Source: Halorussus gelatinilyticus
GTDB lineage: Archaea > Halobacteriota > Halobacteria > Halobacteriales > Haladaptataceae
Assembly (NCBI RefSeq): GCF_023238445.1
Contig: NZ_CP096658.1
Coordinates: 2,418,001 to 2,482,000 of the forward strand
Reading direction: 5' to 3'
Length of the DNA stretch: 64,000 nucleotides
The position numbers and the translations under genes were made by a program. Shown here piece by piece: positions 1 through 64,000 of the stretch (positions within the stretch are counted from its first letter, which is position 1; the number at the start of each line of letters is the position of its first letter). A model generated the notes under the pieces. It was not told where the DNA came from. It ran no database searches and worked only from the letters and a program-made list of their open reading frames with translations.

Positions 1-417
1 CCGGGCATGGGCATCTACAACGGCTCGAAGTTCGCCGTGGAGGGTATCAGCGACGCGCTCCGGCCCGAAGTCTCGGAGTTCGGTATCGACGTGGTGCTGG
101 TCGAACCCGGTCCCGTCGATACCGCGTTCGTCGAGCGCGCGAACGACGAGATAGACGGCTTGGAGCGCTCGGACGCCTACGACTCACTCTACTCGATTCT
201 GGACGACTCGGAGGCCATCGGCGGCGGCGGTCCCGGCGCGGTCCAGCCGCGCGAGGTCGCCGAGACCATCCTCGACGCCGCGAACCTGACCGACCCCGCC
301 GACCGCTACCCGGTCGGACAGGTGGCAAAGGTGGCGATGCTCGGTCGGTTCGTGCCCGCGAGACTGCGCGACAAGTTCTACCGCCTCGCGTTCTCGCTCG
401 TGACGAAGGTGAGCTGA
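1..417 (+). CDS. SDR-family oxidoreductase, C-terminal part (5' end outside window)
   Basis: The reading frame is open from the first base, so the N-terminal Rossmann half lies upstream of the window. The visible part begins just before the catalytic Tyr-x-x-x-Lys (YNGSK), followed by the FAVEGISDALRPEV helix and the VEPGPVDT loop that follows the active site in classical short-chain dehydrogenases. The tail is hydrophobic and basic. Substrate cannot be told from this half. It converges with the ATPase gene that ends 6 bases downstream on the other strand. Family is sure; specificity is unknown. Confidence 0.85.
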   Translation, partial: PGMGIYNGSKFAVEGISDALRPEVSEFGIDVVLVEPGPVDTAFVERANDEIDGLERSDAYDSLYSILDDSEAIGGGGPGAVQPREVAETILDAANLTDPADRYPVGQVAKVAMLGRFVPARLRDKFYRLAFSLVTKVS

Positions 418-422
418 GGATC

Positions 423-1565
423 CTATTCTAAACAGTTCGCCACGAGCGCCAGCATCTTCTCGCCGCGCACTTCGTCGGCGAGCAGTGGCACGCGCTTCAC
501 GTCGTGACCGCGGAAGACCTCTTGGGCTTCGGCGAGCGCGCCCTGCTGGACGTCCCACCGTCGCTGACAGAACTCGCAGGTGTCGAGGTTCGGCGAGACG
601 AAGGCCTCGCTACCGCTCGCGCCGCCGGCCACGTCGGTCAGGTCCTCCATCACCTTGTTGACGACGACGGTGCCGACCGGGACGCCGAACTCCGAGAGCT
701 GATCGAGGAGCCGCTTGGACTCGAAGACGCTCATCTCCTCGGGGACCATCACGACCCGGAAGTCGGTCTGACTCGGGTCGCGGAGGGTCGCTCGCAGGCG
801 CTCGATGCGCTGGCTCAGTTCTTCGAGGTCGTCCAGTCCCTGCTCGGGGTCGGCGTCCTCGCCGCCGAACATCCCCTTCATTCCCTCCATCATGCCCTCG
901 AACTTCTGCTTGAGCTTCATGATGCGCCCGACCATCGTGTCCATCAGCTCCGGCAGTTCGAGCAGTCGGAGGGTGTGACCGGTCGGCGCGGTGTCCACGA
1001 CCACGCGCTCGAACCGCGGGTCGTCCATGAACTCCAAGAGCTTCTGCATCGCGGCGGCCTCGTCCGCGCCGGGCATCGGCCCGCCGAGCATCGCGTCCAT
1101 CGGGTTCTCGCCGCCGAGCATCCCCGCGAGGCCGCCCATCGGTCCGTCGCCGCCGGTCGGACCCGCGGCCGGGTCGCCGCCCGCAGTTGGACCGTCGCCG
1201 CCCGCGGCGTCGGTACCGTCCCCGCCGCCCGCTCCGCCCGCGGCCCCGCCGAACATCGCCTCGCCGGCTTCCATCGCGGCGTCGGGGTCTATCTCCGCGG
1301 CGTAGAGCGGCACGTCCTCGCGGATGCGCTCGGGGTCGGCCGGAATCTCTGTCTCGAAGGTGTCCGACAGCGAGTGGGCGGGGTCGGTCGAGACCACCAG
1401 CGTCGCGGTGCCGTCGCGGGCGCTCGCCAACCCCGTCGCAGCCGCCATCGTGGTCTTGCCGACGCCGCCTTTCCCCCCGTAGAGGACGTACTCGGGCGCG
1501 TCCACTCCCTCCGGTACGTCGGTCTCGTCGATGCGTTCGACCGGCTCCACGTCGAGTTCGCTCAT
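423..1565 (-). CDS. Get3/ArsA-type ATPase with Gly-rich insert
   Basis: This 380-residue cytoplasmic P-loop ATPase belongs to the ArsA/TRC40/Get3 family, which delivers tail-anchored membrane proteins or, in bacteria, drives arsenite export. Visible motifs are the deviant Walker A GGKGGVGKT (residues 30-38), switch I STDPAHSLSD (59-68), switch II DTAPTGHTLR (191-200), and a Met-rich amphipathic segment at about 205-233 that matches the client-binding helices of Get3. A CEFC pair near residue 332 matches the Get3 Cys-x-x-Cys. A Gly/Ala-rich insert at about 104-165 is not typical of the family and looks disordered. No ars genes are nearby, so a membrane-protein targeting role is more likely than arsenite transport (inference). 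Confidence 0.88.
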   Translation of the reverse strand: MSELDVEPVERIDETDVPEGVDAPEYVLYGGKGGVGKTTMAAATGLASARDGTATLVVSTDPAHSLSDTFETEIPADPERIREDVPLYAAEIDPDAAMEAGEAMFGGAAGGAGGGDGTDAAGGDGPTAGGDPAAGPTGGDGPMGGLAGMLGGENPMDAMLGGPMPGADEAAAMQKLLEFMDDPRFERVVVDTAPTGHTLRLLELPELMDTMVGRIMKLKQKFEGMMEGMKGMFGGEDADPEQGLDDLEELSQRIERLRATLRDPSQTDFRVVMVPEEMSVFESKRLLDQLSEFGVPVGTVVVNKVMEDLTDVAGGASGSEAFVSPNLDTCEFCQRRWDVQQGALAEAQEVFRGHDVKRVPLLADEVRGEKMLALVANCLE

Positions 1566-1664
1566 TGCCGGAGGTAGTCCGTCGGGACTTGTGTACCCGT
1601 CGGTCTTTCCTATCGCCGGTAGTCCGAGAAAATCCGCACCTCACGGTCCACGCCGGTCTCGCTC

Positions 1665-2768
1665 TCAGTCGCCGCGGAGGTCGAACACGTCGCGCCGGGA
1701 GGTCTCCAGCACCGTCTCGGGAGCCAGTTCCACCTCGCGCCACGCCGGGAGTCGCCGGTCCTCGCCCGGCGGGGCGACGGCCTCCGCGTAAATGTCCACC
1801 TGCTCGCGCTCCTCGCTCCGGTCGTAGTCGAGGCCGTTGAACCCCGCGTCCGCGGCGTACTGCGCGACGAACTCCTCGGCGACCGCCCGGTAGCGGTCCG
1901 GCAGGCTGTCGTAGTCGGGCGCGACCCCGTAGGACTCGACCGCCCGGAGGAGCGCGGTCCCGACGTGGCGGCTCATGTCCGAGAGACCGGTCGGTCCCGA
2001 GACGGCCCGGTGGTCGTGTTCGTAGCGCCCGAGGTCCACCTGCGCGCTGTCGGCGAACCCGGCGTGGCCGAACGCCTCGCCGAGCGTGCCGACCTCCAGC
2101 CCCCAGTGGCGCTCGACCCGGAGCGAGTTCACGAGGCCGCGCGTGGCGGCGAACTCGCCTGCCAGCGCGTACCGGAACGCCCCGAGGTAGTCCAGCACCG
2201 CGGCGTCGGGGTGCGCGTCGGCGAGCGCGCGCACCAGCGGCGCGTAGAACAGCCGACAGAGCCGGCCGTAGAGTTTGCCGTTCTCGACGCGGGCGTAGTA
2301 GCCCTTCGCGAACTCGTAGCCCGACGCGAGCGGATACAGGAGTCGCGCCACGTCCGCCGCCTCGTAGGTCTTGGCGTCGGCGTCGTGGACCGCCACGTAC
2401 TCCCGGCGCGCGGCCGCGACGCCCAGCGCCAGCCACACGTCCCGGCCCTTTCCGGCCTCGCCGTTGAGGCCGTGTTCGGCCAACAGGTCGGTCACGCCCG
2501 GCCCGTTGCACCACACCACCGACAGCGGCAGGTCGAAGCCGTCGAGCCAGTCCAAGAACGGCCCGACCTTCTCGGGCAGCGCGCGCAGGGGAACGACGAC
2601 CTCGCCGGGCGCAACCGACTCCAACTCCGCGAGGACGCGCTCGGCCGCGAGACCGGCGTACTCGCGTTCGGTCATCGGCACGACCACCGCGGCGCGGTCG
2701 GTCGGCGCGTCAGGCACGTGGCCCGTCAGGTCGTGCAGGGTGGCGATTCGCTCCTGTCCGTACTCCAT
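1665..2768 (-). CDS. GpgS-like family 2/81 glycosyltransferase
   Basis: The 367-residue protein resembles glucosyl-3-phosphoglycerate synthases (GT81), which transfer a sugar from a nucleotide donor to 3-phosphoglycerate. It shows a VVVPM N-terminal strand, KGRDVWLAL, the metal-binding HDADAKTYE segment, AKGYYAR, FRYALAGEFAA, WGLEVGTLGEA and AQVDLGRYEHDH in the order expected for that family. The product would be a compatible-solute or glycolipid precursor, but the acceptor is inferred only. A TATA-like TTTTCAA lies about 30 bases before the ATG, giving a leaderless-type promoter. No mannosyl- or glucosylglycerate phosphatase is adjacent. Confidence 0.75.
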   Translation of the reverse strand: MEYGQERIATLHDLTGHVPDAPTDRAAVVVPMTEREYAGLAAERVLAELESVAPGEVVVPLRALPEKVGPFLDWLDGFDLPLSVVWCNGPGVTDLLAEHGLNGEAGKGRDVWLALGVAAARREYVAVHDADAKTYEAADVARLLYPLASGYEFAKGYYARVENGKLYGRLCRLFYAPLVRALADAHPDAAVLDYLGAFRYALAGEFAATRGLVNSLRVERHWGLEVGTLGEAFGHAGFADSAQVDLGRYEHDHRAVSGPTGLSDMSRHVGTALLRAVESYGVAPDYDSLPDRYRAVAEEFVAQYAADAGFNGLDYDRSEEREQVDIYAEAVAPPGEDRRLPAWREVELAPETVLETSRRDVFDLRGD

Positions 2769-2831
2769 CGGCCGGGGGTTAGGACGGAGGGGTTGAAAAG
2801 GGACTGGAAGCGGAACGCTCGTCTGCGAACG

Positions 2832-4064
2832 CTAATCTCCGCGCGCGACGCTCGGGTCCCGCCCGCCGGTCGGGAGCGAGTCGGTCGCGTAGAGGACGAC
2901 CAGTACGGCCAGCACCGCGACCAACATGCCGCCGAACGTCCGGAAAACGGTGTCGTAAGCGAACCCGATGTCCACCAGCGTCCCGACGGCGACGCTCCCG
3001 GTCGCCTGTACGATCATCATCGCGCCGCTGTACAGCGAGTAGGCGCTCGCGCGGTTCTCGTCGGGGAGCGAGTCGAGGAGGTAGGTGTCGAGCGCGGGGA
3101 AGAGGCTGTGGATGACGTAGCCCAGAATCGCCGTCACGACCGCGAGCGCGATGAGTCCCTTCACCGCGGTCAGCGCGAACAGGCAGGCGACGAACCCGGC
3201 CAGAATCGACAGCATCAGCGGGACGTGGGGAACGCGGTCGGCGAGTCGCCCCGTGACCCAGAACGCGGGTACGCCCGCCGCGAACACGACCGTCAGGAGC
3301 GTATTGGCGGTTCCGGGGTCCACCGCCTTCGTCGCCGTGACGTACTTGACGTAGAAGTTGAACAGGCCGTTCCAGACGAACCCGGTCAGTCCGAGGATGG
3401 CGACGCCGCTGACGATGATGGGCCACTGCTTGCGCGCCGCCGCGAGGAGCGCGCGGTCCTCGGACCCCGCGTCGGGCATCTCGGTCCGCGTGGCGGTCCA
3501 GTAGAAGACCGCGGTGGCAGTCGCCGCGACGAGTGCGACGACGACGAAGACGCCCCGCCACGGCGCGAACGGGACGGTCCCGAAGACGCCGCGCCAGAGG
3601 CTCGCGGTCAGGACCGCACCGACGAACAGCGGCGCGGCGACGGCGGCGAGTTGGCTCGCGGTGCCGTGAATTCCGAGCGTCCGGCCGACGCGCTCGGGGT
3701 AGAGTTCCGAGATGAGCGGGTTCGCCGCGATGAAGTACGCGCCGCTGGCGATGCCCATCAGGAAGGCTCCGACCTCGAGGACGACCACCGAATTGGCGAA
3801 CGCGATGAACGTCGCCGCGCCGGTCAGGACCCCACCGGCCCCGAGGACGACCTTGTGGCGCTCGACGCGGGTCAGCAGGTAGCCGGTCGGGATTCGGGGC
3901 GTCGCGCTCCCCAACCACGCCAGCGTCGCTACCAGCCCCGCCGTGGACGCCGAGAGCGAGAACGCCGCCGACAGCGGTTCCAACAGCGGCGCGAACACCA
4001 CCCGCCCGAGGTTGACGAGAAACACCATCGAACACATCGACGCGAAGACCCGACCACGTGACAC
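2832..4064 (-). CDS. MFS transporter
   Basis: About 410 residues with roughly twelve hydrophobic helices and the major facilitator architecture, including a charged loop after helix 2 (TGYLLTRVERHK). I place the start at the GTG at 4064 because the protein then begins VSRGRVFASMCSMVFLVNLG, leading straight into helix 1; an upstream ATG at 4166 would overlap the divergent zinc-finger gene and add a non-membrane tail. In-frame ATGs at 4037 and 4028 are alternatives. The substrate is not predictable. The gene is divergent from the zinc-finger gene, with less than 90 bases between starts. Confidence 0.82.
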   Translation of the reverse strand: MSRGRVFASMCSMVFLVNLGRVVFAPLLEPLSAAFSLSASTAGLVATLAWLGSATPRIPTGYLLTRVERHKVVLGAGGVLTGAATFIAFANSVVVLEVGAFLMGIASGAYFIAANPLISELYPERVGRTLGIHGTASQLAAVAAPLFVGAVLTASLWRGVFGTVPFAPWRGVFVVVALVAATATAVFYWTATRTEMPDAGSEDRALLAAARKQWPIIVSGVAILGLTGFVWNGLFNFYVKYVTATKAVDPGTANTLLTVVFAAGVPAFWVTGRLADRVPHVPLMLSILAGFVACLFALTAVKGLIALAVVTAILGYVIHSLFPALDTYLLDSLPDENRASAYSLYSGAMMIVQATGSVAVGTLVDIGFAYDTVFRTFGGMLVAVLAVLVVLYATDSLPTGGRDPSVARGD

Positions 4065-4150
4065 ACACGGGCCTACTCTGAGGGGACAGTCAAACCTTCC
4101 GAATCCGGCGAATCGGCCCCCAAGCTTTTCATTCTTCTCGTCGTAGGTGT

Positions 4151-4453
4151 ATGGCCATGAAATCAATCCGTCGCGGGCTCTGGGACGGCGAAGTCGGCAA
4201 GGACGCCCGCGGCAGGTTCTCGTGTCGCATCTGTCGCGTGTCGCTGACGCCCTCCGAAGCGCCGACCGGCGACTCGGCAGCGTCCGGTGAGTCGCCGGAC
4301 GCTGCCGAGTCGCCAGCGATGGACGGCCCCGGTGTAGCCGATTCCGCGGCGACCGACGAACCGGTGGACGGCGAGGAGACGATTCGGTCGTGCCCGGAGT
4401 GCGGCCGGTCGTGGAGAACGACCGCGCCGCGCTGGCGGACGACCGGCGGGTGA
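4151..4453 (+). CDS. HVO_0758-type small zinc-finger protein with expanded linker
   Basis: A 100-residue protein beginning MAMKSIRRGLWDGEVGKD, the hallmark N-terminus of the haloarchaeal HVO_0758 family of zinc-binding microproteins, followed by CRIC (about residues 25-28) and CPEC (about 81-84), which together can bind one zinc ion. The usual family member is near 55-60 residues; here a Ser/Asp/Ala/Pro-rich linker of about 45 residues separates the two knuckles. That linker is encoded by an almost uninterrupted inverted repeat (see separate feature). ATG at 4157 is an equally good start. Function is unknown; family members have been linked to biofilm and swarming in Haloferax. Confidence 0.75.
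   Translation: MAMKSIRRGLWDGEVGKDARGRFSCRICRVSLTPSEAPTGDSAASGESPDAAESPAMDGPGVADSAATDEPVDGEETIRSCPECGRSWRTTAPRWRTTGG
4268..4314. repeat. 20-bp perfect inverted repeat inside a coding linker
   Basis: Bases 4268-4287 and 4295-4314 are exact reverse complements, separated by 7 bases. The repeat encodes the GDSAASGESPDAAESPA linker of the zinc-finger protein. The mRNA or single-stranded DNA could form a 20-bp GC-rich hairpin. Confidence 0.95.
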
Positions 4454-4472
4454 GCGGACGGTCGCCGATTTC

Positions 4473-5561
4473 TCACTCGAACACCGCGTCGAAGGCGTCC
4501 GCGCCGAGCGGGTCGAACCGGCCGGCCTCGACGTTCTCCTCGACGTGTTCGGGGCGGCTCATCCCCACGAGCGAGGAGGTCACGCCCGGCGCGCTCCGGG
4601 CGAAGTTGATGGCGCGCTGGACCGTCGTGTCGCCCTTCAGCCGCTCGGCCACGTCCTCGGGAATCTCGGCGGCTAACTCGCCCTGCGCGATGCTGGCGCT
4701 GGTGAAGACGTTCAGGCCCGCCTCGTGGGCGAACCAGAGCGCGCTCTGGGGTCCCTCCGGTCCCTCGTGGGCCTCGACGGTGAACGCGTCGGCCATGAAG
4801 ACGTTGAACGGCAGTTGAATCGCGCGGAGGTGCGTCGCGGTGTTCTCGGCGGCCTTGGCGGCCTTCCGAGCGCGTGAGACGATTTCCGGGAGCGAGAGGT
4901 ACTGGTCGTCGCTCTCGGGAACTCGGAAGGCGTTCCACGTCGCCACGCCGTACTTCGAGATGTCGCCCTCGGCCGCCCGCTCTTCGAGGCGCGTGAAGGT
5001 CTCCTCCAACCGGTCGTAGACCTCCTCGCGGGACCTTGCGTGGAGTTGCGTCTCGGGGTTGTGGACGTAGTAGAGGTCTATCTCCTCGACTCCGAGGTTG
5101 TCGAGCGACCGGTCCAGTTGGTCGTCCACGAAGTCGGGCGCGATGCAGTGGCTCCCCCGCGCCAGGTCCTCGCGCTCGACCAGCCCCGAGTCCACGAACT
5201 CCCGTTTCACGTACTCGCCGGGGTCGTCGGGGCGCGACCCATCGAACGGCAGGAAGCCGCCCTTCGTGGAGACGAAGACGGCCTCCCGAGACACGTCGGC
5301 GTCCTCGATGGCCCGACCGACCGCGCGCTCGCTTCGCTGGCATCGGTAGTTGATGGCGGTGTCCACGACGTTGATACCGCTTTCGAGCGCGGTGGCGATG
5401 GCGTCGCGGTAGCGCGCGTCCACCTCGTCGGTCGAGTCGCCGAGGTACGTTCCGACCCCGAGCGACGAGATGGCGAGCCCGTCGAACCGCCGGAAGTAGG
5501 TCCGACCGAAGTCGTCACCGTGCTGGAGTTTGTACTCGTAAGTGCCGTCGTCGGTGGCCAT
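4473..5561 (-). CDS. Aldo/keto reductase family protein
   Basis: A 362-residue TIM-barrel oxidoreductase. The catalytic tetrad can be followed: Asp and Tyr in VVDTAINYRCQRSERAVG, Lys in VFVSTKGGFL, and His in LYYVHNPETQ. NADP(H)-dependent reduction of an aldehyde or the reverse is expected. The C-terminal SLVGMSRPEHVEENV segment matches the cofactor-phosphate loop. I chose the ATG at 5561; the upstream GTG at 5660 would add an Arg-rich tail that reads as antisense of the next gene's end. It lies downstream of the DHH gene with 41 bases between them, so co-transcription is possible. Confidence 0.88.
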   Translation of the reverse strand: MATDDGTYEYKLQHGDDFGRTYFRRFDGLAISSLGVGTYLGDSTDEVDARYRDAIATALESGINVVDTAINYRCQRSERAVGRAIEDADVSREAVFVSTKGGFLPFDGSRPDDPGEYVKREFVDSGLVEREDLARGSHCIAPDFVDDQLDRSLDNLGVEEIDLYYVHNPETQLHARSREEVYDRLEETFTRLEERAAEGDISKYGVATWNAFRVPESDDQYLSLPEIVSRARKAAKAAENTATHLRAIQLPFNVFMADAFTVEAHEGPEGPQSALWFAHEAGLNVFTSASIAQGELAAEIPEDVAERLKGDTTVQRAINFARSAPGVTSSLVGMSRPEHVEENVEAGRFDPLGADAFDAVFE

Positions 5562-5602
5562 GCCCGGAGGTAGCGGTTCGACCGGGATAAGAGCGAAGAT
5601 TC

Positions 5603-6790
5603 CTACACGTCGCCGTTCAGCGCGGCGAACACGTCGTCCGCGAGTTCCGCCTGCGACCACATCGCGGCCTCCCCGCCGTTGGCGTAGGCCGCGCCCTCGA
5701 CCGGGACCTGTCCGCCGCCCATGCGAGCGTGGCCGCCCGCGCTCGCGCCGGGGATGTCGTCGGCGACGGTTTCGAGCGCCTTCCCCATGTGAACCCGGTC
5801 GTCGCGCGACCGCCCCGAGAGGTGGACAGTCTCGTCGCGGCGTCCGTAGACGACCACCGCGGTCACGCCCTCCAGTTGGAGGAGTTCGTCGGCGGCCTGC
5901 GGGACGGCGTCGGCGTTGTTGACTCTGCCGACGTCGCTGACCGCGAACGACCCGCGCACGTCACGGCCCGAGATGGCGCGGGACTTGACCTCCAGCACTT
6001 CGGCGCTGACCTGCGGGTTGGCGATGCGGTCGAGCAGGTCCTCGTCCACCCCCTCGTAGAGGTACGCCGCGGCCTCGAACTCCGCGCCGGTACAGCCGCT
6101 GGTCAGGTGTTTGGTGTCGGACTGGACGCCGTAGAGCAGGCCCGTCGAGACTTCCGAGGGGACCGTCATGCCGTCCACGTCGCCGTCGTCGTCGGGACCG
6201 ACCGGCGTGCCGCCCACGTCCTCCAGATACTCCGCGACGATGGTCGCGCAGGCCCCGTAGTCGGTGCGCTGGTCGGTGAACCGCTCGCCGGTCCCGTTGC
6301 CGGGGTGGTGGTCCACGACCGCGTAGGGTTCGAGTCGCTCGGCCCCCTCGAAGCCTCGGGGCGTGTTGTGGTCCACCAGTATCACGTCCTCGCAGGCCAG
6401 TTCCCGGACGTGGTCTATCTGTTCGAGTTCGAGGTCCAGCACCGTCCGGAACGCGCGGTTCTCCTGATGGCGAATCTGGCCCGCGAACTGGAGTCTCGCG
6501 TCGGTGCCGACCCCGCTGGCCAAGTGGGCGACCCCGATGGCGCAGGCCATCGCGTCGGGGTCCGGGTTCGGATGCATCAGAATCGCGACCTCTTCGCGCT
6601 TCGAGAGGGCGCGCTTGAGTTTGGAACCCATCGGCCGCCGAATCCAGCGGACGACCAGCCACAGCGACGCCACCAGCGCAATCGCTCCGAGGGCGGCGGC
6701 TCCCGCGAGTTCGGGCGAACTCAGGCCCCACGTCTCGGCGGCCTGTACGACTTCCCGAACTCGCAGTTCCGGGACGACCGGCAGTTGCAT
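5603..6790 (-). CDS. Membrane-anchored DHH-family phosphoesterase
   Basis: The 395-residue protein has one transmembrane helix at about 28-49, a DHH catalytic domain with HPNPDPDA (73-80), VDHN (139-142) and VDHH (159-162), and a C-terminal DHHA1 domain ending in GGHARMGGG. All metal-binding Asp and His residues of an active manganese-dependent phosphodiesterase are present. Relatives cleave short oligonucleotides or cyclic dinucleotides; the membrane anchor is reminiscent of GdpP but there is no PAS/GGDEF portion. I prefer the ATG at 6790 over TTG at 6805. A degenerate paralogue occurs at 23118-24233. Confidence 0.88.
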   Translation of the reverse strand: MQLPVVPELRVREVVQAAETWGLSSPELAGAAALGAIALVASLWLVVRWIRRPMGSKLKRALSKREEVAILMHPNPDPDAMACAIGVAHLASGVGTDARLQFAGQIRHQENRAFRTVLDLELEQIDHVRELACEDVILVDHNTPRGFEGAERLEPYAVVDHHPGNGTGERFTDQRTDYGACATIVAEYLEDVGGTPVGPDDDGDVDGMTVPSEVSTGLLYGVQSDTKHLTSGCTGAEFEAAAYLYEGVDEDLLDRIANPQVSAEVLEVKSRAISGRDVRGSFAVSDVGRVNNADAVPQAADELLQLEGVTAVVVYGRRDETVHLSGRSRDDRVHMGKALETVADDIPGASAGGHARMGGGQVPVEGAAYANGGEAAMWSQAELADDVFAALNGDV

Positions 6791-6851
6791 GACTCGCACT
6801 GACAACGCCGACGAACAAGAAATTTTCCCGAGAGAAAGAAAGTTGAGGGAT

Positions 6852-7748
6852 TTAGCCCGATTGATTTCGGTACGCCTCGATTTCGGCGCGGTAACCGTCC
6901 CGATAGGTCGGATAGCCGAACTCGTAGCCGAGGTCCCGCAACTTCGCGTTGTCGCACCGCTTGCTGGTCAGAATCCGGCGCTCGACGCGCTCGGAGAGGT
7001 CGTCGTCGGCCAGTCGCTCCTCGGTGGTCCGCTTGGGCGGGTGTGGCTCCCCGCACTCGTCGGCGAGCCAGTCGGCCAACGCCCACTTCGAGAGGGGTTC
7101 GTCATCCACGACGAGCACGACTTCATCCCGAGCGAGGTCCTCCTCCAGCAGGAACCTGACCGCGCCCGCGGCGTCGTCGCGGTGAATCATGTTCAGATAC
7201 CCCTCCGTGACCGGCCCTTCCAGATACCGCTCCAGTCGGGTCCGGCCCGGCCCGTAGATGCCCGCGAGGCGCGCGACGGTGCCGTCGATGCCGCGGTCGG
7301 CGCTCGCTTCGAGCGCGACGCGCTCGGCCTCGGCCAGCACCTCGGTCTTCTCGGTCCGGGGGTCCAGCGGCGTCTCCTCGTCCACCCAGTCGCCGCCGTG
7401 GTCGCCGTAGACGCCCGTGCTGGACGTGTAGACCAGTCGCTCCGGCGGGTCCTCGCGCCCCGCGAACTCTTCGATAGCGGTGTGTAATCCCTCCACGTAC
7501 ACCTCGCGGGCGGCCGCCGCGTCGCGCCCGCCGGAACTCGCCGCGAACACCACGGCGTCCGCGTCGGGGACCGCCGACAGCGAGTCGGCGTCGGTCACGT
7601 CGGCCTGCACGGCCTCGAAGTCCGCGTCCTCGATTTCGGCGAGTCCGTCCTCCGAGCGCCGGACGCCGACCGCGCGGTGGCCCGCCGCGGTCAACTGGCG
7701 ACCGAGTTCGAGACCGACGTAGCCGCATCCGAGTATCGCCACGTTCAT
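6852..7748 (-). CDS. NAD-dependent epimerase/dehydratase-like SDR protein
   Basis: A 298-residue extended-SDR protein of the YeeZ-like group. It begins MNVAILGCGYVGLELG, a clear dinucleotide-binding glycine motif, followed by a catalytic-region YTSSTGVYGDHGGDWV and RLAGIYGPGR. The conserved Tyr of YGD sits where the epimerase Tyr-x-x-x-Lys would be, but the Lys at +4 is not present, as in other YeeZ-like proteins, so catalysis is uncertain. The gene stands alone, running toward the DHH gene on the same strand with 61 bases between. Confidence 0.82.
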   Translation of the reverse strand: MNVAILGCGYVGLELGRQLTAAGHRAVGVRRSEDGLAEIEDADFEAVQADVTDADSLSAVPDADAVVFAASSGGRDAAAAREVYVEGLHTAIEEFAGREDPPERLVYTSSTGVYGDHGGDWVDEETPLDPRTEKTEVLAEAERVALEASADRGIDGTVARLAGIYGPGRTRLERYLEGPVTEGYLNMIHRDDAAGAVRFLLEEDLARDEVVLVVDDEPLSKWALADWLADECGEPHPPKRTTEERLADDDLSERVERRILTSKRCDNAKLRDLGYEFGYPTYRDGYRAEIEAYRNQSG

Positions 7749-7956
7749 GCGTTCGCGTTGGGGCGTGGCCGGGATAACTCCCGCGACGGCGGCAGGCTTA
7801 GAACGATTCGTCTTGCTTGCTAGTCACTGTGGAATCTCCTTCGAATGTCCCGTATTTCTCCGATGGACTCCGAAGATAGCGTCTCGTCTTCGGAGACACC
7901 GTTTCAAGCGTCGAAAGCAGGCCAGGCACCGGCAAAACTGAACTCCGAGAAGAACG

Positions 7957-8391
7957 CTACCGCTGACGACTGGCGATGAAGTGGTTCAGCGTCGCGTACT
8001 CGGCGAGCGTCATCGGCGAGCGCCCTTCGACCTTCTGATGGACCTGCTTGCCGTCCAAATCGTCGATTTCGGCCGCGATGGTGTCTACGTCGAGGACCGC
8101 CGTGGTCATCCCCAGCAGGAGCGTGTCCCGGACCTCGGCGACGATGGCGTCGGCCGGGGGCGCGTCGTCGTCCAGTGCAGAAACGGCCGCGGCGTCCTCC
8201 AGCGTCAACTCGTCGGCGACGCCGGTCTCTTCTTCGGCCAGCGATTCGAGGGTCTCGCGGTCTACACCGGTTTCCTCGGCGACCGACTCGACGCCGTACG
8301 CCTCGACGATTGCGGCGAGGTCCGCGACGTACTCCTCGCGCAACTCGGCGGGCGAGGTCGCGTCGGGGTCCTCGATGTCGTCGTAAATCAT
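7957..8391 (-). CDS. DUF5791 family protein
   Basis: A 144-residue acidic protein beginning MIYDDIEDPDATSPAELREEY and containing a helix-turn-helix-like EETGVDRETLESLAEEE segment, followed by LTLEDAAAVSALDDDAP and a C-terminal LAEYATLNHFIASRQR. This matches the haloarchaeal family I know as DUF5791; no function is established. The ATG at 8391 is supported by a TTTTAC element about 25-30 bases upstream, so the mRNA is probably leaderless. The longer frame to 8628 runs into repeat DNA and is rejected. Confidence 0.75.
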   Translation of the reverse strand: MIYDDIEDPDATSPAELREEYVADLAAIVEAYGVESVAEETGVDRETLESLAEEETGVADELTLEDAAAVSALDDDAPPADAIVAEVRDTLLLGMTTAVLDVDTIAAEIDDLDGKQVHQKVEGRSPMTLAEYATLNHFIASRQR

Positions 8392-8882
8392 GGTCGAGTC
8401 GAGGGTCCCCGGCGTAAAAGGAGTTTCACTTCGATAGACGTGTGTTCGGGCCGGTAGTTCGTCCGGGGAAGCGCTTCGGCTTTCGTCCGGTTCCGAACCT
8501 CCGCTACTGCCGACTCCGCTCGAACCGCCCCGCACGGTACCGCCACTGTCGCCGACGCCTATCGGACCGCACAGTACCGCGACCGCACCGTGACGGCACA
8601 GTACGACACCGCACCGCATCAGCCTCACACCACCCCGCCCGCCTGTGTTGCTCCCTGCGGTGCTCTACTCGGCCGCCGGAAGACAACCCGCGTCTTCCGA
8701 GCCTGCGCTCACGTCCGTTCGCGCAGACCTCGCGCGCTGATGGCGCGACACGAGGTCGCTCCAGCGCACGCCGGGTCGTCGGTGTCAGTGGCGCACGCCG
8801 GGTCGTCGGTGTCAGTGGTGCAGTCCGGTCGTCGGAGGAATCGCCGTGCGCCGAGTCGATGCCGAACCCGTCGCGCTCCGAC
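8392..8882. other. Gene-free 491-bp intergenic region with dispersed-repeat DNA
   Basis: After the DUF5791 promoter, no frame here has family signatures. The stretch holds a copy of a dispersed intergenic repeat: a hairpin at 8680-8703 (GGAAGAC/GTCTTCC arms) followed by about 25 bases at 8704-8728 shared with sites at 18.65 and 38.8 kb, then a 27-bp tandem duplication. Confidence 0.7.
8764..8817. repeat. Two exact tandem copies of a 27-bp unit
   Basis: Bases 8764-8790 and 8791-8817 are identical; the following bases begin a decayed third copy. The unit contains CCGGGTCGTCGGTGTCAGTG. It lies in non-coding DNA downstream of the giant DUF7286 gene. Confidence 0.95.
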
Positions 8883-11800
8883 TCACGACCACCCCGTCGA
8901 GGTCTCGTCGCGGTTTCCGCCACGGTCCCCGACGCCCGGCGGACCGGGCGGCACGACTACCACGACGACCGTCTCAGTTTCGAAGCCGACCGGCGTCGTG
9001 CGCCCGAGCAGTTCCCGGTCGCCGTCGCCGTCCCAGTCCACCCGCACCGACTTCTCCTCGCGGACGTAGACCACCGTCTCGCCGGGCGGTCCTTGGGGCG
9101 CGCTGACCGCAAAGCGGGCGTACTCGCCCCGGACTTCGACCGACCAGACGTTGAGCGTCGCGTACCAGTAGCCCGGCACCGGCGCGACGGGCAACCCGGC
9201 CGGGACCGCGCCCAGCACCTCGCCGAACCACCGCTTGCTGGCGAGTTCGGTCGCGTTCCCGAGACCGGTTACCACCGCCTGCTTGAGCGCGGTCCGCGCG
9301 ACCCGTCGGGTCACGCTCGCCGTCTGGTTCACCGTCTCTCGCGGCGGCCCCGAGACCGTCTCGCGGACCGACTCGACCGCCAACTCCGCCCGCAGGCGCA
9401 CCCAGTCGCGCCGGTCCGGTCGCCGGAGCGCGGGCCGTCCGCGGACCAGCGCCGCCGCGATGGCCCGCCCGGCCGAACCGTTCGCCACAGCGAGCGCGCG
9501 TCCGGCGGTCGTGTTCCACCGCGCCAGTCCCGCCCGGATCGCGGCCCGGCGCTCGCGCTCGGTCACGTCGAAGCGCGAGAGCGCCATCCCGGCGACCAAC
9601 TCGCGTCGCACGTCTCGCATCGACGCCGCGAGCGACCGCCGGAGCGCGTCGCGTCGCCCGGCCAGACGCCGATTCGAGTCCCCGTCTATCGACCCGTTCC
9701 CTGCCTCCGCGAGCGTTTCGTTGCCCGCTTCCGACAGGGTTCGATTCGCGGCCCGGAGCGCGAGCGCGGCGGTCCGGAGGTCGGTCTCGCCCGACCCGCC
9801 GTCGCCGACCACCGCCGCGGCGACCGACTCCGCGGCGTCGCCGTACGGCACCGCGAAGACGTTCGTGTTCCGCGCCGAGAGCGGATGGCGCTTCTCCCCC
9901 TTCGGAATCGCGGCGACCTGCTCGCGGTCGAGGCCGGCCAGCGTGAGGTAGGGCGGCGCGCCGGCCACGCTCAGGTTCAGCGCGCGACCCGGCCCGTCCG
10001 CCGGAAGCGGTCGCGGCGGCGGAGCCTCGGGCGTCGTTCGGGCGCGCAGAATCTTCCGTGCGCGGTCCAGCGACACGCCGGCGTCGGCGAGCGCTCCGTC
10101 GAGGCCCCGCCGGGTCCGGGCTTCCCGTTCCGCTCGCGCGTCCAGCCGGGCGAGTATCCTGTCGAGGTACGCGGCCCGCGCCGCGACCCGCGCGCGGTCG
10201 GCCACGCCGTCGTAGCGAGCGGGCGCGTCGAGCAGGTCGGCCCGCCGACGCCGGACCGCCCGAGCGAGTTCGGCGGTCGGCGGGGAACCGCCGACCGCCC
10301 GGTTCCGAGCGACGGTCACCGAGAGGTTCCGGACGCGCTCTCGCAGCGTAGCGAGGTCCCGGTAGACCCACCGCCGGAGAGAGGTCGGACGCCGACCCGC
10401 GACGCGCTCCGGCCGCGCGTCCAACGTTCCGGCGACGGCCCGGCGAGCGATGGCGTCGAACCCGCCCCGCGATTCGACCAGCTGTTCGGTCGCTCGCCGG
10501 TTCAGATTCCGGAAGTTCGGCCCGTCGAGCGCGCCGCCGCGCTCGTGGACGCCCGAGATGGGGCGCGACGGCGCGATTCCGGCTCGCGCGCGATGGTCTC
10601 CCGCGACGCCGACGCGCACGGCGAACGCCTCGGTCCACCGCCGGACCGTCCGGCGAGTGTCGTTCCCACGATTCCCGTCGTCTCCACCCGTCGTCTCGTT
10701 TCCGCCGGACGCTCGCTTCCGCACCCACTCGGCGACCAGCGCGTGCGTTTGCACGACCCGGCGCGACTCGCCGTCGAGCAGGTGCCACCCCGCCGGCGTG
10801 CCGAGCGAGAGTCCTCCCGCGCCGTCGTCCGCCGATTTCACCGCCGTTTTCGTCCGGACTGCGGTAGACCGGAGCGTCCAGTTCGCGCCCGGCGACTCGG
10901 GGTCTGGCCGGGTCTCGCTCTCGACCTCTCGAACCGCCGCGACGAGGCGCGCCTCCGCGGCGTACGCCGAGCGCAGGACGCCGGCGAGGTCGGTCCCGTT
11001 CGCGCCGGTCACGAGGTCCGCGAAGGCGCGGTCCGCGGTCCGGTTCACGCCCGCACGGAACGTCTTCCGCCCGGCGCGCGACTGCTCGCTCAGATTCCGA
11101 CTCGTCGCGCCGCCCGGCATCGGATTGCGCTTCTGGTAGTCCTTCGCGGCGGCGAGCAGTTGGTCGGTCCGGGCCGACCCGCGCCGGGCGTTCGCCGCCG
11201 TGAGCAGGTCGGTCGCGCCGACGCGCGCCGTCGCCCACGCGACTGCGCGCCGGGCTCGCGGGTCGCTCCGGCCGAACGCCGCCCGCTGTTCGCGCAGGAG
11301 CGCTCCGTTCGCGGCGAGTTCGACGTGGCGGTTCGCCAGCACGTTCTCGACGGGCGCGCCGCCGTACTGGGCGTAGCCCCGCGCCCACGCCACGGCGTAG
11401 AGTCGCGCGGTCAGTCGGCGGCCGAGACCGGGCGCGAGCGGGCCGCGATTCAGTCTGGACTCGAAGCGCTCCGTGCGCTCGTGGAGCGCCAGCGCGGGCG
11501 TCGTCACGACCACCTCGGGCGCGAGTCGCTGTCGCTCGACGACCCGACCACCCCGCGTCGCAGTGACCGTGACGTTCCGGATGCGGACGCGCAGTCCGGC
11601 GTTCTCGGCCCGTTCGCCGCCGCCAGCGGGCGCGATTTCGACGCGGCGCTTGGCCGCCCGGAGGTCCGAGGCGTTCCGAATCGCCGGGAGCGAGACCGCG
11701 GCGCGGACCGCCTCCGATTCGTCACCGCCGGACCGAACGCGGACTTCGCTCAGCGCCTCGCGCGCCGCCAGATAGATTCGGATGCGGAGCGCGTCGCGGA

Positions 11801-12074
11801 ACGGCGTCGAGTCGTTCAGCGCGCGCCCCGCGGTGGAGTTCGCGGGGACGGTGACGGGACTCCTCGCGGCCTCCCGTCCGGCGTCGGCCACCGCACCGCG
11901 GAGCGCGCTGTTCGTCGCGGCGGTCGCGCGCTCGACGGCGACGCCCACCGAGTCGTCGGTCCGTGGCGTCGGCCCGCCGGCGAGCGAGGCGCTGAGGCCT
12001 GCACTCCCGACCAGCAGGACGACGCCGACGAGCGCGAACGGGACCCGGCCGCGCCGGTCCTGAGCCAGTCTCAC
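8883..12074 (-). CDS. DUF7286-type giant pilus-cluster protein with N-glycosylation-rich ectodomain
   Basis: A 1063-residue protein, the last gene of the pilus-like cluster. It has a short basic start, a single hydrophobic pilin-like helix at about residues 10-30 (VPFALVGVVLLVGSAGL), and then a long Ala/Arg-rich helical region with no other obvious membrane span. I counted 19 Asn-x-Ser/Thr sequons spread along it, consistent with an exposed glycosylated ectodomain. I chose the GTG at 12074, which overlaps the upstream stop as GTGA exactly as at other junctions in this cluster. The DUF7286 name is from memory. It could be an adhesin-like tip protein or structural component; that is inference. 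Confidence 0.72.
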   Translation of the reverse strand: MRLAQDRRGRVPFALVGVVLLVGSAGLSASLAGGPTPRTDDSVGVAVERATAATNSALRGAVADAGREAARSPVTVPANSTAGRALNDSTPFRDALRIRIYLAAREALSEVRVRSGGDESEAVRAAVSLPAIRNASDLRAAKRRVEIAPAGGGERAENAGLRVRIRNVTVTATRGGRVVERQRLAPEVVVTTPALALHERTERFESRLNRGPLAPGLGRRLTARLYAVAWARGYAQYGGAPVENVLANRHVELAANGALLREQRAAFGRSDPRARRAVAWATARVGATDLLTAANARRGSARTDQLLAAAKDYQKRNPMPGGATSRNLSEQSRAGRKTFRAGVNRTADRAFADLVTGANGTDLAGVLRSAYAAEARLVAAVREVESETRPDPESPGANWTLRSTAVRTKTAVKSADDGAGGLSLGTPAGWHLLDGESRRVVQTHALVAEWVRKRASGGNETTGGDDGNRGNDTRRTVRRWTEAFAVRVGVAGDHRARAGIAPSRPISGVHERGGALDGPNFRNLNRRATEQLVESRGGFDAIARRAVAGTLDARPERVAGRRPTSLRRWVYRDLATLRERVRNLSVTVARNRAVGGSPPTAELARAVRRRRADLLDAPARYDGVADRARVAARAAYLDRILARLDARAEREARTRRGLDGALADAGVSLDRARKILRARTTPEAPPPRPLPADGPGRALNLSVAGAPPYLTLAGLDREQVAAIPKGEKRHPLSARNTNVFAVPYGDAAESVAAAVVGDGGSGETDLRTAALALRAANRTLSEAGNETLAEAGNGSIDGDSNRRLAGRRDALRRSLAASMRDVRRELVAGMALSRFDVTERERRAAIRAGLARWNTTAGRALAVANGSAGRAIAAALVRGRPALRRPDRRDWVRLRAELAVESVRETVSGPPRETVNQTASVTRRVARTALKQAVVTGLGNATELASKRWFGEVLGAVPAGLPVAPVPGYWYATLNVWSVEVRGEYARFAVSAPQGPPGETVVYVREEKSVRVDWDGDGDRELLGRTTPVGFETETVVVVVVPPGPPGVGDRGGNRDETSTGWS

Positions 12075-12673
12075 CGCGACCACGTCCTGACCGAGACGGC
12101 GACGCCTCGGACCGCGAACGCGGCCGCCGACACGTCGGCGGCCGGCGGCGGTGCGGGACCGACGACGACGCGGGCGGAATCGTCGCGCGCGGCGTCGTCG
12201 GACCCCGCCGACTCCGCCGCGGTGGATTCTCCCGAGGTCGATTCCGCCGAGGTCGATTCCCCCGAGACGGATTCCGCTCGAGACCGGCGTGCGACCACTC
12301 GCGCCCCGAGTCCGACGCGGCGGAGCGCGCGGTCGACCCTCGCCGTGACGGCCCGGACGAAGGAGGTCGCTCGCCGGTTCGCCTTCGCCGTGACCGCGCT
12401 GGCGAGCAGTCCGGCGAGCGTGTCGTGGACCGTCCGGTTTTGCGGCGTCTCGGCGCTCGCGGCGAACTGCTCGGCCGACGCTGACGCCGACGAGCGATAG
12501 GTTACGCTCGCGGTACTCGTCGCCAGCAGGTCCGCGGTCTCGTCGGCGGAGTCGGGCACGGTCTCGCGTCGGGTTCCGTCGTCCCGCGTCGGCGTCTCGG
12601 CGAGCGTCAGCGCGCTCGCCGAGACCAATAGCAGACAGAGCGACACGTCCAGAACCGTACTGATAGCTCTCAC
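12071..12673 (-). CDS. DUF7284-type pilin-like protein
   Basis: The 200-residue protein starts VRAISTVLDVSLCLLLVSAS, a basic residue followed by a hydrophobic helix as in archaeal pilins and minor pseudopilins. After it come Thr/Ser/Asp-rich stretches and a repetitive ESTSG/ESTSA linker encoded by 15-bp repeats (about 12226-12278). The start GTG at 12673 overlaps the upstream stop by four bases (GTGA), so translational coupling is likely. It is sandwiched between DUF7285- and DUF7286-type genes. A longer reading to 12787 is Arg-rich antisense-like sequence and rejected. Role: probable minor pilin or envelope component. Confidence 0.7.
   Translation of the reverse strand: MRAISTVLDVSLCLLLVSASALTLAETPTRDDGTRRETVPDSADETADLLATSTASVTYRSSASASAEQFAASAETPQNRTVHDTLAGLLASAVTAKANRRATSFVRAVTARVDRALRRVGLGARVVARRSRAESVSGESTSAESTSGESTAAESAGSDDAARDDSARVVVGPAPPPAADVSAAAFAVRGVAVSVRTWSR
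12226..12278. repeat. 15-bp tandem repeats encoding an EST(S/A)(G/A) linker
   Basis: Three to four imperfect copies of a unit of the form GATTCYCCCGAGGTC are arranged head to tail within the DUF7284-type gene. On the coding strand they read as repeated Glu-Ser-Thr-Ser-Gly/Ala pentapeptides, a flexible, possibly O-glycosylated spacer. Confidence 0.8.
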
Positions 12674-13068
12674 GACCACACCTCCGCGCGGAGGTGGCCG
12701 GGCCGGACGCGGCCGGGCGCGATTCGGACGCTCACTGCGACGGTGGCGGTGTCTGCTCTCGGCGGCGGAGTCGGCCCGGCGCGCCACGACCGTCCGGCCG
12801 TCCGGAGCGTGAGATTGAGTCGGTAGCCCTCGGGACCCGAACGCAGTCCCGCGGCGAGCGATTCGGGGTCGGCGACCCCCGTCTCCGAAATCGCTCGCGC
12901 CGTTCGCTCGACGGTCGGGTCGGCGAGGTTCCGGTCCGACGTCGGAACCGCTTCCCCGAGGAGACCGGTGTAGGCGGTCAGCGCGACGCCGACCGCGAAG
13001 ACGGCCACGAGCGCCGCGGTGGGTTCGACCTGCGCGCGGTCGGACTCTCGGGGTTCGTAGTCACTCAC
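12670..13068 (-). CDS. DUF7285-type pilin-like protein
   Basis: About 132 residues with a polar N-terminus, then RAQVEPTAALVAVFAVGVAL, a pilin-like hydrophobic helix preceded by basic and acidic residues (including a Glu in the helix-entry position), then a small soluble domain ending in HLRAEVWS. The GTG at 13068 lies 4 bases after the DUF7283 stop; ATG at 13092 would give a 20-base overlap and is an alternative. It overlaps the DUF7284-type gene by four bases. Likely a minor pilin or pseudopilin of the secretion-like complex (inference from context and helix). Confidence 0.7.
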   Translation of the reverse strand: MSDYEPRESDRAQVEPTAALVAVFAVGVALTAYTGLLGEAVPTSDRNLADPTVERTARAISETGVADPESLAAGLRSGPEGYRLNLTLRTAGRSWRAGPTPPPRADTATVAVSVRIAPGRVRPGHLRAEVWS

Positions 13069-13072
13069 CCCG

Positions 13073-13537
13073 CTACCCGACGAGCGTGACATCGACGCCC
13101 TCCCACGTAACTCGCCTGACGGTCAGTCGCTCGCGCGAGCGCCACGCCGGGGTCCGGTCGCGGGCTTCGGCCGCGGCGCGCCGGAAGTCGGCGGGAGTGG
13201 CGAACGCGTTCTCCGCCGGCGTGCCTCGAAGCACGTCCCAGAGCGCGGTGTCGCGCCGGACCGGGGTCACGGGACCGTAGGCGAACGTCGCGTGGCCCGT
13301 CGCGCCGTCGTCGCCGAGCCAGAGCCGGTACGGGCCGATTCGGACGCGCTCGGCCGTGAGCGGGTGGACTCCGGTCGTCTCGTGGGCGCTCGCCGCGACG
13401 GAATCTACCGTCGCGGCCGCGCTCGCGGCGTCGGGCGGCGGTGCCCGCGGGAGCGTCGCCGCGAGACCGACCGCGGTGGTGCTGGCCAGCGCGAGGCCGA
13501 CCCAGAGATACCACGTCTCGACTGGTGCGTCGAACAT
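13073..13537 (-). CDS. DUF7283-type membrane-anchored pilus-cluster protein
   Basis: A 154-residue protein with one N-terminal helix (about residues 10-28, LWVGLALASTTAVGLAAT) and a mostly beta ectodomain with RIGPYRLWLGDDG and YGPVTPVR. It opens the downstream half of the cluster (DUF7283, 7285, 7284, 7286), all within overlaps of a few bases. Its ATG is preceded by the shared 31-base TATA-to-start segment also found before the ATPase and DUF7310 genes, so the two halves of the cluster are probably co-regulated even though solA lies between them. Confidence 0.72.
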   Translation of the reverse strand: MFDAPVETWYLWVGLALASTTAVGLAATLPRAPPPDAASAAATVDSVAASAHETTGVHPLTAERVRIGPYRLWLGDDGATGHATFAYGPVTPVRRDTALWDVLRGTPAENAFATPADFRRAAAEARDRTPAWRSRERLTVRRVTWEGVDVTLVG

Positions 13538-13568
13538 GGGCCGGGTTCGTCACGTCTTCGGGTTTAAA
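13538..13568 (-). promoter_or_regulatory. Shared cluster promoter, copy 3 (DUF7283)
   Basis: Reading toward the gene, TTTAAACCCGAAGACG then GACGAACCCGGCCC ends directly at the ATG. The distance from the first T of TTTAAA to the ATG is 31 bases, identical to copies at 18514-18544 and 19959-19989; 24 of 31 positions agree in all three. Confidence 0.85.
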
Positions 13569-13648
13569 ATCGAGGGCGCGTTCGATGGCCCGTCCGAGAG
13601 CCTCGCGGAACCGGAGCGAATTAGACCCGCCCCGACGACGAAATCCGT

Positions 13649-14833
13649 ATGTCCACGACCGACTCCGACCGCTACGACGCCATCGTCGTCGGCGTCGGCG
13701 GGATGGGAAGCGCCGCGGCGTACCACCTCGCCGACCGCGGGCGGGACGTCCTCGGCTTGGAACGCTACGACGTGCCCCACACGCAGGGGTCCTCGCACGG
13801 TTACACCCGCATCATCCGACTCGCGTACTACGAGCATCCGTCGTACGTGCCCCTGCTCCGGTCGGCCTACGACGAGTGGGCCGCGCTCGGCGACGAACGC
13901 GGTGAGGAGATCGTCCGCGAAACCGGCTCGGTCGCGGTCGGACCGCCGGACAGCGACGTCTTCGAGGGCGCGCGCCGGTCCTGCCGGGAGCACGACCTCG
14001 ACCACGACGTGCTGTCGGGGGCCGAACTGAACGACCGGTTCCCCGGCTACGACGTGCCCGACGAGTTCCGGGCGGTGTTCCAACCGCAGGGCGGGTTCGT
14101 CGTGCCCGAGGACTGCATCGTCGCGCACGTCGAGGGCGCACAGGCCCGCGGTGCCGAGATTCGTGCCCGGACGCAGGTCACCGACTGGCGCGCGCTCGAC
14201 GACGGCGGCGTCGAGGTGAAAGCGGAGTCGGCCCTCGACGGGGCGGACGACGCTACGACCTACGAGGCCGACTCGCTGGTGTTCGCGGCGGGCGCGTGGA
14301 CGGGCAAACTCCTGCCCGAACTCGCGCCGGTGCTGGAACCCGAGCGGCAGGTCTTGGGGTGGTTCCAACCCGAGTCGCCCGACCGATTCCGACCCGACGA
14401 GTTCCCCGTCTTCTCGATGCGCTGTGACGAGGGCTACTTCTACGGCTTTCCGATTCACGGCGTGCCGGGGGTCAAGGTCGGGAAGTACAACCACCGCCGC
14501 GAGACGGTGGACCCCGACGAGATGAACCGCGACCCGACCGCGCGGGACGAGGCGATTCTGCGCGAGTACGTCGACGGCTACTTCGCGGACGCCGCGGGAC
14601 CGACCACGCGCCTCTCGACGTGCCTGTTCACGAACACGCCCGACGAGCGGTTCGTCGTGGACACCCATCCCGAGCATCCGCAGGTCGCGGTCGCCGCCGG
14701 GTTCTCGGGCCACGGATTCAAGTTTTCGAGCGTGATGGGGTCGGTCCTCGCGGATTTAGCGGTGGACGGCGAGACCGACCACCCCATCGACCAGTTCGCC
14801 ATCGACCGGTTCGAGGAGTTGGACGTGGCGTAG
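13649..14833 (+). CDS. solA: Sarcosine oxidase / N-methyltryptophan oxidase-type flavoenzyme
   Basis: A 394-residue FAD-dependent amine oxidase. It shows the dinucleotide motif VVGVGGMGSAAAYHL, the family's GSSHGYTRIIRLAYYEHP segment, a Cys in STCLFTNTPDERFVVD that aligns with the covalent flavin Cys of monomeric sarcosine oxidase, and a C-terminal GFSGHGFKFSSVMG. The reaction expected is oxidative demethylation of a secondary amino acid, producing formaldehyde and peroxide. A GAATTAG element lies about 28 bases before the ATG. It sits on the opposite strand in the middle of the pilus-like cluster and has no evident functional link to it. Confidence 0.88.
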   Translation: MSTTDSDRYDAIVVGVGGMGSAAAYHLADRGRDVLGLERYDVPHTQGSSHGYTRIIRLAYYEHPSYVPLLRSAYDEWAALGDERGEEIVRETGSVAVGPPDSDVFEGARRSCREHDLDHDVLSGAELNDRFPGYDVPDEFRAVFQPQGGFVVPEDCIVAHVEGAQARGAEIRARTQVTDWRALDDGGVEVKAESALDGADDATTYEADSLVFAAGAWTGKLLPELAPVLEPERQVLGWFQPESPDRFRPDEFPVFSMRCDEGYFYGFPIHGVPGVKVGKYNHRRETVDPDEMNRDPTARDEAILREYVDGYFADAAGPTTRLSTCLFTNTPDERFVVDTHPEHPQVAVAAGFSGHGFKFSSVMGSVLADLAVDGETDHPIDQFAIDRFEELDVA

Positions 14834-14866
14834 CCCTGCCTGCGTCTGCCGGTAGCCCGCCCGAAC

Positions 14867-16594
14867 TCACGCCGCGAACCCCGCGCCGACGAAACCGGCG
14901 AGGAACGACCCGACAGCGCCGAGCAGCGCCAGTCCGACCCGGTAGCCCACGAGCGCGCGGTCGAAGCCCCGCTCCAGTCCGGTCGCCAGCGCGGTCAGGA
15001 CGGCCGCCATCAGCAGGACGTAGGTCGAGACGGCGACCCCGAGCGCCGCGGTCGGGAGCGGGTCGCCGAGCGTTCCCGCGGCCATCCCGTCGGCGAGCGC
15101 GACCGTGGCTCCGCCGACCAGCGGGCCGAAGACCGCCGCAGTGTTCTTGAGCGTGCCCGTCACGCTGGCGAGTTCGCGCCGGGCCTCGCGCTCGACGCGC
15201 TGGAGGTCGTCCACGTGGTCCGCCATCGAGACGATTGCGCGCCCGGCAGGGCGACCTTCTCGCGCCGCGAGCGCGAGCAGGGCGGCCACGCTCCGGGCCT
15301 GCGGACTCGGCACCTCGGCGAGCGCGCCGTACTCGCCGAGGAATGCCTCGCGGACGCCGACTCGGAGTCGCCGCTGGAGTCCGGCGGCGTCGGCCAGCGT
15401 CTCGCCCGTGCGCCCGGCGACCTCGGGCGCGGCCGCCGCAATCGCGGACTCGACCGCCGCGCCGTCACGGACCCGCCTGCCGACCAGATAGAGCGCGTCG
15501 GTCAGGTTCGCTTCGACCGCGCGGGCGTCGTCCCGGACCCGCTCGACCGGCCGGAACCACCAGACCAGCGCGGCCCCCGTTCCGCCGCCCGCGATCGCGG
15601 GCCAGCGCGTCCACCGGGGGAGCGGTGCGACGGCGACGAACGCGAGGACGACCGCACCGACCCCGAGCCACACCGCGACCGCTGGCCAGCGCCGGTCGGG
15701 AACCGCGGGATGGTCGCGCGACACGTCCGGCGGCGGAAAGGCGGCGGGTCGCCGGACCGCCAGCCACGCCCCGGCCGCGACCAGCGCGGCCGGCAGGAGG
15801 AGGTCGTAGACCGCGACTAGAATCGGGACGGAGAGCGGCATACCGGCCACGCGCGCCGCGGGCAGCACCGCGACCAGTGCGAGGGGAAGCAGGACGCCGA
15901 AGGCGTACAGCGCCGTGGTCGGGCCGCGGACCACCTCGGCGAACTCGGCCATCCGGTCGCGCGTCCCGTCGAGAATCGCGTCCATCGCGCGCTCCAGCGT
16001 GGTCTCTCGCTCTCCTGCAGGCGCGTCGGCCGCCGACTCCACGAGTAGCGCGGCGCGCCGGAGCGGCGGGTTCCGGTCGGCCCAGTCCGCACCGAACGCC
16101 GCGAGGCCGGAGCGCGGCGTGCCCTCGGCCCGCCGGACGTGTTCCGCGAGGTCGGCGGCGAGTCGGCCCTCGCCGCGCGCCGCGAACTCGGCCGCGCGCT
16201 CACTGGCGGGTTCGACGCGCGTCCGCAGAACCGCTCGCGCGACGAGGGCGGGCGCGGTCCCGAGCGCGGCGGTCCGTCTGGCGGCGGCGAGCGCGACGGG
16301 GCCGCGTCGGGCGAGGTGGGCGACGCCGAGCGCGACCGCGAGCGCGGCCGCCGCGACCGGAAGCCGGAGAGGGCGGGGCGCGAGAAGAGCGGCGAGGAGT
16401 CCGACCAGCGCGACGAACGCGGCGGCACCGTTGCCCGCCCGGAGCGTCGTCTCGGCGTCCACTCCGGCGTCGAGGTAGGCCAGCGCGCGCCGGAGGTCGG
16501 CGGTGGCCGCTTCGCCGTCGTTCAGTTCGACGGGGCGAGGCCAGCACCGCGCGAGGAGTCGGAGCGAGCGCGCGACTCGGTCGCCGCGGGTCAC
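14867..16594 (-). CDS. Type II secretion/type IV pilus F-family membrane protein (TadC/PilC-like)
   Basis: A 575-residue polytopic protein with two T2SSF-like halves, each a helical cytoplasmic domain followed by membrane helices; the second half has the typical GRRVRDGAAVESAIAAAAPE and SMADHVDDLQRVERE signatures. It would be the platform that couples the ATPase to pilus or filament subunits. The GTG at 16594 overlaps the ATPase stop by four bases (GTGA). The longer frame to 17404 is antisense-like within the ATPase and rejected. Its stop at 14867 is followed by the convergent solA gene rather than the remaining pilus genes. Confidence 0.83.
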   Translation of the reverse strand: MTRGDRVARSLRLLARCWPRPVELNDGEAATADLRRALAYLDAGVDAETTLRAGNGAAAFVALVGLLAALLAPRPLRLPVAAAALAVALGVAHLARRGPVALAAARRTAALGTAPALVARAVLRTRVEPASERAAEFAARGEGRLAADLAEHVRRAEGTPRSGLAAFGADWADRNPPLRRAALLVESAADAPAGERETTLERAMDAILDGTRDRMAEFAEVVRGPTTALYAFGVLLPLALVAVLPAARVAGMPLSVPILVAVYDLLLPAALVAAGAWLAVRRPAAFPPPDVSRDHPAVPDRRWPAVAVWLGVGAVVLAFVAVAPLPRWTRWPAIAGGGTGAALVWWFRPVERVRDDARAVEANLTDALYLVGRRVRDGAAVESAIAAAAPEVAGRTGETLADAAGLQRRLRVGVREAFLGEYGALAEVPSPQARSVAALLALAAREGRPAGRAIVSMADHVDDLQRVEREARRELASVTGTLKNTAAVFGPLVGGATVALADGMAAGTLGDPLPTAALGVAVSTYVLLMAAVLTALATGLERGFDRALVGYRVGLALLGAVGSFLAGFVGAGFAA

Positions 16595-18513
16595 GACGCC
16601 CTCCGGTCGGCGTAGGTCGAGACGACGGCCTCCGGTTCGGTCCGGTCGCGGCGCGCGCACTCCGCGAGCAGGGACTCGCGGTCGGCGAGCGCGTCGCATA
16701 CGTCGGCGTAGGACTCGCCGGATTCCGCGAGCGCGGCGACCAGCGCGCTGTTGCCGCGGTCGATGCGGCCGGTGGGGGCGAGTTCGTCGGTCCGGATTTC
16801 GAAGAGCGCCTCGAACCGGTCGCCACCGTCGCCCCGGACTTCCTGGACGGCCTTCACGCGGCGGCGCTTGCCCGCCGGCGTCGAGACGGCTTCGAGCGTC
16901 ACCACGAGGTCGGTCGTGGCGAACGACGAGGCCGGGACGGCGAGGTCCGAGACGACCCGCTCGCGGACGCCCGCGCCGCCGTCGCCGTGGATGGTGCCCA
17001 GCACGGCGTCGCCGTTCGCGCCGACGCGCATCGCCTCGTAGAGGACCGCGGCCTCCTCGCCCCGGACCTCGCCGACGACGAGCGCGCCCTCCCCGAGGCG
17101 GAGCGCGGTCCGGAGGGCGTCCGCTGGCGCGAGACCCGGCCCGTCGTCGGTCGTCGTGCGCAGGGGCTGAACGTCGCGGCCGCCGCGCTGGAGCGCCGAG
17201 ACGGGGAGTTCGGGCGTGTCCTCGATGACGACGGTTCTGGTCGCGGCGGGGAGTTCCCAGCAGAGCGCGCCCAGCAGGGTGGTCTTGCCCGCGCCGCGGG
17301 GTCCGGCGACGAGGCCGGCCGCGGCGCGCTCGGTCGCCAGCGAGAGGAGCGCGGCGGCGTCGGCGGGGAGCGTGTCGTTCGCCACGAGCGCGGGCAGGGT
17401 CCACGGCGTCGCGTCGCGGGCGCGGAAGGCGAACCCCGGCCCGTCGCTCACGGGGTCGGTGACGCCCGCGACGCGGACTGCGCCGGGGTCGGGGGCGTTC
17501 GGGTCGCTCGCGCCCGCGCCGATTTCGGCGGTCGCGTCGAGCGTCGGCGCGGCGCGCGAGAACGCCCGGCCGCTCTCCCGGCGGAACCGGGAGGCGAGCG
17601 CCCGCGCGCCCTCCTCGGTGAGTCGCACGTTGGTCCGCATGCGCTCGCCGTCCACCGCGACGCGCAGGGGGTTCCGGCCGACCGGCGCGGTGGCGAACAC
17701 GTCCGAGACGCGCGGGTCGGCGAAGAAGTCCGCGAGGACGCCGTAGCCGCGGGTGTGCTTGCGGAGCGCGGCGGCGAGCGCTTCGACGGGGGCTTCGGGG
17801 TCGGCGACCTCTCGGACCGCTCTGCCGGGCGCGCGCTCGCCGGCGGCGGTCTCCTCCGAGACCTCACCGTCCGCGAGCAGTCCGTAGGCGTCGGCGAGCG
17901 CGTCGAGCGCGGCCGCGTCGAAGTCGTGTTCGACCGGTTCGAGGTGGTAGGTCCGGAGCGCGCGCTCGTCGGCGTAGATTCGGACGGTCGCGCCCGTGGC
18001 GAGGTCGCGGGTCTCGGCGAGCGTCGCGTCGGGCGGCGGGTCGGCGGCGACGCGGGCCTTGGCGACGGGCGGGCCGGCGAACGGCCGGAGCGCGTCGGCG
18101 TCGCCCTCGACGCGGCGCGCGCACTCCGCGAGTCCGGTCTCGGCCACGATGTCGCCCACGGGTCCGGCCCGGCCGAGCGCGGCGCGCGCGGCGGCCAGCG
18201 GGTCGGTCTCGGCGCGGTCGGCGAGCGTCGAGTCGTAGAACGCGACGCGCTCGGCGAACCGTCCGGCCGCCACGAGGAGCGCGGCCGACGCACCTTCGTA
18301 GGCGCGTTCGATGCGGTCGGTCCGGGTCACGACCGACTCGGCCTCGCGGTCGGCCAAGGCGCTGATGGCGGTCCCGCGACAGGCCGGTTCGGTCGCGAGG
18401 TCGCCCGCGCCGGGGCAGGCCGCGGCGTCGAGCAGGAGGCGGTCGTCCTCGAATCGGGGGTCGCAGGCGCAGTCCGGGTCGTCGTCGCGGAAGCGCGCGA
18501 GCGGGTTTCGCAT
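16591..18513 (-). CDS. Type II/IV secretion system ATPase (VirB11/TadA/PilB-like)
   Basis: A 640-residue hexameric-type secretion ATPase. The C-terminal domain has Walker A GPRGAGKTT, an Asp box (VVIEDTPEL), Walker B ALVVGEVRGEEA and a His box GTIHGDG. The N-terminal third is an Ala-rich domain starting with Cys pairs (CACDPRF and a later CPGAGDL) that may bind metal. It powers assembly of the pilus-like machine together with the F-family protein it overlaps. The ATG at 18513 is supported by the TTTAAA box 31 bases upstream. Glutamate and arginine finger regions look intact, so it should be active. Confidence 0.87.
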   Translation of the reverse strand: MRNPLARFRDDDPDCACDPRFEDDRLLLDAAACPGAGDLATEPACRGTAISALADREAESVVTRTDRIERAYEGASAALLVAAGRFAERVAFYDSTLADRAETDPLAAARAALGRAGPVGDIVAETGLAECARRVEGDADALRPFAGPPVAKARVAADPPPDATLAETRDLATGATVRIYADERALRTYHLEPVEHDFDAAALDALADAYGLLADGEVSEETAAGERAPGRAVREVADPEAPVEALAAALRKHTRGYGVLADFFADPRVSDVFATAPVGRNPLRVAVDGERMRTNVRLTEEGARALASRFRRESGRAFSRAAPTLDATAEIGAGASDPNAPDPGAVRVAGVTDPVSDGPGFAFRARDATPWTLPALVANDTLPADAAALLSLATERAAAGLVAGPRGAGKTTLLGALCWELPAATRTVVIEDTPELPVSALQRGGRDVQPLRTTTDDGPGLAPADALRTALRLGEGALVVGEVRGEEAAVLYEAMRVGANGDAVLGTIHGDGGAGVRERVVSDLAVPASSFATTDLVVTLEAVSTPAGKRRRVKAVQEVRGDGGDRFEALFEIRTDELAPTGRIDRGNSALVAALAESGESYADVCDALADRESLLAECARRDRTEPEAVVSTYADRRAS

Positions 18514-18544
18514 GGGCCGGGGTCGTCCCGTCCTCGGATTTAAA
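18514..18544 (-). promoter_or_regulatory. Shared cluster promoter, copy 2 (ATPase)
   Basis: TTTAAATCCGAGGACG followed by GGACGACCCCGGCCC reaches the ATG after exactly 31 bases. See copies at 13538 and 19959. Confidence 0.85.
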
Positions 18545-18945
18545 CCCGGGGGTCGGATGCGGGCCGGGAGCGGGTCGGACGCCGAATCCGCCCTCGTCTC
18601 GGATTCGCGTCGATGGGACTGACGACTCGGCGCGTGCTGGCGTCTGTGCGAACGGACGTGAGCGCACGGCTCGTCGGACGCGGTTTGTCCGACGGCGCGG
18701 CCTCACACCGCGAGGCCGCGCCGACGCGCGCGAGGGACGCGGGAGCGGAGCGACCGCGAGGTTGGGGAGGCGTGAGGTGCGTGCCGCGCGGTGCGGTCGC
18801 GGTGCCGGGCGGTCGGGGTGACTCCTGTGTTCAAGTCTAAAGCTAGCCTCCCCGCCACCGACGACCGTCGTCCCGTGGCCCTCAAAGACACCATAATACA
18901 TCTAAAGAAAGCATACACAATTCTAAGACGATTCTATAACTGTCT
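18545..18945. other. Intergenic region with repeat element and AT-rich tail
   Basis: No gene is visible between the ATPase promoter and the stop of the DUF7311-type gene. Bases 18624-18696 are a dispersed repeat; 18700-18830 continue with GC-rich family sequence; 18880-18945 turn AT-rich, with several T-runs on the strand read through from the DUF7311 gene, suggesting its terminator. Confidence 0.65.
18624..18696 (-). repeat. 73-bp dispersed intergenic repeat, copy 1
   Basis: Reverse complement of 38771-38843 with one mismatch in 73 bases. It contains the hairpin GTCGGAC/GTCCGAC around AAACCGC and the string GCGCTCACGTCCGTT, part of which recurs at 8704-8728. Confidence 0.93.
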
Positions 18946-19431
18946 CTACTCGCGCTCGACCGAAACGACTACCGTCCGCCGACCGTCTACCCGCCGTAAC
19001 CGGAGCGTCACCGTGTACGTCTCGCCGCCGCGGAGGACCAGCGCGGCCGCGTCCGACCCGGCCACTGCTCCGCCCCGACTCACGCGCAAGTCGGTCCCGA
19101 CCCGGCGGACCCGCCGCGGTCCGCCCGCGACGCTGAACGCCAGCACGTCGCGCCTCGGCGAGTCCTCGACTCGTTCGCCACCCTCTACGCCACCGATTGC
19201 GACGACCACGGCGGCCGCGGTCGGCGAGCGCGCGGGGAGCGACACTGCGAGCGTCCGGCGCGCGCCCGGCGACTCCTCGGTGGCGAGCGTCGTCGCGGCC
19301 TCGGCCACCCGGTCTACGTCGCGTTCGGCGAGGCGTTCGGTCCGGGTCGTGCGGGCGCTGTCGATTGCTGGCGTCGCGGCCGCGATCAGCGCCGCCGCCA
19401 GCGCGACCGCGAGGACCAGTCGAACCGTCAC
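18946..19431 (-). CDS. DUF7311-type membrane-anchored protein
   Basis: The 161-residue protein begins VTVRLVLAVALAAALIAAAT, an N-terminal hydrophobic helix, followed by a soluble domain with repeated Arg/Glu and a C-terminal beta segment (TVTLRLRRVDGRRTVVVSVE). The GTG at 19431 overlaps the stop of the DUF7310-type gene by four bases. It has the pilin-like helix-plus-domain layout seen across this cluster. Family name is from memory; function unknown. The repeat-bearing gap separates it from the ATPase, which has its own promoter. Confidence 0.7.
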   Translation of the reverse strand: MTVRLVLAVALAAALIAAATPAIDSARTTRTERLAERDVDRVAEAATTLATEESPGARRTLAVSLPARSPTAAAVVVAIGGVEGGERVEDSPRRDVLAFSVAGGPRRVRRVGTDLRVSRGGAVAGSDAAALVLRGGETYTVTLRLRRVDGRRTVVVSVERE

Positions 19432-19958
19432 AGCACTCCCGCGAGACGGGCGAGCAGGCCGTCCTCGCCGGTGTCGGCGTCGTCCTCGTCGCCAGTCCCG
19501 CGGTCGGTCTCCGCGCGGCCGTCGCCGAACGACTGCTGGGAGCCCCAGTCGCACGGTCGGTCCGGGCGAGCGCGTTCGCCGTCGGGGTGCGTTTCGCCAC
19601 CGTCAGATGCGTCGCTACCGCCGTCTACTCCGTTACTGTCGTCTACTCCGTTACCTCCCCCTGTGCCGTCGCCGCAGAGCGTCGCTTCCAGCGATTCGGC
19701 TTTCGCCAGCGCGGCGTCGGCCCGGCGCTCGACCGACCGGTCGAGCGCGCGGACGTTGCCGACGTAGCCCCGGAGGGCTTGGGTCGCGGCGTCGAGGTCG
19801 TCGAGACGCTCGTCTATCGCGTCGAGTCGCGCCGAGAGGCGCTCGACCTCGCGGGTCAGTTCCGCCGCGTCTCGGAGGTCGGTCAGGTCGCTGTCGCCGT
19901 CGGTCAGCGCGCGCTCCACGGCGCGGAGTCGTCGGTCGAGTGCGTCTGCGTCGGACAT
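19428..19958 (-). CDS. DUF7310-type coiled-coil protein
   Basis: A 176-residue soluble protein. Residues 1-90 form a predicted coiled coil (heptad-like RRLRAVERAL, LTREVERLSARLDAIDERLDDL). The second half is a low-complexity Gly/Asp/Ser/Asn linker, ending in a short amphipathic DGLLARLAGVL tail that could bind a partner. It is the first gene of the cluster, coupled by GTGA overlap to the DUF7311-type gene. ATG at 19958 is set by the shared promoter segment. A scaffold or docking role is a guess from architecture. Confidence 0.72.
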   Translation of the reverse strand: MSDADALDRRLRAVERALTDGDSDLTDLRDAAELTREVERLSARLDAIDERLDDLDAATQALRGYVGNVRALDRSVERRADAALAKAESLEATLCGDGTGGGNGVDDSNGVDGGSDASDGGETHPDGERARPDRPCDWGSQQSFGDGRAETDRGTGDEDDADTGEDGLLARLAGVL

Positions 19959-19989
19959 GGGCCGTGCTGGTCGCGCCCTCGGGTTTAAA
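19959..19989 (-). promoter_or_regulatory. Shared cluster promoter, copy 1 (DUF7310)
   Basis: TTTAAACCCGAGGGCG followed by CGACCAGCACGGCCC reaches the ATG after exactly 31 bases, matching copies before the ATPase and DUF7283 genes. Confidence 0.85.
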
Positions 19990-20074
19990 GGTACGTACCG
20001 TCCGGTAGCCAAGTAAATATCCCACTATGTTTAATTAATAAAACTTATATGGTGGTGATACGATATAGCGTGAC

Positions 20075-20092
20075 AAGTGAGATTTTTCACTT
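20075..20092 (+). promoter_or_regulatory. Small hairpin in the leader of the secreted-peptide gene
   Basis: AAGTGA and TCACTT flank a six-base GATTTT loop, lying in AT-rich DNA about 30-48 bases before the ATG and downstream of the likely TATA box at 20045. It could be an operator or a leader RNA hairpin. Confidence 0.5.
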
Positions 20093-20122
20093 CACCTCCA
20101 CGATAAACACAAGAGACTAATC

Positions 20123-20317
20123 ATGAACGGGAAAACGTTCGGACTCCTCGTCGGTATCGCCGCGCTCAGCCTCGTCGCCGTCGGTTCGGCGGCCGCTGTC
20201 TCGTCGGGCAACTGCGGAACAGACGCCTGTTACGACAGCGACTCGCTTTCGAGCGAACCGCTCTATATGATGTGCGGCGGCATCGGTTGCTACGAAACTG
20301 ACGCTGTTTCGACTTAA
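20123..20317 (+). CDS. Small secreted protein with two CGxxxCY motifs
   Basis: A 64-residue protein. Residues 1-26 are a signal peptide or membrane helix (KTFGLLVGIAALSLVAVGSAAA). The remaining 38 residues contain CGTDACYDSD and CGGIGCYETD, an internal repeat of the form Cys-Gly-x3-Cys-Tyr-x2-Asp, so four cysteines in two pairs. Pairs could be disulfides or a metal site. The upstream 100 bases are strikingly AT-rich with a TTATAT box near 20045 and a small hairpin at 20075-20092, and a stem-loop follows the stop. I do not recognise the family; a secreted microprotein or small peptide toxin is conceivable but unproven. Confidence 0.7.
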   Translation: MNGKTFGLLVGIAALSLVAVGSAAAVSSGNCGTDACYDSDSLSSEPLYMMCGGIGCYETDAVST

Positions 20318-20328
20318 TCGCTCGCTCG

Positions 20329-20349
20329 CCGTCGGTCGGCTACCGACGG
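20329..20349 (+). terminator. Stem-loop after the secreted-peptide gene
   Basis: CCGTCGGT and ACCGACGG pair perfectly across a five-base loop, 12 bases after the stop codon; T-rich sequence follows at 20360-20375. A terminator or mRNA-stabilising hairpin is plausible. Confidence 0.5.
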
Positions 20350-20500
20350 CCGGCAGTTCCGATTTCTGCGGTTTTGGTGTTTAGACAGTATCAACTGGTC
20401 GATTCGCGCGACCGACTTCTCGCGGTTCGGCGGTCCTATCGAGTATCGGTAAGATAGCGACGCCGGAAGGTTGATTAGCCGTCAATTCGACCCACCGCGC

Positions 20501-21580
20501 ATGAAAGTCGTCCTGATTGGTGTCGGACAGGCCGGGGGGAAGCTTGCCCAGCGACTGGCCCAGTACGACCAGCAGATGGGTTTCGGCGCGGTACAGGGAG
20601 CGCTCGCGGTCAACTCCGCGAAGGCGGACCTCCGAGAGTTGGACTTAGACACGGTTCTCGTCGGACAGGACCGCGTGAAAGGCCACGGCGTCGGCGGTGA
20701 CAACGAGTTGGGTGCCGAGGTCATGCAGAGCGACGCGACCGAAGTGATGGACTCCCTCGACGGCCGCATCACCGCACAGGCCGAGGCCATCTTCGTCGTC
20801 GCGGGACTCGGCGGCGGCACGGGGTCGGGCGGCGCACCCGTCCTCGCGCGTGAACTCAACCGCGTCTACCAGATTCCGGTGTACGGACTGGGCGTCCTCC
20901 CCGGCCGCGGCGAGGGCGCGATGTATCAGGCCAACGCCGGGCGCTCGCTCAAGACCCTCGTCCGGGAAGCCGACGCGACCCTCCTCATCGACAACGACGC
21001 GTGGCACACCTCCGGCGAGAGCATGGGCGAGGCGTTCGAGAAGATAAACCAGAACATCGCCCAGCGCGTCGGCCTGCTGTTCGCCTCGGGCGAAGCCGTC
21101 GAAGGCGTCGGCGAGAGCGTCGTGGACTCCAGCGAGGTCATCAACACCCTCCGGTCAGGCGGCATCGCCACGCTCGGGTTCGCCAGCGCCGAGGCGGCCG
21201 AAGACGCCGAAGCGAACATCAACACCGTCACTTCGATGACCCGGAAGGCCCTCCTCAGCAATCTCAGCCTCCCGAACGCTATCGAAGCCGACTCGGGACT
21301 GCTCGTCGTCGCCGGCCAACCAGAGTCCATCCCCCGCAAAGGCGTCGAACGCGCCCGGAAGTGGCTCGAAGAGGAGACCGGTAGTCTACAGGTCCGGGGC
21401 GGGGACTTCCCGCTCGACAGCGGCCGACTCGCCGCGCTCGTCCTGCTGGGCGGGGTCGAACGCTCCGAGCGCATCGAGGAGTTCCTCGAACGCGCCAAGG
21501 AGGCGAGCAAGCAGGCCGACGAACCCGACGAGAACCCCGCCGAGATGTTCCACAACGACGAGTTAGACGACCTCATCTAA
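20501..21580 (+). CDS. cetZ: CetZ-family tubulin-like GTPase
   Basis: A 359-residue archaeal tubulin/FtsZ-superfamily protein. It starts MKVVLIGVGQAGGKLAQRLA, has the CetZ hallmark KGHGVGGDNELGAEVM (60-75), and the GTP-binding tubulin signature GGGTGSG at 104-110. CetZ proteins control cell shape and motility in haloarchaea and are distinct from FtsZ1/2. The C-terminal tail is acidic. I chose the ATG at 20501; the frame-extending start at 20471 adds an unconserved tail. Which CetZ subgroup it belongs to cannot be decided by eye. Neighbours are unrelated. Confidence 0.9.
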   Translation: MKVVLIGVGQAGGKLAQRLAQYDQQMGFGAVQGALAVNSAKADLRELDLDTVLVGQDRVKGHGVGGDNELGAEVMQSDATEVMDSLDGRITAQAEAIFVVAGLGGGTGSGGAPVLARELNRVYQIPVYGLGVLPGRGEGAMYQANAGRSLKTLVREADATLLIDNDAWHTSGESMGEAFEKINQNIAQRVGLLFASGEAVEGVGESVVDSSEVINTLRSGGIATLGFASAEAAEDAEANINTVTSMTRKALLSNLSLPNAIEADSGLLVVAGQPESIPRKGVERARKWLEEETGSLQVRGGDFPLDSGRLAALVLLGGVERSERIEEFLERAKEASKQADEPDENPAEMFHNDELDDLI

Positions 21581-21665
21581 CGCTGCTCTCGTTCTCTCGA
21601 CTCGCGCGTCGTCTCCGTCCACCCAGAAAAAGCTGCGACCGCCGAAATCGAATCGGCGGCGTCCT

Positions 21666-23009
21666 TCAGACCAGACTCTTACCGTCGAATTCGCCCGCGT
21701 CGTACTCCATCTCCATCAGGTCGAGGATGGTCGGCGCGATGTCGTAGAGGTCCACGTCCCGGATGGTCGCGTCGGGGTCGTCCACGAACAGCGAGGCGTT
21801 GTCGAAGCTGTGCATCCCGTTGCGGGGACCCTGCCCGAACACGTCGTCGTGGCCCTTGAACCCGGCCTTGAGGTCGAAGCCGTGGTTCGGGATGGCAACG
21901 AGGTCGGGCGCGATGTCCTCGTGGTCGCCGTGGAACGCCTCCTCCTTCTCGACCACGCGGTCACAGACCTTCCGGCCGTTGGGACCTTTCAGATTTTCGA
22001 GGGCCTCCTTCAGCTGGTCGCGCTTGGCCTCGTACTCGCTCTCGGGGACGCTCCCGCGGGGTTCGCGGCCTTCGAGGTTGATGTAGAACCGGCCGGGGAT
22101 GAGCGAGTAGGCTTCCGCGTCCTCGCTGATGTCGCCGAGGTCCTCGTGGTCGTCGTCCTCGAACGAGAGCCAGCCCTCGTCGGCGAGCCACTGGTTGAAG
22201 TGGACCTCGTAGTCCAGCGTGGTGAACCCGTGGTCGGAGGCGACCATCATCGTCACGTCGTCGGGGAGGTTCTGGCGAATCTCGCCGAGGTAGCGGTCCA
22301 CCTTCCGGTAGAACTCCACGAACTCGTCTTTGTACTCCATGTCCTCCTCGTAGTGCTTGAACAGGAAGTGGTTCACCCGGTCGGTCGTCATGAAGACGCC
22401 GAAGAAGAGGTCCCAGTCGTCCTGCTGGAGGTAGTGTTTGAACGCCTCGTAGCGCGCATCGAGCGTCTTGTGGGCGTCCTCGATGAACTCGGACTTGTCC
22501 TCGTCGTGACCGAGTTTGGGGTTCGCGTCGAGTTTGTAGTCGATGGACTGGAGGTAGTCGCGCAGTTCGTCGGGGTACGCCGCCTTGTCGATGCTCGGCG
22601 AGAGGAAGCCCGAGACCATCCGCTGGACGTTTCGCTGGGGCGGGAACGTGACGGGAACGTTCATCACGGTGGCGTCCCGGCCGGCGTCGTGGACGCGGTC
22701 CCAGATGCGGGTCGCCTGCACGTCGCGGCCCATCGGGACGTAGGTGTCGTAGGAACCGACCTCTCGGTCCTGAAAGCCGTAGACCCCCGTCTTGCCGGGG
22801 TTGACGCCGGTCGTGAGGGAGGGCCAGCAGGCCGAAGACTCGGGGGGAACGATGCTGTCTATCGCGCCCGAGGAGCCTTCCTCCGCGAGGGCGGCGAGAT
22901 GTTCGAACTCGTCGAAGTGATCTTCGAGGAAACTATACGGAACGCCGTCGATACCGAAGAAAGCCACGCGGGGCTTGTCGTCGCCACGAAGCTTGTCGAA
23001 GAGACCCAT
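21666..23009 (-). CDS. Alkaline phosphatase-superfamily phosphodiesterase
   Basis: A 447-residue protein of the type I phosphodiesterase/nucleotide pyrophosphatase family. Metal and nucleophile motifs are visible: FFGIDGVPYSF (first Asp), SSACWPSLTTG with the Ser/Thr nucleophile, TTDRVNHF (Asp and His), ASDHGF (Asp-His) and a late MHSFDNASLF His. No signal peptide is seen, so it is likely cytoplasmic; substrates may be nucleotide sugars or phospholipid-like diesters. The start at 23009 gives MGLFDKLRGDDKP; the 23057 start adds an AT-rich promoter translation. It converges with cetZ. Confidence 0.85.
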   Translation of the reverse strand: MGLFDKLRGDDKPRVAFFGIDGVPYSFLEDHFDEFEHLAALAEEGSSGAIDSIVPPESSACWPSLTTGVNPGKTGVYGFQDREVGSYDTYVPMGRDVQATRIWDRVHDAGRDATVMNVPVTFPPQRNVQRMVSGFLSPSIDKAAYPDELRDYLQSIDYKLDANPKLGHDEDKSEFIEDAHKTLDARYEAFKHYLQQDDWDLFFGVFMTTDRVNHFLFKHYEEDMEYKDEFVEFYRKVDRYLGEIRQNLPDDVTMMVASDHGFTTLDYEVHFNQWLADEGWLSFEDDDHEDLGDISEDAEAYSLIPGRFYINLEGREPRGSVPESEYEAKRDQLKEALENLKGPNGRKVCDRVVEKEEAFHGDHEDIAPDLVAIPNHGFDLKAGFKGHDDVFGQGPRNGMHSFDNASLFVDDPDATIRDVDLYDIAPTILDLMEMEYDAGEFDGKSLV

Positions 23010-23117
23010 GTACCTCGATAGAACGAGGAGACACATGAAAATTCTTTTCGTAGGCACCGCCTTCGACGTGAACGATGATGAAGGATTCGGGCGTCGTGAC
23101 GGACGACTCGGCGGTGG

Positions 23118-24233
23118 CTACGAACTCTCGAACGCCTCGAACAGTGCCTTCCGCGTGCTTGCGTCGATGAGCATGTCCAGCGTCTCCTCCTGTTCGTCGT
23201 CCACCTGCGAGAAGAGGCCGAGCGGGACCCGAGCGGTCGCGGCGTCGGTGTTGCCGCCGGTCGTCTCGCTGGTGCCGAACGCCGAGTCCAGGATGTCGAA
23301 GGCGTTGGTCCGCACGTCCTCGGCCCGACAGGAGACGACGATGGTCTCCTCGTGGATGCCGAAGACGGCGGCGGTCGAGACGCCCTCCAGTCGGAGCATC
23401 GTGTCGGCGGCCTCTTCGAGCGCGGAGACCGACGGGACCGCCCCGACGTTCGTAACGGCGAAACTCGCCCGGCGCTCGCGGTTGGCGATGGCGTCGCTGA
23501 TGACGTCGAAGGTGTCGCCGCTCATGCCCGGCGACCGGAGGTCCTCGATGCGGCCGAGGTCGGCGTAGGCGTGGAGGAACCCGGCGGCCTCGTAGTCGTG
23601 CTGACCGTTCGCGCGTCGGAACTCGCGGGTCCCGGCCCGGACGCCGTGGAGGAGCGCGGTGGCGACGCGCTGGTCGGGGACGATCTCCTCGTCCTCCAAC
23701 AGGCGCGTGACCGTGGTCGCGGTCGCGCCGTCGTCGGTCGGCGTCACGGTCACGATGTTCTCCTCGGCGGTCGGTCGGTGGCGGACCACCGCGACGACCG
23801 GCGGGTTGTTCGAAAGGCGCGGGACGCCGCCGCCCCCGCCAACGGCGATGGCGGCGTCGGCGTCGGTCAGTTCGTCGGCCCCGTCGCCGATGACCGACAG
23901 TTCGAGGTCGAAGATGTTACAGAACGTCTTGCTGTCCTCGCCCGTGACCGGTCCCTCCGCGAACAGATGGGCGGTGACGCCCCACTCGGTGCAGAGCGTC
24001 TGGAGACCCATGGCGGCCGCGAGTGCGTCGATGCTCGGTCCTTCCGGGACCACGAGCGCGACGCGGTTCTGGCCCGCGACGGTGTTCTTCAGCGCGTCGC
24101 TCGGTTCCGGTTCGTCGTCGCGTCGCCAGTCTGTGACCGATTGGGCGGCGTAGAAGACAGCGCCGCCGGAGAGGAGAAACGTCGCGGCTACTGCAACCAT
24201 CTCTACACCACCGAGCGCGGACCCGAGAGCCAT
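23118..24233 (-). CDS. Degenerate DHH-family protein, membrane-anchored (likely non-catalytic)
   Basis: The 371-residue protein has an N-terminal transmembrane helix (about 11-31) and follows the layout of the DHH phosphoesterase at 5603-6790, with alignable patches (KTFCNIFDLELSVI against RAFRTVLDLELEQI; RRASFAVTNVG and TMLRLEGVSTAAVFG in the C-terminal domain). But the catalytic sites have changed: HPNPDPDA is PEGPSIDA (63-70), the VDHN site is AVGGGGG, and VDHH is VRHR (150-153); the GGHARMGGG glycine motif is also lost. It is probably a pseudoenzyme that binds a nucleotide or partner. The ATG at 24233 is preferred. Confidence 0.82.
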   Translation of the reverse strand: MALGSALGGVEMVAVAATFLLSGGAVFYAAQSVTDWRRDDEPEPSDALKNTVAGQNRVALVVPEGPSIDALAAAMGLQTLCTEWGVTAHLFAEGPVTGEDSKTFCNIFDLELSVIGDGADELTDADAAIAVGGGGGVPRLSNNPPVVAVVRHRPTAEENIVTVTPTDDGATATTVTRLLEDEEIVPDQRVATALLHGVRAGTREFRRANGQHDYEAAGFLHAYADLGRIEDLRSPGMSGDTFDVISDAIANRERRASFAVTNVGAVPSVSALEEAADTMLRLEGVSTAAVFGIHEETIVVSCRAEDVRTNAFDILDSAFGTSETTGGNTDAATARVPLGLFSQVDDEQEETLDMLIDASTRKALFEAFESS

Positions 24234-24343
24234 CGAATGGGGTTGTTCAGTCCACACTCAAATAGCTTCGGCCAGATATCCGGCAGCTGAGACTGTCAGA
24301 AAGCGGAAACGCGGAAACGCAGAAGCGGGGACCGACCGAACGG

Positions 24344-24877
24344 TTAGGCGAAGTTCTCTTCGTAGAGATCCATCGCGTGTTCGATGGCGTCTTTCGCCGA
24401 CTCCTTGTCCTCCCAGCCGAGCGTTTCGGTCTGCTTGCCGGCTTCGAGGTTCTTGTAGGTCTCGAAGAACTCCGAAATCTCGTCTTTCTGCTGCTCGGTG
24501 AGGTCGTCCACGTCTTCGACGTTGTCGTAGCGCGGGTCCTCGGACGGGACGGCGATGACCTTGTCGTCTTTCTCGCCGTCGTCGTCCATCTTCATGAGCG
24601 CGACCGGACGGGCCTCGACGACGCAGCCGGGGAACGTCTTGTCTTCCACGAGGACGAGTACGTCGAAGGGGTCCTCGTCGTCGTAGTACGATTGGGGAAT
24701 GAACCCGTAGTCGCTCGGGTAGTGGACGTTGCTGTGGAGGACGCGGTCGAGGACGACGCCGGGGATGTCCTTGTCGTACTCGTACTTGTTTCGCTCGCCT
24801 TTGAGACACTCCACGACGGCGTAGATTTCCTCGGGCGGGTTCGGTCCGGTCTCCAAGTCTTCCCAGAGATTAGCCAT
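24344..24877 (-). CDS. ppa: Inorganic pyrophosphatase (family I)
   Basis: A 177-residue soluble pyrophosphatase that hydrolyses PPi to phosphate. Family I motifs are present: VECLKGERNKYEYDK, LHSNVHYPSDYGFIPQSYYDDEDPFDVLVLV with its metal-binding Asp residues, and KDDKVIAVPSEDPRY. Length is usual for archaeal and bacterial hexameric enzymes. The ATG at 24877 is the family start; upstream codons are unconserved. It is divergent from the PadR gene. Confidence 0.95.
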   Translation of the reverse strand: MANLWEDLETGPNPPEEIYAVVECLKGERNKYEYDKDIPGVVLDRVLHSNVHYPSDYGFIPQSYYDDEDPFDVLVLVEDKTFPGCVVEARPVALMKMDDDGEKDDKVIAVPSEDPRYDNVEDVDDLTEQQKDEISEFFETYKNLEAGKQTETLGWEDKESAKDAIEHAMDLYEENFA

Positions 24878-25103
24878 GTTGCAGTCCGAGAATCCGTCCG
24901 AAGTCCGGAAAATCCTTTCGGCATCGGACCGCCGGAATCCCCCGAGAGAAGAGGAAAATTCTGTGACAACTACCGGCAATTTTCGGGGTGTACTTCAAAT
25001 CACGTAACAACTGGTGGTACAACTGCCGGATACGTCGTGGAAACTCCGACCAAGTGAGGAAGGATTAAATACCATCGTGACAAATCGCAGGGTGTCAGAG
25101 TCT

Positions 25104-25460
25104 ATGTCAGAGGCACAGACACTCACAGAGACGAGTACCGCACGCAACCTCACCGCCTTCCAGAAGAATATCCTGACCATCCTCTCCGAAGAGCCGATGT
25201 ACGGACTCGCCATCAAGCGCGAGTTGGAGGACTACTACGGTGAGGAAGTGAACCACGGTCGCCTGTACCCCAACCTCGACACCCTCGTCGAGAAGGGCTA
25301 CGTGGAGAAGAGCGAACTCGACAAGCGGACCAACCAGTACGAACTGACCGACGAGGGCCTCGCGGTCGTCGTCGACCTGCTCCAGTGGACGCTCTCGAAG
25401 TTCGTCACGGACGACGAGCGCGGCGAACAGATTCGGGACCTCGTCGCGGACAACGAGTAA
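25104..25460 (+). CDS. PadR-family transcriptional regulator
   Basis: A 118-residue winged-helix protein: FQKNILTILSEEPMYGLAIKRELEDYYGEEVNHGRLYPNLDTLVEKGYVEKSE is the PadR recognition region and the C-terminal helix (LLQWTLSKFVTDDERGEQIRDLV) is for dimerisation. Haloarchaeal relatives are common small repressors. The ATG at 25104 follows an ATTAAATAC box at about -35. It stands divergent from ppa with 226 bases between and could regulate itself or ppa, but no clear palindrome decides this. Confidence 0.88.
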   Translation: MSEAQTLTETSTARNLTAFQKNILTILSEEPMYGLAIKRELEDYYGEEVNHGRLYPNLDTLVEKGYVEKSELDKRTNQYELTDEGLAVVVDLLQWTLSKFVTDDERGEQIRDLVADNE

Positions 25461-25484
25461 GCGACCCGTTCCCCCGACGGGTGA

Positions 25485-26078
25485 CTACTCGTCGGCGACT
25501 TCGAAGACGAGTTCGAGCGACTCTTCGACGGCTGCGCGCTGTTTTTCGGTCGGCCACGCGTTTCGCGGGAAGTACTCCGAGCAGAACTCTTCGACCTCGC
25601 CGGTAGTCGCCGACTCGACCGGCCGCGCGTAGTGGTTGCCCATGAAGTCGGCGAACGCCGCGGCGTTATCGCCGTGAACGTCGCCGTACTCGTCGCGGAC
25701 CCGAGCCGCGACCTCGCGGTTGTGCTCCTCGACCGACTCCCACTCGTCGGGGTCGCCCGGTCCCGACAGCGAGACTTCGACCGCGCGTCCCGTGTCCTCG
25801 ATGCGGTCAGTCCGAATCACGCCGTCTTCGAGCCATTCGTCGGGGTGGAGGACGAGCGTCTCGCCGGTGTCCTCCTCGCGGACCCGCGCTCGGAAGTCGT
25901 GGGGGTCGAGGAGTTCGCTTCGCTCCTCGCGGTAGGCCTCGGCCTCCGCGTCGTCCACGGCGTCGTGCGCGAGACGCGTCAGGCGCTCGGCGCGCTCGAC
26001 GGTCTCTCGGGACAGTTCGCCGTCGGCCGGTTCGTCGTCGTTCTCGATGACGTCGTCAGAAGGGTGAGTCTCAGGCAT
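25485..26078 (-). CDS. RnhA-operon protein (DUF7108-type)
   Basis: A 197-residue acidic haloarchaeal protein, older annotation 'rnhA operon protein'. It has helical RETVERAERLTRLAHDAVDDAEAEAYREER and a C-terminal FCSEYFPRNAWPTEKQRAAVEESL. No catalytic motif is evident. Its ATG overlaps the end of rnhA by eight bases, so the two proteins are made from one mRNA and may act together on RNA or DNA (inference). Confidence 0.78.
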   Translation of the reverse strand: MPETHPSDDVIENDDEPADGELSRETVERAERLTRLAHDAVDDAEAEAYREERSELLDPHDFRARVREEDTGETLVLHPDEWLEDGVIRTDRIEDTGRAVEVSLSGPGDPDEWESVEEHNREVAARVRDEYGDVHGDNAAAFADFMGNHYARPVESATTGEVEEFCSEYFPRNAWPTEKQRAAVEESLELVFEVADE

Positions 26079-26664
26079 CGTCGAGGGCCTCGTTAGCCAG
26101 TTTGTCGGCGCGTTCGTTTATCTCTCTCGGGACGTGACTCAACTCCCAGTCGTCGAACTCCGTGAGGAGTTCCCGGACGGTCACGCGGCGCTCGCGCAGT
26201 TCCGGGTCGTTGGTGTTCCACGCACCCGTGACCTGCTTGACGATGAGTTGGGAGTCGCCTTTCACCTCGACGGTGTCGAAGCCGTAGTCGCGGGCCGCCC
26301 GGAGGACGCGAATCAGCGCCTCGTACTCGGCTTGATTGTTCGTCGCGCGCCCGATGGTCCCGCTTCCCTCAGCCGCGATACCGTCGCTGGTGACGACGAC
26401 CCAACCGACCGACGCCGGGCCGGGGTTGCCCCTGCTCGCGCCGTCGAAGTAGAGGTAGGCGTGGCCGCCGGCGTCGCGCAGGAGCGCCTCGATGTCCTGC
26501 GGGTTCGCGCCCTGCACGACGACTTTGTCCTCGTAGGCGACCGCGTTGGCGTCGCCGTACGTCGCGCGCCACTCCTCGTGGTCGGAGTTGCCCGCCGACA
26601 CCTCCGCACCCGCTTCGACCAGTTTCTCCCGCGCAGCGTCCACGTCGCACTCGATGACGGGCAT
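26071..26664 (-). CDS. rnhA: Ribonuclease HI
   Basis: A 197-residue type 1 RNase H. The catalytic acids are visible: Asp in YLYFDGASRGNPGP, Glu in NNQAEYEALIRV, Asp in VEVKGDSQLIVKQV and Asp in NERADKLANEAL. An N-terminal domain of about 65 residues (MPVIECDVDAAREKL onward) precedes the RNase H fold and is typical of haloarchaeal versions. It removes RNA from RNA-DNA hybrids. It is translationally coupled to the DUF7108-type gene. Confidence 0.92.
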   Translation of the reverse strand: MPVIECDVDAAREKLVEAGAEVSAGNSDHEEWRATYGDANAVAYEDKVVVQGANPQDIEALLRDAGGHAYLYFDGASRGNPGPASVGWVVVTSDGIAAEGSGTIGRATNNQAEYEALIRVLRAARDYGFDTVEVKGDSQLIVKQVTGAWNTNDPELRERRVTVRELLTEFDDWELSHVPREINERADKLANEALDDA

Positions 26665-26839
26665 GCTCGTTGGTCCTCGATTCCCGCATAAACGCTTTCC
26701 GATGGCGGTTCGTCGGAGTCGTTTTATCCATCGGCCGGATTCGGAACGAACGGCGCGCGTGGCCCATTCTGACCTCTGAGAAACCAGCCATTACCGGCCA
26801 AGGGTTTAAGTGCGTCGACACTACTACTATAAAAGTGCG

Positions 26840-27805
26840 ATGACACGGTCCACTCGCCAGCGGGAGCGCCAAGCCGAGGCGGAGCAAACGGAGGACGAGT
26901 CAGAGGGTGTACGGGAATGTCCCGAATGCAGCTCTGATAACCTCGTCAAGAGTTCCGACAGGGCGGAACTTGTGTGTGACGACTGCGGCCTCGTCGTCGA
27001 GGAAGAGCAGATCGACCCCGGTCCTGAGTGGCGCGCGTTCAACCACCAGGAACGCCAAGAGAAGTCGCGCGTCGGTGCCCCGACCACGCAGACGATGCAC
27101 GACAAGGGCCTGACGACGACTATCGACTGGAAGGACAAGGACGCGTACGGTCGGTCCATCTCCTCGAAGAAGCGAAGCCAGATGCATCGCCTGCGCAAGT
27201 GGCAGGAGCGCATCCGCACGAAGGACGCGGGTGAACGCAACCTCCAGTTCGCACTCAGCGAAATCGACCGCATGGCCTCGGCGCTCGGCGTCCCGCGGTC
27301 GGTCCGGGAGGTAGCCAGCGTCATCTACCGACGCGCGCTGAAGGAGGACCTCATCCGGGGGCGTTCCATCGAGGGCGTCGCCACCTCCGCGCTCTACGCC
27401 GCCTGTCGAAAGGAGGGCATCCCGCGAAGCCTCGAAGAAATCTCGGAGGTATCGCGCGTCGAACGAAAAGAAATCGGTCGGACCTACCGTTACATCTCCC
27501 AAGAACTCGGCTTGGAGATGAAACCGGTGGACCCGAAGAAGTACGTCCCGCGGTTCTGTTCCGAACTCGAACTCAGCGAAGAAGTCCAGACGAAGGCCAA
27601 CGAAATCATCGAGACCACCGCCGAGGAAGGTCTGCTCTCGGGCAAGTCGCCCACGGGGTACGCGGCCGCGGCCATCTACGCCGCGTCGCTACTCTGTAAC
27701 GAGAAGAAGACCCAGCGCGAAGTGGCCGACGTGGCGCAGGTGACTGAAGTCACCATCCGTAACCGGTATCAGGAACAGATCGAGGCGATGGGCATCCACA
27801 GCTAA
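26840..27805 (+). CDS. tfb: Transcription initiation factor IIB
   Basis: A 321-residue TFB. The N-terminal zinc ribbon is CPEC...CDDCG (about residues 28-50), followed by the B-reader/linker and two cyclin-fold repeats ([26 protein letters not shown] and [25 protein letters not shown]), ending in a helix-turn-helix [19 protein letters not shown] that contacts the BRE. Haloarchaea carry several TFBs; this one has the full-length layout. ATG at 26840 lies about 32 bases after a TTTAAG box; a second TATAAAAG-like string lies only 8-15 bases upstream. Confidence 0.95.
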
Positions 27806-28261
27806 CGTCTCGACGTTTCGACCGACACCTCGCGGTTTCGGCGACTGGTGGTGTGCACTACCAACCGCCTCGATATTTTCTTGGATAATGTATTCGGTCA
27901 GTAGCAGCGGCTGTCAGATGCTTAGGAGCGGCTACAGTTGGGCCAACTGAAGGACCGAGCTATCGTCGGAACCGGGAGGACCGTAGACCGAACGGTACTG
28001 CAGCCCGTCCGTCACCGTAGACTGCACTGCGGCGCAAACCTCACGAGACCGTAACTGCGCCACAGACTACACCCCATGCCTCGCGTCTTCCTGCTTGCGT
28101 TCGGGCTCGCGCAGTTCTGCGCGAGCGCGAACGCGGCGCATCCCGTCGGCTGGTTCCCGAGCACATCCCGTGGCTCGTCGCACCGAGCGCGTCCGCGAAT
28201 CCGATTTCTCCGCCCGCCCTCCACCCGGAGGTTCAAATACGAGACCGAGACCAACCCCGGC

Positions 28262-28390
28262 CATGCTCTGACCATCGCCGCGGGCCAGCCAAGCGAAACG
28301 GTGGTTCGACTGGCCCGCGTCGGACGGAACTACCTGCAAGCCCCTCTCCAGAACGACCGCAACAGCCGACGGTCTACCGCGAGCGAGTAA
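28262..28390 (+). ncRNA. Candidate small structured RNA upstream of nreA
   Basis: A TTCAAATAC box at 28232-28240 would start transcription near 28262, where the only ATG is followed after one codon by TGA. A ten-base perfect stem (28279-28288 with 28310-28319) encloses a 21-base loop with further CCA/TGG pairing; a weaker GTCGG/CCGAC helix follows (28319-28323 with 28366-28370). The same GGTTCAAAT box recurs before nreA. There is no known-family match that I can recognise. Alternatively this is only a long nreA leader. Confidence 0.35.
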
Positions 28391-28405
28391 GGTTCAAATC
28401 GCTCG
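28380..28405. promoter_or_regulatory. Inverted repeat flanking the nreA TATA box
   Basis: CGAGCGA (28380-28386) and TCGCTCG (28399-28405) surround the TTCAAA box that lies about 30 bases before the nreA ATG. A bound protein would block TBP, so this is a plausible operator. Confidence 0.5.
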
Positions 28406-28423
28406 GGACCCAAGGAGCGACGA

Positions 28424-29683
28424 ATGCGTCTCGACGAGTACATCGAGGGACTCGGCCCGGACGAGGCCGACCGCAAGCGCCGACTCGCCGAGGAGAAGTC
28501 CTACGAGATTCTCGACTACGTCGAGCAGGTCGAGGACCGCTTCTCCGAGGTCACGCAGGGCGACTCGCTGTTCGGCAGCACCTCGCCCTCGGTGTTCGTC
28601 GGACGGTCGAACTACCCCAACGTCTCGACCGGCATCCTCTCGCCGGTCGGCGAGGAAGAGCGCGCGGCCGACTTCGCCACGAGTAGCGAGTGGTACGAGC
28701 AAGGACTGGACATCGACAACGTCCTGCAGTACCGGACCGGCCTGCTGAACTCCAACCACGCCGCGGACGTAGACGACGTGAGCGACGCGTGGGACGGGTT
28801 CGTCGGCACCCAACGCGAGGTCGCCATCGCCGACCGGCCGGTAGACGTGGAAATCGGCCTCTCGAACTCGCTGGAACTGGACTTGGACGTGGACGACGTG
28901 ACGACGCCGACCGGTCCCTCGGCACGCGCGACCTCGGCGGACCTCGCGGAGAACCCCCACGTCCCGCGCCCCGTCAAGAAGACGCTCGAAGACGACGACT
29001 GGCAGGCGCAGGGCGCGATGACCTACCTCTACCGCCGGGGTTTCGACGTCTACGACATCAACGACATCCTCTCGGCGGGCGCGCTCGGCCGCGGCCAGAA
29101 CCGGCGTCTCGTCCCGACGCGGTGGTCCATCACCGCGGTAGACGACACCATCGGTCAGTTCCTCCGGGGACAGATTCGGACCGAGCAGAGCATCGACGAG
29201 ACGCAGGTCTGGGTCAACGAGTACATGGGCAATCGCTACTGGGTGATTCTGACGCCCGGCCAGTGGGAGTACGAACTCGTGGAGATGAAGACGCCCGGCA
29301 GCATCTGGAATCAGGACCCGACCGGCGATACGTGGATGGGCAGCGCCCACGAGGGCTACGAAGGCCGAACCGGATATGTGGACGAAACCGCCGGAGCGTA
29401 CTACGCGTCCCGACTCGCGGTCCTCGAACACCTCGAATCCGTGGGCCGGCAGGCCAAGTGTCTCGTCCTCCGGGAGGTCTCGGACGACTACTGGGCACCG
29501 GTCGGCGTCTGGCAGATACGCGAGAGCGTGCGCAACGCCTTCGAGGGTGAGTTCGGCGAGGCCGAGACGTTCCACGGTGCGGTCCGAGAAATCGCGCCAC
29601 AGCTCCCGGTCTCGCTCGCGTCTCTCCGGCGCAAGTCCCACATGCTCTCGGGCCTGCAGGCGAACCTTGCGAACTTCTCCTGA
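28424..29683 (+). CDS. nreA: DNA repair protein NreA
   Basis: A 419-residue archaeal Nre-family protein, starting MRLDEYIEGLGPDEADRKRRLAEEKSYEILDY and carrying PSVFVGRSNYPNVSTG and TGLLNSNHAADV, the conserved Nre core. The C-terminus SGLQANLANFS is a PCNA-interacting-peptide-like motif (Gln-x-x-Leu-x-x-Phe), known to be functional in Haloferax NreA, where the protein acts in DNA repair after mitomycin damage. Here the last aromatic of the motif is replaced by Ser. TATA TTCAAA is about 30 bases upstream, framed by an inverted repeat. The small TatA-like gene follows on the same strand. Confidence 0.9.
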   Translation: MRLDEYIEGLGPDEADRKRRLAEEKSYEILDYVEQVEDRFSEVTQGDSLFGSTSPSVFVGRSNYPNVSTGILSPVGEEERAADFATSSEWYEQGLDIDNVLQYRTGLLNSNHAADVDDVSDAWDGFVGTQREVAIADRPVDVEIGLSNSLELDLDVDDVTTPTGPSARATSADLAENPHVPRPVKKTLEDDDWQAQGAMTYLYRRGFDVYDINDILSAGALGRGQNRRLVPTRWSITAVDDTIGQFLRGQIRTEQSIDETQVWVNEYMGNRYWVILTPGQWEYELVEMKTPGSIWNQDPTGDTWMGSAHEGYEGRTGYVDETAGAYYASRLAVLEHLESVGRQAKCLVLREVSDDYWAPVGVWQIRESVRNAFEGEFGEAETFHGAVREIAPQLPVSLASLRRKSHMLSGLQANLANFS

Positions 29684-29737
29684 CTCGGCGGGACTCGCGT
29701 GAGAAGACTTATTCCGCTTCTGGGACATGCTTCGTCT

Positions 29738-29962
29738 ATGGTTCCCCTCCAAGTCGGTATCCCCGGCGGAATAGAACTGTTCGTCATCTTCATTCTCGCA
29801 ATCCTGCTGTTCGGCGTTCCGATAGTTCTCATCGCCGGCGGTCTCTACCTCTACCGACAGACCCAGTCCGACCGACCCGCGAGCGAGGAACTCGAATCGC
29901 TCCGGCGCGAAGTCGAGCGACTCCGCGAGGAGATAAACCAGTTGGACGACGAAGAGAAGTAG
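29738..29962 (+). CDS. Small TatA-like membrane protein
   Basis: A 74-residue protein: MVPLQVGIPGGIELFVIFIL starts like haloarchaeal TatA proteins, then the membrane helix continues for about 30 residues (long for TatA) and the protein ends in a charged coiled-coil helix (EELESLRREVERLREEINQLDDEE). The TatA amphipathic FGxxKLP hinge is missing, so a role in twin-arginine export is doubtful. ATG at 29738 is chosen because the family start MVPLQVG follows. It lies 54 bases after nreA. Confidence 0.7.
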   Translation: MVPLQVGIPGGIELFVIFILAILLFGVPIVLIAGGLYLYRQTQSDRPASEELESLRREVERLREEINQLDDEEK

Positions 29963-30004
29963 CATCGGACGATGAAGGGAAGTCGGTCGAAAGGACGGTA
30001 ACAG

Positions 30005-30454
30005 TCAGGCCGCGTCGAGGTTCGCCCACGCCTCGTCCACGAACTCGCCGGTCTCGCTCACGATGTCCTCCCACTCCTCGTCGTCGGGTGCCATTCCGGC
30101 GAGTCGCGCGACCTTCATGATGCTGACGTGGTAGACGGTCTGGCGGCCGGGTTCTTCCTGCCAGACCACCACGTTACACGGGAACAGCGCGCCGATTCGG
30201 TTGTCGCTGGCGTCGAGCGCGCGGTCGGCCATGTTCGGGTTGCACGCGCCCAGCACGTAGTAGTGGTCGCGGCCCGCACCGATCTTCTCGTTCAGCATGT
30301 CGGAGGCCGAGAACTCGGTGGCGACGCCGAATCCGGCGTCAGTGAACGCCTCGCGGACGTGTTCGACCGCTTCCTCGTGGTCCATCTCCAGCGTCGCGCG
30401 CTTCTCGCCGACGTCTTCGCCGTCGAGTGCCGTGGGGTCGATCGGAAGAGTCAT
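30005..30454 (-). CDS. DUF302 domain protein
   Basis: A 149-residue protein of the DUF302 family: EAVEHVREAFTDAGFGVATEF, NEKIGAGRDHYYVLGACNPNMADRAL and IGALFPCNVVVWQEE are the typical blocks. The fold is known structurally but its biochemical role is unclear; two conserved Cys (GAC and FPC) are present. It is a single gene converging with the TatA-like gene. Confidence 0.88.
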   Translation of the reverse strand: MTLPIDPTALDGEDVGEKRATLEMDHEEAVEHVREAFTDAGFGVATEFSASDMLNEKIGAGRDHYYVLGACNPNMADRALDASDNRIGALFPCNVVVWQEEPGRQTVYHVSIMKVARLAGMAPDDEEWEDIVSETGEFVDEAWANLDAA

Positions 30455-30539
30455 GCAAGGCTCCTTGGTCGCCGAGCGTGAAAAGTGCGACCATCGCGGC
30501 TATCGGTGCGGAAGAGACCGAGCGCGTCGGGACGCCGAG

Positions 30540-31220
30540 TCAGAGCGGAATCGGGAGCCACTGGAACCACCGAACGACGCGCTCGGGGGCCAATAGCGGC
30601 GGGTGCAGGACGAGCCAGTCCAGCAGCCCCAGTCCGACGCCGTGGGCGACGACCGACGGCAGGATGGAGTTGCTCTTGTAATCGACCGCGCCGAACAGCA
30701 CGTCGGTCGGTCCCGACAGCGCGAGTTCGATAGGCGGCTTGTAGAGGTGGTGGAAGGCGTACACCACCGGACTGATGAAGACGCTCTTGAACCCGATTTC
30801 CCGGACGCCGACACAGAGCAGGCCTCGGTAGTACGTCTCGGCGGCGAGCGCGACGACGAACTGCATCACCGCGTGCGGGAGGAACTGCGCGAGCGCGGGA
30901 CTCGTCTCCCACATCGGGTAGTACGCCCGAATCGTCGGGAGAGACGACCCGACGACGTAGAACGGCAGGACGAAAAGCGAGAGCAGGACCGTGTTGCGAA
31001 CCACGGTGCGATCCACGCGATATCCGAGGTGGCGACCGTGTCGGACCGCCAGCGCGAGCGGTGCGAGGATGTAGACGAGCGTGTCTCGGACGAGTCGCTC
31101 GTTCAGTCCACCCACGTCCCAGCTCATCCAGACGACGGTCAGGACGGCACCTGCCAACAGCGCGCGCTGGACCCAACTCAGCCGGGCGACGCCCCGGCGG
31201 ACCGACCGAGCGACCGACAC
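30540..31220 (-). CDS. CPBP-family intramembrane protease-like protein
   Basis: A 226-residue protein with about six to seven hydrophobic helices. The CPBP/Abi motifs are recognisable: AETYYRGLL (the Glu-x3-Arg motif), YAFHHLYKP (F/Y-x-x-H) and VVAHGVGLGLL (His-x3). The first Glu of the usual Glu-Glu pair is Ala, which is seen in some family members but may weaken activity. GTG start at 31220 follows the DUF5789 stop by one base, so the genes form an operon. Confidence 0.78.
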   Translation of the reverse strand: MSVARSVRRGVARLSWVQRALLAGAVLTVVWMSWDVGGLNERLVRDTLVYILAPLALAVRHGRHLGYRVDRTVVRNTVLLSLFVLPFYVVGSSLPTIRAYYPMWETSPALAQFLPHAVMQFVVALAAETYYRGLLCVGVREIGFKSVFISPVVYAFHHLYKPPIELALSGPTDVLFGAVDYKSNSILPSVVAHGVGLGLLDWLVLHPPLLAPERVVRWFQWLPIPL

Positions 31221-31221
31221 G

Positions 31222-31512
31222 CTACTCGCTCGCGGTCGGAACCGGCCCCGTACCGGTCTCGGCGCGGACCAGTTCGAGGAACTCTTTGCGACTCTGGAAG
31301 TAGGTCTCGTCTACGGCGTCGAGCAGGTCCGACAGCTCGCGCGGTCCGTCAGGCGTCCGGACCGTCACGCCCGCTTCTTTCCGGAGAATCTCGCTCTTCT
31401 GGACCGGCCAGTGGAGTCTGGAAGCGACGCGGACGAGCGGCGCACCCTCGACGGGTTCGCCGTCACCGAGCTCGACGGCAGGCTCTGCTTCTTCCTCGTT
31501 GTCGTCAGCCAT
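31222..31512 (-). CDS. DUF5789 family protein
   Basis: A 96-residue acidic haloarchaeal protein: EPAVELGDGEPVEGAPLVRVASRLHWPVQKSEILRKE and ending in ETGTGPVPTASE, which I recognise as DUF5789. A small winged-helix-like fold is possible. Start ATG at 31512 (MADDNEEE). It is directly followed by the CPBP gene. No function is known. Confidence 0.8.
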   Translation of the reverse strand: MADDNEEEAEPAVELGDGEPVEGAPLVRVASRLHWPVQKSEILRKEAGVTVRTPDGPRELSDLLDAVDETYFQSRKEFLELVRAETGTGPVPTASE

Positions 31513-31614
31513 ACACCGCGATTCGAATCCCTCGGGATTAGAGTTTTCGGAACGGCCTTTTCGGACGTCTCGGAACGACGGCCGGGCGGTCGATACCACC
31601 GAACGGATAGCGAG

Positions 31615-31911
31615 TTACTCGCGGACGACGACGGAGCCGTCGCTGTAGACGGTAACCTCGTAGTCGAGAAGCGTGAATACGACGTGGCCGCTACCGCGGG
31701 GCGTACCGTTGTGGCGGTCACTGAAGAGGTTGTCGAGCGCATCGGGGTCGATTTGGTCGTAGAGCGGCGTCCCGAGTTCGGCCGGGTCGAGGTCGGCCGC
31801 GTCCGCGACGGCGTCGATGACCGCGGTACTCAGGGGCTGGTCGCGGTCGTAGGCCGCGCTCTCGGTGATTTCGTGGGTGTCGTTAGGGTCCTCGATAGCA
31901 TTCTCACTCAT
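31615..31911 (-). CDS. HalOD1 output-domain protein
   Basis: A 98-residue stand-alone HalOD1 domain (QPLSTAVIDAVADAADLDPAELGTPLYDQIDPDALDNLF, then VVFTLLDYEVTVYSDGSVVV). HalOD1 is a haloarchaeal output domain often fused to receiver or PAS domains; many genomes also carry single-domain forms like this. The 120 bases upstream are AT-rich, including GGTAAAG and TTTTTATG candidates for TATA boxes. Confidence 0.88.
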   Translation of the reverse strand: MSENAIEDPNDTHEITESAAYDRDQPLSTAVIDAVADAADLDPAELGTPLYDQIDPDALDNLFSDRHNGTPRGSGHVVFTLLDYEVTVYSDGSVVVRE

Positions 31912-32029
31912 ATATCATCTTCCTCCAGTTCGGGAAACGCTACTCGACTTTACCGCAGCAACGCATAAAAAATCACCGCAAACAATTTGAAAAAGTTATC
32001 CCGTTGTCAATACCGCGCCGGTCGCCCTC

Positions 32030-33322
32030 TCACGGCCGTTCCGCCGAGATGTTCCGAATCGCTCCCGCCAGCACGTCGATGCCGACCGGGAGCGAGTCCT
32101 CGTCCACGTCGAAGGTCGCGGTGTGGTGGCCGCCGGGGTGGTCGGTGCCGACGCCGACGTAGGCCGCTTTGCCGCCGTTCTGCTGGACGGTCCGCATCAG
32201 GTAGGTCGCGTCCTCGCTCCCGCCCAACTCGTCGCGGTGGACCACGTTCTCGACGCCCGAAGTCTCGCCGGCCACGTCGCCGACGATGGAGACGAGTTCC
32301 TCGTCGCTCTCGGCGCTCGGAGCCTCGCCGTTGGTCGTGATTTCGACCTCGCAGCCGTGCATCTCGGCCGCGGATTCGAGGACGCGCTCGGCGCGTTCTT
32401 TCATGTAGTCTTTGAGTTCGGTCGTCTCGCCGCGGACCTCGCCCTCCACGAACGCCTCCTCGGGGATGATGTTGGTCGCAGTGCCGCCGCCGACCTGTCC
32501 CGCGTTGACTCTGGTCGCGCCGTCGTCGTGGCGCGGGATGGCGTAGAGGTTCTGGACCGCGGTCGCCATCGCCTGCACCGCGTTCTCGCCCTCGTTGGGT
32601 TCCCCGCCCGCGTGGGCCGGAACGCCTTCGAACTCGGCGCGGAAGTGGCTCACCGCGAGGAAGCCGTCGAGACCCGCGACGACCTCGCCGGTCGGGTGGT
32701 CGAGACCGACGTGGGCCGCCAGGAGGTAGTCTACGTCCGCGAGGTGGTCGCTCTCGGCCATCGACTTCCCGCCGGCTATCATCTCCTCGCCCGGTTGGAA
32801 GAAGACCTTCAGGGTGCCCTCGAAGTCGCTGTCCTTGACGGCTTCGAGGACGCCGAGTCCGATGGTCGCGTGGGCGTCGTGGCCGCAGGCGTGCATCGCA
32901 CCGTCGTGTTCCGACCGGAAGCCCTCCGCGGCGGGTTCGTGGTCCTCGTCGGTCGATTCCGCGCGGAGGAGACCGTCGATGTCCACGCGGAGACCGACCG
33001 TCGGGGCGCCGTCCGTCTCGCCCTGTTCGATTACTGCCACCGCGCCGGTGTAGCCACCCTCCAGTTGCCGGAGTACGTCCTCGTCCGCGCCCGCCTCGCG
33101 GGCCTGCTCGTACCACTCGTCCAGTTCCTCGTCGTCGGGGACGGCCATGCGAGCGTCCTCGGCGATGGCGTCCGGGCCGACGTAGAGGTCGTCCACGCCG
33201 ATGCGTTCGAGTTCTTCGACGATTCGGGCGGTCGTGTAGAACTCGCGCCACGCGGGTTCGGGGTGGCGGTGGAGGTCGCGTCGAATCTCGACCAGTCGGT
33301 CTCGTTCGGCCTGTTGGCTCAT
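32030..33322 (-). CDS. M20-family amidohydrolase
   Basis: A 430-residue zinc amidohydrolase of the M20D type (aminoacylase, hippurate hydrolase or IAA-amino acid hydrolase relatives). Metal-ligand motifs: HACGHDAHAT, FFQPGEEM, and a C-terminal DHPGGHHTATFD. The dimerisation domain (VPAHAGGEPNEGENAV) is intact. ATG at 33322 (MSQQAERDRLVEIRRDLHRHPE) is the family start and has a CTTAAG box about 28 bases upstream. Divergent from the nhaC operon. Substrate is not predictable. Confidence 0.9.
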   Translation of the reverse strand: MSQQAERDRLVEIRRDLHRHPEPAWREFYTTARIVEELERIGVDDLYVGPDAIAEDARMAVPDDEELDEWYEQAREAGADEDVLRQLEGGYTGAVAVIEQGETDGAPTVGLRVDIDGLLRAESTDEDHEPAAEGFRSEHDGAMHACGHDAHATIGLGVLEAVKDSDFEGTLKVFFQPGEEMIAGGKSMAESDHLADVDYLLAAHVGLDHPTGEVVAGLDGFLAVSHFRAEFEGVPAHAGGEPNEGENAVQAMATAVQNLYAIPRHDDGATRVNAGQVGGGTATNIIPEEAFVEGEVRGETTELKDYMKERAERVLESAAEMHGCEVEITTNGEAPSAESDEELVSIVGDVAGETSGVENVVHRDELGGSEDATYLMRTVQQNGGKAAYVGVGTDHPGGHHTATFDVDEDSLPVGIDVLAGAIRNISAERP

Positions 33323-33481
33323 GTGGGGGAAGAGGGACGCGGGGTGCTTAAGTGCTGGAGGCCCGGCAAACGCGACGCGACCCCGACGTGCCGCCGCGGA
33401 AAATCGACCGACGGCTGACAGATACCGTCTGTGCGAGTGGGTGGCTTCTTGTACCCGGCCTGAATACACTCCCGAGAGAGT

Positions 33482-35065
33482 ATGGCTGATAAGGGAGACG
33501 ACCCACCGAAAGAAGAAGACGTCGCAGAGGAATTGGCAGACGCTAGAGAGGCACGCAGCGAGTCTCGCATCGAGTTCTACGGCGGCCCGGCGGCCAGCGC
33601 CATCCCCATCGCGCTGTTCATCGTGTGGGCCATCTTCCAGACCGGACTCCTCCGGATCAGCGACACGACCGGACTCGTCGCGGGGATGCTCGTCTCGCTC
33701 ATCGTCGGCATGTTCTTCGCCAAGGGCGACTGGGCGACCTACGCCAACACCATCTTCGAGGGGATGACCCAGCGCGTGGCCGCTACGGCCATCGTGGCGT
33801 GGCTCTGGGCGGGCATGTTCGCCCAGACGATTCAGGACGGCCAGTTCGTCGGCGGTCTCGTGTGGGCCGCCGACGCCCTGTCGGTCGGTCCGACGCTGTT
33901 CCCCGCGGTCACGTTCGTCCTCGCGGCCCTGCTCGCGACCGGCATCGGGACGGGTTACGGGACGACCATCGCGTTCTCGGGGCTGTTCTTCCCCGCCGGC
34001 GTGCTCGTGGGCGCGAACCCGGTCCTGCTGTTCGGAGCCATCCTGTCGGGCGCGGTGTTCGGCGACAACCTCGCGCCGGTCAGCGACACGACTATCGTGA
34101 GCGCGGTGACGCAGGACAGCGACATTGGCGGCGTGGTGGCGTCCCGGTTCAAGTACGCCATCATCGCCGCGGTCCTCGCGTTCGCAAGCTACCTCGTGGC
34201 GGGGTCGGTGATGCCCACCGTCGACGTGGCGGGGGCCGCTAACGTGCTGGGCGAGCAGGCCGAACCGCTCGGTCTGGTCCACCTCGTCTCCATCGGCGTC
34301 GTCATCTTCACCGCGGTCCGCGGCCGCCACATCGTGGAGGCCATCTCGTGGGGCATCGTCGTCGCGGCGGTCGCCAACGTCGCGTTCGGCCTCGCGTCGG
34401 TCTCCAAGATGCTCGTGTTCCGCGCGCCCGAGACCGTCGCCGCGGCCGAGTCGCTCTCGTGGCTCCCCTTCCTGACGACGGTTCCGGCCGGTTCCGATCA
34501 GGTCGGCGTCGGCGGGAGCCTCTACACCGGCGCGGCGGGCTTCTTCCCGCTCATCGTGCTCACGCTACTCATCGTGGCCGGGGCGCGCATCATGATTCGG
34601 GGCGGCGGCTTCGAGGCGATTCAGAACTTCCTGCTCGAACGGGTCGCCACCAACGTCCGGCGCGCCGAGACCACGATGGTGCTGGGCACCGCGTCGGTCA
34701 ACGCGATGATAACCATCAACACCGCCGCGGAGATCGCCATCGCGCCCTACGTCGCGCGCATCGGCGAGCGGTTCAACGTCAACGGGTACCGGCGCGCGAA
34801 CATCCTCGACGCCAACACCTCCGCGCTCGGCTACATCTTCCCGTGGGCGGGCGGCGTCCTCGTGGGATACGTCCAGATTCAGTCGCTGGTCGGCTCCGAG
34901 AACTTCGGGTGGTTCACCCGCGAATTCGTGGTCAATCCCGCGGAGGTCTGGCCGTTCGTCTTCCACGGCTGGTTCCTGTTCGGGGTGTTCGTCGTCTCGG
35001 CGCTGACCGGGTTCGGACTGGAGTACACCACCGACCGCGAGTCCGAGGAGGTGGCTCGCGTATGA
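33482..35065 (+). CDS. nhaC: NhaC-family Na+/H+ antiporter
   Basis: A 527-residue membrane protein with a polar N-terminal 30 residues and about twelve helices. The NhaC/ArcD signature GDNLAPVSDTTIVSAVTQ is present, along with GTGYGTTIAFSGLFFPAG and a C-terminal INTAAEIAIAPYVA. It likely exchanges Na+ for protons, useful for a high-salt lifestyle; a malate/lactate or amino-acid exchange role is the alternative. The stop overlaps the next ATG (ATGA), so translation is coupled to the DUF7513-type gene. Confidence 0.88.
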   Translation: MADKGDDPPKEEDVAEELADAREARSESRIEFYGGPAASAIPIALFIVWAIFQTGLLRISDTTGLVAGMLVSLIVGMFFAKGDWATYANTIFEGMTQRVAATAIVAWLWAGMFAQTIQDGQFVGGLVWAADALSVGPTLFPAVTFVLAALLATGIGTGYGTTIAFSGLFFPAGVLVGANPVLLFGAILSGAVFGDNLAPVSDTTIVSAVTQDSDIGGVVASRFKYAIIAAVLAFASYLVAGSVMPTVDVAGAANVLGEQAEPLGLVHLVSIGVVIFTAVRGRHIVEAISWGIVVAAVANVAFGLASVSKMLVFRAPETVAAAESLSWLPFLTTVPAGSDQVGVGGSLYTGAAGFFPLIVLTLLIVAGARIMIRGGGFEAIQNFLLERVATNVRRAETTMVLGTASVNAMITINTAAEIAIAPYVARIGERFNVNGYRRANILDANTSALGYIFPWAGGVLVGYVQIQSLVGSENFGWFTREFVVNPAEVWPFVFHGWFLFGVFVVSALTGFGLEYTTDRESEEVARV

Positions 35066-35328
35066 GCCTCCGCGAGAAGTACTTCGCAGGGCTTGGCTTC
35101 CGGACGAACAAGCCCGAGTTCGAACCGGGCGAGGAGATTTCGGCGTTCGTGACGGGCTACGACGGCGACGCGCCCGTCGCGCGCATCGGCGACACGATTC
35201 TCCGAGTCGAAGGCGCGCCCGGAAACGCGCTCGACACCCGCGTCAGACTCCGCGTCGAGGAGTTCGACGACAACGACCACCGCGGAACGGCGACGTATCT
35301 GGAGACGGTCGGCGAGTCGTCGTTCTGA
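35062..35328 (+). CDS. DUF7513-type small protein coupled to nhaC
   Basis: An 88-residue protein: MSLREKYFAGLGFRTNKPEF then a TRAM-like beta domain (DAPVARIGDTILRVEG...RVRLRVEEFDDNDHRGTA) and GESSF at the end. The beta barrel resembles RNA-binding TRAM domains, though this is inference. The ATG overlaps the nhaC stop by four bases. DUF number is from memory. Confidence 0.75.
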   Translation: MSLREKYFAGLGFRTNKPEFEPGEEISAFVTGYDGDAPVARIGDTILRVEGAPGNALDTRVRLRVEEFDDNDHRGTATYLETVGESSF

Positions 35329-35478
35329 GCGCGAACGGCGATTTCTCCGGATTCGACGCTCCGTTCCGTTTCTTCGGAACCTGCACCCGTTCCCGACTCT
35401 CACGGCTACTACTCCACTACGACGGAATCGGATAGTAGGAAACGCCGCACAGAGCGCGTCCGCAGAACTCTCGGAAGA

Positions 35479-35805
35479 TTAGGCCATCTGTTCTATCTGT
35501 TCCAGTTCGACTTCGATGTGGACGCCATCGGGGAAGTCGAACTCCGTGACCTGCCGGGCCAGTTTGTTGTGGCCCACGATCTCCATCTCGCGGGTGTACA
35601 CCGTGTAGTCCCACGACCGGAACTGGCGATGCTCCTCGCCGGCGGCCGTCTTGTACTGCGGGACGGTGAGTCGTTTCGGCGGGGCAGAGTGCGGCCCGCG
35701 GAGTTCCGCGCCCTTTCGTTCCGCCGTCGAGCGAATCTCGTCTACGATTCGGTCCAGAGCGGGACGATTGCCGCTCTGAAGCCGTATTTTGGTTACGAAG
35801 GTCAT
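35479..35805 (-). CDS. uS10-family protein (ribosomal S10 paralogue)
   Basis: A 108-residue protein with the S10/mL48 fold: FVTKIRLQSGNRPALDRIVDEI, KRLTVPQY and RSWDYTVYTREMEIVGHNKLA. It is not the classical rps10 of the EF-1-alpha operon; haloarchaea carry this second, shorter-looped version. ATG at 35805 is chosen because TTTTACGTA at about 35846-35854 would start transcription just upstream; the ATG at 35838 is too close to that box. It may bind the ribosome or act in RNA metabolism. Confidence 0.78.
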   Translation of the reverse strand: MTFVTKIRLQSGNRPALDRIVDEIRSTAERKGAELRGPHSAPPKRLTVPQYKTAAGEEHRQFRSWDYTVYTREMEIVGHNKLARQVTEFDFPDGVHIEVELEQIEQMA

Positions 35806-36137
35806 GGCTGGGGGTTCGGTGTCGATGTTGTTCAGCATCGAGGTACGTAAAACGTCTGTTCTTCGCGCGGGCCGTGCGACGCCGCGGCGAGACGCAGACC
35901 GCGCGACCGGTCGGTGAGCCGACCGGTCGGCGAGACGCAAACCGCGCGATACCGCGGCGAGCGCCCGAACCTTGACTGTTCAACCTCCGTTTCCCCGACG
36001 TTATCTGACGAATCAGGGCCTCTACGGCCGATTCTGGTGACTCGCCGCCTCCGGCGCTCGAATTACTCGGCAGCCGCATCGCTCTGACGGGTATTCTCCG
36101 ACATTCTCTTAACCGACGGCCGTTTATACTCCGGTAA
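35806..36137. other. 332-bp intergenic region with short direct repeats
   Basis: No gene seen. 35885-35906 and 35928-35949 are 22-bp direct repeats with one mismatch (GGCGAGACGC-ACCGCGCGA), and between them GACCGGTCGG is itself duplicated, giving a compact array of repeats and palindromes of about 80 bp. The last 40 bases hold the Nudix-gene promoter (CTTAAC near 36108, TTTATA near 36123). Confidence 0.75.
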
Positions 36138-36575
36138 ATGACGGTTGAAGCTACGAGCGCGGGTGCGATCCTCTACCGGGATACCCGCGGTCGCCGGGAA
36201 TACCTCCTCCTCAAGTCCCGTCCGGGCGACTGGGAGTTCCCCAAGGGCGGGGTGGAGGGGGACGAAGAGCTACAGCAAACGGCTATCCGCGAAGTGAAAG
36301 AAGAGGCCGGAATCAAGGACTTCCGCCTCTTGGACGGCTTCCGCGACGACTACGACTACGTCTTCGAGGCCAACGGCAACACCATCCACAAGACGGTCCA
36401 CCTGTTCGTCGCCAAGTCCTACGAGGCGAGCGCGGAACTCTCGCACGAACACCGCGACCACCAGTGGCGCGACTACGACCAGGCCATCAACACCATCACG
36501 CAGGACGGCCCGCGCGAAATCCTCGAAGACGCCCACGAGTTCCTCAACGAGAAAGAGGAGAACGGCGACGTGTAG
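36138..36575 (+). CDS. Nudix hydrolase (Ap4A hydrolase type)
   Basis: A 145-residue Nudix protein with the complete box GGVEGDEELQQTAIREVKEEAGI and an upstream GAILYRDTRGRREYLLLK strand. The layout matches bis(5'-nucleosyl)-tetraphosphatases, which split diadenosine polyphosphates. All box glutamates are present, so it should be active. ATG at 36138. Confidence 0.9.
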   Translation: MTVEATSAGAILYRDTRGRREYLLLKSRPGDWEFPKGGVEGDEELQQTAIREVKEEAGIKDFRLLDGFRDDYDYVFEANGNTIHKTVHLFVAKSYEASAELSHEHRDHQWRDYDQAINTITQDGPREILEDAHEFLNEKEENGDV

Positions 36576-36688
36576 GCCGGCCGTCGCCGTGCCGATTCGG
36601 ATTCTCCGACCCGGCTCCCGAGCGGCCAGCACCGCGGCCGCCGCAGGTGGACCGAACTACTTAGGCCGCCGCCCCGCCAACGCCGACC

Positions 36689-37843
36689 GTGAGCGACGCG
36701 GACGCAGACGACCGGAGCGCCGACGACGCGACCGGCGAGGACGGCCCGGACCCCGAGTTCGTCTTCGAGTTGCGAACTTGCCGGTGGGCCGAACGCGAGT
36801 GGCCGCCCGGCGCGGGCGACGACGCGGACGACGCCGAGAGCGACCGCTCCGACTCCCGACCCGCCATCGTCGCGCGGCAACTCGGCACCAAGCGCAGACG
36901 CTGGGACACGCTCGTCGTGGAGGTGGACCCAGAGGGGTTCCGCCGACGGGCGAACTTCGGCCGGAAGCGCCTCGACTCGGACCTGCTCGACGTGATACCC
37001 CACGCCCCGGCCGACTGGGAGTATTACCGCGACGCGCTCCCGGACCCCGGCTACCCGTGGCGCTACGTCCGCGAGACTATCCACCGCGCGGACGACCGCG
37101 GGATTCTCGACGTTCGCAAGCGGAACAACCGCATCCAGATTCGACGGAAGTGGGCCTACCCCGACTGGGTGGAGCGCATCGTCGCCGTCGAGAACAAGCC
37201 CGACTTGGACGCCAGCGCGGCCCGCGACCTCGCCGCCCAACTGGAGTACGACGTGGCGCTCGCGCTGGCCGACGAGGTGTGGGTCGCCACGCGCGCGACC
37301 GGCGAGCGCGTCGAACCCGCGCTGCTGGAGAGCGTGCCCGTCGAGGCGGGCATCCTGACCATCGACGGCGGAGCGGGAAGCGCCTCGGGGACGCGAGCGG
37401 GAGGGAACGACCCGCGAGCAAGCGTCGAGTGGTTCCCCCGGACCCTCGACGTGGACGCGCCGGGGACCCTGATTCGGGAGCGCGGCGAGGTGACCGAGTA
37501 CGGGAGTTCCGCCTCGCAGTTCGACTACGCCGACCCCGAATGGAAGGCCCAAAAGCGCCTCGAAATCGCAGAGCGAGCCTACGAGAAGGGCTGGCGTGCC
37601 TTCGCAGAGACGATGCGCCCCGACTGTCGGCACTTCCAGTTGCGCAGGGAAGGCCGAACGCTCCTGCCGTACTGTCCGGCGAAGGCGTGCCACCAGACCA
37701 GTTCGGAGTGTTCGGGGTCCTATCCGGAGTTCTCGCCGGAACCGCCCCAGTGGCGGACGAAGAACTGGCCCATCGAGGGCGGGCCGGGCAAGGGAATCCG
37801 GAGACTGCTCGAAAAGCGGCGAGAGCGAAATCGGCCGGGGTAG
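36689..37843 (+). CDS. DUF5787 family protein; candidate Fe-S PD-(D/E)XK nuclease
   Basis: A 384-residue haloarchaeal protein. One Cys lies near the N-terminus (Cys31, ELRTCRWAEREWP) and four near the C-terminus (Cys313, 329, 334, 341; YCPAKACHQTSSECSG). The centre has RRWDTLVVEVDPEGF (Asp73/80) and IVAVENKPDLDAS with Glu168-x-Lys170, followed by a QLEYDVALALADEVWVAT helix-strand, which is how the core of PD-(D/E)XK nucleases reads. An N-terminal Cys plus a C-terminal three-Cys cluster is the arrangement in Cas4/AddB-type iron-sulfur nucleases. Nuclease function is my inference; the DUF5787 name is from memory. GTG start at 36689. Confidence 0.75.
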   Translation: MSDADADDRSADDATGEDGPDPEFVFELRTCRWAEREWPPGAGDDADDAESDRSDSRPAIVARQLGTKRRRWDTLVVEVDPEGFRRRANFGRKRLDSDLLDVIPHAPADWEYYRDALPDPGYPWRYVRETIHRADDRGILDVRKRNNRIQIRRKWAYPDWVERIVAVENKPDLDASAARDLAAQLEYDVALALADEVWVATRATGERVEPALLESVPVEAGILTIDGGAGSASGTRAGGNDPRASVEWFPRTLDVDAPGTLIRERGEVTEYGSSASQFDYADPEWKAQKRLEIAERAYEKGWRAFAETMRPDCRHFQLRREGRTLLPYCPAKACHQTSSECSGSYPEFSPEPPQWRTKNWPIEGGPGKGIRRLLEKRRERNRPG

Positions 37844-37884
37844 CCGCTACTTCTCGACCGGCGTCGTCGGAGACGCCGACCGAT

Positions 37885-38385
37885 TCAGTCGGAGACCGAC
37901 ACCTCGACCTCGTCGCGCTCGACGGTCAGCTTGAACGTCGGTACGGTCCGGTAGACCACTTCCACGACGCCTTTGCGCCGCAGTGCCTGCAACGCGCTCC
38001 GGACCTCCTCGGCCTCGGGGTCCACGTCGAACTCCGCGCGCACCTTCTGGAGGACCGACACCACGCTCTCCGAGTCGTCGTCCGGCCCGGCGACGACCGA
38101 GAAGACCTGCTGTTGGAGTCGGGGGACCCGAATCGCGGAGGGCACGCCCTCGCCCTCGTCGTCCACCACGCCGGGTTCCACGTCCACGAGGTCGTTTCCC
38201 TCCTCGGTCGCGCGAATCAGGCTGTTGTCGTCGCGGTAGTAGTAGTCCTTGAGTTCGTTTTCGAGGTACTGGTGGACCTCGCTCCCGCTTTCGAGACCCC
38301 ATCGCTCCTGTAGTTCCGCGTTCTTGGTCGGCTGTAGCTCCACGAGGTCGGCGAGTCGCTCGCGGGCCTCCTCCGAGAGAGTCAT
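37885..38385 (-). CDS. DUF5797 family protein
   Basis: A 166-residue haloarchaeal protein: MTLSEEARERLADLVELQPTKNAELQERWGLESGSEVHQYLENELKDYYYRDDNSLIRAT, then VEVVYRTVPTFKLTVERDEVEV. The N-terminal part resembles a winged helix. The protein is conserved next to various genes; function unknown. Converges with the DUF5787 gene, 41 bases apart. Confidence 0.8.
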   Translation of the reverse strand: MTLSEEARERLADLVELQPTKNAELQERWGLESGSEVHQYLENELKDYYYRDDNSLIRATEEGNDLVDVEPGVVDDEGEGVPSAIRVPRLQQQVFSVVAGPDDDSESVVSVLQKVRAEFDVDPEAEEVRSALQALRRKGVVEVVYRTVPTFKLTVERDEVEVSVSD

Positions 38386-38915
38386 CGGTCGGCGCTACGA
38401 CGCGACGATATTTCCAATTTCCGGAAGGAAGAATCCGCGTCGGGAGTGTCGAGAAGCGATTTCGGGACGACGAGAGGGTGGATGCAGGTGGTAATGGACG
38501 AGAGAGCAGATGCAGGGGTTGACAGCGGAGGAGAGCTAGCTTCAGGCTCGAACACGGGAGTCTTCCGCGACTGCCCTGCCCCGCACCGTAACCGCCCCGC
38601 ACTGCAACCGCGGTCCTCGTACCTCCCCAACCGCCTGCGTTGCTCGGTCTCCACTTCGTTCCGACCTGCGCTACTCAGCCACCGGAAGACGAACAGCGTC
38701 TTCCGAGCCGTGCTTCGCTTCACTCAACACGACCTCGCGCGGTTGGCGCTACCTCACACCGCAAGGTCGCGCCGTCGGACAAACCGCGTCCGACGAGCCG
38801 TGCGCTCACGTCCGTTCACACAGACGCCAGCACGCGCCGAGTCGGTCTCGTCGCCACCCGAGCGCCGATGTTCAATCTCACAAGGATTATTCCTCGGGCG
38901 GTCGTCGGGTCGGGT
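38386..38915. other. 530-bp gene-free region with dispersed repeat
   Basis: I see no gene between DUF5797 and the enoyl-CoA hydratase gene. 38570-38850 is a copy of the intergenic repeat family, with hairpins GGAAGAC/GTCTTCC (38683-38703) and GTCGGAC/GTCCGAC (38774-38793). The promoter of the hydratase gene (GGATTATTCC, about 38883) is at the end. Confidence 0.7.
38771..38843 (+). repeat. 73-bp dispersed intergenic repeat, copy 2
   Basis: Inverted relative to 18624-18696, identical over 72 of 73 bases. Contains GTCGGACAAACCGCGTCCGA hairpin and the GCGCTCACGTCCGTT string. Confidence 0.93.
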
Positions 38916-39692
38916 ATGTCCGATTGGGACACCATCCGCCTCGACTACGAGGACGACGTGGCGACGCTGACCGTGGACCGACCCGACCGACTCAACGCAC
39001 TCAACGTCGACACCCTCGACGCCATCGAGGAGGCGCTCGCCGAGGCCGAGGACGAGGGCGTGGGCGCGCTCGTCCTCACCGGCGCGGGCGACGACGCCTT
39101 CGTCGCCGGCGCGGACATCAGCTACATGCAGGACCTCTCGGTCGCCGAGGCCCAGGCCTACGCCGAACTGGGCCACCGCGTCGCGGACGAAATCGAGCAG
39201 TTCCCCGCGCCCGTCGTCGCGGCCGTCAACGGCTACGCGTTCGGCGGCGGTTGCGAACTCGCGCTGGCGTGCGACCTGCGGGTCGCCAGCGAGGACGCCG
39301 TCGTCGGCCAGACCGAAATCGACCTCGGCATCATCCCCGGGTGGGGCGGAACTCAGCGCCTCCCCCGCCTCGTCGGCGACGAGATGGCGCGCCGCCTCAT
39401 ATTCTTCGGCGAGCGCATCGACGCCCAAGACGCCCGCGAACACGGACTCGTCGGCGAAATCGTCGCCGGCGACGAACTTGGCGACCACGTCCACGAACTC
39501 GCGGCCGACCTCGCGGCCAAGCCGACCTACGCGCTCGCCGCCGCGAAGGAGGCGCTGAACCAGTCCCACGAGACCGGTCAGGAGGCGGGCCTGCGCTACG
39601 AGCGTCGCCTCTGGAGCGGCCTGTTCGGCACCCACGACCAGCGCGAGGGGATGGAGGCGTTCCTCGAAGACCGCGCGCCCGACTTCGAGTAG
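38916..39692 (+). CDS. Enoyl-CoA hydratase/isomerase family protein
   Basis: A 258-residue crotonase-fold protein. Oxyanion-hole motifs GADISYMQD and NGYAFGGGCELALACDLR are present, with catalytic-position Glu in QTEIDLGIIPGWGGTQRLPR, so hydration of 2-enoyl-CoA is likely (3-hydroxybutyryl-CoA or short-chain). ATG at 38916 follows a GGATTATT box by about 30 bases. Frames extending upstream translate repeat DNA. Confidence 0.92.
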   Translation: MSDWDTIRLDYEDDVATLTVDRPDRLNALNVDTLDAIEEALAEAEDEGVGALVLTGAGDDAFVAGADISYMQDLSVAEAQAYAELGHRVADEIEQFPAPVVAAVNGYAFGGGCELALACDLRVASEDAVVGQTEIDLGIIPGWGGTQRLPRLVGDEMARRLIFFGERIDAQDAREHGLVGEIVAGDELGDHVHELAADLAAKPTYALAAAKEALNQSHETGQEAGLRYERRLWSGLFGTHDQREGMEAFLEDRAPDFE

Positions 39693-39761
39693 CGCGGAGA
39701 CGGCCCCGAGCGCCCGATACGCGGCCCATACTTTTTCCGCCGGACGTCGTGGACACCACGG

Positions 39762-40658
39762 ATGTCCGACACTCCGGGAACTCTCTCGTGGTCGGTCGGT
39801 CCGGCCGACTCGCGGGCGATTCGAGTCCTGTTCTACCTCGCCGAGGGACTGCTCGGCGGTGCGGTCGTCTCGATACTGTTCTCGGTGGCCGCGGAGACGC
39901 TTCCGGCGGCGCTCGCCGGCGACCCGTGGGCGCCGGGACTCATCGCCGTGTTCGCCCTCCTCGTCGCCGGTCGCGTGGTCTGGGGCTACGCTGTCGTACG
40001 GGCCGCGGCCGACCGGTCCCGGACCGCTCCCGGCGCCACGCTACTGACGTGGACTCGCGACCAGCAGTGGCGGTGGCCGCTACTGGTTACGCTCGTCGTC
40101 GGAACGGCGTTGGTCGCGCTCGGTTCCGGCGCGACCGGCGCGTTCTCGGAGGACTCGCGGTGGCTCGGGACGTTGCTCCTCGCCGCGGGTTGCTCGGCGC
40201 TCGGCGAGTTCCTGAGTTCCGAGGGCCAACTCGACGCCGAGAAACTGACGCTCGCGACGCCGCGGTACCGCGAGTGGCGCGAGGTGGACCTCCGGGCGCT
40301 CGCGTCGCTGCGGCGGGTCTCGGTCGGCCCGTTCGCCGTCTGCTGGCTCTCGGTCGCGCCCGGCGTCGAGGACCGGACGGCGATACAGGGGTTCTACGCG
40401 CTGCCGACCGACGTCGCCGAGCGGGGCCGGTCGGCCTTCGAGTCGGGACTCGCGGCCGACCCGCCCGTCGACGCCGAGACCGCCGAGCGCGCCCGGTTCT
40501 TCCGGCGGGTGAACCGGGCCGTCGGGGTCGGCGTCCTCCTGCTCGCGGTCGCGGCGTTTCTCGTCGTCGCGTGGTCCGGGATGCCCGTCTGGAACCTGCT
40601 CGCGTTCGCGTGGCTGATAGTCGGCGCCGGACTCTTCTTCCTCAAGTTCGCGGCGTGA
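39762..40658 (+). CDS. Haloarchaeal membrane protein with six helices and PH-like segment
   Basis: A 298-residue protein with N-terminal helices (about 21-45, 58-80, 103-125, 133-150), a soluble section (RYREWREVDLRALASLRRVSVGPFAVCWLSV) that resembles bacterial PH-like membrane proteins, and two C-terminal helices. No enzyme motif. I do not recognise a named family. Upstream TACTTTTTCC box supports the ATG at 39762. Confidence 0.7.
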   Translation: MSDTPGTLSWSVGPADSRAIRVLFYLAEGLLGGAVVSILFSVAAETLPAALAGDPWAPGLIAVFALLVAGRVVWGYAVVRAAADRSRTAPGATLLTWTRDQQWRWPLLVTLVVGTALVALGSGATGAFSEDSRWLGTLLLAAGCSALGEFLSSEGQLDAEKLTLATPRYREWREVDLRALASLRRVSVGPFAVCWLSVAPGVEDRTAIQGFYALPTDVAERGRSAFESGLAADPPVDAETAERARFFRRVNRAVGVGVLLLAVAAFLVVAWSGMPVWNLLAFAWLIVGAGLFFLKFAA

Positions 40659-41001
40659 GGGAAGTCACTCGCTCAGTTCTGTAGCCTCCCCGGTAAATTC
40701 GTCCAGTTCGAGGACGGTAGGCCCCTGCGGGCGATAGGATTGTGCGAACAACTATCACGAGTTGGATGCTATCGGGGGACGCAGTTTCGCTCACCGCGCT
40801 CGTGGGTAGATTTATCACCGCTAACGACGTATCGGTCGTGTTATCAGTCCGGGCATCGGTCGGCGGTGCCGCGGACCGACGCCCGCGAATCGGGGCCGAT
40901 GACGGAGACAGCATGGAAGCACGACGAACCGAACCCCCGCATCGGACGCGACGACGGCCGACGGCCCTCGACCGCCGACTCCACCGGACCGACCGCCAAC
41001 C
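40659..41001. other. 343-bp intergenic region
   Basis: Nothing convincing is encoded. It holds a GATTTATC box (40808-40815) that could drive the phosphate transporter with a long leader of about 165 bases, and a 36-codon frame (40899-41009) that I could not support. Confidence 0.5.
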
Positions 41002-42213
41002 GTGACTGACCTCCTCTTTTGGGCGCTGGTCGTCCTCGCCACGCTGACCGGCCTGTTCACGGCGTGGGCGCTCGGCGCGAACAGTAACTCGCCGCCGTTC
41101 GCGCCCGCCATCGGCGCGAACGCCATCTCGACCATGCGCGCGGCGTTCCTCATCGGGATTTTGGCGGCGCTGGGCGCGCTCACTCAGGGCGGGAGCATCT
41201 CGGACACGGTGGGCGCGGGCCTCATCGACGGCGTGGCCATCACCTCGCTGGCGGCGACCGCGGGCCTGCTCACCGCGACGGCGTTCATGGCCTTCGGCGT
41301 CTACACCGGCTACCCCGTCCCGGCGGCGTTCGCCACGACCGGGGCGATGATCGGCGTGGGTCTGTCGCTCGGCGGCGAGCCCGCCTTCGAGACGTACCGG
41401 CGAATCGCCACCTTCTGGGCGCTCGTCCCGCCGGTCTCGGGCGGACTGGCGTACCTCACCGCGACGGTCCTCCGGCGCGACGACATCCCCGAGACGGTCA
41501 GCGTCCCGCTGTTGGCCGGCGTCGTCGGCGCGATAGTGGCGAACGTCGAGTTGAGCGTCATCCCCGCACCGCCGGGTGAGGAGCAGGGGTCACTCGCGGG
41601 ATTCGTTGCACAACTCGTCGGGTCGCCGGAACTCGCCGGCGTGGACTTCGTGGCCGCGCTCGTCACGCTCGCCGCCGGTGCCGCGAGCTTTCTGTTCATC
41701 CGGCGTCGGACGCAGGTCTCGGTGGACAAGGGCGTCAAGACGTTCCTCGTCGTCCTCGGGAGCGTCGTCGCGTTCTCCAGCGGCGGGAGTCAGGTCGGGT
41801 TGGCGACCGGTCCGCTCGAAAACCTCTACCGCGCGGAACTCGACCTGCCGGGTATCCTCCTGCTGGCAATCGGCGCGACGGGCATCCTCGCCGGCGCGTG
41901 GATGGGCGCGCCGCGACTCCTGCAAGCGACCTCGCGGGAGTACGCGCAACTGGGCATCCGGCGGTCCATCGCGGCGCTGGTTCCGGGGTTCGTCATCGCA
42001 CAGGCCGCCATCGCGCTCGGCATCCCCATCTCGTTCAACAACATCATCATCTCGGGGGTCATCGGCGGCGGTCTCGCGGGCGGGTCGGCGGGCGTCTCGC
42101 GCCGGAAGATAGGCGTGACCCTCGCGTTCTGGCTCGTCACGCTGGTCGCGTCGGTCGCGGTCGGCTACGGTCTCTACTGGGCGTTCGCGCAGGCGCTCGG
42201 CGGCGCGGTGTAG
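41002..42213 (+). CDS. PiT-family inorganic phosphate transporter
   Basis: A 403-residue membrane protein with about ten to eleven helices. PiT signatures are visible in both halves: ALGANSNSPPFAPAIGANAIS near the start and FSSGGSQVGLATGP plus FNNIIISGVIGG later. It imports phosphate with Na+ or H+. GTG start at 41002; the sequence VTDLLFWALVVLAT enters helix 1 at once. An unusually long upstream region suggests a leader. Confidence 0.85.
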   Translation: MTDLLFWALVVLATLTGLFTAWALGANSNSPPFAPAIGANAISTMRAAFLIGILAALGALTQGGSISDTVGAGLIDGVAITSLAATAGLLTATAFMAFGVYTGYPVPAAFATTGAMIGVGLSLGGEPAFETYRRIATFWALVPPVSGGLAYLTATVLRRDDIPETVSVPLLAGVVGAIVANVELSVIPAPPGEEQGSLAGFVAQLVGSPELAGVDFVAALVTLAAGAASFLFIRRRTQVSVDKGVKTFLVVLGSVVAFSSGGSQVGLATGPLENLYRAELDLPGILLLAIGATGILAGAWMGAPRLLQATSREYAQLGIRRSIAALVPGFVIAQAAIALGIPISFNNIIISGVIGGGLAGGSAGVSRRKIGVTLAFWLVTLVASVAVGYGLYWAFAQALGGAV

Positions 42214-42312
42214 CCCGACCGTCGGGCGTCGAGGCCCTCGGCGTCCCGGCCGTCAGCGCCGGGGCCGTCAAGTATCGGAGCCGTCTGGCGGCCGTCAAGC
42301 ATCGGGGACCGT

Positions 42313-42603
42313 TCAGCGCGTCGCCCTCGACAGTCCCGCGAGGACGCACGTCGAACCGAGTCCGGCGGTGAGGAAGGCGCGAATCCAGCGGTACCCCGGC
42401 GCGTAGACGCCGCTCTCGTACAGTCCGGTCAGGTTGTGTACCGTGTCGAACAGGAGGAGGACGCCGACGCCGGCGACGAACCCGTAGAGAATCACGGCCG
42501 CGATTCCGGGGTCGGCGTCGGTCGCGTCGGCGGTCGCATCGGCGGATTCGCGGCCGGTCGCGCCGCGGTCGCTCTGCCCCTCGTCGGAACCGTCGGTGGC
42601 CAT
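42313..42603 (-). CDS. Small two-helix membrane protein
   Basis: A 96-residue protein with an acidic low-complexity N-terminus (ADATADATDADPG) followed by helices IAAVILYGFVAGVGVLLLF and a C-terminal WIRAFLTAGLGSTCVLAGL. Unknown family. ATG at 42603; longer frames are antisense of the cupin gene, which lies divergently. Confidence 0.6.
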   Translation of the reverse strand: MATDGSDEGQSDRGATGRESADATADATDADPGIAAVILYGFVAGVGVLLLFDTVHNLTGLYESGVYAPGYRWIRAFLTAGLGSTCVLAGLSRATR

Positions 42604-42678
42604 ACCGAATCGGAACGCGCCGACTCGAAAAAGTTGACGAAGCGAAATCATTTCCCGCGGGTCCTCGAATCCCAGCAT

Positions 42679-43413
42679 ATGAAGAACGTCGCCATCGCCG
42701 ACGTCGACCCCACCGAGTTCGGCGACGACGCGGCGGTCCGCGAGGGCGCGGACCGCCTCGGCGCTACCGACCTCGCGGTCAACCACTACCGAATCCCGCC
42801 CGGCGAGGGGTTCCCGAGCGGTCTCCACGCCCACGGCGACCAAGAAGAGGTTTTCGTCGTCCTCGACGGCACGGCGACCTTCGAGCGCCTCGGCCCGGAG
42901 CGCGAGGCGGCCGACGAAATCGCGGTCGAAGCGGGCGAGGTCGTCCGATTCGCGCCCGGCGAGTACCAGTCGGGGCGCAACGACGGCGACGAACTCCTCG
43001 TGGCGCTCGCGCTCGGGGCACCGCCCGACAGCGAGGACGTGCGCGTCCCGCTCGACTGCCCGGAGTGCGGCCACGGCTATCTGCATCCCGAGGCAGGCGG
43101 AGAGAGCGAGGCGAACGGGGGAAGCGAGACGGACGAGGAGGCAGGAGCGGCCGACGGAGAGACGGGCGAGACGGGCGTGACCCTCGACTGTCCGGCCTGC
43201 GGCGCGGCGAACGTCCCGCGGGGGTGTCCCGACTGCGGCGCGGAGATGCGGGTCGCGCTCGCCGGGTCCGACGGCGCGCCGTCGGACCCGGCGAGCGCAG
43301 GGACGGGGGATGGAACCGAGACGGCGACCGAGAGCGAGACCGGCGTCTCCGCCCGGACCGTCGTCGTCTGCACGGAGTGCGGCGGCGAGGCTCGAAGCCC
43401 GTTCGAGACGTGA
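42679..43413 (+). CDS. Cupin protein with multiple zinc ribbons
   Basis: A 244-residue protein. Residues 20-115 form a cupin (HYRIPPGEGFPSGLHAHGDQEEVFVVLDG with His ligands, and a second strand motif RFAPGEYQSGRN). Then three zinc knuckle pairs: CPECG (about 130), CPACG/CPDCG and CTECG near the end. The linker between the ribbons is Gly/Glu/Ser/Thr-rich and contains a long perfect palindrome in the DNA. Cupin plus zinc ribbon suggests a metal-sensing or sugar-binding regulator, but no DNA-binding domain is seen. ATG at 42679. Confidence 0.78.
   Translation: MKNVAIADVDPTEFGDDAAVREGADRLGATDLAVNHYRIPPGEGFPSGLHAHGDQEEVFVVLDGTATFERLGPEREAADEIAVEAGEVVRFAPGEYQSGRNDGDELLVALALGAPPDSEDVRVPLDCPECGHGYLHPEAGGESEANGGSETDEEAGAADGETGETGVTLDCPACGAANVPRGCPDCGAEMRVALAGSDGAPSDPASAGTGDGTETATESETGVSARTVVVCTECGGEARSPFET
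43255..43298. repeat. 44-bp perfect palindrome inside a coding linker
   Basis: Bases 43255-43276 are exactly the reverse complement of 43277-43298, with no spacer. It encodes the ALAGSDGAPSDPASA linker of the cupin protein. Perfect palindromes of this length are unstable in most genomes. Confidence 0.95.
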
Positions 43414-43426
43414 GGACGAGAACTCG

Positions 43427-43648
43427 CTACGGTCCGCTCGCGTCGGCGACGACGGTGTAGATGCCGTTGGCGAACTGCTTCATCGCGTAGTAGACGCCGA
43501 CGCCCCAGACCAGCAGCGCCGGGACGATACCGAGCCACGGTCCCAAGGCGTCGTAGATACTCGACGCGACGAAACTTCCGCCGGCGAGGAGGACGGCACC
43601 GGCCAGACCGGAGACGGCGGCTTCATCGACGGCCGCGTTTCGAGTCAT
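43427..43648 (-). CDS. Small two-helix membrane protein
   Basis: A 73-residue protein with two hydrophobic helices (AAVSGLAGAVLLAGGSFVASS and LGIVPALLVWGVGVYYAM). An ATATTTAACA box about 28 bases before the ATG is a good leaderless promoter, which supports the start. Unknown family. Confidence 0.7.
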   Translation of the reverse strand: MTRNAAVDEAAVSGLAGAVLLAGGSFVASSIYDALGPWLGIVPALLVWGVGVYYAMKQFANGIYTVVADASGP

Positions 43649-43698
43649 ACGGTTTCGTGCAGGCGGAGAGCTGTTAAATATCTTCTACCAGCGGCGCG

Positions 43699-43724
43699 CT
43701 CGCCGACGCCGCGGCGTCGGCGAG
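43699..43724. repeat. 26-bp perfect palindrome, intergenic
   Basis: CTCGCCGACGCCG followed at once by its reverse complement, lying between the stop of uspA and the promoter of the small membrane-protein gene. It may serve as a terminator-like hairpin for uspA or as an operator. Confidence 0.85.
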
Positions 43725-43868
43725 TCGAACTCAGGCGTCGTCTTCGACGCGGACCGTCGCGCGGCCGTCGAGGGTAAACGCCGTGCTGTTGGTCTTTCTT
43801 CGTTGTCACTTCGTCACTGACGCTTCCGCCACTGTGAGGTTCCGAGGCTTCCCGGTCCCGACGACGCC

Positions 43869-44300
43869 TCACCGGACGACCGTCACCGTCACGGGCGCTT
43901 CCGTGACGACCGTCGTCGCCACCGTCCCGAGGAGTCGGCGGGCGAGTTCGTGGCGCTCCCCGCCGTGGCCGCCCATGACGACGTGGTCCACGTCGCGGTC
44001 CCCGACGAAGTCGAGGATGGTCTCGGCGGGGTCGCCGGTCTCGACCGCCGTCTCGACGCTTCGGTCGGCCGCGGCGGCCCGTTTCTCGGCGCGGTCGACG
44101 AGGTCGTCGGCCCGTTCTCGCGCGCTCTCGCGGCGCTCCTCGCCGGGTTCGAGGACGCCGCTCTCGCTCATCGACGCGTCGAGCGGCGTCACGACGTTCA
44201 GGACGGTGACTCGGCAGTCGAAGGTGTCGAGCGCGTGGACCAGCGCGTCGTCGGCGAGCGGCGACCCGTCCAGCGGGACGAGGACGTGCGAGCGACTCAT
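43869..44300 (-). CDS. Universal stress protein (UspA)
   Basis: A 143-residue UspA-fold protein: HVLVPLDGSPLADDALVHAL at the start and the ATP-binding GGHGG...GTVAT motif at the end, so nucleotide-binding type. Widespread in haloarchaea. ATACTTACC about 28 bases before the ATG at 44300. Confidence 0.9.
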   Translation of the reverse strand: MSRSHVLVPLDGSPLADDALVHALDTFDCRVTVLNVVTPLDASMSESGVLEPGEERRESARERADDLVDRAEKRAAAADRSVETAVETGDPAETILDFVGDRDVDHVVMGGHGGERHELARRLLGTVATTVVTEAPVTVTVVR

Positions 44301-44374
44301 GCAGGTCGGTTCGGTCCCCAGCGGTAAGTATGCGCACCCGATAGCGAGGTTCGACACCCGGCGTCCCCGTCGCG

Positions 44375-45460
44375 CTACTCGATTTCGGCGAGTCGCTCCC
44401 GGACGAACGACCGATACGCGCGCTCGACGGCCGCCGGGTCGTCGCACGACTTCCAGTCCAGCGCGACCGACATCCACCGCGACCGCTGGACCAGCAGGTA
44501 GTACGGGTAGTTCCCGTTCACGATTTCGTCCGGGTCGATGCCGCGCTCGCGGGCGTAGCTCCGCCGGAGCAGGTGACGGAGGTCCGCCGCCCGGTCTTCG
44601 GTAGGCAACTGGACGCGAATCGTCGCGTCCTCGGCGAACGCGAGGTCCAACCGGTAGTCGCCGACGTAGGGGTCGCCGAAGTCGAGCACAGTCCGGACGT
44701 CGAGGCCGCCCTCTTCGTCCGACCCGAGGACGAAGTTGTCGAGGTGGAAATCCCGGTGAAGGACCGCCGGGGTCTCCGGCTCCGTAATCGCGTCGGCCAC
44801 GCCGTCGAACGCCGCGACGATGTCGGGCACGAGGTCGGCGAACCGGCCGGGGTCGTCGCCGCACTGCACCTGCTCGACCAGCGAGGCCGGGTGGTCGGCC
44901 AGCGACGCGAACACTTCGCCCCACGAGTCGCCGCCGTCGGCGGTGAACGCGGGCGTCGCTCCCGCCTCGGGGTCGGTCATCCGGAGCGGGCCGCAGTCGT
45001 CGGCGTCGAGGGAAGCCGCGACCGGACCCTCCGCCTCTGCGAGTCGGAACTCGTGGAGTCGCGCGAGGTGGCGACCGACCGCGCGGACCAACCGCTCTCG
45101 GTCGGCCCACGAGAGTCCGTCGAGGTCCCGAATCTGGCGGCCCTCGCGGTGTTCGAGCAGGAAGTGGAAGACGCCGAGCGGACCGCCGTCCTCGGCTGTC
45201 GCCAGCACCTCCGGCACCGGCAGCGTCGTCGCGTCGGCGAGCGCCCGCAGGAGGTACGGCTCCGGCCGGAGTTCGGCGGTGGTGTTGAACGTCGCGGCCT
45301 TGAGGACCGCGACCTCGCCGCCGGCGAAGCGAATCCGGTAGATAGCGTTGATGCCCTTCGAAATCGGCGTCACGTCGGCGACGGCGCGCCCGCGGGCCTC
45401 CCGCGCGGCCCGAGCGACCGCCTCGGCGTCGGGTTCGTCCAACCGCTCGTCTCGAACCAT
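44375..45460 (-). CDS. Phosphotransferase/kinase of the APH/choline-kinase family
   Basis: A 361-residue protein-kinase-like fold phosphotransferase. Motifs: ISKGINAIYRIRF with AVLKAA (ATP-binding Lys), VLHRDFHLDNFVLG (catalytic Asp and Asn) and VLDFGDPYVGDYRLDLAF (metal Asp). Substrate may be a small hydroxyl compound; resistance to aminoglycosides is unlikely to be the native role. Its promoter string ACTTACCGCT matches the one of the neighbouring uspA, and the two genes run in tandem. Confidence 0.85.
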   Translation of the reverse strand: MVRDERLDEPDAEAVARAAREARGRAVADVTPISKGINAIYRIRFAGGEVAVLKAATFNTTAELRPEPYLLRALADATTLPVPEVLATAEDGGPLGVFHFLLEHREGRQIRDLDGLSWADRERLVRAVGRHLARLHEFRLAEAEGPVAASLDADDCGPLRMTDPEAGATPAFTADGGDSWGEVFASLADHPASLVEQVQCGDDPGRFADLVPDIVAAFDGVADAITEPETPAVLHRDFHLDNFVLGSDEEGGLDVRTVLDFGDPYVGDYRLDLAFAEDATIRVQLPTEDRAADLRHLLRRSYARERGIDPDEIVNGNYPYYLLVQRSRWMSVALDWKSCDDPAAVERAYRSFVRERLAEIE

Positions 45461-45589
45461 ATTCGTCCATGCCGGACGAGCGGTAAGTTTCTTCCTACGG
45501 TTTGTCACTTCGTGGCGGCGGGACCGCGAGGGACCCGACCGCCGCCGCGAAGGGGCAGGGATTAGTCGCTCGACTCCGAACCCCCGGCC

Positions 45590-46783
45590 ATGGAGACTAC
45601 CGACGCGTTCGTCGGCCTGACGTGTGTCGATTGCGAGGAGACGTTCGACGCCGAGCAGGCGACCCACCGCTGTCCCGACTGCGGCGGGATTCTCGACCCC
45701 GACTACGACTACGACGAAATCGACCTGTCGCGGGAGGACCTCGAATCCCGGCGCTTCGACTCGATGTGGCGCTACGAGGAACTCCTGCCGTTCCCGCGGA
45801 GCGCCGCCGTCTCGATGGACGAGGGCGCGACCCAACTCGTGGAGTGTCCGGACCTCGCCGACGAGATGGGCGTCGGGCGCGTCCTGTTCAAAGACGAGGG
45901 CCGGAATCCGACCGGGACGTTCAAGGACCGCGGCCAGACCGCCGCGATTACGGCGGCCGCCCAGCACGGCGCGACCGACGTGGCGCTCAACTCCGCGGGC
46001 AACGCCGGGCAGTCGGCCGCGGCCTACGCCGCTCGCGCCGACCTCCAGTCGCACGTCTTCCTGCCCTCGCGGGCCGGGTTCACCAACAAAGCGATGGTCA
46101 ACGTCCACGGCGGCGACCTGACGGTCGTCGAGGGGCGCATCGGCGACGCGGGCGAGGCCTACGCCGACGCGATGGACCAACACGACGACTGGTACTCGGT
46201 CAAGACGTTCGTGACGCCCTACCGCCACGAGGGCAAGAAGACGATGCTCTACGAAGTGGTCGAGCAGAACGACTGGGAGGTGCCCGACGCCGTGGTCTAC
46301 CCGACCGGCGGCGGCGTCGGTCTCGTCGGGATGCACAAGGGAGCCAAGGAACTGCGAGACCTCGGCCTCACCGACGAGATTCCCTCGATGTACGCGGCCC
46401 AGTCGTCGGGATGCGCGCCCGTCGTCGAAGCCTTCGACGAGGGCAAGGAGGTTCACGAGGTCTGGGAGACCCCCGACACCATCTGCGGCGGTATCGAGAT
46501 TCCCGACCCCGGCGCGAGTCCCATGATTCTGGACGCGCTCCGCGAGAGCGACGGCGGTGCGGTGGCGACCAGCGACGAGGATATCCTCGACAGCGCGGTC
46601 GCGGTCGCCCAGAAGGAAGGCCTGGAGATGGGCGCGACCTGCGCGGCGGCCGCCAGCGGGGCGTGGGAACTCGCGCGCCGCGGCGAGTTCGACGACGACG
46701 ACACCGTCGTCCTGCTCAACACCGGCGCGGGCAACAAGGACGACGACGTGTTACGAAGTCACCTGATGAGCAAGGGCGTCTGA
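45590..46783 (+). CDS. thrC: Threonine synthase
   Basis: A 397-residue PLP enzyme making threonine from O-phosphohomoserine. An N-terminal zinc ribbon (CVDCEETF...CPDCGG) is followed by the PLP-lysine motif PTGTFKDRG, the glycine loop TGGGVGLVG and SAGNAGQSAA. The zinc ribbon is typical of archaeal versions. ATG at 45590 follows a GATTAGTCG box by about 28 bases. It converges with the beta-propeller gene. Confidence 0.92.
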   Translation: METTDAFVGLTCVDCEETFDAEQATHRCPDCGGILDPDYDYDEIDLSREDLESRRFDSMWRYEELLPFPRSAAVSMDEGATQLVECPDLADEMGVGRVLFKDEGRNPTGTFKDRGQTAAITAAAQHGATDVALNSAGNAGQSAAAYAARADLQSHVFLPSRAGFTNKAMVNVHGGDLTVVEGRIGDAGEAYADAMDQHDDWYSVKTFVTPYRHEGKKTMLYEVVEQNDWEVPDAVVYPTGGGVGLVGMHKGAKELRDLGLTDEIPSMYAAQSSGCAPVVEAFDEGKEVHEVWETPDTICGGIEIPDPGASPMILDALRESDGGAVATSDEDILDSAVAVAQKEGLEMGATCAAAASGAWELARRGEFDDDDTVVLLNTGAGNKDDDVLRSHLMSKGV

Positions 46784-46798
46784 GCGGCGGCGGACCGC

Positions 46799-47938
46799 TC
46801 AGTTGCCCGAGTCGTACTGCACGTCCGAGAAGAACGGGTACTTCGGCGTCGAGACGCGGTCGGTTATCTGGTGGGTCTCGGTGTCTATCACGACCAACTG
46901 GTCGCGGCCGGTGATGGTGACGTAGGCCTCCTCGCGGTACGGCGAGACGAAACAGCCGTGGGGACCGAGTCCCGGCGGGACGAAGTCTCGCTCGGGAAGT
47001 GGCGGCTGTATCTCGTCTTGGTCTTCGACCGTGATGATGTCCTCGGCGCGGTAGTTCCCCTCGGTGGGGTCGTCGGGCGCGCGGTAGACCGTCACCGCGT
47101 CGGACTGAATCCCCGCGACGAATATCTTCTCGCCGTCCTGTGTCGCGTGGATGTCGGCGTTCTGGTCGGTCAGCGGCCGCTTGCCGAGGAGTTGGCGCTC
47201 GCTCACGTCGATGATGCCCATGTCGTTCGACAGCGCGTTGGCGGTGTAGACGACGCCGCGCTCGTGGTCCACGTGGAGGTTGTGCGGGGCCTTCGAGACC
47301 GGGACCCTATCGACCATCTCCAGTCGGTCGAGGTCGATGAAACCGAGGCTGTTCCCTGCCTGATTGGTGACGTAGGCGAAGCCGTTCGCCACGTCGAAGA
47401 CGATGTTGTGCGGGCCGTTCCCCACGTCGATGGTCTCGCGAACCTCCAAGCTCTCGTTGTCGATGACCGCGACCTGATTCGCGCCCGCCACTTCCACGAA
47501 CGCGTCGTTCGTCTCCGGGTGGACATTGACACCTCGGGGCGCGGCGTCGAGCGGGATTCGCTTCACCTCCTCCTGCCGTTCGACGTTCACCACCGAAACG
47601 TCCGCCGACGCGGTGTTGGGCGCGTAGGCCAACTCGCCGTCGGTCGAGACCGCGCAGTACAGCGGTTTCTTCCCGACCGGTATCTCGGCGAACACCTCCT
47701 TGGTCTCTTGGTTCAACAGCGCGACGGAGTTCGCCAGCCGACAGGTGACGACCAGCGGCCGGTCGGTGGCCTGCCCGGTGGCGGTCGTAGTCTCCTCACC
47801 TTCGGTCGTCGTCCCGTCTCCCCCAGTCGTCGTCTCGCCGTCCTGCGCGGACGCGACCCCGCCGACGAGGCCCGTCGCCGCGACCCCGCCCGCGGTTCGG
47901 AGTACGTCACGGCGATGCGTACGGTCTTCTGAGTTCAC
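46799..47938 (-). CDS. Tat-exported YVTN-type beta-propeller protein
   Basis: A 379-residue protein. The N-terminus THRRDVLRTAGGVAATGLVGG is a twin-arginine signal (Arg-Arg-Asp-x-Leu), then a Thr/Glu/Gly linker, then about seven propeller blades with repeats such as PVGKKPLYCAVSTDGELAYAPN, IDVGNGPHNIVFDVANGFAYVTNQ and PHNLHVDHERGVVYTAN. Such proteins sit on the cell surface or periplasm-like space and bind unknown partners. GTG start at 47938 with GTTTATTGA box about 28 bases upstream. Confidence 0.88.
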   Translation of the reverse strand: MNSEDRTHRRDVLRTAGGVAATGLVGGVASAQDGETTTGGDGTTTEGEETTTATGQATDRPLVVTCRLANSVALLNQETKEVFAEIPVGKKPLYCAVSTDGELAYAPNTASADVSVVNVERQEEVKRIPLDAAPRGVNVHPETNDAFVEVAGANQVAVIDNESLEVRETIDVGNGPHNIVFDVANGFAYVTNQAGNSLGFIDLDRLEMVDRVPVSKAPHNLHVDHERGVVYTANALSNDMGIIDVSERQLLGKRPLTDQNADIHATQDGEKIFVAGIQSDAVTVYRAPDDPTEGNYRAEDIITVEDQDEIQPPLPERDFVPPGLGPHGCFVSPYREEAYVTITGRDQLVVIDTETHQITDRVSTPKYPFFSDVQYDSGN

Positions 47939-48079
47939 ACTACTTGCAGGGACGAGACTTCAATAAACGCCGTGGCCGTTGCTTTAGATAAGAGCGATTA
48001 GATGTTCGCCTCGGCGAGGAAAGCGGGGTTACGGCGGTCACGCGCGGCAAGTGGCGCTCGTCGCCGTCCGCCCTCGCGG

Positions 48080-48205
48080 CTACTGCTCGACGCTCACCGG
48101 GTCTTCGGCGATTATCCACGCGTCCGGTGACTCTTTCGACCGCAGTTCGAGGCTCCCCTCGTGGAAGTGAGCGGTGATCCGCTCGCTCGTCTCGGACTCG
48201 GACAT
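48080..48205 (-). CDS. Short conserved haloarchaeal protein
   Basis: A 41-residue acidic protein, MSESETSERITAHFHEGSLE and then LRSKESPDAWIIAEDPVSVE. A GAATAGTAAT box at 48235-48244 lies about 30 bases before the ATG at 48205, supporting this start over the ATG at 48235. Its content is protein-like and I recall similar small haloarchaeal proteins, but I know no function. Confidence 0.6.
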   Translation of the reverse strand: MSESETSERITAHFHEGSLELRSKESPDAWIIAEDPVSVEQ

Positions 48206-48539
48206 CGTGTCTCCCGCTACGCCGGACCCCGACATTACTATTCGGCGTCTACGCGGGAGTACAGGCCGTCTAAGCCGAGATACCGCCGGGCTACGCGTCG
48301 ATACACGCGGACTACGCACCGATACGGCCGGGCTACTCCGGGTCGGTGCGACCGCCTTCCGCGAATCCCGGCGTCGTCGCCAGCCAGACTGGACGAGTCG
48401 CTGGAGTCCGTCCTGTCGCCGGAACCGGCCATATCCCGGAGTCGGTCGCGTCGCCGGAGTCGGTCGCTAGGCGTTCGCGAGTTCGGAAGTCGAGAGTTCG
48501 GAAACCGGCGACGGAGACGCCGAGAGACGGGGCCGAAAA
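48206..48539. other. Intergenic minisatellite region
   Basis: No gene is supported. 48237-48341 carries about five degenerate 21-bp units; units at 48279-48299, 48300-48320 and 48321-48341 all start GATAC and share GGCTAC/GACTAC. A second short repeat, CCGGAGTCGGTCGC, is doubled near 48434-48463. One frame reads heptads of the form RYxRATx, another GLRxDTx. Confidence 0.75.
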
Positions 48540-48710
48540 TCAGTAGAAGTATACTTCGAACTCGTCGCCGCAACTGCTACAGTCCACCGTCGTCCCCGTG
48601 AGTCGGTCGGCGTCCCTGAACTGCGGGTCCGACTCGCCGCCGTCCGTGACCAGTTCGACGGACCGGTCCTCGCAGTTCGGGCATCCGATACTCGTTGCTG
48701 CTTGCGACAT
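48540..48710 (-). CDS. 56-residue zinc-ribbon microprotein
   Basis: A short frame missed by length-based ORF calling. It starts MSQAATSIGCPNCEDRSVEL and ends DCSSCGDEFEVYFY: CPNC and CSSC form a zinc site. A GTTTATAAC box about 31-39 bases upstream of the ATG at 48710 supports it. It is divergent from the sirR gene and shares its regulatory region. Haloarchaea contain many such zinc-binding microproteins, often linked to surface or stress traits. Confidence 0.7.
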   Translation of the reverse strand: MSQAATSIGCPNCEDRSVELVTDGGESDPQFRDADRLTGTTVDCSSCGDEFEVYFY

Positions 48711-48915
48711 GTCCGCAACGACGTGAGCCGACGGGTTAGTTATAAACCGTCTAAACGACCCGTGGAACCGGCGTTTGTCGCGGACTACTTCCGACTAGCC
48801 TCAGTGTACGCTCGGTCCGACCCCGGTTGTCGGCACCTATCGACCGTCACGGGGACCGTACTCGGCGTCGAAATTCGCGCGGGACGGGGGAACCGACCTG
48901 AGACAAATATAAGTT

Positions 48916-48929
48916 TTAGACGGGTCTAA
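48916..48929. promoter_or_regulatory. TTAG-N6-CTAA metal box at sirR
   Basis: TTAGACGGGTCTAA, a perfect dyad, sits between the TATA element (AAATATAAG, 48905-48913) and the start codon at 48943, the usual place for a repressor site. The same layout TTAG-N6-CTAA occurs at the sufC start (59815-59828). Autoregulation by the DtxR-family protein is likely. Confidence 0.72.
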
Positions 48930-48942
48930 TCGGACCTACGTG

Positions 48943-49692
48943 ATGCTGAGCGACGTAATGGAAGACTACCTCAAAGCGATCTACGCCCTCCAGCAGGACG
49001 AGGAGGGTCCCGTCGCCACGTCCGCCATCGCCGAATATCTGGACGTGACGCCCCCGACCGTGACCAGCATGGTCGAGAAACTCGAAGACAGAGGGCTGGT
49101 CGAGCGCGAGAAGTACAAGGGGGTCGAACTCTCCGCGGAGGGGGAGACCGTCGCGCTCGAAGTTTTGCGCCACCACCGCCTGCTCGAATCCTATCTGACC
49201 GAACACCTGGACTACTCGTGGAGCGAGGTCCACGAGGAGGCCGACACCCTCGAACACCACATCAGCGAGGAGTTCGAGGAGCGCGTCGCCGAGGTACTCG
49301 GCGACCCTCAGGTGGACCCCCACGGCGACCCCATCCCGAGCGCCGACCTCACGCCGCCCGAGGAGGACGACACCGCGGCGCTCTCGGAGTACGCGCCCGG
49401 CGACAGGCTCGTCGTCGCGCGCGTCAGTGACCGCGACGAGGAGGAACTGCGCTACCTCGCGGACGCCGGCATCGCGCCCGGCACGGAACTCGAAGTCGTG
49501 GACGTGGCCCCGTTCGGGATGGTGACGGTTCGCATCGCCGACGCGCCCGAGGACTGTCCGGACGCGTCCGAGGACCGCTCCGACGAGAGCGCGCGCGAGC
49601 AGAGCCTCCCGGAGTCGGTCGCGGCGTCCATCCGCGTGCATCGCATCGACGCCGAGGGTCCGACGCCCGAGTCCGGAGTCGGCGGCGTATAG
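48943..49692 (+). CDS. sirR: DtxR/MntR-family metal-dependent regulator with FeoA-like domain
   Basis: A 249-residue regulator. The N-terminal winged helix MLSDVMEDYLKAIYALQQ leads to TPPTVTSMVEKLEDRGLVE, followed by the metal-binding/dimerisation domain with HHRLLESYLTEHLDYSWSEVHEEADTLEHH and a C-terminal SH3/FeoA-like domain (YAPGDRLVVARVSD). ATG at 48943; the preceding GTG at 48940 is in frame. The operator-like dyad lies in its promoter. Next gene downstream encodes a Mn-exporter-type membrane protein with its own promoter elements. Senses Mn or Fe (inference). Confidence 0.88.
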   Translation: MLSDVMEDYLKAIYALQQDEEGPVATSAIAEYLDVTPPTVTSMVEKLEDRGLVEREKYKGVELSAEGETVALEVLRHHRLLESYLTEHLDYSWSEVHEEADTLEHHISEEFEERVAEVLGDPQVDPHGDPIPSADLTPPEEDDTAALSEYAPGDRLVVARVSDRDEEELRYLADAGIAPGTELEVVDVAPFGMVTVRIADAPEDCPDASEDRSDESAREQSLPESVAASIRVHRIDAEGPTPESGVGGV

Positions 49693-49746
49693 CTTCTCGA
49701 GACGTCACGCTGGCCGCCCTACTTCTTTAGCTAACCCCAAAAAGAT

Positions 49747-49772
49747 AAGTACGTCTTCTGCCGTACGTACTT
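49747..49772. promoter_or_regulatory. Inverted repeat before the Mn-exporter gene
   Basis: AAGTACGT and ACGTACTT are separated by 10 bases and lie just upstream of a CTAAAAAAT TATA candidate (49782-49790). A TTAGCTAA dyad is close by at 49727-49734. Together these suggest transcriptional control of the transporter. Confidence 0.6.
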
Positions 49773-49837
49773 TTGATGCGTCTAAAAAATGGATTTGCCC
49801 TCCGGAATTCGGCCGGCCGTAGACGCTCACGACGTCG

Positions 49838-51136
49838 GTGGTCGGCGTGATGGGCGCGAACGAAGCGTTCGACATCCTCGTCGGGTCGTGGCGCGAGGGG
49901 TTCGTGCAGGTCAGCGGGTTCGTCGCCGTCACGGTCCTCCTGTTCAGTCTCCTCCAGTACCGCTACGACGGCCGCCTCGTCGAACTGCTCGAAGACCACG
50001 AGCGACTCCAACCCCTCGCGGGCGGACTGCTCGGACTCACGCCGGGGTGCGGCGGCGCTATCGTCGCGATGCCGCTGTACATCCGCGGCTCCATCAGCTT
50101 CGGCACCGTCGTCGCCACGCTCGCGGCGACCGCGGGCGACTCCGCGTTCGTCATCCTCGCGCTCGCTCCCGAGGCCGCGCTCTACGCCTACGCGCTCGCG
50201 TTCGTCTCCGGCGTCACCTTCGGGTACATGGTCGATGCGTGGGGCATGGGCGTCGGACGGGTAGACGACGCCGTGGAACGCTTCGGCCGCCCGATGACCG
50301 ACGGCGGGTTCGCCACCGCGAGCGTCGCGGACGGCGGCCCGAGCATCCCCGACTACGACGGGCCGGGTGGTCACGGCCACGACTGCGACAACGGGCACGG
50401 TCACGACCACGACTGCGAACCCGGCCACGCCCACGGCGGCGCGCCGCTGTTTCTCCCCGACGAATCCCGGCTGTTAGCGCGGGTCACCCACGCGGTCCAC
50501 GTCCTCTGGTGGGTCGTCGCGGCGGGCGCGCTCGTCGCCGGCGTCGCGTATCTGGCGAAGGGTGCAGCGGAACCCGCGTGGCAGGTCGCGCTCACGTACG
50601 ACGGCCTGTTCACGGTCGCCGGTCTCCTCGGCACCACGCTGTCGTTCTACCTCTACTTCGTCGGTCGCCACTACATCGGCGAGGGCGACACCGGCCGCGT
50701 CCGCGAGTCGTTCGCCAGCGCGTACGAGACGTTCCAGCACGCCGCCATGGAGACCGCCATGGTCACCGTCTGGGTCATCGCGGGCTACCTCGTCTTCTCG
50801 TACGGCATGGCCGTCTTCGGGCTGGACATCCGCGCGCTCTCGGACACCGCGGGCGTTCTCGCACCGATCGCGGCGGCCGCGCTCGGACTCGTCCCCGGCT
50901 GTGCGCCCCAAATCGTGTTCGCACAACTGTACGCCATCGAAGGGGCCATTCCGTTCTCCGCGCTCGCGGCCAACGCGGTCAGTCAGGACGGCGACGCGCT
51001 GTTCCCGCTGATGGCCATCGACGCGAAGGCCGCCATCATCGCCACCATCTACACGACGATTCCGGCCGTCTTCGTCGGCGTCGGTCTCCACTACTTCTGG
51101 CCGTACGCCAGTTTCGGGTTCGGCGTCCTCGGGTAG
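49838..51136 (+). CDS. Putative manganese/heavy-metal exporter (ArsP_2-like, ten helices)
   Basis: A 432-residue membrane protein with about ten helices in two similar halves, each with a LGLxPGC(G/A) loop: GLLGLTPGCGGAIVAMPLYI and LGLVPGCAPQIVFAQLY. The cytosolic loop HGHDCDNGHGHDHDCEPGHAHGG is His/Cys/Asp-rich and would bind divalent metals. The family is annotated as putative manganese transporter. GTG at 49838, with ATG at 49850 as an alternative. Its position next to a DtxR regulator supports a metal role; direction (export) is inferred from relatives. Confidence 0.8.
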   Translation: MVGVMGANEAFDILVGSWREGFVQVSGFVAVTVLLFSLLQYRYDGRLVELLEDHERLQPLAGGLLGLTPGCGGAIVAMPLYIRGSISFGTVVATLAATAGDSAFVILALAPEAALYAYALAFVSGVTFGYMVDAWGMGVGRVDDAVERFGRPMTDGGFATASVADGGPSIPDYDGPGGHGHDCDNGHGHDHDCEPGHAHGGAPLFLPDESRLLARVTHAVHVLWWVVAAGALVAGVAYLAKGAAEPAWQVALTYDGLFTVAGLLGTTLSFYLYFVGRHYIGEGDTGRVRESFASAYETFQHAAMETAMVTVWVIAGYLVFSYGMAVFGLDIRALSDTAGVLAPIAAAALGLVPGCAPQIVFAQLYAIEGAIPFSALAANAVSQDGDALFPLMAIDAKAAIIATIYTTIPAVFVGVGLHYFWPYASFGFGVLG

Positions 51137-51220
51137 TTCGGCTCTCCGAATCGCTGCGCTCGACCGCCGCTTCGCTCGGGAGAGACAGATTTTTCTCGTC
51201 CGGGCTATCACTCCCGATGG

Positions 51221-51937
51221 ATGTTCGACGTCGTCGTCTCGGCGCTCGCGGGCGTCGCCCTGGGCCTCTCGCTGGCGGCCCCGCCGGGGCCGATGAACGC
51301 CATCATCGCCGAGGAGAGCGTCCTCCGCGGGTGGGGGTCGGGCTTCCGCGCTGGCCTCGGCGCGATGTCGGCCGACGCCTGCTTCTTCGTGCTGGCGCTG
51401 CTTGGCGTCGTCACCGTGGTCCGCGACGTGCCGGTCGTCCAGCGGGCCCTCTTCGGCTTCGGCGGACTCCTGATGCTGTACTTCGCCTACGGCACGGCGA
51501 CCGACGCCAACGAAGCGTTCGGCGGCGACGCGGGGAACGGAGCGGACGATTCGACCGCGAGCGGCGAGGGGATCGAGACCGCGACCGACGGACCGCCCGA
51601 AGGCGAGGACAGCAAGGGGTTCCGGAAGGCGTTCGTGCTGGCGCTGACCAACCCCTACCAGATTCTCTGGTGGCTGACCGCGGGCGTCGGCCTGCTCGAC
51701 CCCGGCACGTTCGCGCTGGACTGGCTCGGCGGCCTGACCGTCTCGACGGGCAGTCCGGTCATCGTCGTCGGCTTCTTCGCCGGTATCGCGCTCTGGATTT
51801 CGGGGTTCCCGGCCGCGCTGGTCACGGTCGGGCGGCGCGTGGACGCCTTCGCGCCCGTCGTCGCCTATCTGAGCGCCGTCGTGCTGGCGCTGGCCGGCCT
51901 CTCGTTCCTCTCGAAGGCGACCGGCTTTCTGGCGTAA
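51221..51937 (+). CDS. LysE-family exporter
   Basis: A 238-residue membrane protein with six helices and the LysE/RhtB N-terminal signature LSLAAPPGPMNAIIAEE, and the matching ALTNPYQILWWLTAGVG after a long acidic loop (residues about 100-135). Exports amino acids or related compounds. A GATTTTTC box about 30 bases before the ATG at 51221. Confidence 0.88.
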   Translation: MFDVVVSALAGVALGLSLAAPPGPMNAIIAEESVLRGWGSGFRAGLGAMSADACFFVLALLGVVTVVRDVPVVQRALFGFGGLLMLYFAYGTATDANEAFGGDAGNGADDSTASGEGIETATDGPPEGEDSKGFRKAFVLALTNPYQILWWLTAGVGLLDPGTFALDWLGGLTVSTGSPVIVVGFFAGIALWISGFPAALVTVGRRVDAFAPVVAYLSAVVLALAGLSFLSKATGFLA

Positions 51938-52284
51938 GGGAGAGCGCCGAGGGTTCGAGTTTCGCGCATCTTCATTGACTACGGGGTGCGCTCCGTTTCA
52001 CCGGCTACGGGACGCGCCGCGTCCGCGCTCGCGCAGTTCTGTGCGAGCGCAGACGCAGGCGGGGAGGGACGGGGCGCGGTCGCGGTGCTGTTGCAGTGCT
52101 GTGCGGGAGACTCCTCGGCGTCGGTAACAGTGCGGTTCGCGGATGCAGTGTCGTGCGGTCGCGGTCCGATTGGTGACGGGAGTCGCTCGCTTCGATCAAT
52201 GTCCAGTTTGCCTGCGAAGTCACCGAACACGTCAGCACTCGCTCCCCGACCCGAAAAACAGCCGACTCCGCGGCCGTCCGCTCG
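51938..52284. other. 347-bp gene-free region with repeat hairpin
   Basis: No gene is supported. 52024-52045 is the hairpin GCTCGCGCA...TGTGCGAGC also found at 28106-28127, followed by GC-rich family sequence. The stretch is bounded by the lysE stop and the HD-domain stop (converging genes). Confidence 0.65.
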
Positions 52285-52995
52285 CTATGGCCGTCGTTGC
52301 GTCCGGCGGTCCGAGGACTCCTCGTGGTCCATCTCGGGAACCTCGCCCTCCAGCCACTCGCGGAACCACTTGACGCGCTTCAGGCGCTTGTGGGCGATGC
52401 CCTCCGCGGTGTCGGTCTGGACGCGACCGGCGGCGTCCTTGCCGCGTTCCATCACTCTATCGACCATCTCGGCGGCGTCCATGTGCGTGCGGGCCTCGTA
52501 GCCCATCCGGAGGAGCATCAGCGCGGTGCCGTTCGCGCCCACCTTGTCGAGCAGGTCGGCCTCGATGAGACACTGGGTCTCCTTCGGCAGGTCGGTCAGG
52601 TCGCCCTGATAGGAGTGGTTCTCGACCGCTTTGCAGACCTCCTCGATGAACGATTCCGGGAAGTCGCCGTGGGTTTCGAGGTACTTCCGGGCGATGCGCG
52701 CGCCCTCCTCGGCGTGGACCTCTTGGTCGGCGTCGAGTTTGGCGATGTCGTGGAACAGCGCCGCGACGCGGGCCACGTCCACGTTCGCGCCCTCCTTCTC
52801 GGCGATGGTGCCCGCGAGGTCCACCACGTTGAGGATGTGGTTGAACCGGTACTCCGCGGAGTGCCACGGGTACCACCGCATCCGACCGCCGCCGTCCTCG
52901 TTCTCGACGCTGGCGGCGAGATACTCGTAGACGAAGTCCTCCATCTCCTCGAACTCGGCGTCGGTGACGGGTGACTCCTTAATTTCGACTCCCAC
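52285..52995 (-). CDS. HD-domain phosphohydrolase-like protein
   Basis: A 236-residue protein. The HD motif VAALFHDIAKLD with an upstream FNHILNVVDLAG His and downstream ENHSYQGDL/DLLDKVG Asp gives the classic metal-binding set. Relatives hydrolyse nucleotides. GTG start at 52995, with a TTTATACG element at 53033-53040. No clear operon partner; the alaX gene lies upstream on the same strand, 280 bases away. Confidence 0.85.
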   Translation of the reverse strand: MGVEIKESPVTDAEFEEMEDFVYEYLAASVENEDGGGRMRWYPWHSAEYRFNHILNVVDLAGTIAEKEGANVDVARVAALFHDIAKLDADQEVHAEEGARIARKYLETHGDFPESFIEEVCKAVENHSYQGDLTDLPKETQCLIEADLLDKVGANGTALMLLRMGYEARTHMDAAEMVDRVMERGKDAAGRVQTDTAEGIAHKRLKRVKWFREWLEGEVPEMDHEESSDRRTQRRP

Positions 52996-53275
52996 AGAAC
53001 CACCTCGATTTGCAGACGTTCGTGCTCATTCTTACTCGTATAAACGAATGATTGACTCTTTAGACTTACGACGACGATACTGAGAACGGTTCGGCGGTTT
53101 CTCCGCGTTCGTCCGGAACGCGCGTCGCTCGAATCGGGGGCCTGAACGCCGACTGTCGGCAGGTTCCTGACACCTCGGGGTCGGCGCGCGTCCGCGACGC
53201 ACGTCGGTGGCCTCCCCCCTCACCCACCCGCCTACCCACCGACGCGCGCACGGCGACTCGGTGGTCGGCCGCGCG

Positions 53276-53998
53276 CTACGCCGACAGCACGAACTCGATG
53301 CGCTCGGTCGCCTCGCCCTTCGACTCCCGATTCGTTATCTCGACGCGGCCGACCTCGCCGAGGCTATCGACGTGCGTACCGCCGCAGGGGCAGTAGTCGA
53401 ACTCCTCGATTTCCACGACGCGGAGCGGGTCCACTTGGTCGGGGATGAGATTCAGGAGCGCGCGCCCTTCCTCGGTCTGCTCTTCGACCTCCTCGCGCGG
53501 GCGCTCGGCTTTCGTGACTTCGAGGTCGCGCTCGATGGCCTCGTTCGACAGGCGCTCGATGCGCGCGACGTTTTCCTCCGAGAAGTCCGCCGGTTCGAAG
53601 TCGATGCGCGAGCGGTCGGCGTGGACCTGGTTGCCCGCGGTCTCCGCGCCGTACTCGTCCAAGACGACGCGCGAGACGACGTGCTGGGCGGTGTGCATCC
53701 GTCGGTGGGCCTCGCGGCGCTCGGCGTCGATGCGCCCCGAGACGGTCTCGCCGACTGCGGGGCGCTCGCCCTCGAACGCCTCGACGTAGTGGCGTACGTC
53801 GCCGTGGTTCTTCCGGACCGACGTCACCCTCGCCGACCCGCCGTCCCACGAGAGGTCGCCGCGGTCGGCGGGTTGGCCGCCGCCCTCGGGGTAGAAGTAC
53901 GTCCCGTCGAGGACGAGGTAGTCGTCGCCCACCTCGCTGACGGTCGCCTCGAACTCGGTCACGTCGTCGGCGTCGGGAAGATAGCGTTGCTCGGTCAC
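53276..53998 (-). CDS. Alanyl-tRNA editing protein (AlaX type)
   Basis: A 240-residue stand-alone editing domain related to the AlaRS C-terminus. Zinc ligands: MHTAQH (His-x3-His) and CPCGGTHV (Cys...His), with the editing-core DGTYFYPEGGGQPADRG. It removes Ser or Gly mischarged on tRNA-Ala. GTG at 53998 with a GTTAAGCC box about 30 bases upstream; longer frames are rejected. Confidence 0.88.
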   Translation of the reverse strand: MTEQRYLPDADDVTEFEATVSEVGDDYLVLDGTYFYPEGGGQPADRGDLSWDGGSARVTSVRKNHGDVRHYVEAFEGERPAVGETVSGRIDAERREAHRRMHTAQHVVSRVVLDEYGAETAGNQVHADRSRIDFEPADFSEENVARIERLSNEAIERDLEVTKAERPREEVEEQTEEGRALLNLIPDQVDPLRVVEIEEFDYCPCGGTHVDSLGEVGRVEITNRESKGEATERIEFVLSA

Positions 53999-54098
53999 AC
54001 CCGGCCCAAGGCGGTCCAGCGGCTTAACCGATTGGCTGGCGGAACGTCGGGACACCGTCTGGACACCGCTCGTCGCCCGCGCCAGCGCTCGGGCGGGG

Positions 54099-54392
54099 TC
54101 AGTTCAGCCATCCGGCGACCCGTCGCCGGAGTCGCGCGAACAGCGGCGTCCGCTGCGGGTCGTCGTCGTCGCGACTCGGCCGCCGGGTCGCGCTCTCGGC
54201 CGCCGACTCGCGGCGGGCGTGCGCGGGCCGGGCCTGTTCGCGTGTCCGGAACAGGTCGCGGGTGGCGAGCGCGAACAGCGACGCGCCGAGGAACGTCCAA
54301 TCGACGACTCGCGGTCGCCGAGCGCGCCGGACGGCGACGTAGCTAACGCCGACGAGGAGTACCGAAGCGAGTACCAGCCACGTCAGTTGCAT
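54099..54392 (-). CDS. Small membrane protein
   Basis: A 97-residue protein with one or two N-terminal helices (LTWLVLASVLLVGVSYVAV and VDWTFLGASLFALA) and an Arg/Glu/Asp-rich tail. No family recognised. ATG at 54392; the nearest TATA-like GTATAAC is about 80 bases upstream, so the start may be wrong or the leader long. Confidence 0.5.
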   Translation of the reverse strand: MQLTWLVLASVLLVGVSYVAVRRARRPRVVDWTFLGASLFALATRDLFRTREQARPAHARRESAAESATRRPSRDDDDPQRTPLFARLRRRVAGWLN

Positions 54393-54569
54393 CGGTCTCG
54401 GGCGTCGGGACCGCGGGACTGTCGGTCGGTGTGAACGGGGGCCATCGTCGGCACCGACGGGTCGGAGCGGTTTTGTTATACGTCGTCTGACGACCGTCAC
54501 GGAGTCTTCCACGTTGCCGCCGAAGCGAGGTGCGAGCGGTAACGACTCTTTGTAGCCGAGTAGGCACGG

Positions 54570-54776
54570 TCATCCGACCGTCGCGGCGAGCGTGATTACC
54601 CCGGCGAGCAGACAGACGAGACCGACCCGGCGCTTGTGGTCGGCGAACTCCTCGCTCGGTTCCGGCGGGACGTTCAGGAGGTCCGACTGGACGCGGAGGA
54701 CGGTCAGCGGGAACAGGTAATCCGCGAAGCCCCACGCGACCAAGACGAGGCCGAGACCGAGTTTCACGGGGTGCAT
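54570..54776 (-). CDS. Small two-helix membrane protein
   Basis: A 68-residue protein, MHPVKLGLGLVLVAWGFADYLFP, a polar middle, then LVCLLAGVITLAATVG. Conserved hydrophobic-polar-hydrophobic layout; unknown function. AACTTATTTC box about 33-42 bases before the ATG supports it. Confidence 0.6.
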   Translation of the reverse strand: MHPVKLGLGLVLVAWGFADYLFPLTVLRVQSDLLNVPPEPSEEFADHKRRVGLVCLLAGVITLAATVG

Positions 54777-54945
54777 GGAGTGACACTAGTCAACGTGGGA
54801 CACGAAATAAGTTATTGCGGCGTTAGGGACATCGCTGTCGGCGGTGGCGGTGTCTCGATAGGCTTCTAGCTCGGGTCACGTTGGCCGAACGTCCGCGAGT
54901 CGTCTCGGCTACCGACCGGACGGAGAACACGAACGAACGGTGGAG

Positions 54946-55049
54946 TAGTCCCGGGCGGATTCGAACCGCCGTCATAGGCTGGCTTCCGTAACGGCTCGTG
55001 ACCCGCTACGTCCAAAGGCCCATATGATTGGCCACTACACCACGGGACT
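54946..55049 (-). tRNA. tRNA-Gln (TTG) with a 31-nt intron
   Basis: On the minus strand the mature 73-nt tRNA has acceptor AGTCCCG/CGGGACT with discriminator A, a T-arm GGCGG-TTCGAAT-CCGCC, and anticodon loop CT-TTG-GA with stem TGGGC/GCCTA. An intron of 31 nt (54981-55011) interrupts the loop after position 37, the archaeal canonical site, where an endonuclease-recognised bulge-helix-bulge can form. No CCA is encoded. Confidence 0.9.
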
Positions 55050-55120
55050 GCATCCGTTCCTAAAGCGACGAATTACTTGAACGTATCGCAATCGAAAAGC
55101 CCCGGCAAGCCCCCGCAAAC

Positions 55121-55549
55121 TCAGTCGGCTTCGCCCTCGCCGACCAACTCGGCGCACATGTCGGCCTCGGCGTCGAAGCAGTCCGGGCATTGCGGTTCGC
55201 GGTCGATGATTGTGTCGAGTCGCTCCGCGACGGTCTCGTCGATGACGCTCTCGAGGGCCTTCGCCTCGCTCGGAAACTCCTCGACTTCGAGGACGTTGTG
55301 GAGGAACCGCTCGATGATGCAGTAGGTCTGGAGCGCCTCGCGGGCCTGCTCGATGCCCTCGTCGGTCAGCGAGACGCCCTTGTACTTCTCGTGGTCGGCC
55401 AGTCCGCGGTCCTGAAGCTTGCCGATCATCTCGTTGACGCTCGCGGGACTCACGTCGAGACGGTCGGCGAGCGCGCCGGTCGATGCGGGACCGTTCTCCA
55501 TCCGCTGCACGAGATAGATCGCCTTCAGATACTGGTCTGCGGTGTTCAT
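55121..55549 (-). CDS. DtxR-family metal-dependent regulator with Cys-rich tail
   Basis: A 142-residue regulator: MNTADQYLKAIYLVQRMEN, the winged-helix SPASVNEMIGKLQDRGLADHEKYKGV, then a dimerisation/metal domain (IERFLHNVLEVEEFPSEAKALESV). It lacks the FeoA-like domain of sirR and ends with CPDCFDAEADMCAELVGEGE, three Cys in C-x2-C-x8-C spacing that may bind metal. Its ATG overlaps the ferritin-like gene by four bases (ATGA). Confidence 0.85.
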   Translation of the reverse strand: MNTADQYLKAIYLVQRMENGPASTGALADRLDVSPASVNEMIGKLQDRGLADHEKYKGVSLTDEGIEQAREALQTYCIIERFLHNVLEVEEFPSEAKALESVIDETVAERLDTIIDREPQCPDCFDAEADMCAELVGEGEAD

Positions 55550-56037
55550 GCTCGTCTCTCCATGAATTTCGTCACTTCCTCGACGCCGTCGGCCTCTTCC
55601 TCGCGAATCGCTTTCAGGGTCGCCAGCAGTTCCTCGCGGTCGAGCGCGTAGTCGGTGTCGCTGGCCTCGATGGCCTCGATGAGGTCGTCGTAGAACTTGT
55701 AGGCGGTCTCCTCGCCGTGGAGTTGGTCGTAGAGAATCCCGTCGAAGCCCTCGGGTCCGGTCTGGGCGTAGCGGGCCTCGACCAGTCGTTGTATCTCTTC
55801 GAGGGGCACCGCCTCGGCGTCCAACTGGTCGATGAGGGCCTCCAGTCGGCGACGGTGGTCCGCGGACTCCTCGCGGGCCTCGTCGAGCAGTTCCTCCACG
55901 TCCGCGTCGCGCTCGTCCGCCGAGAGCGTCTCGTAGTGGCGGGCCGCGCGGACCTCGACGACCTCCTCCAACACGATGCCGATCTGGAGCAGGCGCGCGA
56001 GTTGGTTGTCGGTCGAGACGCGGTCGTTGACCGTCAT
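55546..56037 (-). CDS. Ferritin-like protein coupled to DtxR regulator
   Basis: A 163-residue all-helical protein with ferritin-like Glu/His spacings: LEEVVEVRAARHYETL, EESADHRRRLEALI and LHGEETAYKFYDDLIEAIE, ending in the same helix pattern. It may bind or oxidise iron. ATG at 56037. Its stop is shared with the DtxR start. A CTGTC/GACAG inverted repeat with a seven-base spacer lies at 56069-56085 in the leader. Confidence 0.78.
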   Translation of the reverse strand: MTVNDRVSTDNQLARLLQIGIVLEEVVEVRAARHYETLSADERDADVEELLDEAREESADHRRRLEALIDQLDAEAVPLEEIQRLVEARYAQTGPEGFDGILYDQLHGEETAYKFYDDLIEAIEASDTDYALDREELLATLKAIREEEADGVEEVTKFMERRA

Positions 56038-56068
56038 CCCGACCACCCGTGGTCGTCCGTCGATACCG

Positions 56069-56085
56069 CTGTCATGAGTAGACAG
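56069..56085. promoter_or_regulatory. Inverted repeat in the ferritin/DtxR leader
   Basis: CTGTC and GACAG, separated by ATGAGTA, sit between a GTTAAG box (about 56099-56104) and the ATG at 56037. A candidate operator for the local regulator. Confidence 0.4.
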
Positions 56086-56149
56086 TGGGGAGTTGGGAGA
56101 CTTAACAGGTTTGGTCCGACGCGTGCGGTACTGGCGGACCGGGCACGAG

Positions 56150-56240
56150 GCGAAGAGACGAGCGGAGCAGACGAGAGAACAGGAGAGAATAGAAGCGAAT
56201 CAGAGAGAGGAGAACCGGAGAGAAGAGAACCGAAGACGAC
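56150..56240 (-). terminator. Long pyrimidine-rich tract after sufD (candidate terminator)
   Basis: On the minus strand the 90 bases after the sufD stop are about 80% pyrimidine, with repeated CTCT and TTCT runs. Archaeal RNA polymerase ends at T-rich stretches, so this may end the suf transcript. The plus strand is a polypurine tract. Confidence 0.45.
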
Positions 56241-56250
56241 CGCTGGACGA

Positions 56251-57465
56251 CTACTCGCGGAGTCGTTCCTGCACGCGCAGTTCGAGGTCCTCGCGCAGTT
56301 CCTCGACTTCGACCTCCTCGAAGACGGGGACGAAGAAGCCCTCGACCAGCATGTTGCGGGCCGACTCGTCGTCCAGACTGCGGGAGGTCATGTAGAACAT
56401 GTCCTCCTCGTCTATCTGGCCGACAGTGGCGGAGTGGCTGGCCTCGGTGTCGTGGTTGTTGATGATGAGCTTCGGCGACGCGTCGGCCTCGCTCTCGTCG
56501 CTCAGCATCAGGGTGTTCTCGCGCTGGTAGGAGTTGGTGTCCCACGCGTCACGGCCGACGTCTTGGACGCCCTCGTAGACCGAGCGCGCGTCGTCGTCGA
56601 GCACGCCGCGGGTCACGAGGTCCGCGGTGGTGTGGGCGGTGTTGTGCCAGACGCGGGCCGCGATGTCGAAGTGCTGGTCGTCGTGGCCGAAGAACGCGCC
56701 GACGGTCTTGGTCTCCGAACCCTCGCCGTCGAGGTTCGTCTCGACCGAGGACTTCGTGAGCCGCGAGCCGATGTTGCCCTCGACCCAGTTGACCGTGGCG
56801 TAGTCGGCGGCCTCGCCGCGCTTGAGCGTGTAGTTGTACGTCTCTTCGTCCAAGTCTTGGAGCGAGCCGTACTGGATGTGGCTGTTCTCGCCCGCGGCGA
56901 CCTCCACGATGCCGCTGTAGTAGCGGTCGCCCTCGATGTCTTCACCTGTATCCTGTCGTTCGAGGATGGTGACGGAGGAGGACTGCTCGGTGACGACCAG
57001 CGTGTAGTTGAACAGCGACTGGGAGTGCTGGGTCGTCCGGATGGTCACGTCCTCGGCGTCGACGTTCTCCGGGACGTAGACCAGCGTGCCCGTGCTGAAC
57101 AGCGCCGTCGAGAGCGCGGTCAGGTAGTTCTCCTGCGGGTCGATGACGGACCCGAAGTGTTCTTTCAGGAGGTCCTCGCGCTCGTCGATGGCCGCAGCGA
57201 GCGGCAGGACCTCGGCCTCGTCGGGACCGACTTGGTCCTTCTCCTCGGCGGCGTTCAGCGGGTCCACGAAGCTCTCGTAGTCGAGCGCGTCGAGGTTGGT
57301 CCAGTCGCGGCCCGGCGTTCGAATCACGTCGGGCATCTCCAGTTCGCCGAGCGCGTCGAGCGCGTCGAGGCGCGTTTCGAGCAGCCAGTCGGGTTCGCCG
57401 AGTTCGTCGGAGATTTCCCGGACCGTCTCCTCCGAGATGGTCTCGTGTACCTGCGTCGCAGTCAT
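56251..57465 (-). CDS. sufD: Fe-S cluster assembly protein SufD
   Basis: A 404-residue SufD with the beta-helix core shared with SufB: VTIRTTQHSQSLFNYTLVVTEQSSSVTILE, EVAAGENSHIQYGSLQDL and NHDTEASHSATVGQIDEEDMFYMTSRSLDDESARNMLVEGF. It partners with SufB and SufC as scaffold for nascent Fe-S clusters. ATG at 57465 overlaps the sufB stop by four bases. Order sufC-sufB-sufD on the minus strand is the usual archaeal operon. Confidence 0.93.
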   Translation of the reverse strand: MTATQVHETISEETVREISDELGEPDWLLETRLDALDALGELEMPDVIRTPGRDWTNLDALDYESFVDPLNAAEEKDQVGPDEAEVLPLAAAIDEREDLLKEHFGSVIDPQENYLTALSTALFSTGTLVYVPENVDAEDVTIRTTQHSQSLFNYTLVVTEQSSSVTILERQDTGEDIEGDRYYSGIVEVAAGENSHIQYGSLQDLDEETYNYTLKRGEAADYATVNWVEGNIGSRLTKSSVETNLDGEGSETKTVGAFFGHDDQHFDIAARVWHNTAHTTADLVTRGVLDDDARSVYEGVQDVGRDAWDTNSYQRENTLMLSDESEADASPKLIINNHDTEASHSATVGQIDEEDMFYMTSRSLDDESARNMLVEGFFVPVFEEVEVEELREDLELRVQERLRE

Positions 57466-58891
57466 CCGAGACTCCCCTCCATTTCGAGTTCGATGAGTCG
57501 ATTGAGTTCGACCGCGTACTCGATGGGCAGTTCCTCCGTAATCGGCTCGATGAAGCCGGAGACGATCATCTGCTTGGCGTCGTCGTCGTCCAGTCCGCGC
57601 GACTGGAGGTAGAAGACGTCCTCGTCGCCGATTTTGCCGACGGTCGCCTCGTGAGCGACGTCCACTTTCGACTCGTCGATCTCCATGTACGGCATCGTGT
57701 CCGACGTGGACTCGTTGTCGAACATCAGCGCGTCGCACTCCACGCTGGTCGAGGAGTGTTCCGCGCCCTCGGAGATGTGGACGAGGCCGCGGTAGTTGGT
57801 GCGGCCGCCGTCCTTCGAGATGGACTTCGATTCGATGGTGGACTTGGTGCGGGGCGCGTTGTGGTAGACCTTCGCGCCGGTGTCGATGTTCTGGCCTTCG
57901 CCCGCGAACGCGATGGTGATGTTGTTCGCGGAGGCTCCGCGGCCCTTCAGGATGGTGCAGGGTAGAGCATGGTGGCTTTGGACCCCATGCTGCCGGAGAC
58001 CCACTCCATGCGCCCGCCCTTCTCGACGATAGCGCGCTTGGTGTTGAGGTTGAAGGTGTTCTTCGACCAGTTCTGGACGGTCGAGTACTGGACGTGAGCG
58101 TCTTCGCCGACGAAGACCTCGACGCCGCCGGAGTGGAGGTTGTGGCTGCCGTACTTGGGCGCGCTGCACCCTTCGATGTAGTGAACCTCCGAACCTTCCT
58201 CGGCGATGATGAGAGTGTGCTCGAACTGGCCCATCCCTTCCGAGTTCATCCGGAAGTAGGCTTGGACGGGCATCTCGACCGTCACGTCCTCGGGGACGTA
58301 GACGAAGCTCCCGCCACTCCAGACCGCGCCGTGGAGGGCGGCGAACTTGTTGTCGCTCGGCGGGACGCAACTGGTCATGAAGTGTTCCTTCACGAGGTCC
58401 TCGTGTTCCTGGACGGCTTCGTCCATGTTGCAGAACACGACGCCCTTTTCCTCCCACTGCTCCTGCATGTTCTGGTAGACGACCTCCGACTCGTACTGTG
58501 CGCCGACGCCCGACAGCGCCTTGCGCTCGGCTTCCGGGATACCCAGCTTCTCGAAGGTGTCCTGAATATCTTCGGGCAGGTCGTCCCAGCTATCCGCGCC
58601 CTCGCGCTTGTCCACGTCGGGGCGGATGTACGGAACGATCTCTTCGACGTCGAGTTCCGTGAGGTCTGGCTGGCCGGGCCAGTCGGTCGGCATCGGCATG
58701 TTCTGCCAGTGTTCCAGCGCCCGGAGCCGTCGGTCGAGCATCCAGTCGGGTTCGTCCTTGTCCTCGCTGATGAGGCGGACGACCTCCTCGGTCAGTCCCT
58801 TGTCCGACCGGACCGCCGCGCTCTCCTCTTTCTTGAACGCGAAACGCTCCTCCGTGTTTGTCTCTTTCAGTTGGTCTTGTTCCGAACTCAT
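57462..58891 (-). pseudogene. sufB: sufB with a one-base frameshift (Fe-S assembly)
   Basis: The first part (58891 down to about 57960) encodes an intact SufB up to GSMGSKATMLYP and then stops after APS; the second part, one frame over, continues PCTILKGRGASANNITIAFAG to the normal end EMEGSLG. Near 57960-57962 a run of three Gs (CCC on the coding strand) would need a fourth base; restoring it gives about 476 residues, the length I expect for haloarchaeal SufB. Both halves are otherwise perfect, so a sequencing or assembly error in a homopolymer is more likely than a real loss of an essential scaffold. Start ATG 58891 sits 10 bases after sufC. Confidence 0.9.
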
Positions 58892-58900
58892 GCTATCACC

Positions 58901-59812
58901 TTAAGCCGCCTCGTAGACTTCTTCTCGGACCCAGTCGTACCCCTTGTCTTCCAACTTCTCGGCGAGTTCCGCGCCGCCGCTCATGGCGATTTCGCCGTCG
59001 AGCATGACGTGGACGTGGTCGGGTTCCACGTAGTCGAGGATGCGCTGGTAGTGGGTAATCTGGAGAATCCCGGTTCCCTGCTCGTCGCGCAGGGCGTTGA
59101 TACCGTTCGACACGTCCTGCAGGCGGTCGATGTCCAGCCCGGAGTCGATCTCGTCCAGCACCGCGATGGACGGTTCGAGGATGGCCGCCTGCAGCACCTC
59201 GTTTTGCTTCTTCTCGCCGCCGGAGAAGCCGGCGTTGAGGTACCGCTGGGCGAACGTCTCGTCCATGTCGAGCAGTTCCATCTTTTCGGAGAGGATCTGC
59301 TGGAACTGGGCGACGTCGACCTCGCCCTCGTCGGCGGGGCCTTCCATCGGACTCGTGTCGTAGCCCGCGTCTTCCTCTTCGTCTTCGGCTTCGGCCTCTT
59401 CCTCGTCGTCCTCGAAGAGTTCCTCGCGCTCGTCGAGTTTCGCGTTGAGCGCCTGTCGGAGGAAGTTGACCATCGTGACGCCCTCGATTTCGGCCGGGTA
59501 CTGGAATCCGAGGAAGACGCCGAGCGCCGCGCGCTCGTTCGGTTCGAGGTCGAGCAGGTCCCACGAGCGCTTCTCCTCGGGAATCTCCTCGCCGAACTCG
59601 TCGTCCTCGAGGGTGAGGACGATTTCGCCCTCGGTTACTTCGTAGGCGGGGTGTCCGGCGACGACCTTCGCCGTCGTGGACTTTCCGCTTCCGTTCGGTC
59701 CCATCAGCGCGTGAATCTCGCCGGATTTGACTTCGAGATCGACGCCGTTGAGAATCTTCTCGTCGGCCTCGACCACCTCAGCGTGTAGATTTTTGAGTTC
59801 TAGCGTTGCCAT
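58901..59812 (-). CDS. sufC: Fe-S cluster assembly ATPase SufC
   Basis: A 303-residue ABC ATPase. Walker [10 protein letters not shown], signature [13 protein letters not shown] and Walker [16 protein letters not shown] are clear, and the tail ends with the family's [12 protein letters not shown]. An acidic insert at about 130-175 ([18 protein letters not shown]) is a haloarchaeal elaboration. ATG at 59812; a TTAG-N6-CTAA dyad lies 3 bases before it. Confidence 0.93.
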
Positions 59813-59814
59813 TG

Positions 59815-59828
59815 TTAGGCTCACCTAA
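59815..59828. promoter_or_regulatory. TTAG-N6-CTAA metal box at sufC
   Basis: TTAGGCTCACCTAA, read either way a TTAGG/CCTAA dyad like the IdeR/DtxR consensus half-sites, immediately precedes the sufC start. The dyad at sirR (48916-48929) has the same TTAG-N6-CTAA form. A DtxR-family protein likely represses suf when metal is ample. Confidence 0.75.
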
Positions 59829-59963
59829 GTCGTTCGGAGAATGGGTTGTGCGACCCATAATGCTTTCGCATTCCCACGTAAATGGTTTCGCGCCGACGGA
59901 AAATATCTTTTCGGAATGGGAAAAACTGTCACGGGACGCGACCGGTGGTCCCGCAGTCGCGGG

Positions 59964-62696
59964 TCAGACGAAACTGCCGAGTCCGGTCTGCTCCTGTCCG
60001 GATTTCACCTCGTCCCACGAGATATCGAGCGCTTCGAGGATGCGCTCGATGGGGCCTTGGAGGGTCTTGTCGAGCATCTTGTCCCAATCGACCTCGAACT
60101 CCTCGGGCACTTGGTCGGAGAACTCGAAGCAGATCACGTCGGGGTCCTTCTTGAACTTCCTGTAGAGGCGGTCTTCCTTCGAGGACCCGCTCGGGTCGAA
60201 GCCTTCCTCGCTCTCCATCCGGTGCCAGAAGTCCGGATGGACGCCCTCCAAGTAGAGGCGCTTCGGTTTGCTCCCGCGCTGGAAGTTGGTCCCGAGCATG
60301 AGGTTGGCGTACTTCGCTCCCCGGACCTGCGCGGTGTCGGTGTCGTAGGCGTCGAGTCGCTTGCCGATGCCGCCGGGGATGCCGACGTCGTCCAGATTCA
60401 CGTTCCCCGACTGGTAGTCCTCGATGACCTCGTGGACGTAGTCTTTCACGTCGTCTAACTCCTCGCCGTGGACGATCATGTCGATGACCCGCTTCTGGAC
60501 CTCCTTCGTGATGGGCGCGATGTCCGAGCGCTTGTACTCGAAGCCCGTGATGTCGATGTCGTCTACGTTCTTGCCCTCCTTCCAGACGATGTGGCCCGCG
60601 TAGCGCTTCTTGGTCCCGGCTTGGAAAAATCGGCGGTAGAGCTTCTCGAACTCGATTTGGAAGCGGTGTTCCTCGGCGTTGAGTTCCTCGTGCGCGAAGT
60701 CGTCGTAGGCGGCGTTGATGTGTTCCTCTATCTCGAAGGACTGCTCGATGGCGCTCTCCTTGGAAACGCCGTCGCCGAGTTCTAGCATGACGGAGTCCGT
60801 GTCCCCGTAGGCCACCTCGTACCCGAGCTCCGTCGCCGTCTCGTCGGTGTACTCGATGACGTCTCGACCGGTCGCCGTAATCGCGGCCCCCATCGCCTTG
60901 TCGTAGAGGCGGAACCGCTCCCAGCCGAGAACGCCGTAGAGCGAGTTCATGATGACCTTCACCGCGGCCTGCTGGCGGTCGAATCGCTCGTACTCCGTCG
61001 TTCCGGGGTCGCGTTCGTTCCGTAGGGCCTTCTTCTCCTCGCGCTCGGCGAGCGTCTCGTCGATGATTTCGCGGATAATGCCGTCCGGTTCCTTCCGGAA
61101 GTGGGTGCCTGTAGGGGCGCGGTAGGTCTCGCCGTCGTACTCGTCGGGGTCCACCTTCGTCTCCGGAGAGGCGTTGATGGTGGTCATCGACATCGGGTAC
61201 AGCGATTTGAGGTCCAGCACCGTCACGTTCTCCTTGACGCCGGTGATCGGCTCGAACACCGCGCCGCCCTCGTAGTCCTCGCTCTCCTGTTTCCCCTTCG
61301 ACGGGAGCGCGAACTCCCCGTGGGCCTTGTGGAGGACGTACATGTCCACCGCGTCGCCGGGCGTCGTGGCGTCTTCGAGCTTACAGCCGACGAACGAGGC
61401 GACCTCCTCCCAGAAGGAGACGATGTCCTGCTTGCGATCGAGTTCCACGCACAGCTCCACGTCCCTGACGTTGTACTCCAGCAGGCGCTCGGGGTCGTTC
61501 TCCCAGAGGTCGCCGATGTCGCCCGCGTAGCGCTCCTTGCCGACGCCCAACTCGACCTCGCCCACCGCGTCGAGGCGGTAGGATTCGAGTTCGGAGAACT
61601 GGGTGCGCTTGTAGCCGTACAGCAAGTCGAAGACGACCCGACCTTTGACCGTCGGTGCGCCCCAGTCGGAGTCCCAGACCTCGTTCACGCGCGAGAGGCG
61701 GTCGGAGTCGAGGTCGTACTCGTCGGGTCCGTCGAGTCTGTCCAGCCGGTCGATGAGATAGGGCGCGTCGAAGTCGTCGGCGTTCCATCCGGTGAGAATG
61801 TCGGGGTCGGTCTCGTCCAAGTAGTCGAGGTACGCCGCGAGCATCGCGCGTTCGTCTTCGAACGACCGGACTTCGAGGTCTATCTCCTCGATGGGGTCGT
61901 AGCCCGGCAGGTCGTCGGGGGCCTCGGCGTCGCCGTTCGGGGCGTCGGCGAGCCACGCGATGTACTGGTCGTCGTAGGAGTCGAAGGTCGTCAGACAGAT
62001 AATCGGCTCTTCACCTTCCTCGGGGAAGCCCGAGCGGTCGTCCACCTCGATGTCGAAGTAGTGGACGCGCGGGTCCGCTTCGACTTCGACCGGTTCGACG
62101 GTATCTAACTGGTCGTGGAAGTAGAGGTCGCCCGACTCGTCGCGGCGCTCGGGGATGCGAATCCCGCTCTTGACGTTCTTGTCGATGAGAAACCGGTTCG
62201 GGAAGAGGATGTCGGCCTCGTAGTGGTCGAACTCGTCGCGGACGTTCCCCACGTCGCGTGGCGTCTGACCGAATATTTTGGTCAGTTTCTCGCCCCGGAT
62301 GCTCTCGTAGGGGTCGCCGTTCTCGTCGGTGGTCTCGCTTCCCGTGAGACTGTCGTACTCCTCTTCTGGCGGGCCGTCCAGCGAGGCGGTCGGCGCGTAG
62401 AAGTACGGTCGGAAGCCGACCACGCGGACGTGTTCGAGGGTGTTGTCCACGGTCCGACCGAGGACGTGGACCACTGGCGCTTCGTCGTCTCCCGACCCTT
62501 CGACGGTGTAATCGACCTGCATCACCGCGAGTTCGACTTCGCCGTCTACGTCCGGAAGCCAGTCGTCGTCGCCGACGACCGAATCGGCGCTCTGGTGGTC
62601 GCTACCGGCGACCGCGCGGGCCTCGGCCTCCACGTCGCGGTCGTCGCCGCCGTCGTCGGAGAAGTCTGTAAGTGTCGTAGACCCCGAATCGCTCAT
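59964..62696 (-). CDS. polB: Family B DNA polymerase PolB
   Basis: A 910-residue replicative polymerase. The exonuclease domain has FDIEVDDRSG and GWNADDFDAPYLIDRL; polymerase motif A is DLKSLYPMSMTT, motif B KVIMNSLYGVLG, motif C YGDTDSVML. No intein interrupts these sites, although haloarchaeal PolB genes often carry them. The C-terminus SGQEQTGLGSFV resembles a PCNA-interacting motif (Gln-x-x-Leu-x-x-Phe). ATG at 62696, with GTTTTTA about 32 bases upstream. Acidic N-terminal 50 residues are a salt adaptation. Confidence 0.95.
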   Translation of the reverse strand: MSDSGSTTLTDFSDDGGDDRDVEAEARAVAGSDHQSADSVVGDDDWLPDVDGEVELAVMQVDYTVEGSGDDEAPVVHVLGRTVDNTLEHVRVVGFRPYFYAPTASLDGPPEEEYDSLTGSETTDENGDPYESIRGEKLTKIFGQTPRDVGNVRDEFDHYEADILFPNRFLIDKNVKSGIRIPERRDESGDLYFHDQLDTVEPVEVEADPRVHYFDIEVDDRSGFPEEGEEPIICLTTFDSYDDQYIAWLADAPNGDAEAPDDLPGYDPIEEIDLEVRSFEDERAMLAAYLDYLDETDPDILTGWNADDFDAPYLIDRLDRLDGPDEYDLDSDRLSRVNEVWDSDWGAPTVKGRVVFDLLYGYKRTQFSELESYRLDAVGEVELGVGKERYAGDIGDLWENDPERLLEYNVRDVELCVELDRKQDIVSFWEEVASFVGCKLEDATTPGDAVDMYVLHKAHGEFALPSKGKQESEDYEGGAVFEPITGVKENVTVLDLKSLYPMSMTTINASPETKVDPDEYDGETYRAPTGTHFRKEPDGIIREIIDETLAEREEKKALRNERDPGTTEYERFDRQQAAVKVIMNSLYGVLGWERFRLYDKAMGAAITATGRDVIEYTDETATELGYEVAYGDTDSVMLELGDGVSKESAIEQSFEIEEHINAAYDDFAHEELNAEEHRFQIEFEKLYRRFFQAGTKKRYAGHIVWKEGKNVDDIDITGFEYKRSDIAPITKEVQKRVIDMIVHGEELDDVKDYVHEVIEDYQSGNVNLDDVGIPGGIGKRLDAYDTDTAQVRGAKYANLMLGTNFQRGSKPKRLYLEGVHPDFWHRMESEEGFDPSGSSKEDRLYRKFKKDPDVICFEFSDQVPEEFEVDWDKMLDKTLQGPIERILEALDISWDEVKSGQEQTGLGSFV

Positions 62697-62776
62697 GTGA
62701 ATCGACTTTGGCGGGTTCGGCTAAAAACCCTCCCTTCTGGGACCCTGAGAGGGTGTCGAATGGAAAGCTATATAAC

Positions 62777-62786
62777 GTGTTAACAC
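62777..62786. promoter_or_regulatory. Palindrome GTGTTAACAC before the DUF7331 gene
   Basis: A perfect 10-bp dyad immediately after a CTATATAAC TATA box (62768-62776), about 25 bases before the ATG at 62811. Position suits a repressor. Confidence 0.5.
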
Positions 62787-62810
62787 TTACCACGGGATTA
62801 GGTGACGCCA

Positions 62811-62996
62811 ATGTCCGACCACGCCAACCCTGGCGACGAGCTGGACCGTGCGGAAGCGGCGCTTCCCGAGACCACGGAGACGGAAGCACCCATCGAGGCC
62901 TACGAGACGGAGGACGGCGTCGTATTCTATGACGCGGACAATCCGTTGGCGTGGTTGAAGGCGGGACGACCGCTTACGCTGAAAGAGCAAATCTGA
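62811..62996 (+). CDS. DUF7331-type short protein
   Basis: A 61-residue haloarchaeal protein: APIEAYETEDGVVFYDADNPLAWLKAGRPLTLKEQI is the family core. It is divergent from polB. ATG at 62811 with a TATA box and palindrome upstream. Function unknown; name from memory. Confidence 0.78.
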   Translation: MSDHANPGDELDRAEAALPETTETEAPIEAYETEDGVVFYDADNPLAWLKAGRPLTLKEQI

Positions 62997-63102
62997 CGGT
63001 CCCGCCCCGATTCCCGGCCCGGACCGGTCGTCACTGACGGCCGGTCCGACCGCACCGACGAGGACGAAGCGTTTTTCCTCGTTCCCTTTCGACTATCGAA
63101 CA

Positions 63103-63645
63103 GTGGCTTCCGACGATTCCACGCCGGACGACAGCGACGACTCGGTAGCCGAGCTGTTGCCCGAGGACCCGCCGCAGGCGGAGGCCGACCTCCTCCCCGA
63201 CGACCCCTCGGCCGACCTCGGTCCCGACCCGCCACGAGTTCCGGACACGTCCCAGAGCGAGGCCGACGCCGAACTCAAGCGGCGGTTCTGGTCGCTCGTC
63301 TTCGTCTTCAACGTCGCGCTGTTCGGCGTGAGCCTCGGCCTGATGCTCGTCGCCTTCGAGGGTCGCCTGCGACTCGGCGGCGCGATGGTCGCCGTCGGCG
63401 CGGTCGCGTTCCTCCGTGGCTGGCGCGGCTACCGGAAGGCTCGGAGCGACGCCGACGACGGAGCGGACGACGAACCGGACGCCGAGGGAGACGACGAAGC
63501 TGACACCGATGCGTCCGAATCGTCCGAACCGGACGACTCGGACGCTAGCAGTTCTGCCGATTCTGGTTCCGCCGGTTTGGACGACTTGGATGCCGCCGGT
63601 TCGGACGACGCCGAGACCACCGACGGGGAACTTCAGAAGGACTAA
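63103..63645 (+). CDS. DUF7322-type two-helix membrane protein
   Basis: A 180-residue protein with an acidic N-terminus, two helices (FWSLVFVFNVALFGVSLGLMLV and RLGGAMVAVGAVAFLRGW), and an Asp/Ser/Glu low-complexity tail of about 70 residues (ADDGADDEPDAEGDDEADTD). GTG start at 63103 with a GCGTTTTT box about 30 bases upstream. Name from memory; function unknown. Confidence 0.7.
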   Translation: MASDDSTPDDSDDSVAELLPEDPPQAEADLLPDDPSADLGPDPPRVPDTSQSEADAELKRRFWSLVFVFNVALFGVSLGLMLVAFEGRLRLGGAMVAVGAVAFLRGWRGYRKARSDADDGADDEPDAEGDDEADTDASESSEPDDSDASSSADSGSAGLDDLDAAGSDDAETTDGELQKD

Positions 63646-63670
63646 CCGCGCGCCAGGCATACCGGCGGCC

Positions 63671-64000
63671 ATGCGAACCGTCCGGGACGAGTCGGGAGAG
63701 CGATTCCTACTGCTCGCCGAGTCGAGCGACGCCTGTAAAGTCCGAAACCCCGAGACCGGCGAAGAGGGCTACCGGGAGCGCGACGAACTCGAAGCTGTCT
63801 CGGGGGAGTCGCCGCTGGCGACCGCCGCCCGCGCGGTCCCGGAACCGGCCCGCGCGGTCCTGACTGCGACGCACGACGAGCGCGCGCTCGGCCTGCTGGT
63901 GGACCTCCGCGAGCGCGGGCCGCACTCGGTCCGCCACCTGCTCGACGCGACCGACCTCTGCGAGAGCGACCTACTGGGCATTCTGACGGAGTTCCGCGCC
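63671..64000 (+). CDS. DUF7346-type protein, N-terminal part (runs off the window)
   Basis: The 110 visible codons read MRTVRDESGERFLLLAESSD and later SPLATAARAVPEPARAVLTATHDERALGLLVDLRERGPHSVRHLLDATDLCESDLLGILTEF. The C-terminal part looks like a winged helix. This matches the haloarchaeal DUF7346-type family as I remember it. Lies 25 bases after the previous stop and may be co-transcribed. Confidence 0.7.
   Translation, partial: MRTVRDESGERFLLLAESSDACKVRNPETGEEGYRERDELEAVSGESPLATAARAVPEPARAVLTATHDERALGLLVDLRERGPHSVRHLLDATDLCESDLLGILTEFRA

Follow-up and report, generated by a model that had tools for sequence, protein, structure and literature searches.

A 44-bp perfect palindrome in a Halorussus protein linker, probably formed by copying of one arm onto the other

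A perfect palindrome of 44 bp was identified within a coding sequence of a Halorussus chromosome (a haloarchaeon of the Haladaptataceae), at positions 43255-43298 of the stretch of 64,000 nucleotides analysed here (referred to as the window). It probably arose through copying of one arm onto the other by template switching (quasi-palindrome correction), a process which seems prominent in the lineages of this Halorussus (the focal genome) and of H. pelagicus (G009), and which needs no function of the palindrome. A self-complementarity scan of the window gave arms of 22 nt which are 100% complementary, with a spacer of 0 nt, in exact agreement with the preliminary description of a coding palindrome free of spacer and mismatch. 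Pairing ends at the arm edges, where C at 43254 and A at 43299 are unpaired. Base composition predicts approximately 5e-8 such palindromes for 64 kb and 3e-6 for 3.67 Mb; the palindrome is real and far beyond chance. No further match to its sequence was found in the window with up to 3 mismatches allowed. All analyses were based on assembled sequences, and genes were predicted with an in-house codon-usage script rather than taken from curated annotation.

Table 1. Coordinates of the palindrome arms, the host gene and its expanded linker in the window
Feature	Position	Strand	Basis
Host gene, 244-aa cupin protein with C-terminal cysteine-pair (zinc-ribbon-like) repeats	42679..43413	+	ORF, Pfam
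Left arm	43255..43276	+	self-complementarity scan of window
Right arm	43277..43298	+	self-complementarity scan of window
Expanded linker before last zinc ribbon, residues 193-226	43255..43356	+	ortholog alignment; short in G014, G009, G006

The palindrome lies in frame, beginning at codon position 1 of residue 193 and spanning 14 codons plus two bases (A-L-A-G-S-D-G-A-P-S-D-P-A-S-A). A Pfam search of the host protein (see Table 1) returned Cupin_2 alone (E 6.8e-10), while NCBIfam gave a rubrerythrin-like stretch below cut-off. Its earlier placement in a linker between zinc ribbons is fair, because cysteine pairs flank the palindrome on both sides (CPECG, CPACG...CPDCG, CTECG). Between the first two zinc ribbons, too, the linker (43083-43162) is expanded in the window (GGESEANGGSETDEEAGAADGETGETG) relative to G014, G009 and others.

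The linker was compared among orthologs (22 loci given, of which 16 were parsed and G024, G027, G025, G020, G023 and G027b were left out). In three near relatives of the focal genome, namely G014, H. pelagicus and H. limi (G006), the linker that follows MRVAL is short. It is long in the focal genome, in halophilic archaeon LT46 (G013), in G016 and in G002, and these four can be aligned codon by codon from MRV(A/T)L onward. The LT46 linker consists of CGCTCGGCGAGTCCGACGCCG followed by its exact reverse complement, a perfect 21+21 palindrome whose letters differ from those of the focal genome. At the aligned site 22/22 positions are paired in the focal genome and 21/22 in LT46, with an imperfect repeat at the same place in G016 (14/22) and G002 (13/22); over the 44 bases the focal genome shares 36 with LT46, 36 with G016 and 35 with G002. 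The quasi-palindrome of G016 and G002 has C-C at pair 8-37 and G-G at pair 20-25. At these two pairs the focal genome has the left arm of G016 and G002 and a changed right arm (C-G, G-C), while LT46 has their right arm and a changed left arm (G-C, C-G). The changed letters at positions 25 (43279) and 37 (43291) of the focal genome, which are unlike those of LT46, G016 and G002, complement its own left arm, just as those at positions 8 and 20 of LT46 turn one arm into the complement of the other. A third compensated pair, 11-34, is G-C in the focal genome and A-T in LT46. All six differences between the two within the paired 42 bases fall at codon positions 1 or 2 and change the amino acid, while the third codon positions of the palindrome are identical at 14/14, versus 0.71 over the whole gene (0.71^14, approximately 0.009).

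Sliding the partner positions by 1-3 columns as a control cut the paired cells from 79.5% to 25-38%, while in a column-shuffle control, which is weak with four sequences, 80/500 shuffles reached three compensated pairs. With the polarity of the arm changes taken as the majority among the four long-linker sequences, the shared ancestor would have been a quasi-palindrome from which the focal genome and LT46 lost the C-C and G-G mismatches by changes in opposite arms. If instead a perfect ancestor had decayed in G016 and G002 after right-arm changes in the LT46 clade, the left arm of LT46 would still have to have been re-matched. A fully G016-like start would require two-way copying in both the focal genome and LT46 (positions 9-11 and 26 besides 8, 20, 25 and 37).

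It is proposed that a Ser/Asp/Ala/Gly/Pro linker written in GC-rich codons would produce an imperfect inverted repeat, on which a strand could fold back, so that one arm would serve the polymerase as template when the other is made and the mismatches would all be removed together. The gene would survive, given that amino-acid changes are tolerated in the linker and its length stays the same. The right arm would have been rewritten from the left in the focal lineage and the left arm from the right in LT46, with the protein sequence rewritten as a by-product, and a strong copying process in the focal genome and H. pelagicus would leave many unrelated perfect coding palindromes. We infer template switching in replication or repair synthesis as the copying agent and, likewise, the order of events and the absence of a function.

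In 760 kb of the focal genome 34 coding palindromes (arms of at least 12, spacer 0-10) were counted, where a codon-order shuffle gave an expectation of 2.8 and a synonymous shuffle 4.4; under the same thresholds 28 intergenic palindromes were found, compared to 0.3 expected. The preliminary description had called the retention of the palindrome notable on the premise that long perfect palindromes usually get lost. This genome does not bear the premise out, and its wealth of perfect coding palindromes, together with the one in the LT46 ortholog, gives no support to an exceptional retention. The coding census, with the same arm and spacer limits, was extended to five genomes over 400 syntenic kb each, around the locus or its counterpart. 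The counts were 20 for the focal genome, 19 for H. pelagicus, 2 for H. limi, 4 for G014 and 3 for LT46, compared to synonymous-shuffle means of 2.3, 2.3, 1.6, 2.6 and 1.4, respectively (Poisson tails 8e-13 for the focal genome, 7e-12 for H. pelagicus and 0.17-0.48 for the other three). The excess is confined to two of the five species and is therefore not inherent to GC-rich haloarchaeal codons.

The excess peaks at perfect repeats. Repeats with 0, 1 and 2 mismatches numbered 8, 11 and 84 in the focal genome, against a null of 0.5, 6.4 and 60 (16x, 1.7x and 1.4x), and 7, 18 and 68 in H. pelagicus, against 0.2, 5.0 and 47 (28x, 3.6x and 1.5x), the one-mismatch class also being somewhat raised in the latter. 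H. limi (0, 6 and 55) and G014 (0, 3 and 69) were near the null and had no perfect repeats; LT46 had 2, 3 and 55 against 0.1, 4.2 and 48, and one of its two perfect repeats is presumably the ortholog of the palindrome described here. The ratio of perfect to two-mismatch repeats was 15:152 in the focal genome and H. pelagicus together, compared to 2:179 in the other three (Fisher P 7e-4). Along the genes of the focal genome the coding palindromes are spread evenly (9, 8, 9 and 8 per gene quarter).

When coding palindromes of the focal genome were compared with their G014 orthologs (10 gap-free of 14 spanned), 98 pairs were the same, 31 had changed on one side and 0 were compensated; the other palindromes are therefore not conserved structures, and the alignments suggest partly paired sequence that was perfected in particular lineages. 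At gap-free sites the orthologs are mostly partly paired where the focal genome or H. pelagicus is perfect. Repeated re-matching of the arms was seen at the 43255-43298 locus only, ortholog differences elsewhere being nearly all one-sided. Gains from relatives' quasi-palindromes were also counted, although these counts are few and come from overlapping placements. Among 13127 such placements chosen in H. limi, a gain of at least 3 was found for 19 in the focal genome versus 8 in G014, and 14/14 was reached by 5 and 0, respectively; with LT46 as reference, the focal genome had no coding gain at 13/14 or better (0, versus 2 and 2). One coding palindrome of 30 bases, with 14-bp arms and a spacer of 2 (G000:C1:2319204-2319233, or 79204-79233 of the focal 400-kb string), is identical in the focal genome and H. 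pelagicus, and its counterparts have 11, 8 and 8 of 14 pairs in H. limi, G014 and LT46; it may derive from shared ancestry, exchange or parallel correction.

Selection for an RNA or DNA structure, whereby the hairpin would function in mRNA stability, pausing, processing or protein binding and compensatory point mutations would be selected, is an unlikely alternative. It would account for the three compensated pairs between the orthologous palindromes of the focal genome and LT46, and the predicted mRNA hairpin is strong (a 20-bp stem of -47.9 kcal/mol for the palindrome alone, and a folding z of -3.08 for the 146 nt around it). However, the long linker is missing from G014, H. pelagicus and H. 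limi, the site is paired at just 13-14/22 in G016 and G002, and the other coding palindromes are neither concentrated in any part of the genes nor conserved as pairs. Single mismatches in the focal genome were G-U in 1 case and A-C in 1, equal numbers which are too few to weigh. As to the suggested effect on the mRNA, a hairpin is predicted, but there is no sign of a function, the other palindromes being evenly spread and their pairs unconserved.

Rickettsia palindromic elements, a repeated, decaying selfish family, likewise place palindromic DNA within open reading frames. That a small mobile palindromic element of this kind was inserted into this linker in two lineages is considered improbable. 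The short-linker relatives do resemble empty sites, and several palindromes of the genus partly resemble the LT46 sequence. However, there is no second copy of the 43255-43298 palindrome in the focal genome, whose coding palindromes are unrelated in sequence and, unlike the Rickettsia family, showed no repeated consensus; G016 and G002, moreover, align codon by codon with the focal genome, and similar palindromes encode a common peptide such as SDAAASD in genes that are unrelated, which composition explains. A family of related palindromes was considered and rejected on the same ground, since matches to the LT46 palindrome occur in 15/18 genomes and the coding ones lie in unrelated genes sharing peptides like ESDAAASDS; L067 and L069 initially resembled orthologs but are not orthologous. 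SDAAASD-like peptides were observed in differing genes of the genus (L067, L069, L070, L071, L079 and L089), where the codons form perfect palindromes with 14-16-bp arms. Separately, three intergenic palindromes (L060:10175-10210, L055:11580-11609 and L055:13973-14014) are of a shared type, GCGCTCGCG...GCGCGAGCGC, which is present in G014 too and is possibly a repeated REP-like element.

Little probability is also given to recombination, in which the focal lineage would have received the linker from a donor of the LT46 clade and the palindrome itself would be old. In a threonine synthase tree (17/18 genus genomes, G007 having no ortholog) the focal genome grouped with G014, H. limi and H. pelagicus (bootstrap 72-97 along the path), and G013, G016, G002, G003 and G011 formed the sister group with moderate support. 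The focal genome is the only member of its group with the long linker and is nested among short-linker species; therefore repeated losses, an insertion in the focal lineage or recombination with the LT46 clade is needed. The linker may have been deleted in the three short-linker relatives, and an insertion in the focal lineage is a conceivable alternative to losses. The identity of third codon positions with LT46 within the palindrome also favours a donor, but the sequence to the left is of the type shared by the focal genome, G014 and H. pelagicus up to the very edge of the palindrome, the two right-arm letters which perfect the focal palindrome are absent from LT46, G016 and G002, and the genome-wide excess is left unexplained. 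Such an exchange is in any case compatible with arm copying. A sequencing or assembly artefact, which the preliminary description had named as its refutation and which an excess in the focal genome and H. pelagicus alone might suggest, is very unlikely because the same linker holds a palindrome with different, compensating letters in the independent assembly of LT46, and because the frames stay open, the net difference in gapped comparisons of coding palindromes being a multiple of three in 17/20.

The genomes were also searched for candidate trans-acting factors. Loss of a hairpin nuclease as the cause was rejected, as Mre11 (NF041030) scored over cut-off in 18/18 genus genomes; it is followed by a frame of 889 aa, by position a putative Rad50, in 5/5 compared genomes, while the Rad50 hook model PF04423 was uninformative in the genus (4/18 genomes, 1 over cut-off). 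The Exonuclease VII large subunit was over cut-off in H. limi only (1/5), and RNase HII, MutS and RNase H were each found in 5/5 compared genomes. None of these searched genes (Mre11, PF04423, Exonuclease VII, RNase HII, MutS, RNase H) separates the focal genome and H. pelagicus from the others.

The open-access literature searched yielded no report of palindromes within coding sequences of haloarchaeal chromosomes. The closest likeness is with the mitochondria of Nematomorpha, reported to have perfect inverted repeats in translated genes but no corresponding surplus of imperfect ones, a 'perfect or nothing' pattern as seen here; these repeats are described as gained and lost, some with midpoints common to species, and repeat conversion is proposed, with template switching among the mechanisms (PMC6649704). 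The nematomorph repeats differ in being mitochondrial and up to 284 bp, with conserved residues encoded by both arms (PMC6649704), whereas those of Halorussus are up to 44 bp on an archaeal chromosome, the focal one lies in a variable linker, and two opposite-direction arm resolutions can be read from relatives. Template switching is reported to make a quasi-palindrome into a perfect or more perfect repeat in E. coli lacZ reporters (PMC7202029), and it is also credited with arm homogenisation and nonsynonymous changes among 39 genes of yeast (PMC8604942). Both resemble the present case in the step from imperfect to perfect repeat by arm copying and in the clustered, often nonsynonymous changes, but they concern observed events or recent branches (PMC7202029, PMC8604942), whereas the Halorussus events are deduced from a comparison of species and, unlike the E. 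coli and yeast cases, the excess is confined to two of five relatives. It has been argued that template-switch events give rise to hairpins with compensatory changes and are able to maintain them (PMC8794818). Palindromes are reported to be in excess in most prokaryotic phyla, though to a lesser degree in archaea, with coding ones varying among genera (PMC4060949). A coding excess of short palindromes (6-9 bp) is likewise attributed to template switching, but it is small and said to be weaker in archaea, while the Halorussus arms are 12-22 bp and the excess approximately ninefold.

Arm copying by template switching, a known mutational process which would be unusually prominent in the lineages of the focal genome and H. 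pelagicus, is considered the best explanation. At a single orthologous site on an archaeal chromosome the arms have changed in opposite directions, from which a mutational mechanism can be recognised in place of selection. The case suggests that compensatory base changes need no functional RNA in order to arise and that they can alter a protein linker. With counts that differ so sharply between relatives (20 and 19 versus 2, 4 and 3 per 400 kb), the question of how template switching is genetically controlled becomes accessible to comparative genomics and to Haloferax reporters. More tentatively, hairpin-templated copying might be hyperactive in some Halorussus lineages, creating and re-perfecting genic palindromes, with concerted arm evolution sweeping paired nonsynonymous changes through linkers and some replication or repair factor toggling the process between sister species.

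Intergenic palindromes were also noted. The sole other zero-spacer palindrome in the window with arms of at least 10 is a perfect one at 43699-43724 (13-bp arms, CTCGCCGACGCCG and its complement), approximately 400 bp downstream of the palindrome described here, and a scan of the matching neighbourhoods of H. limi, H. pelagicus, G014 and LT46 gave no counterpart to its sequence. An inverted repeat at 4268-4314 has 20-bp perfect arms and a 7-base spacer, and a perfect zero-spacer palindrome of 54 bp, with 27-bp arms, was found in G007 (L076:1496-1549).
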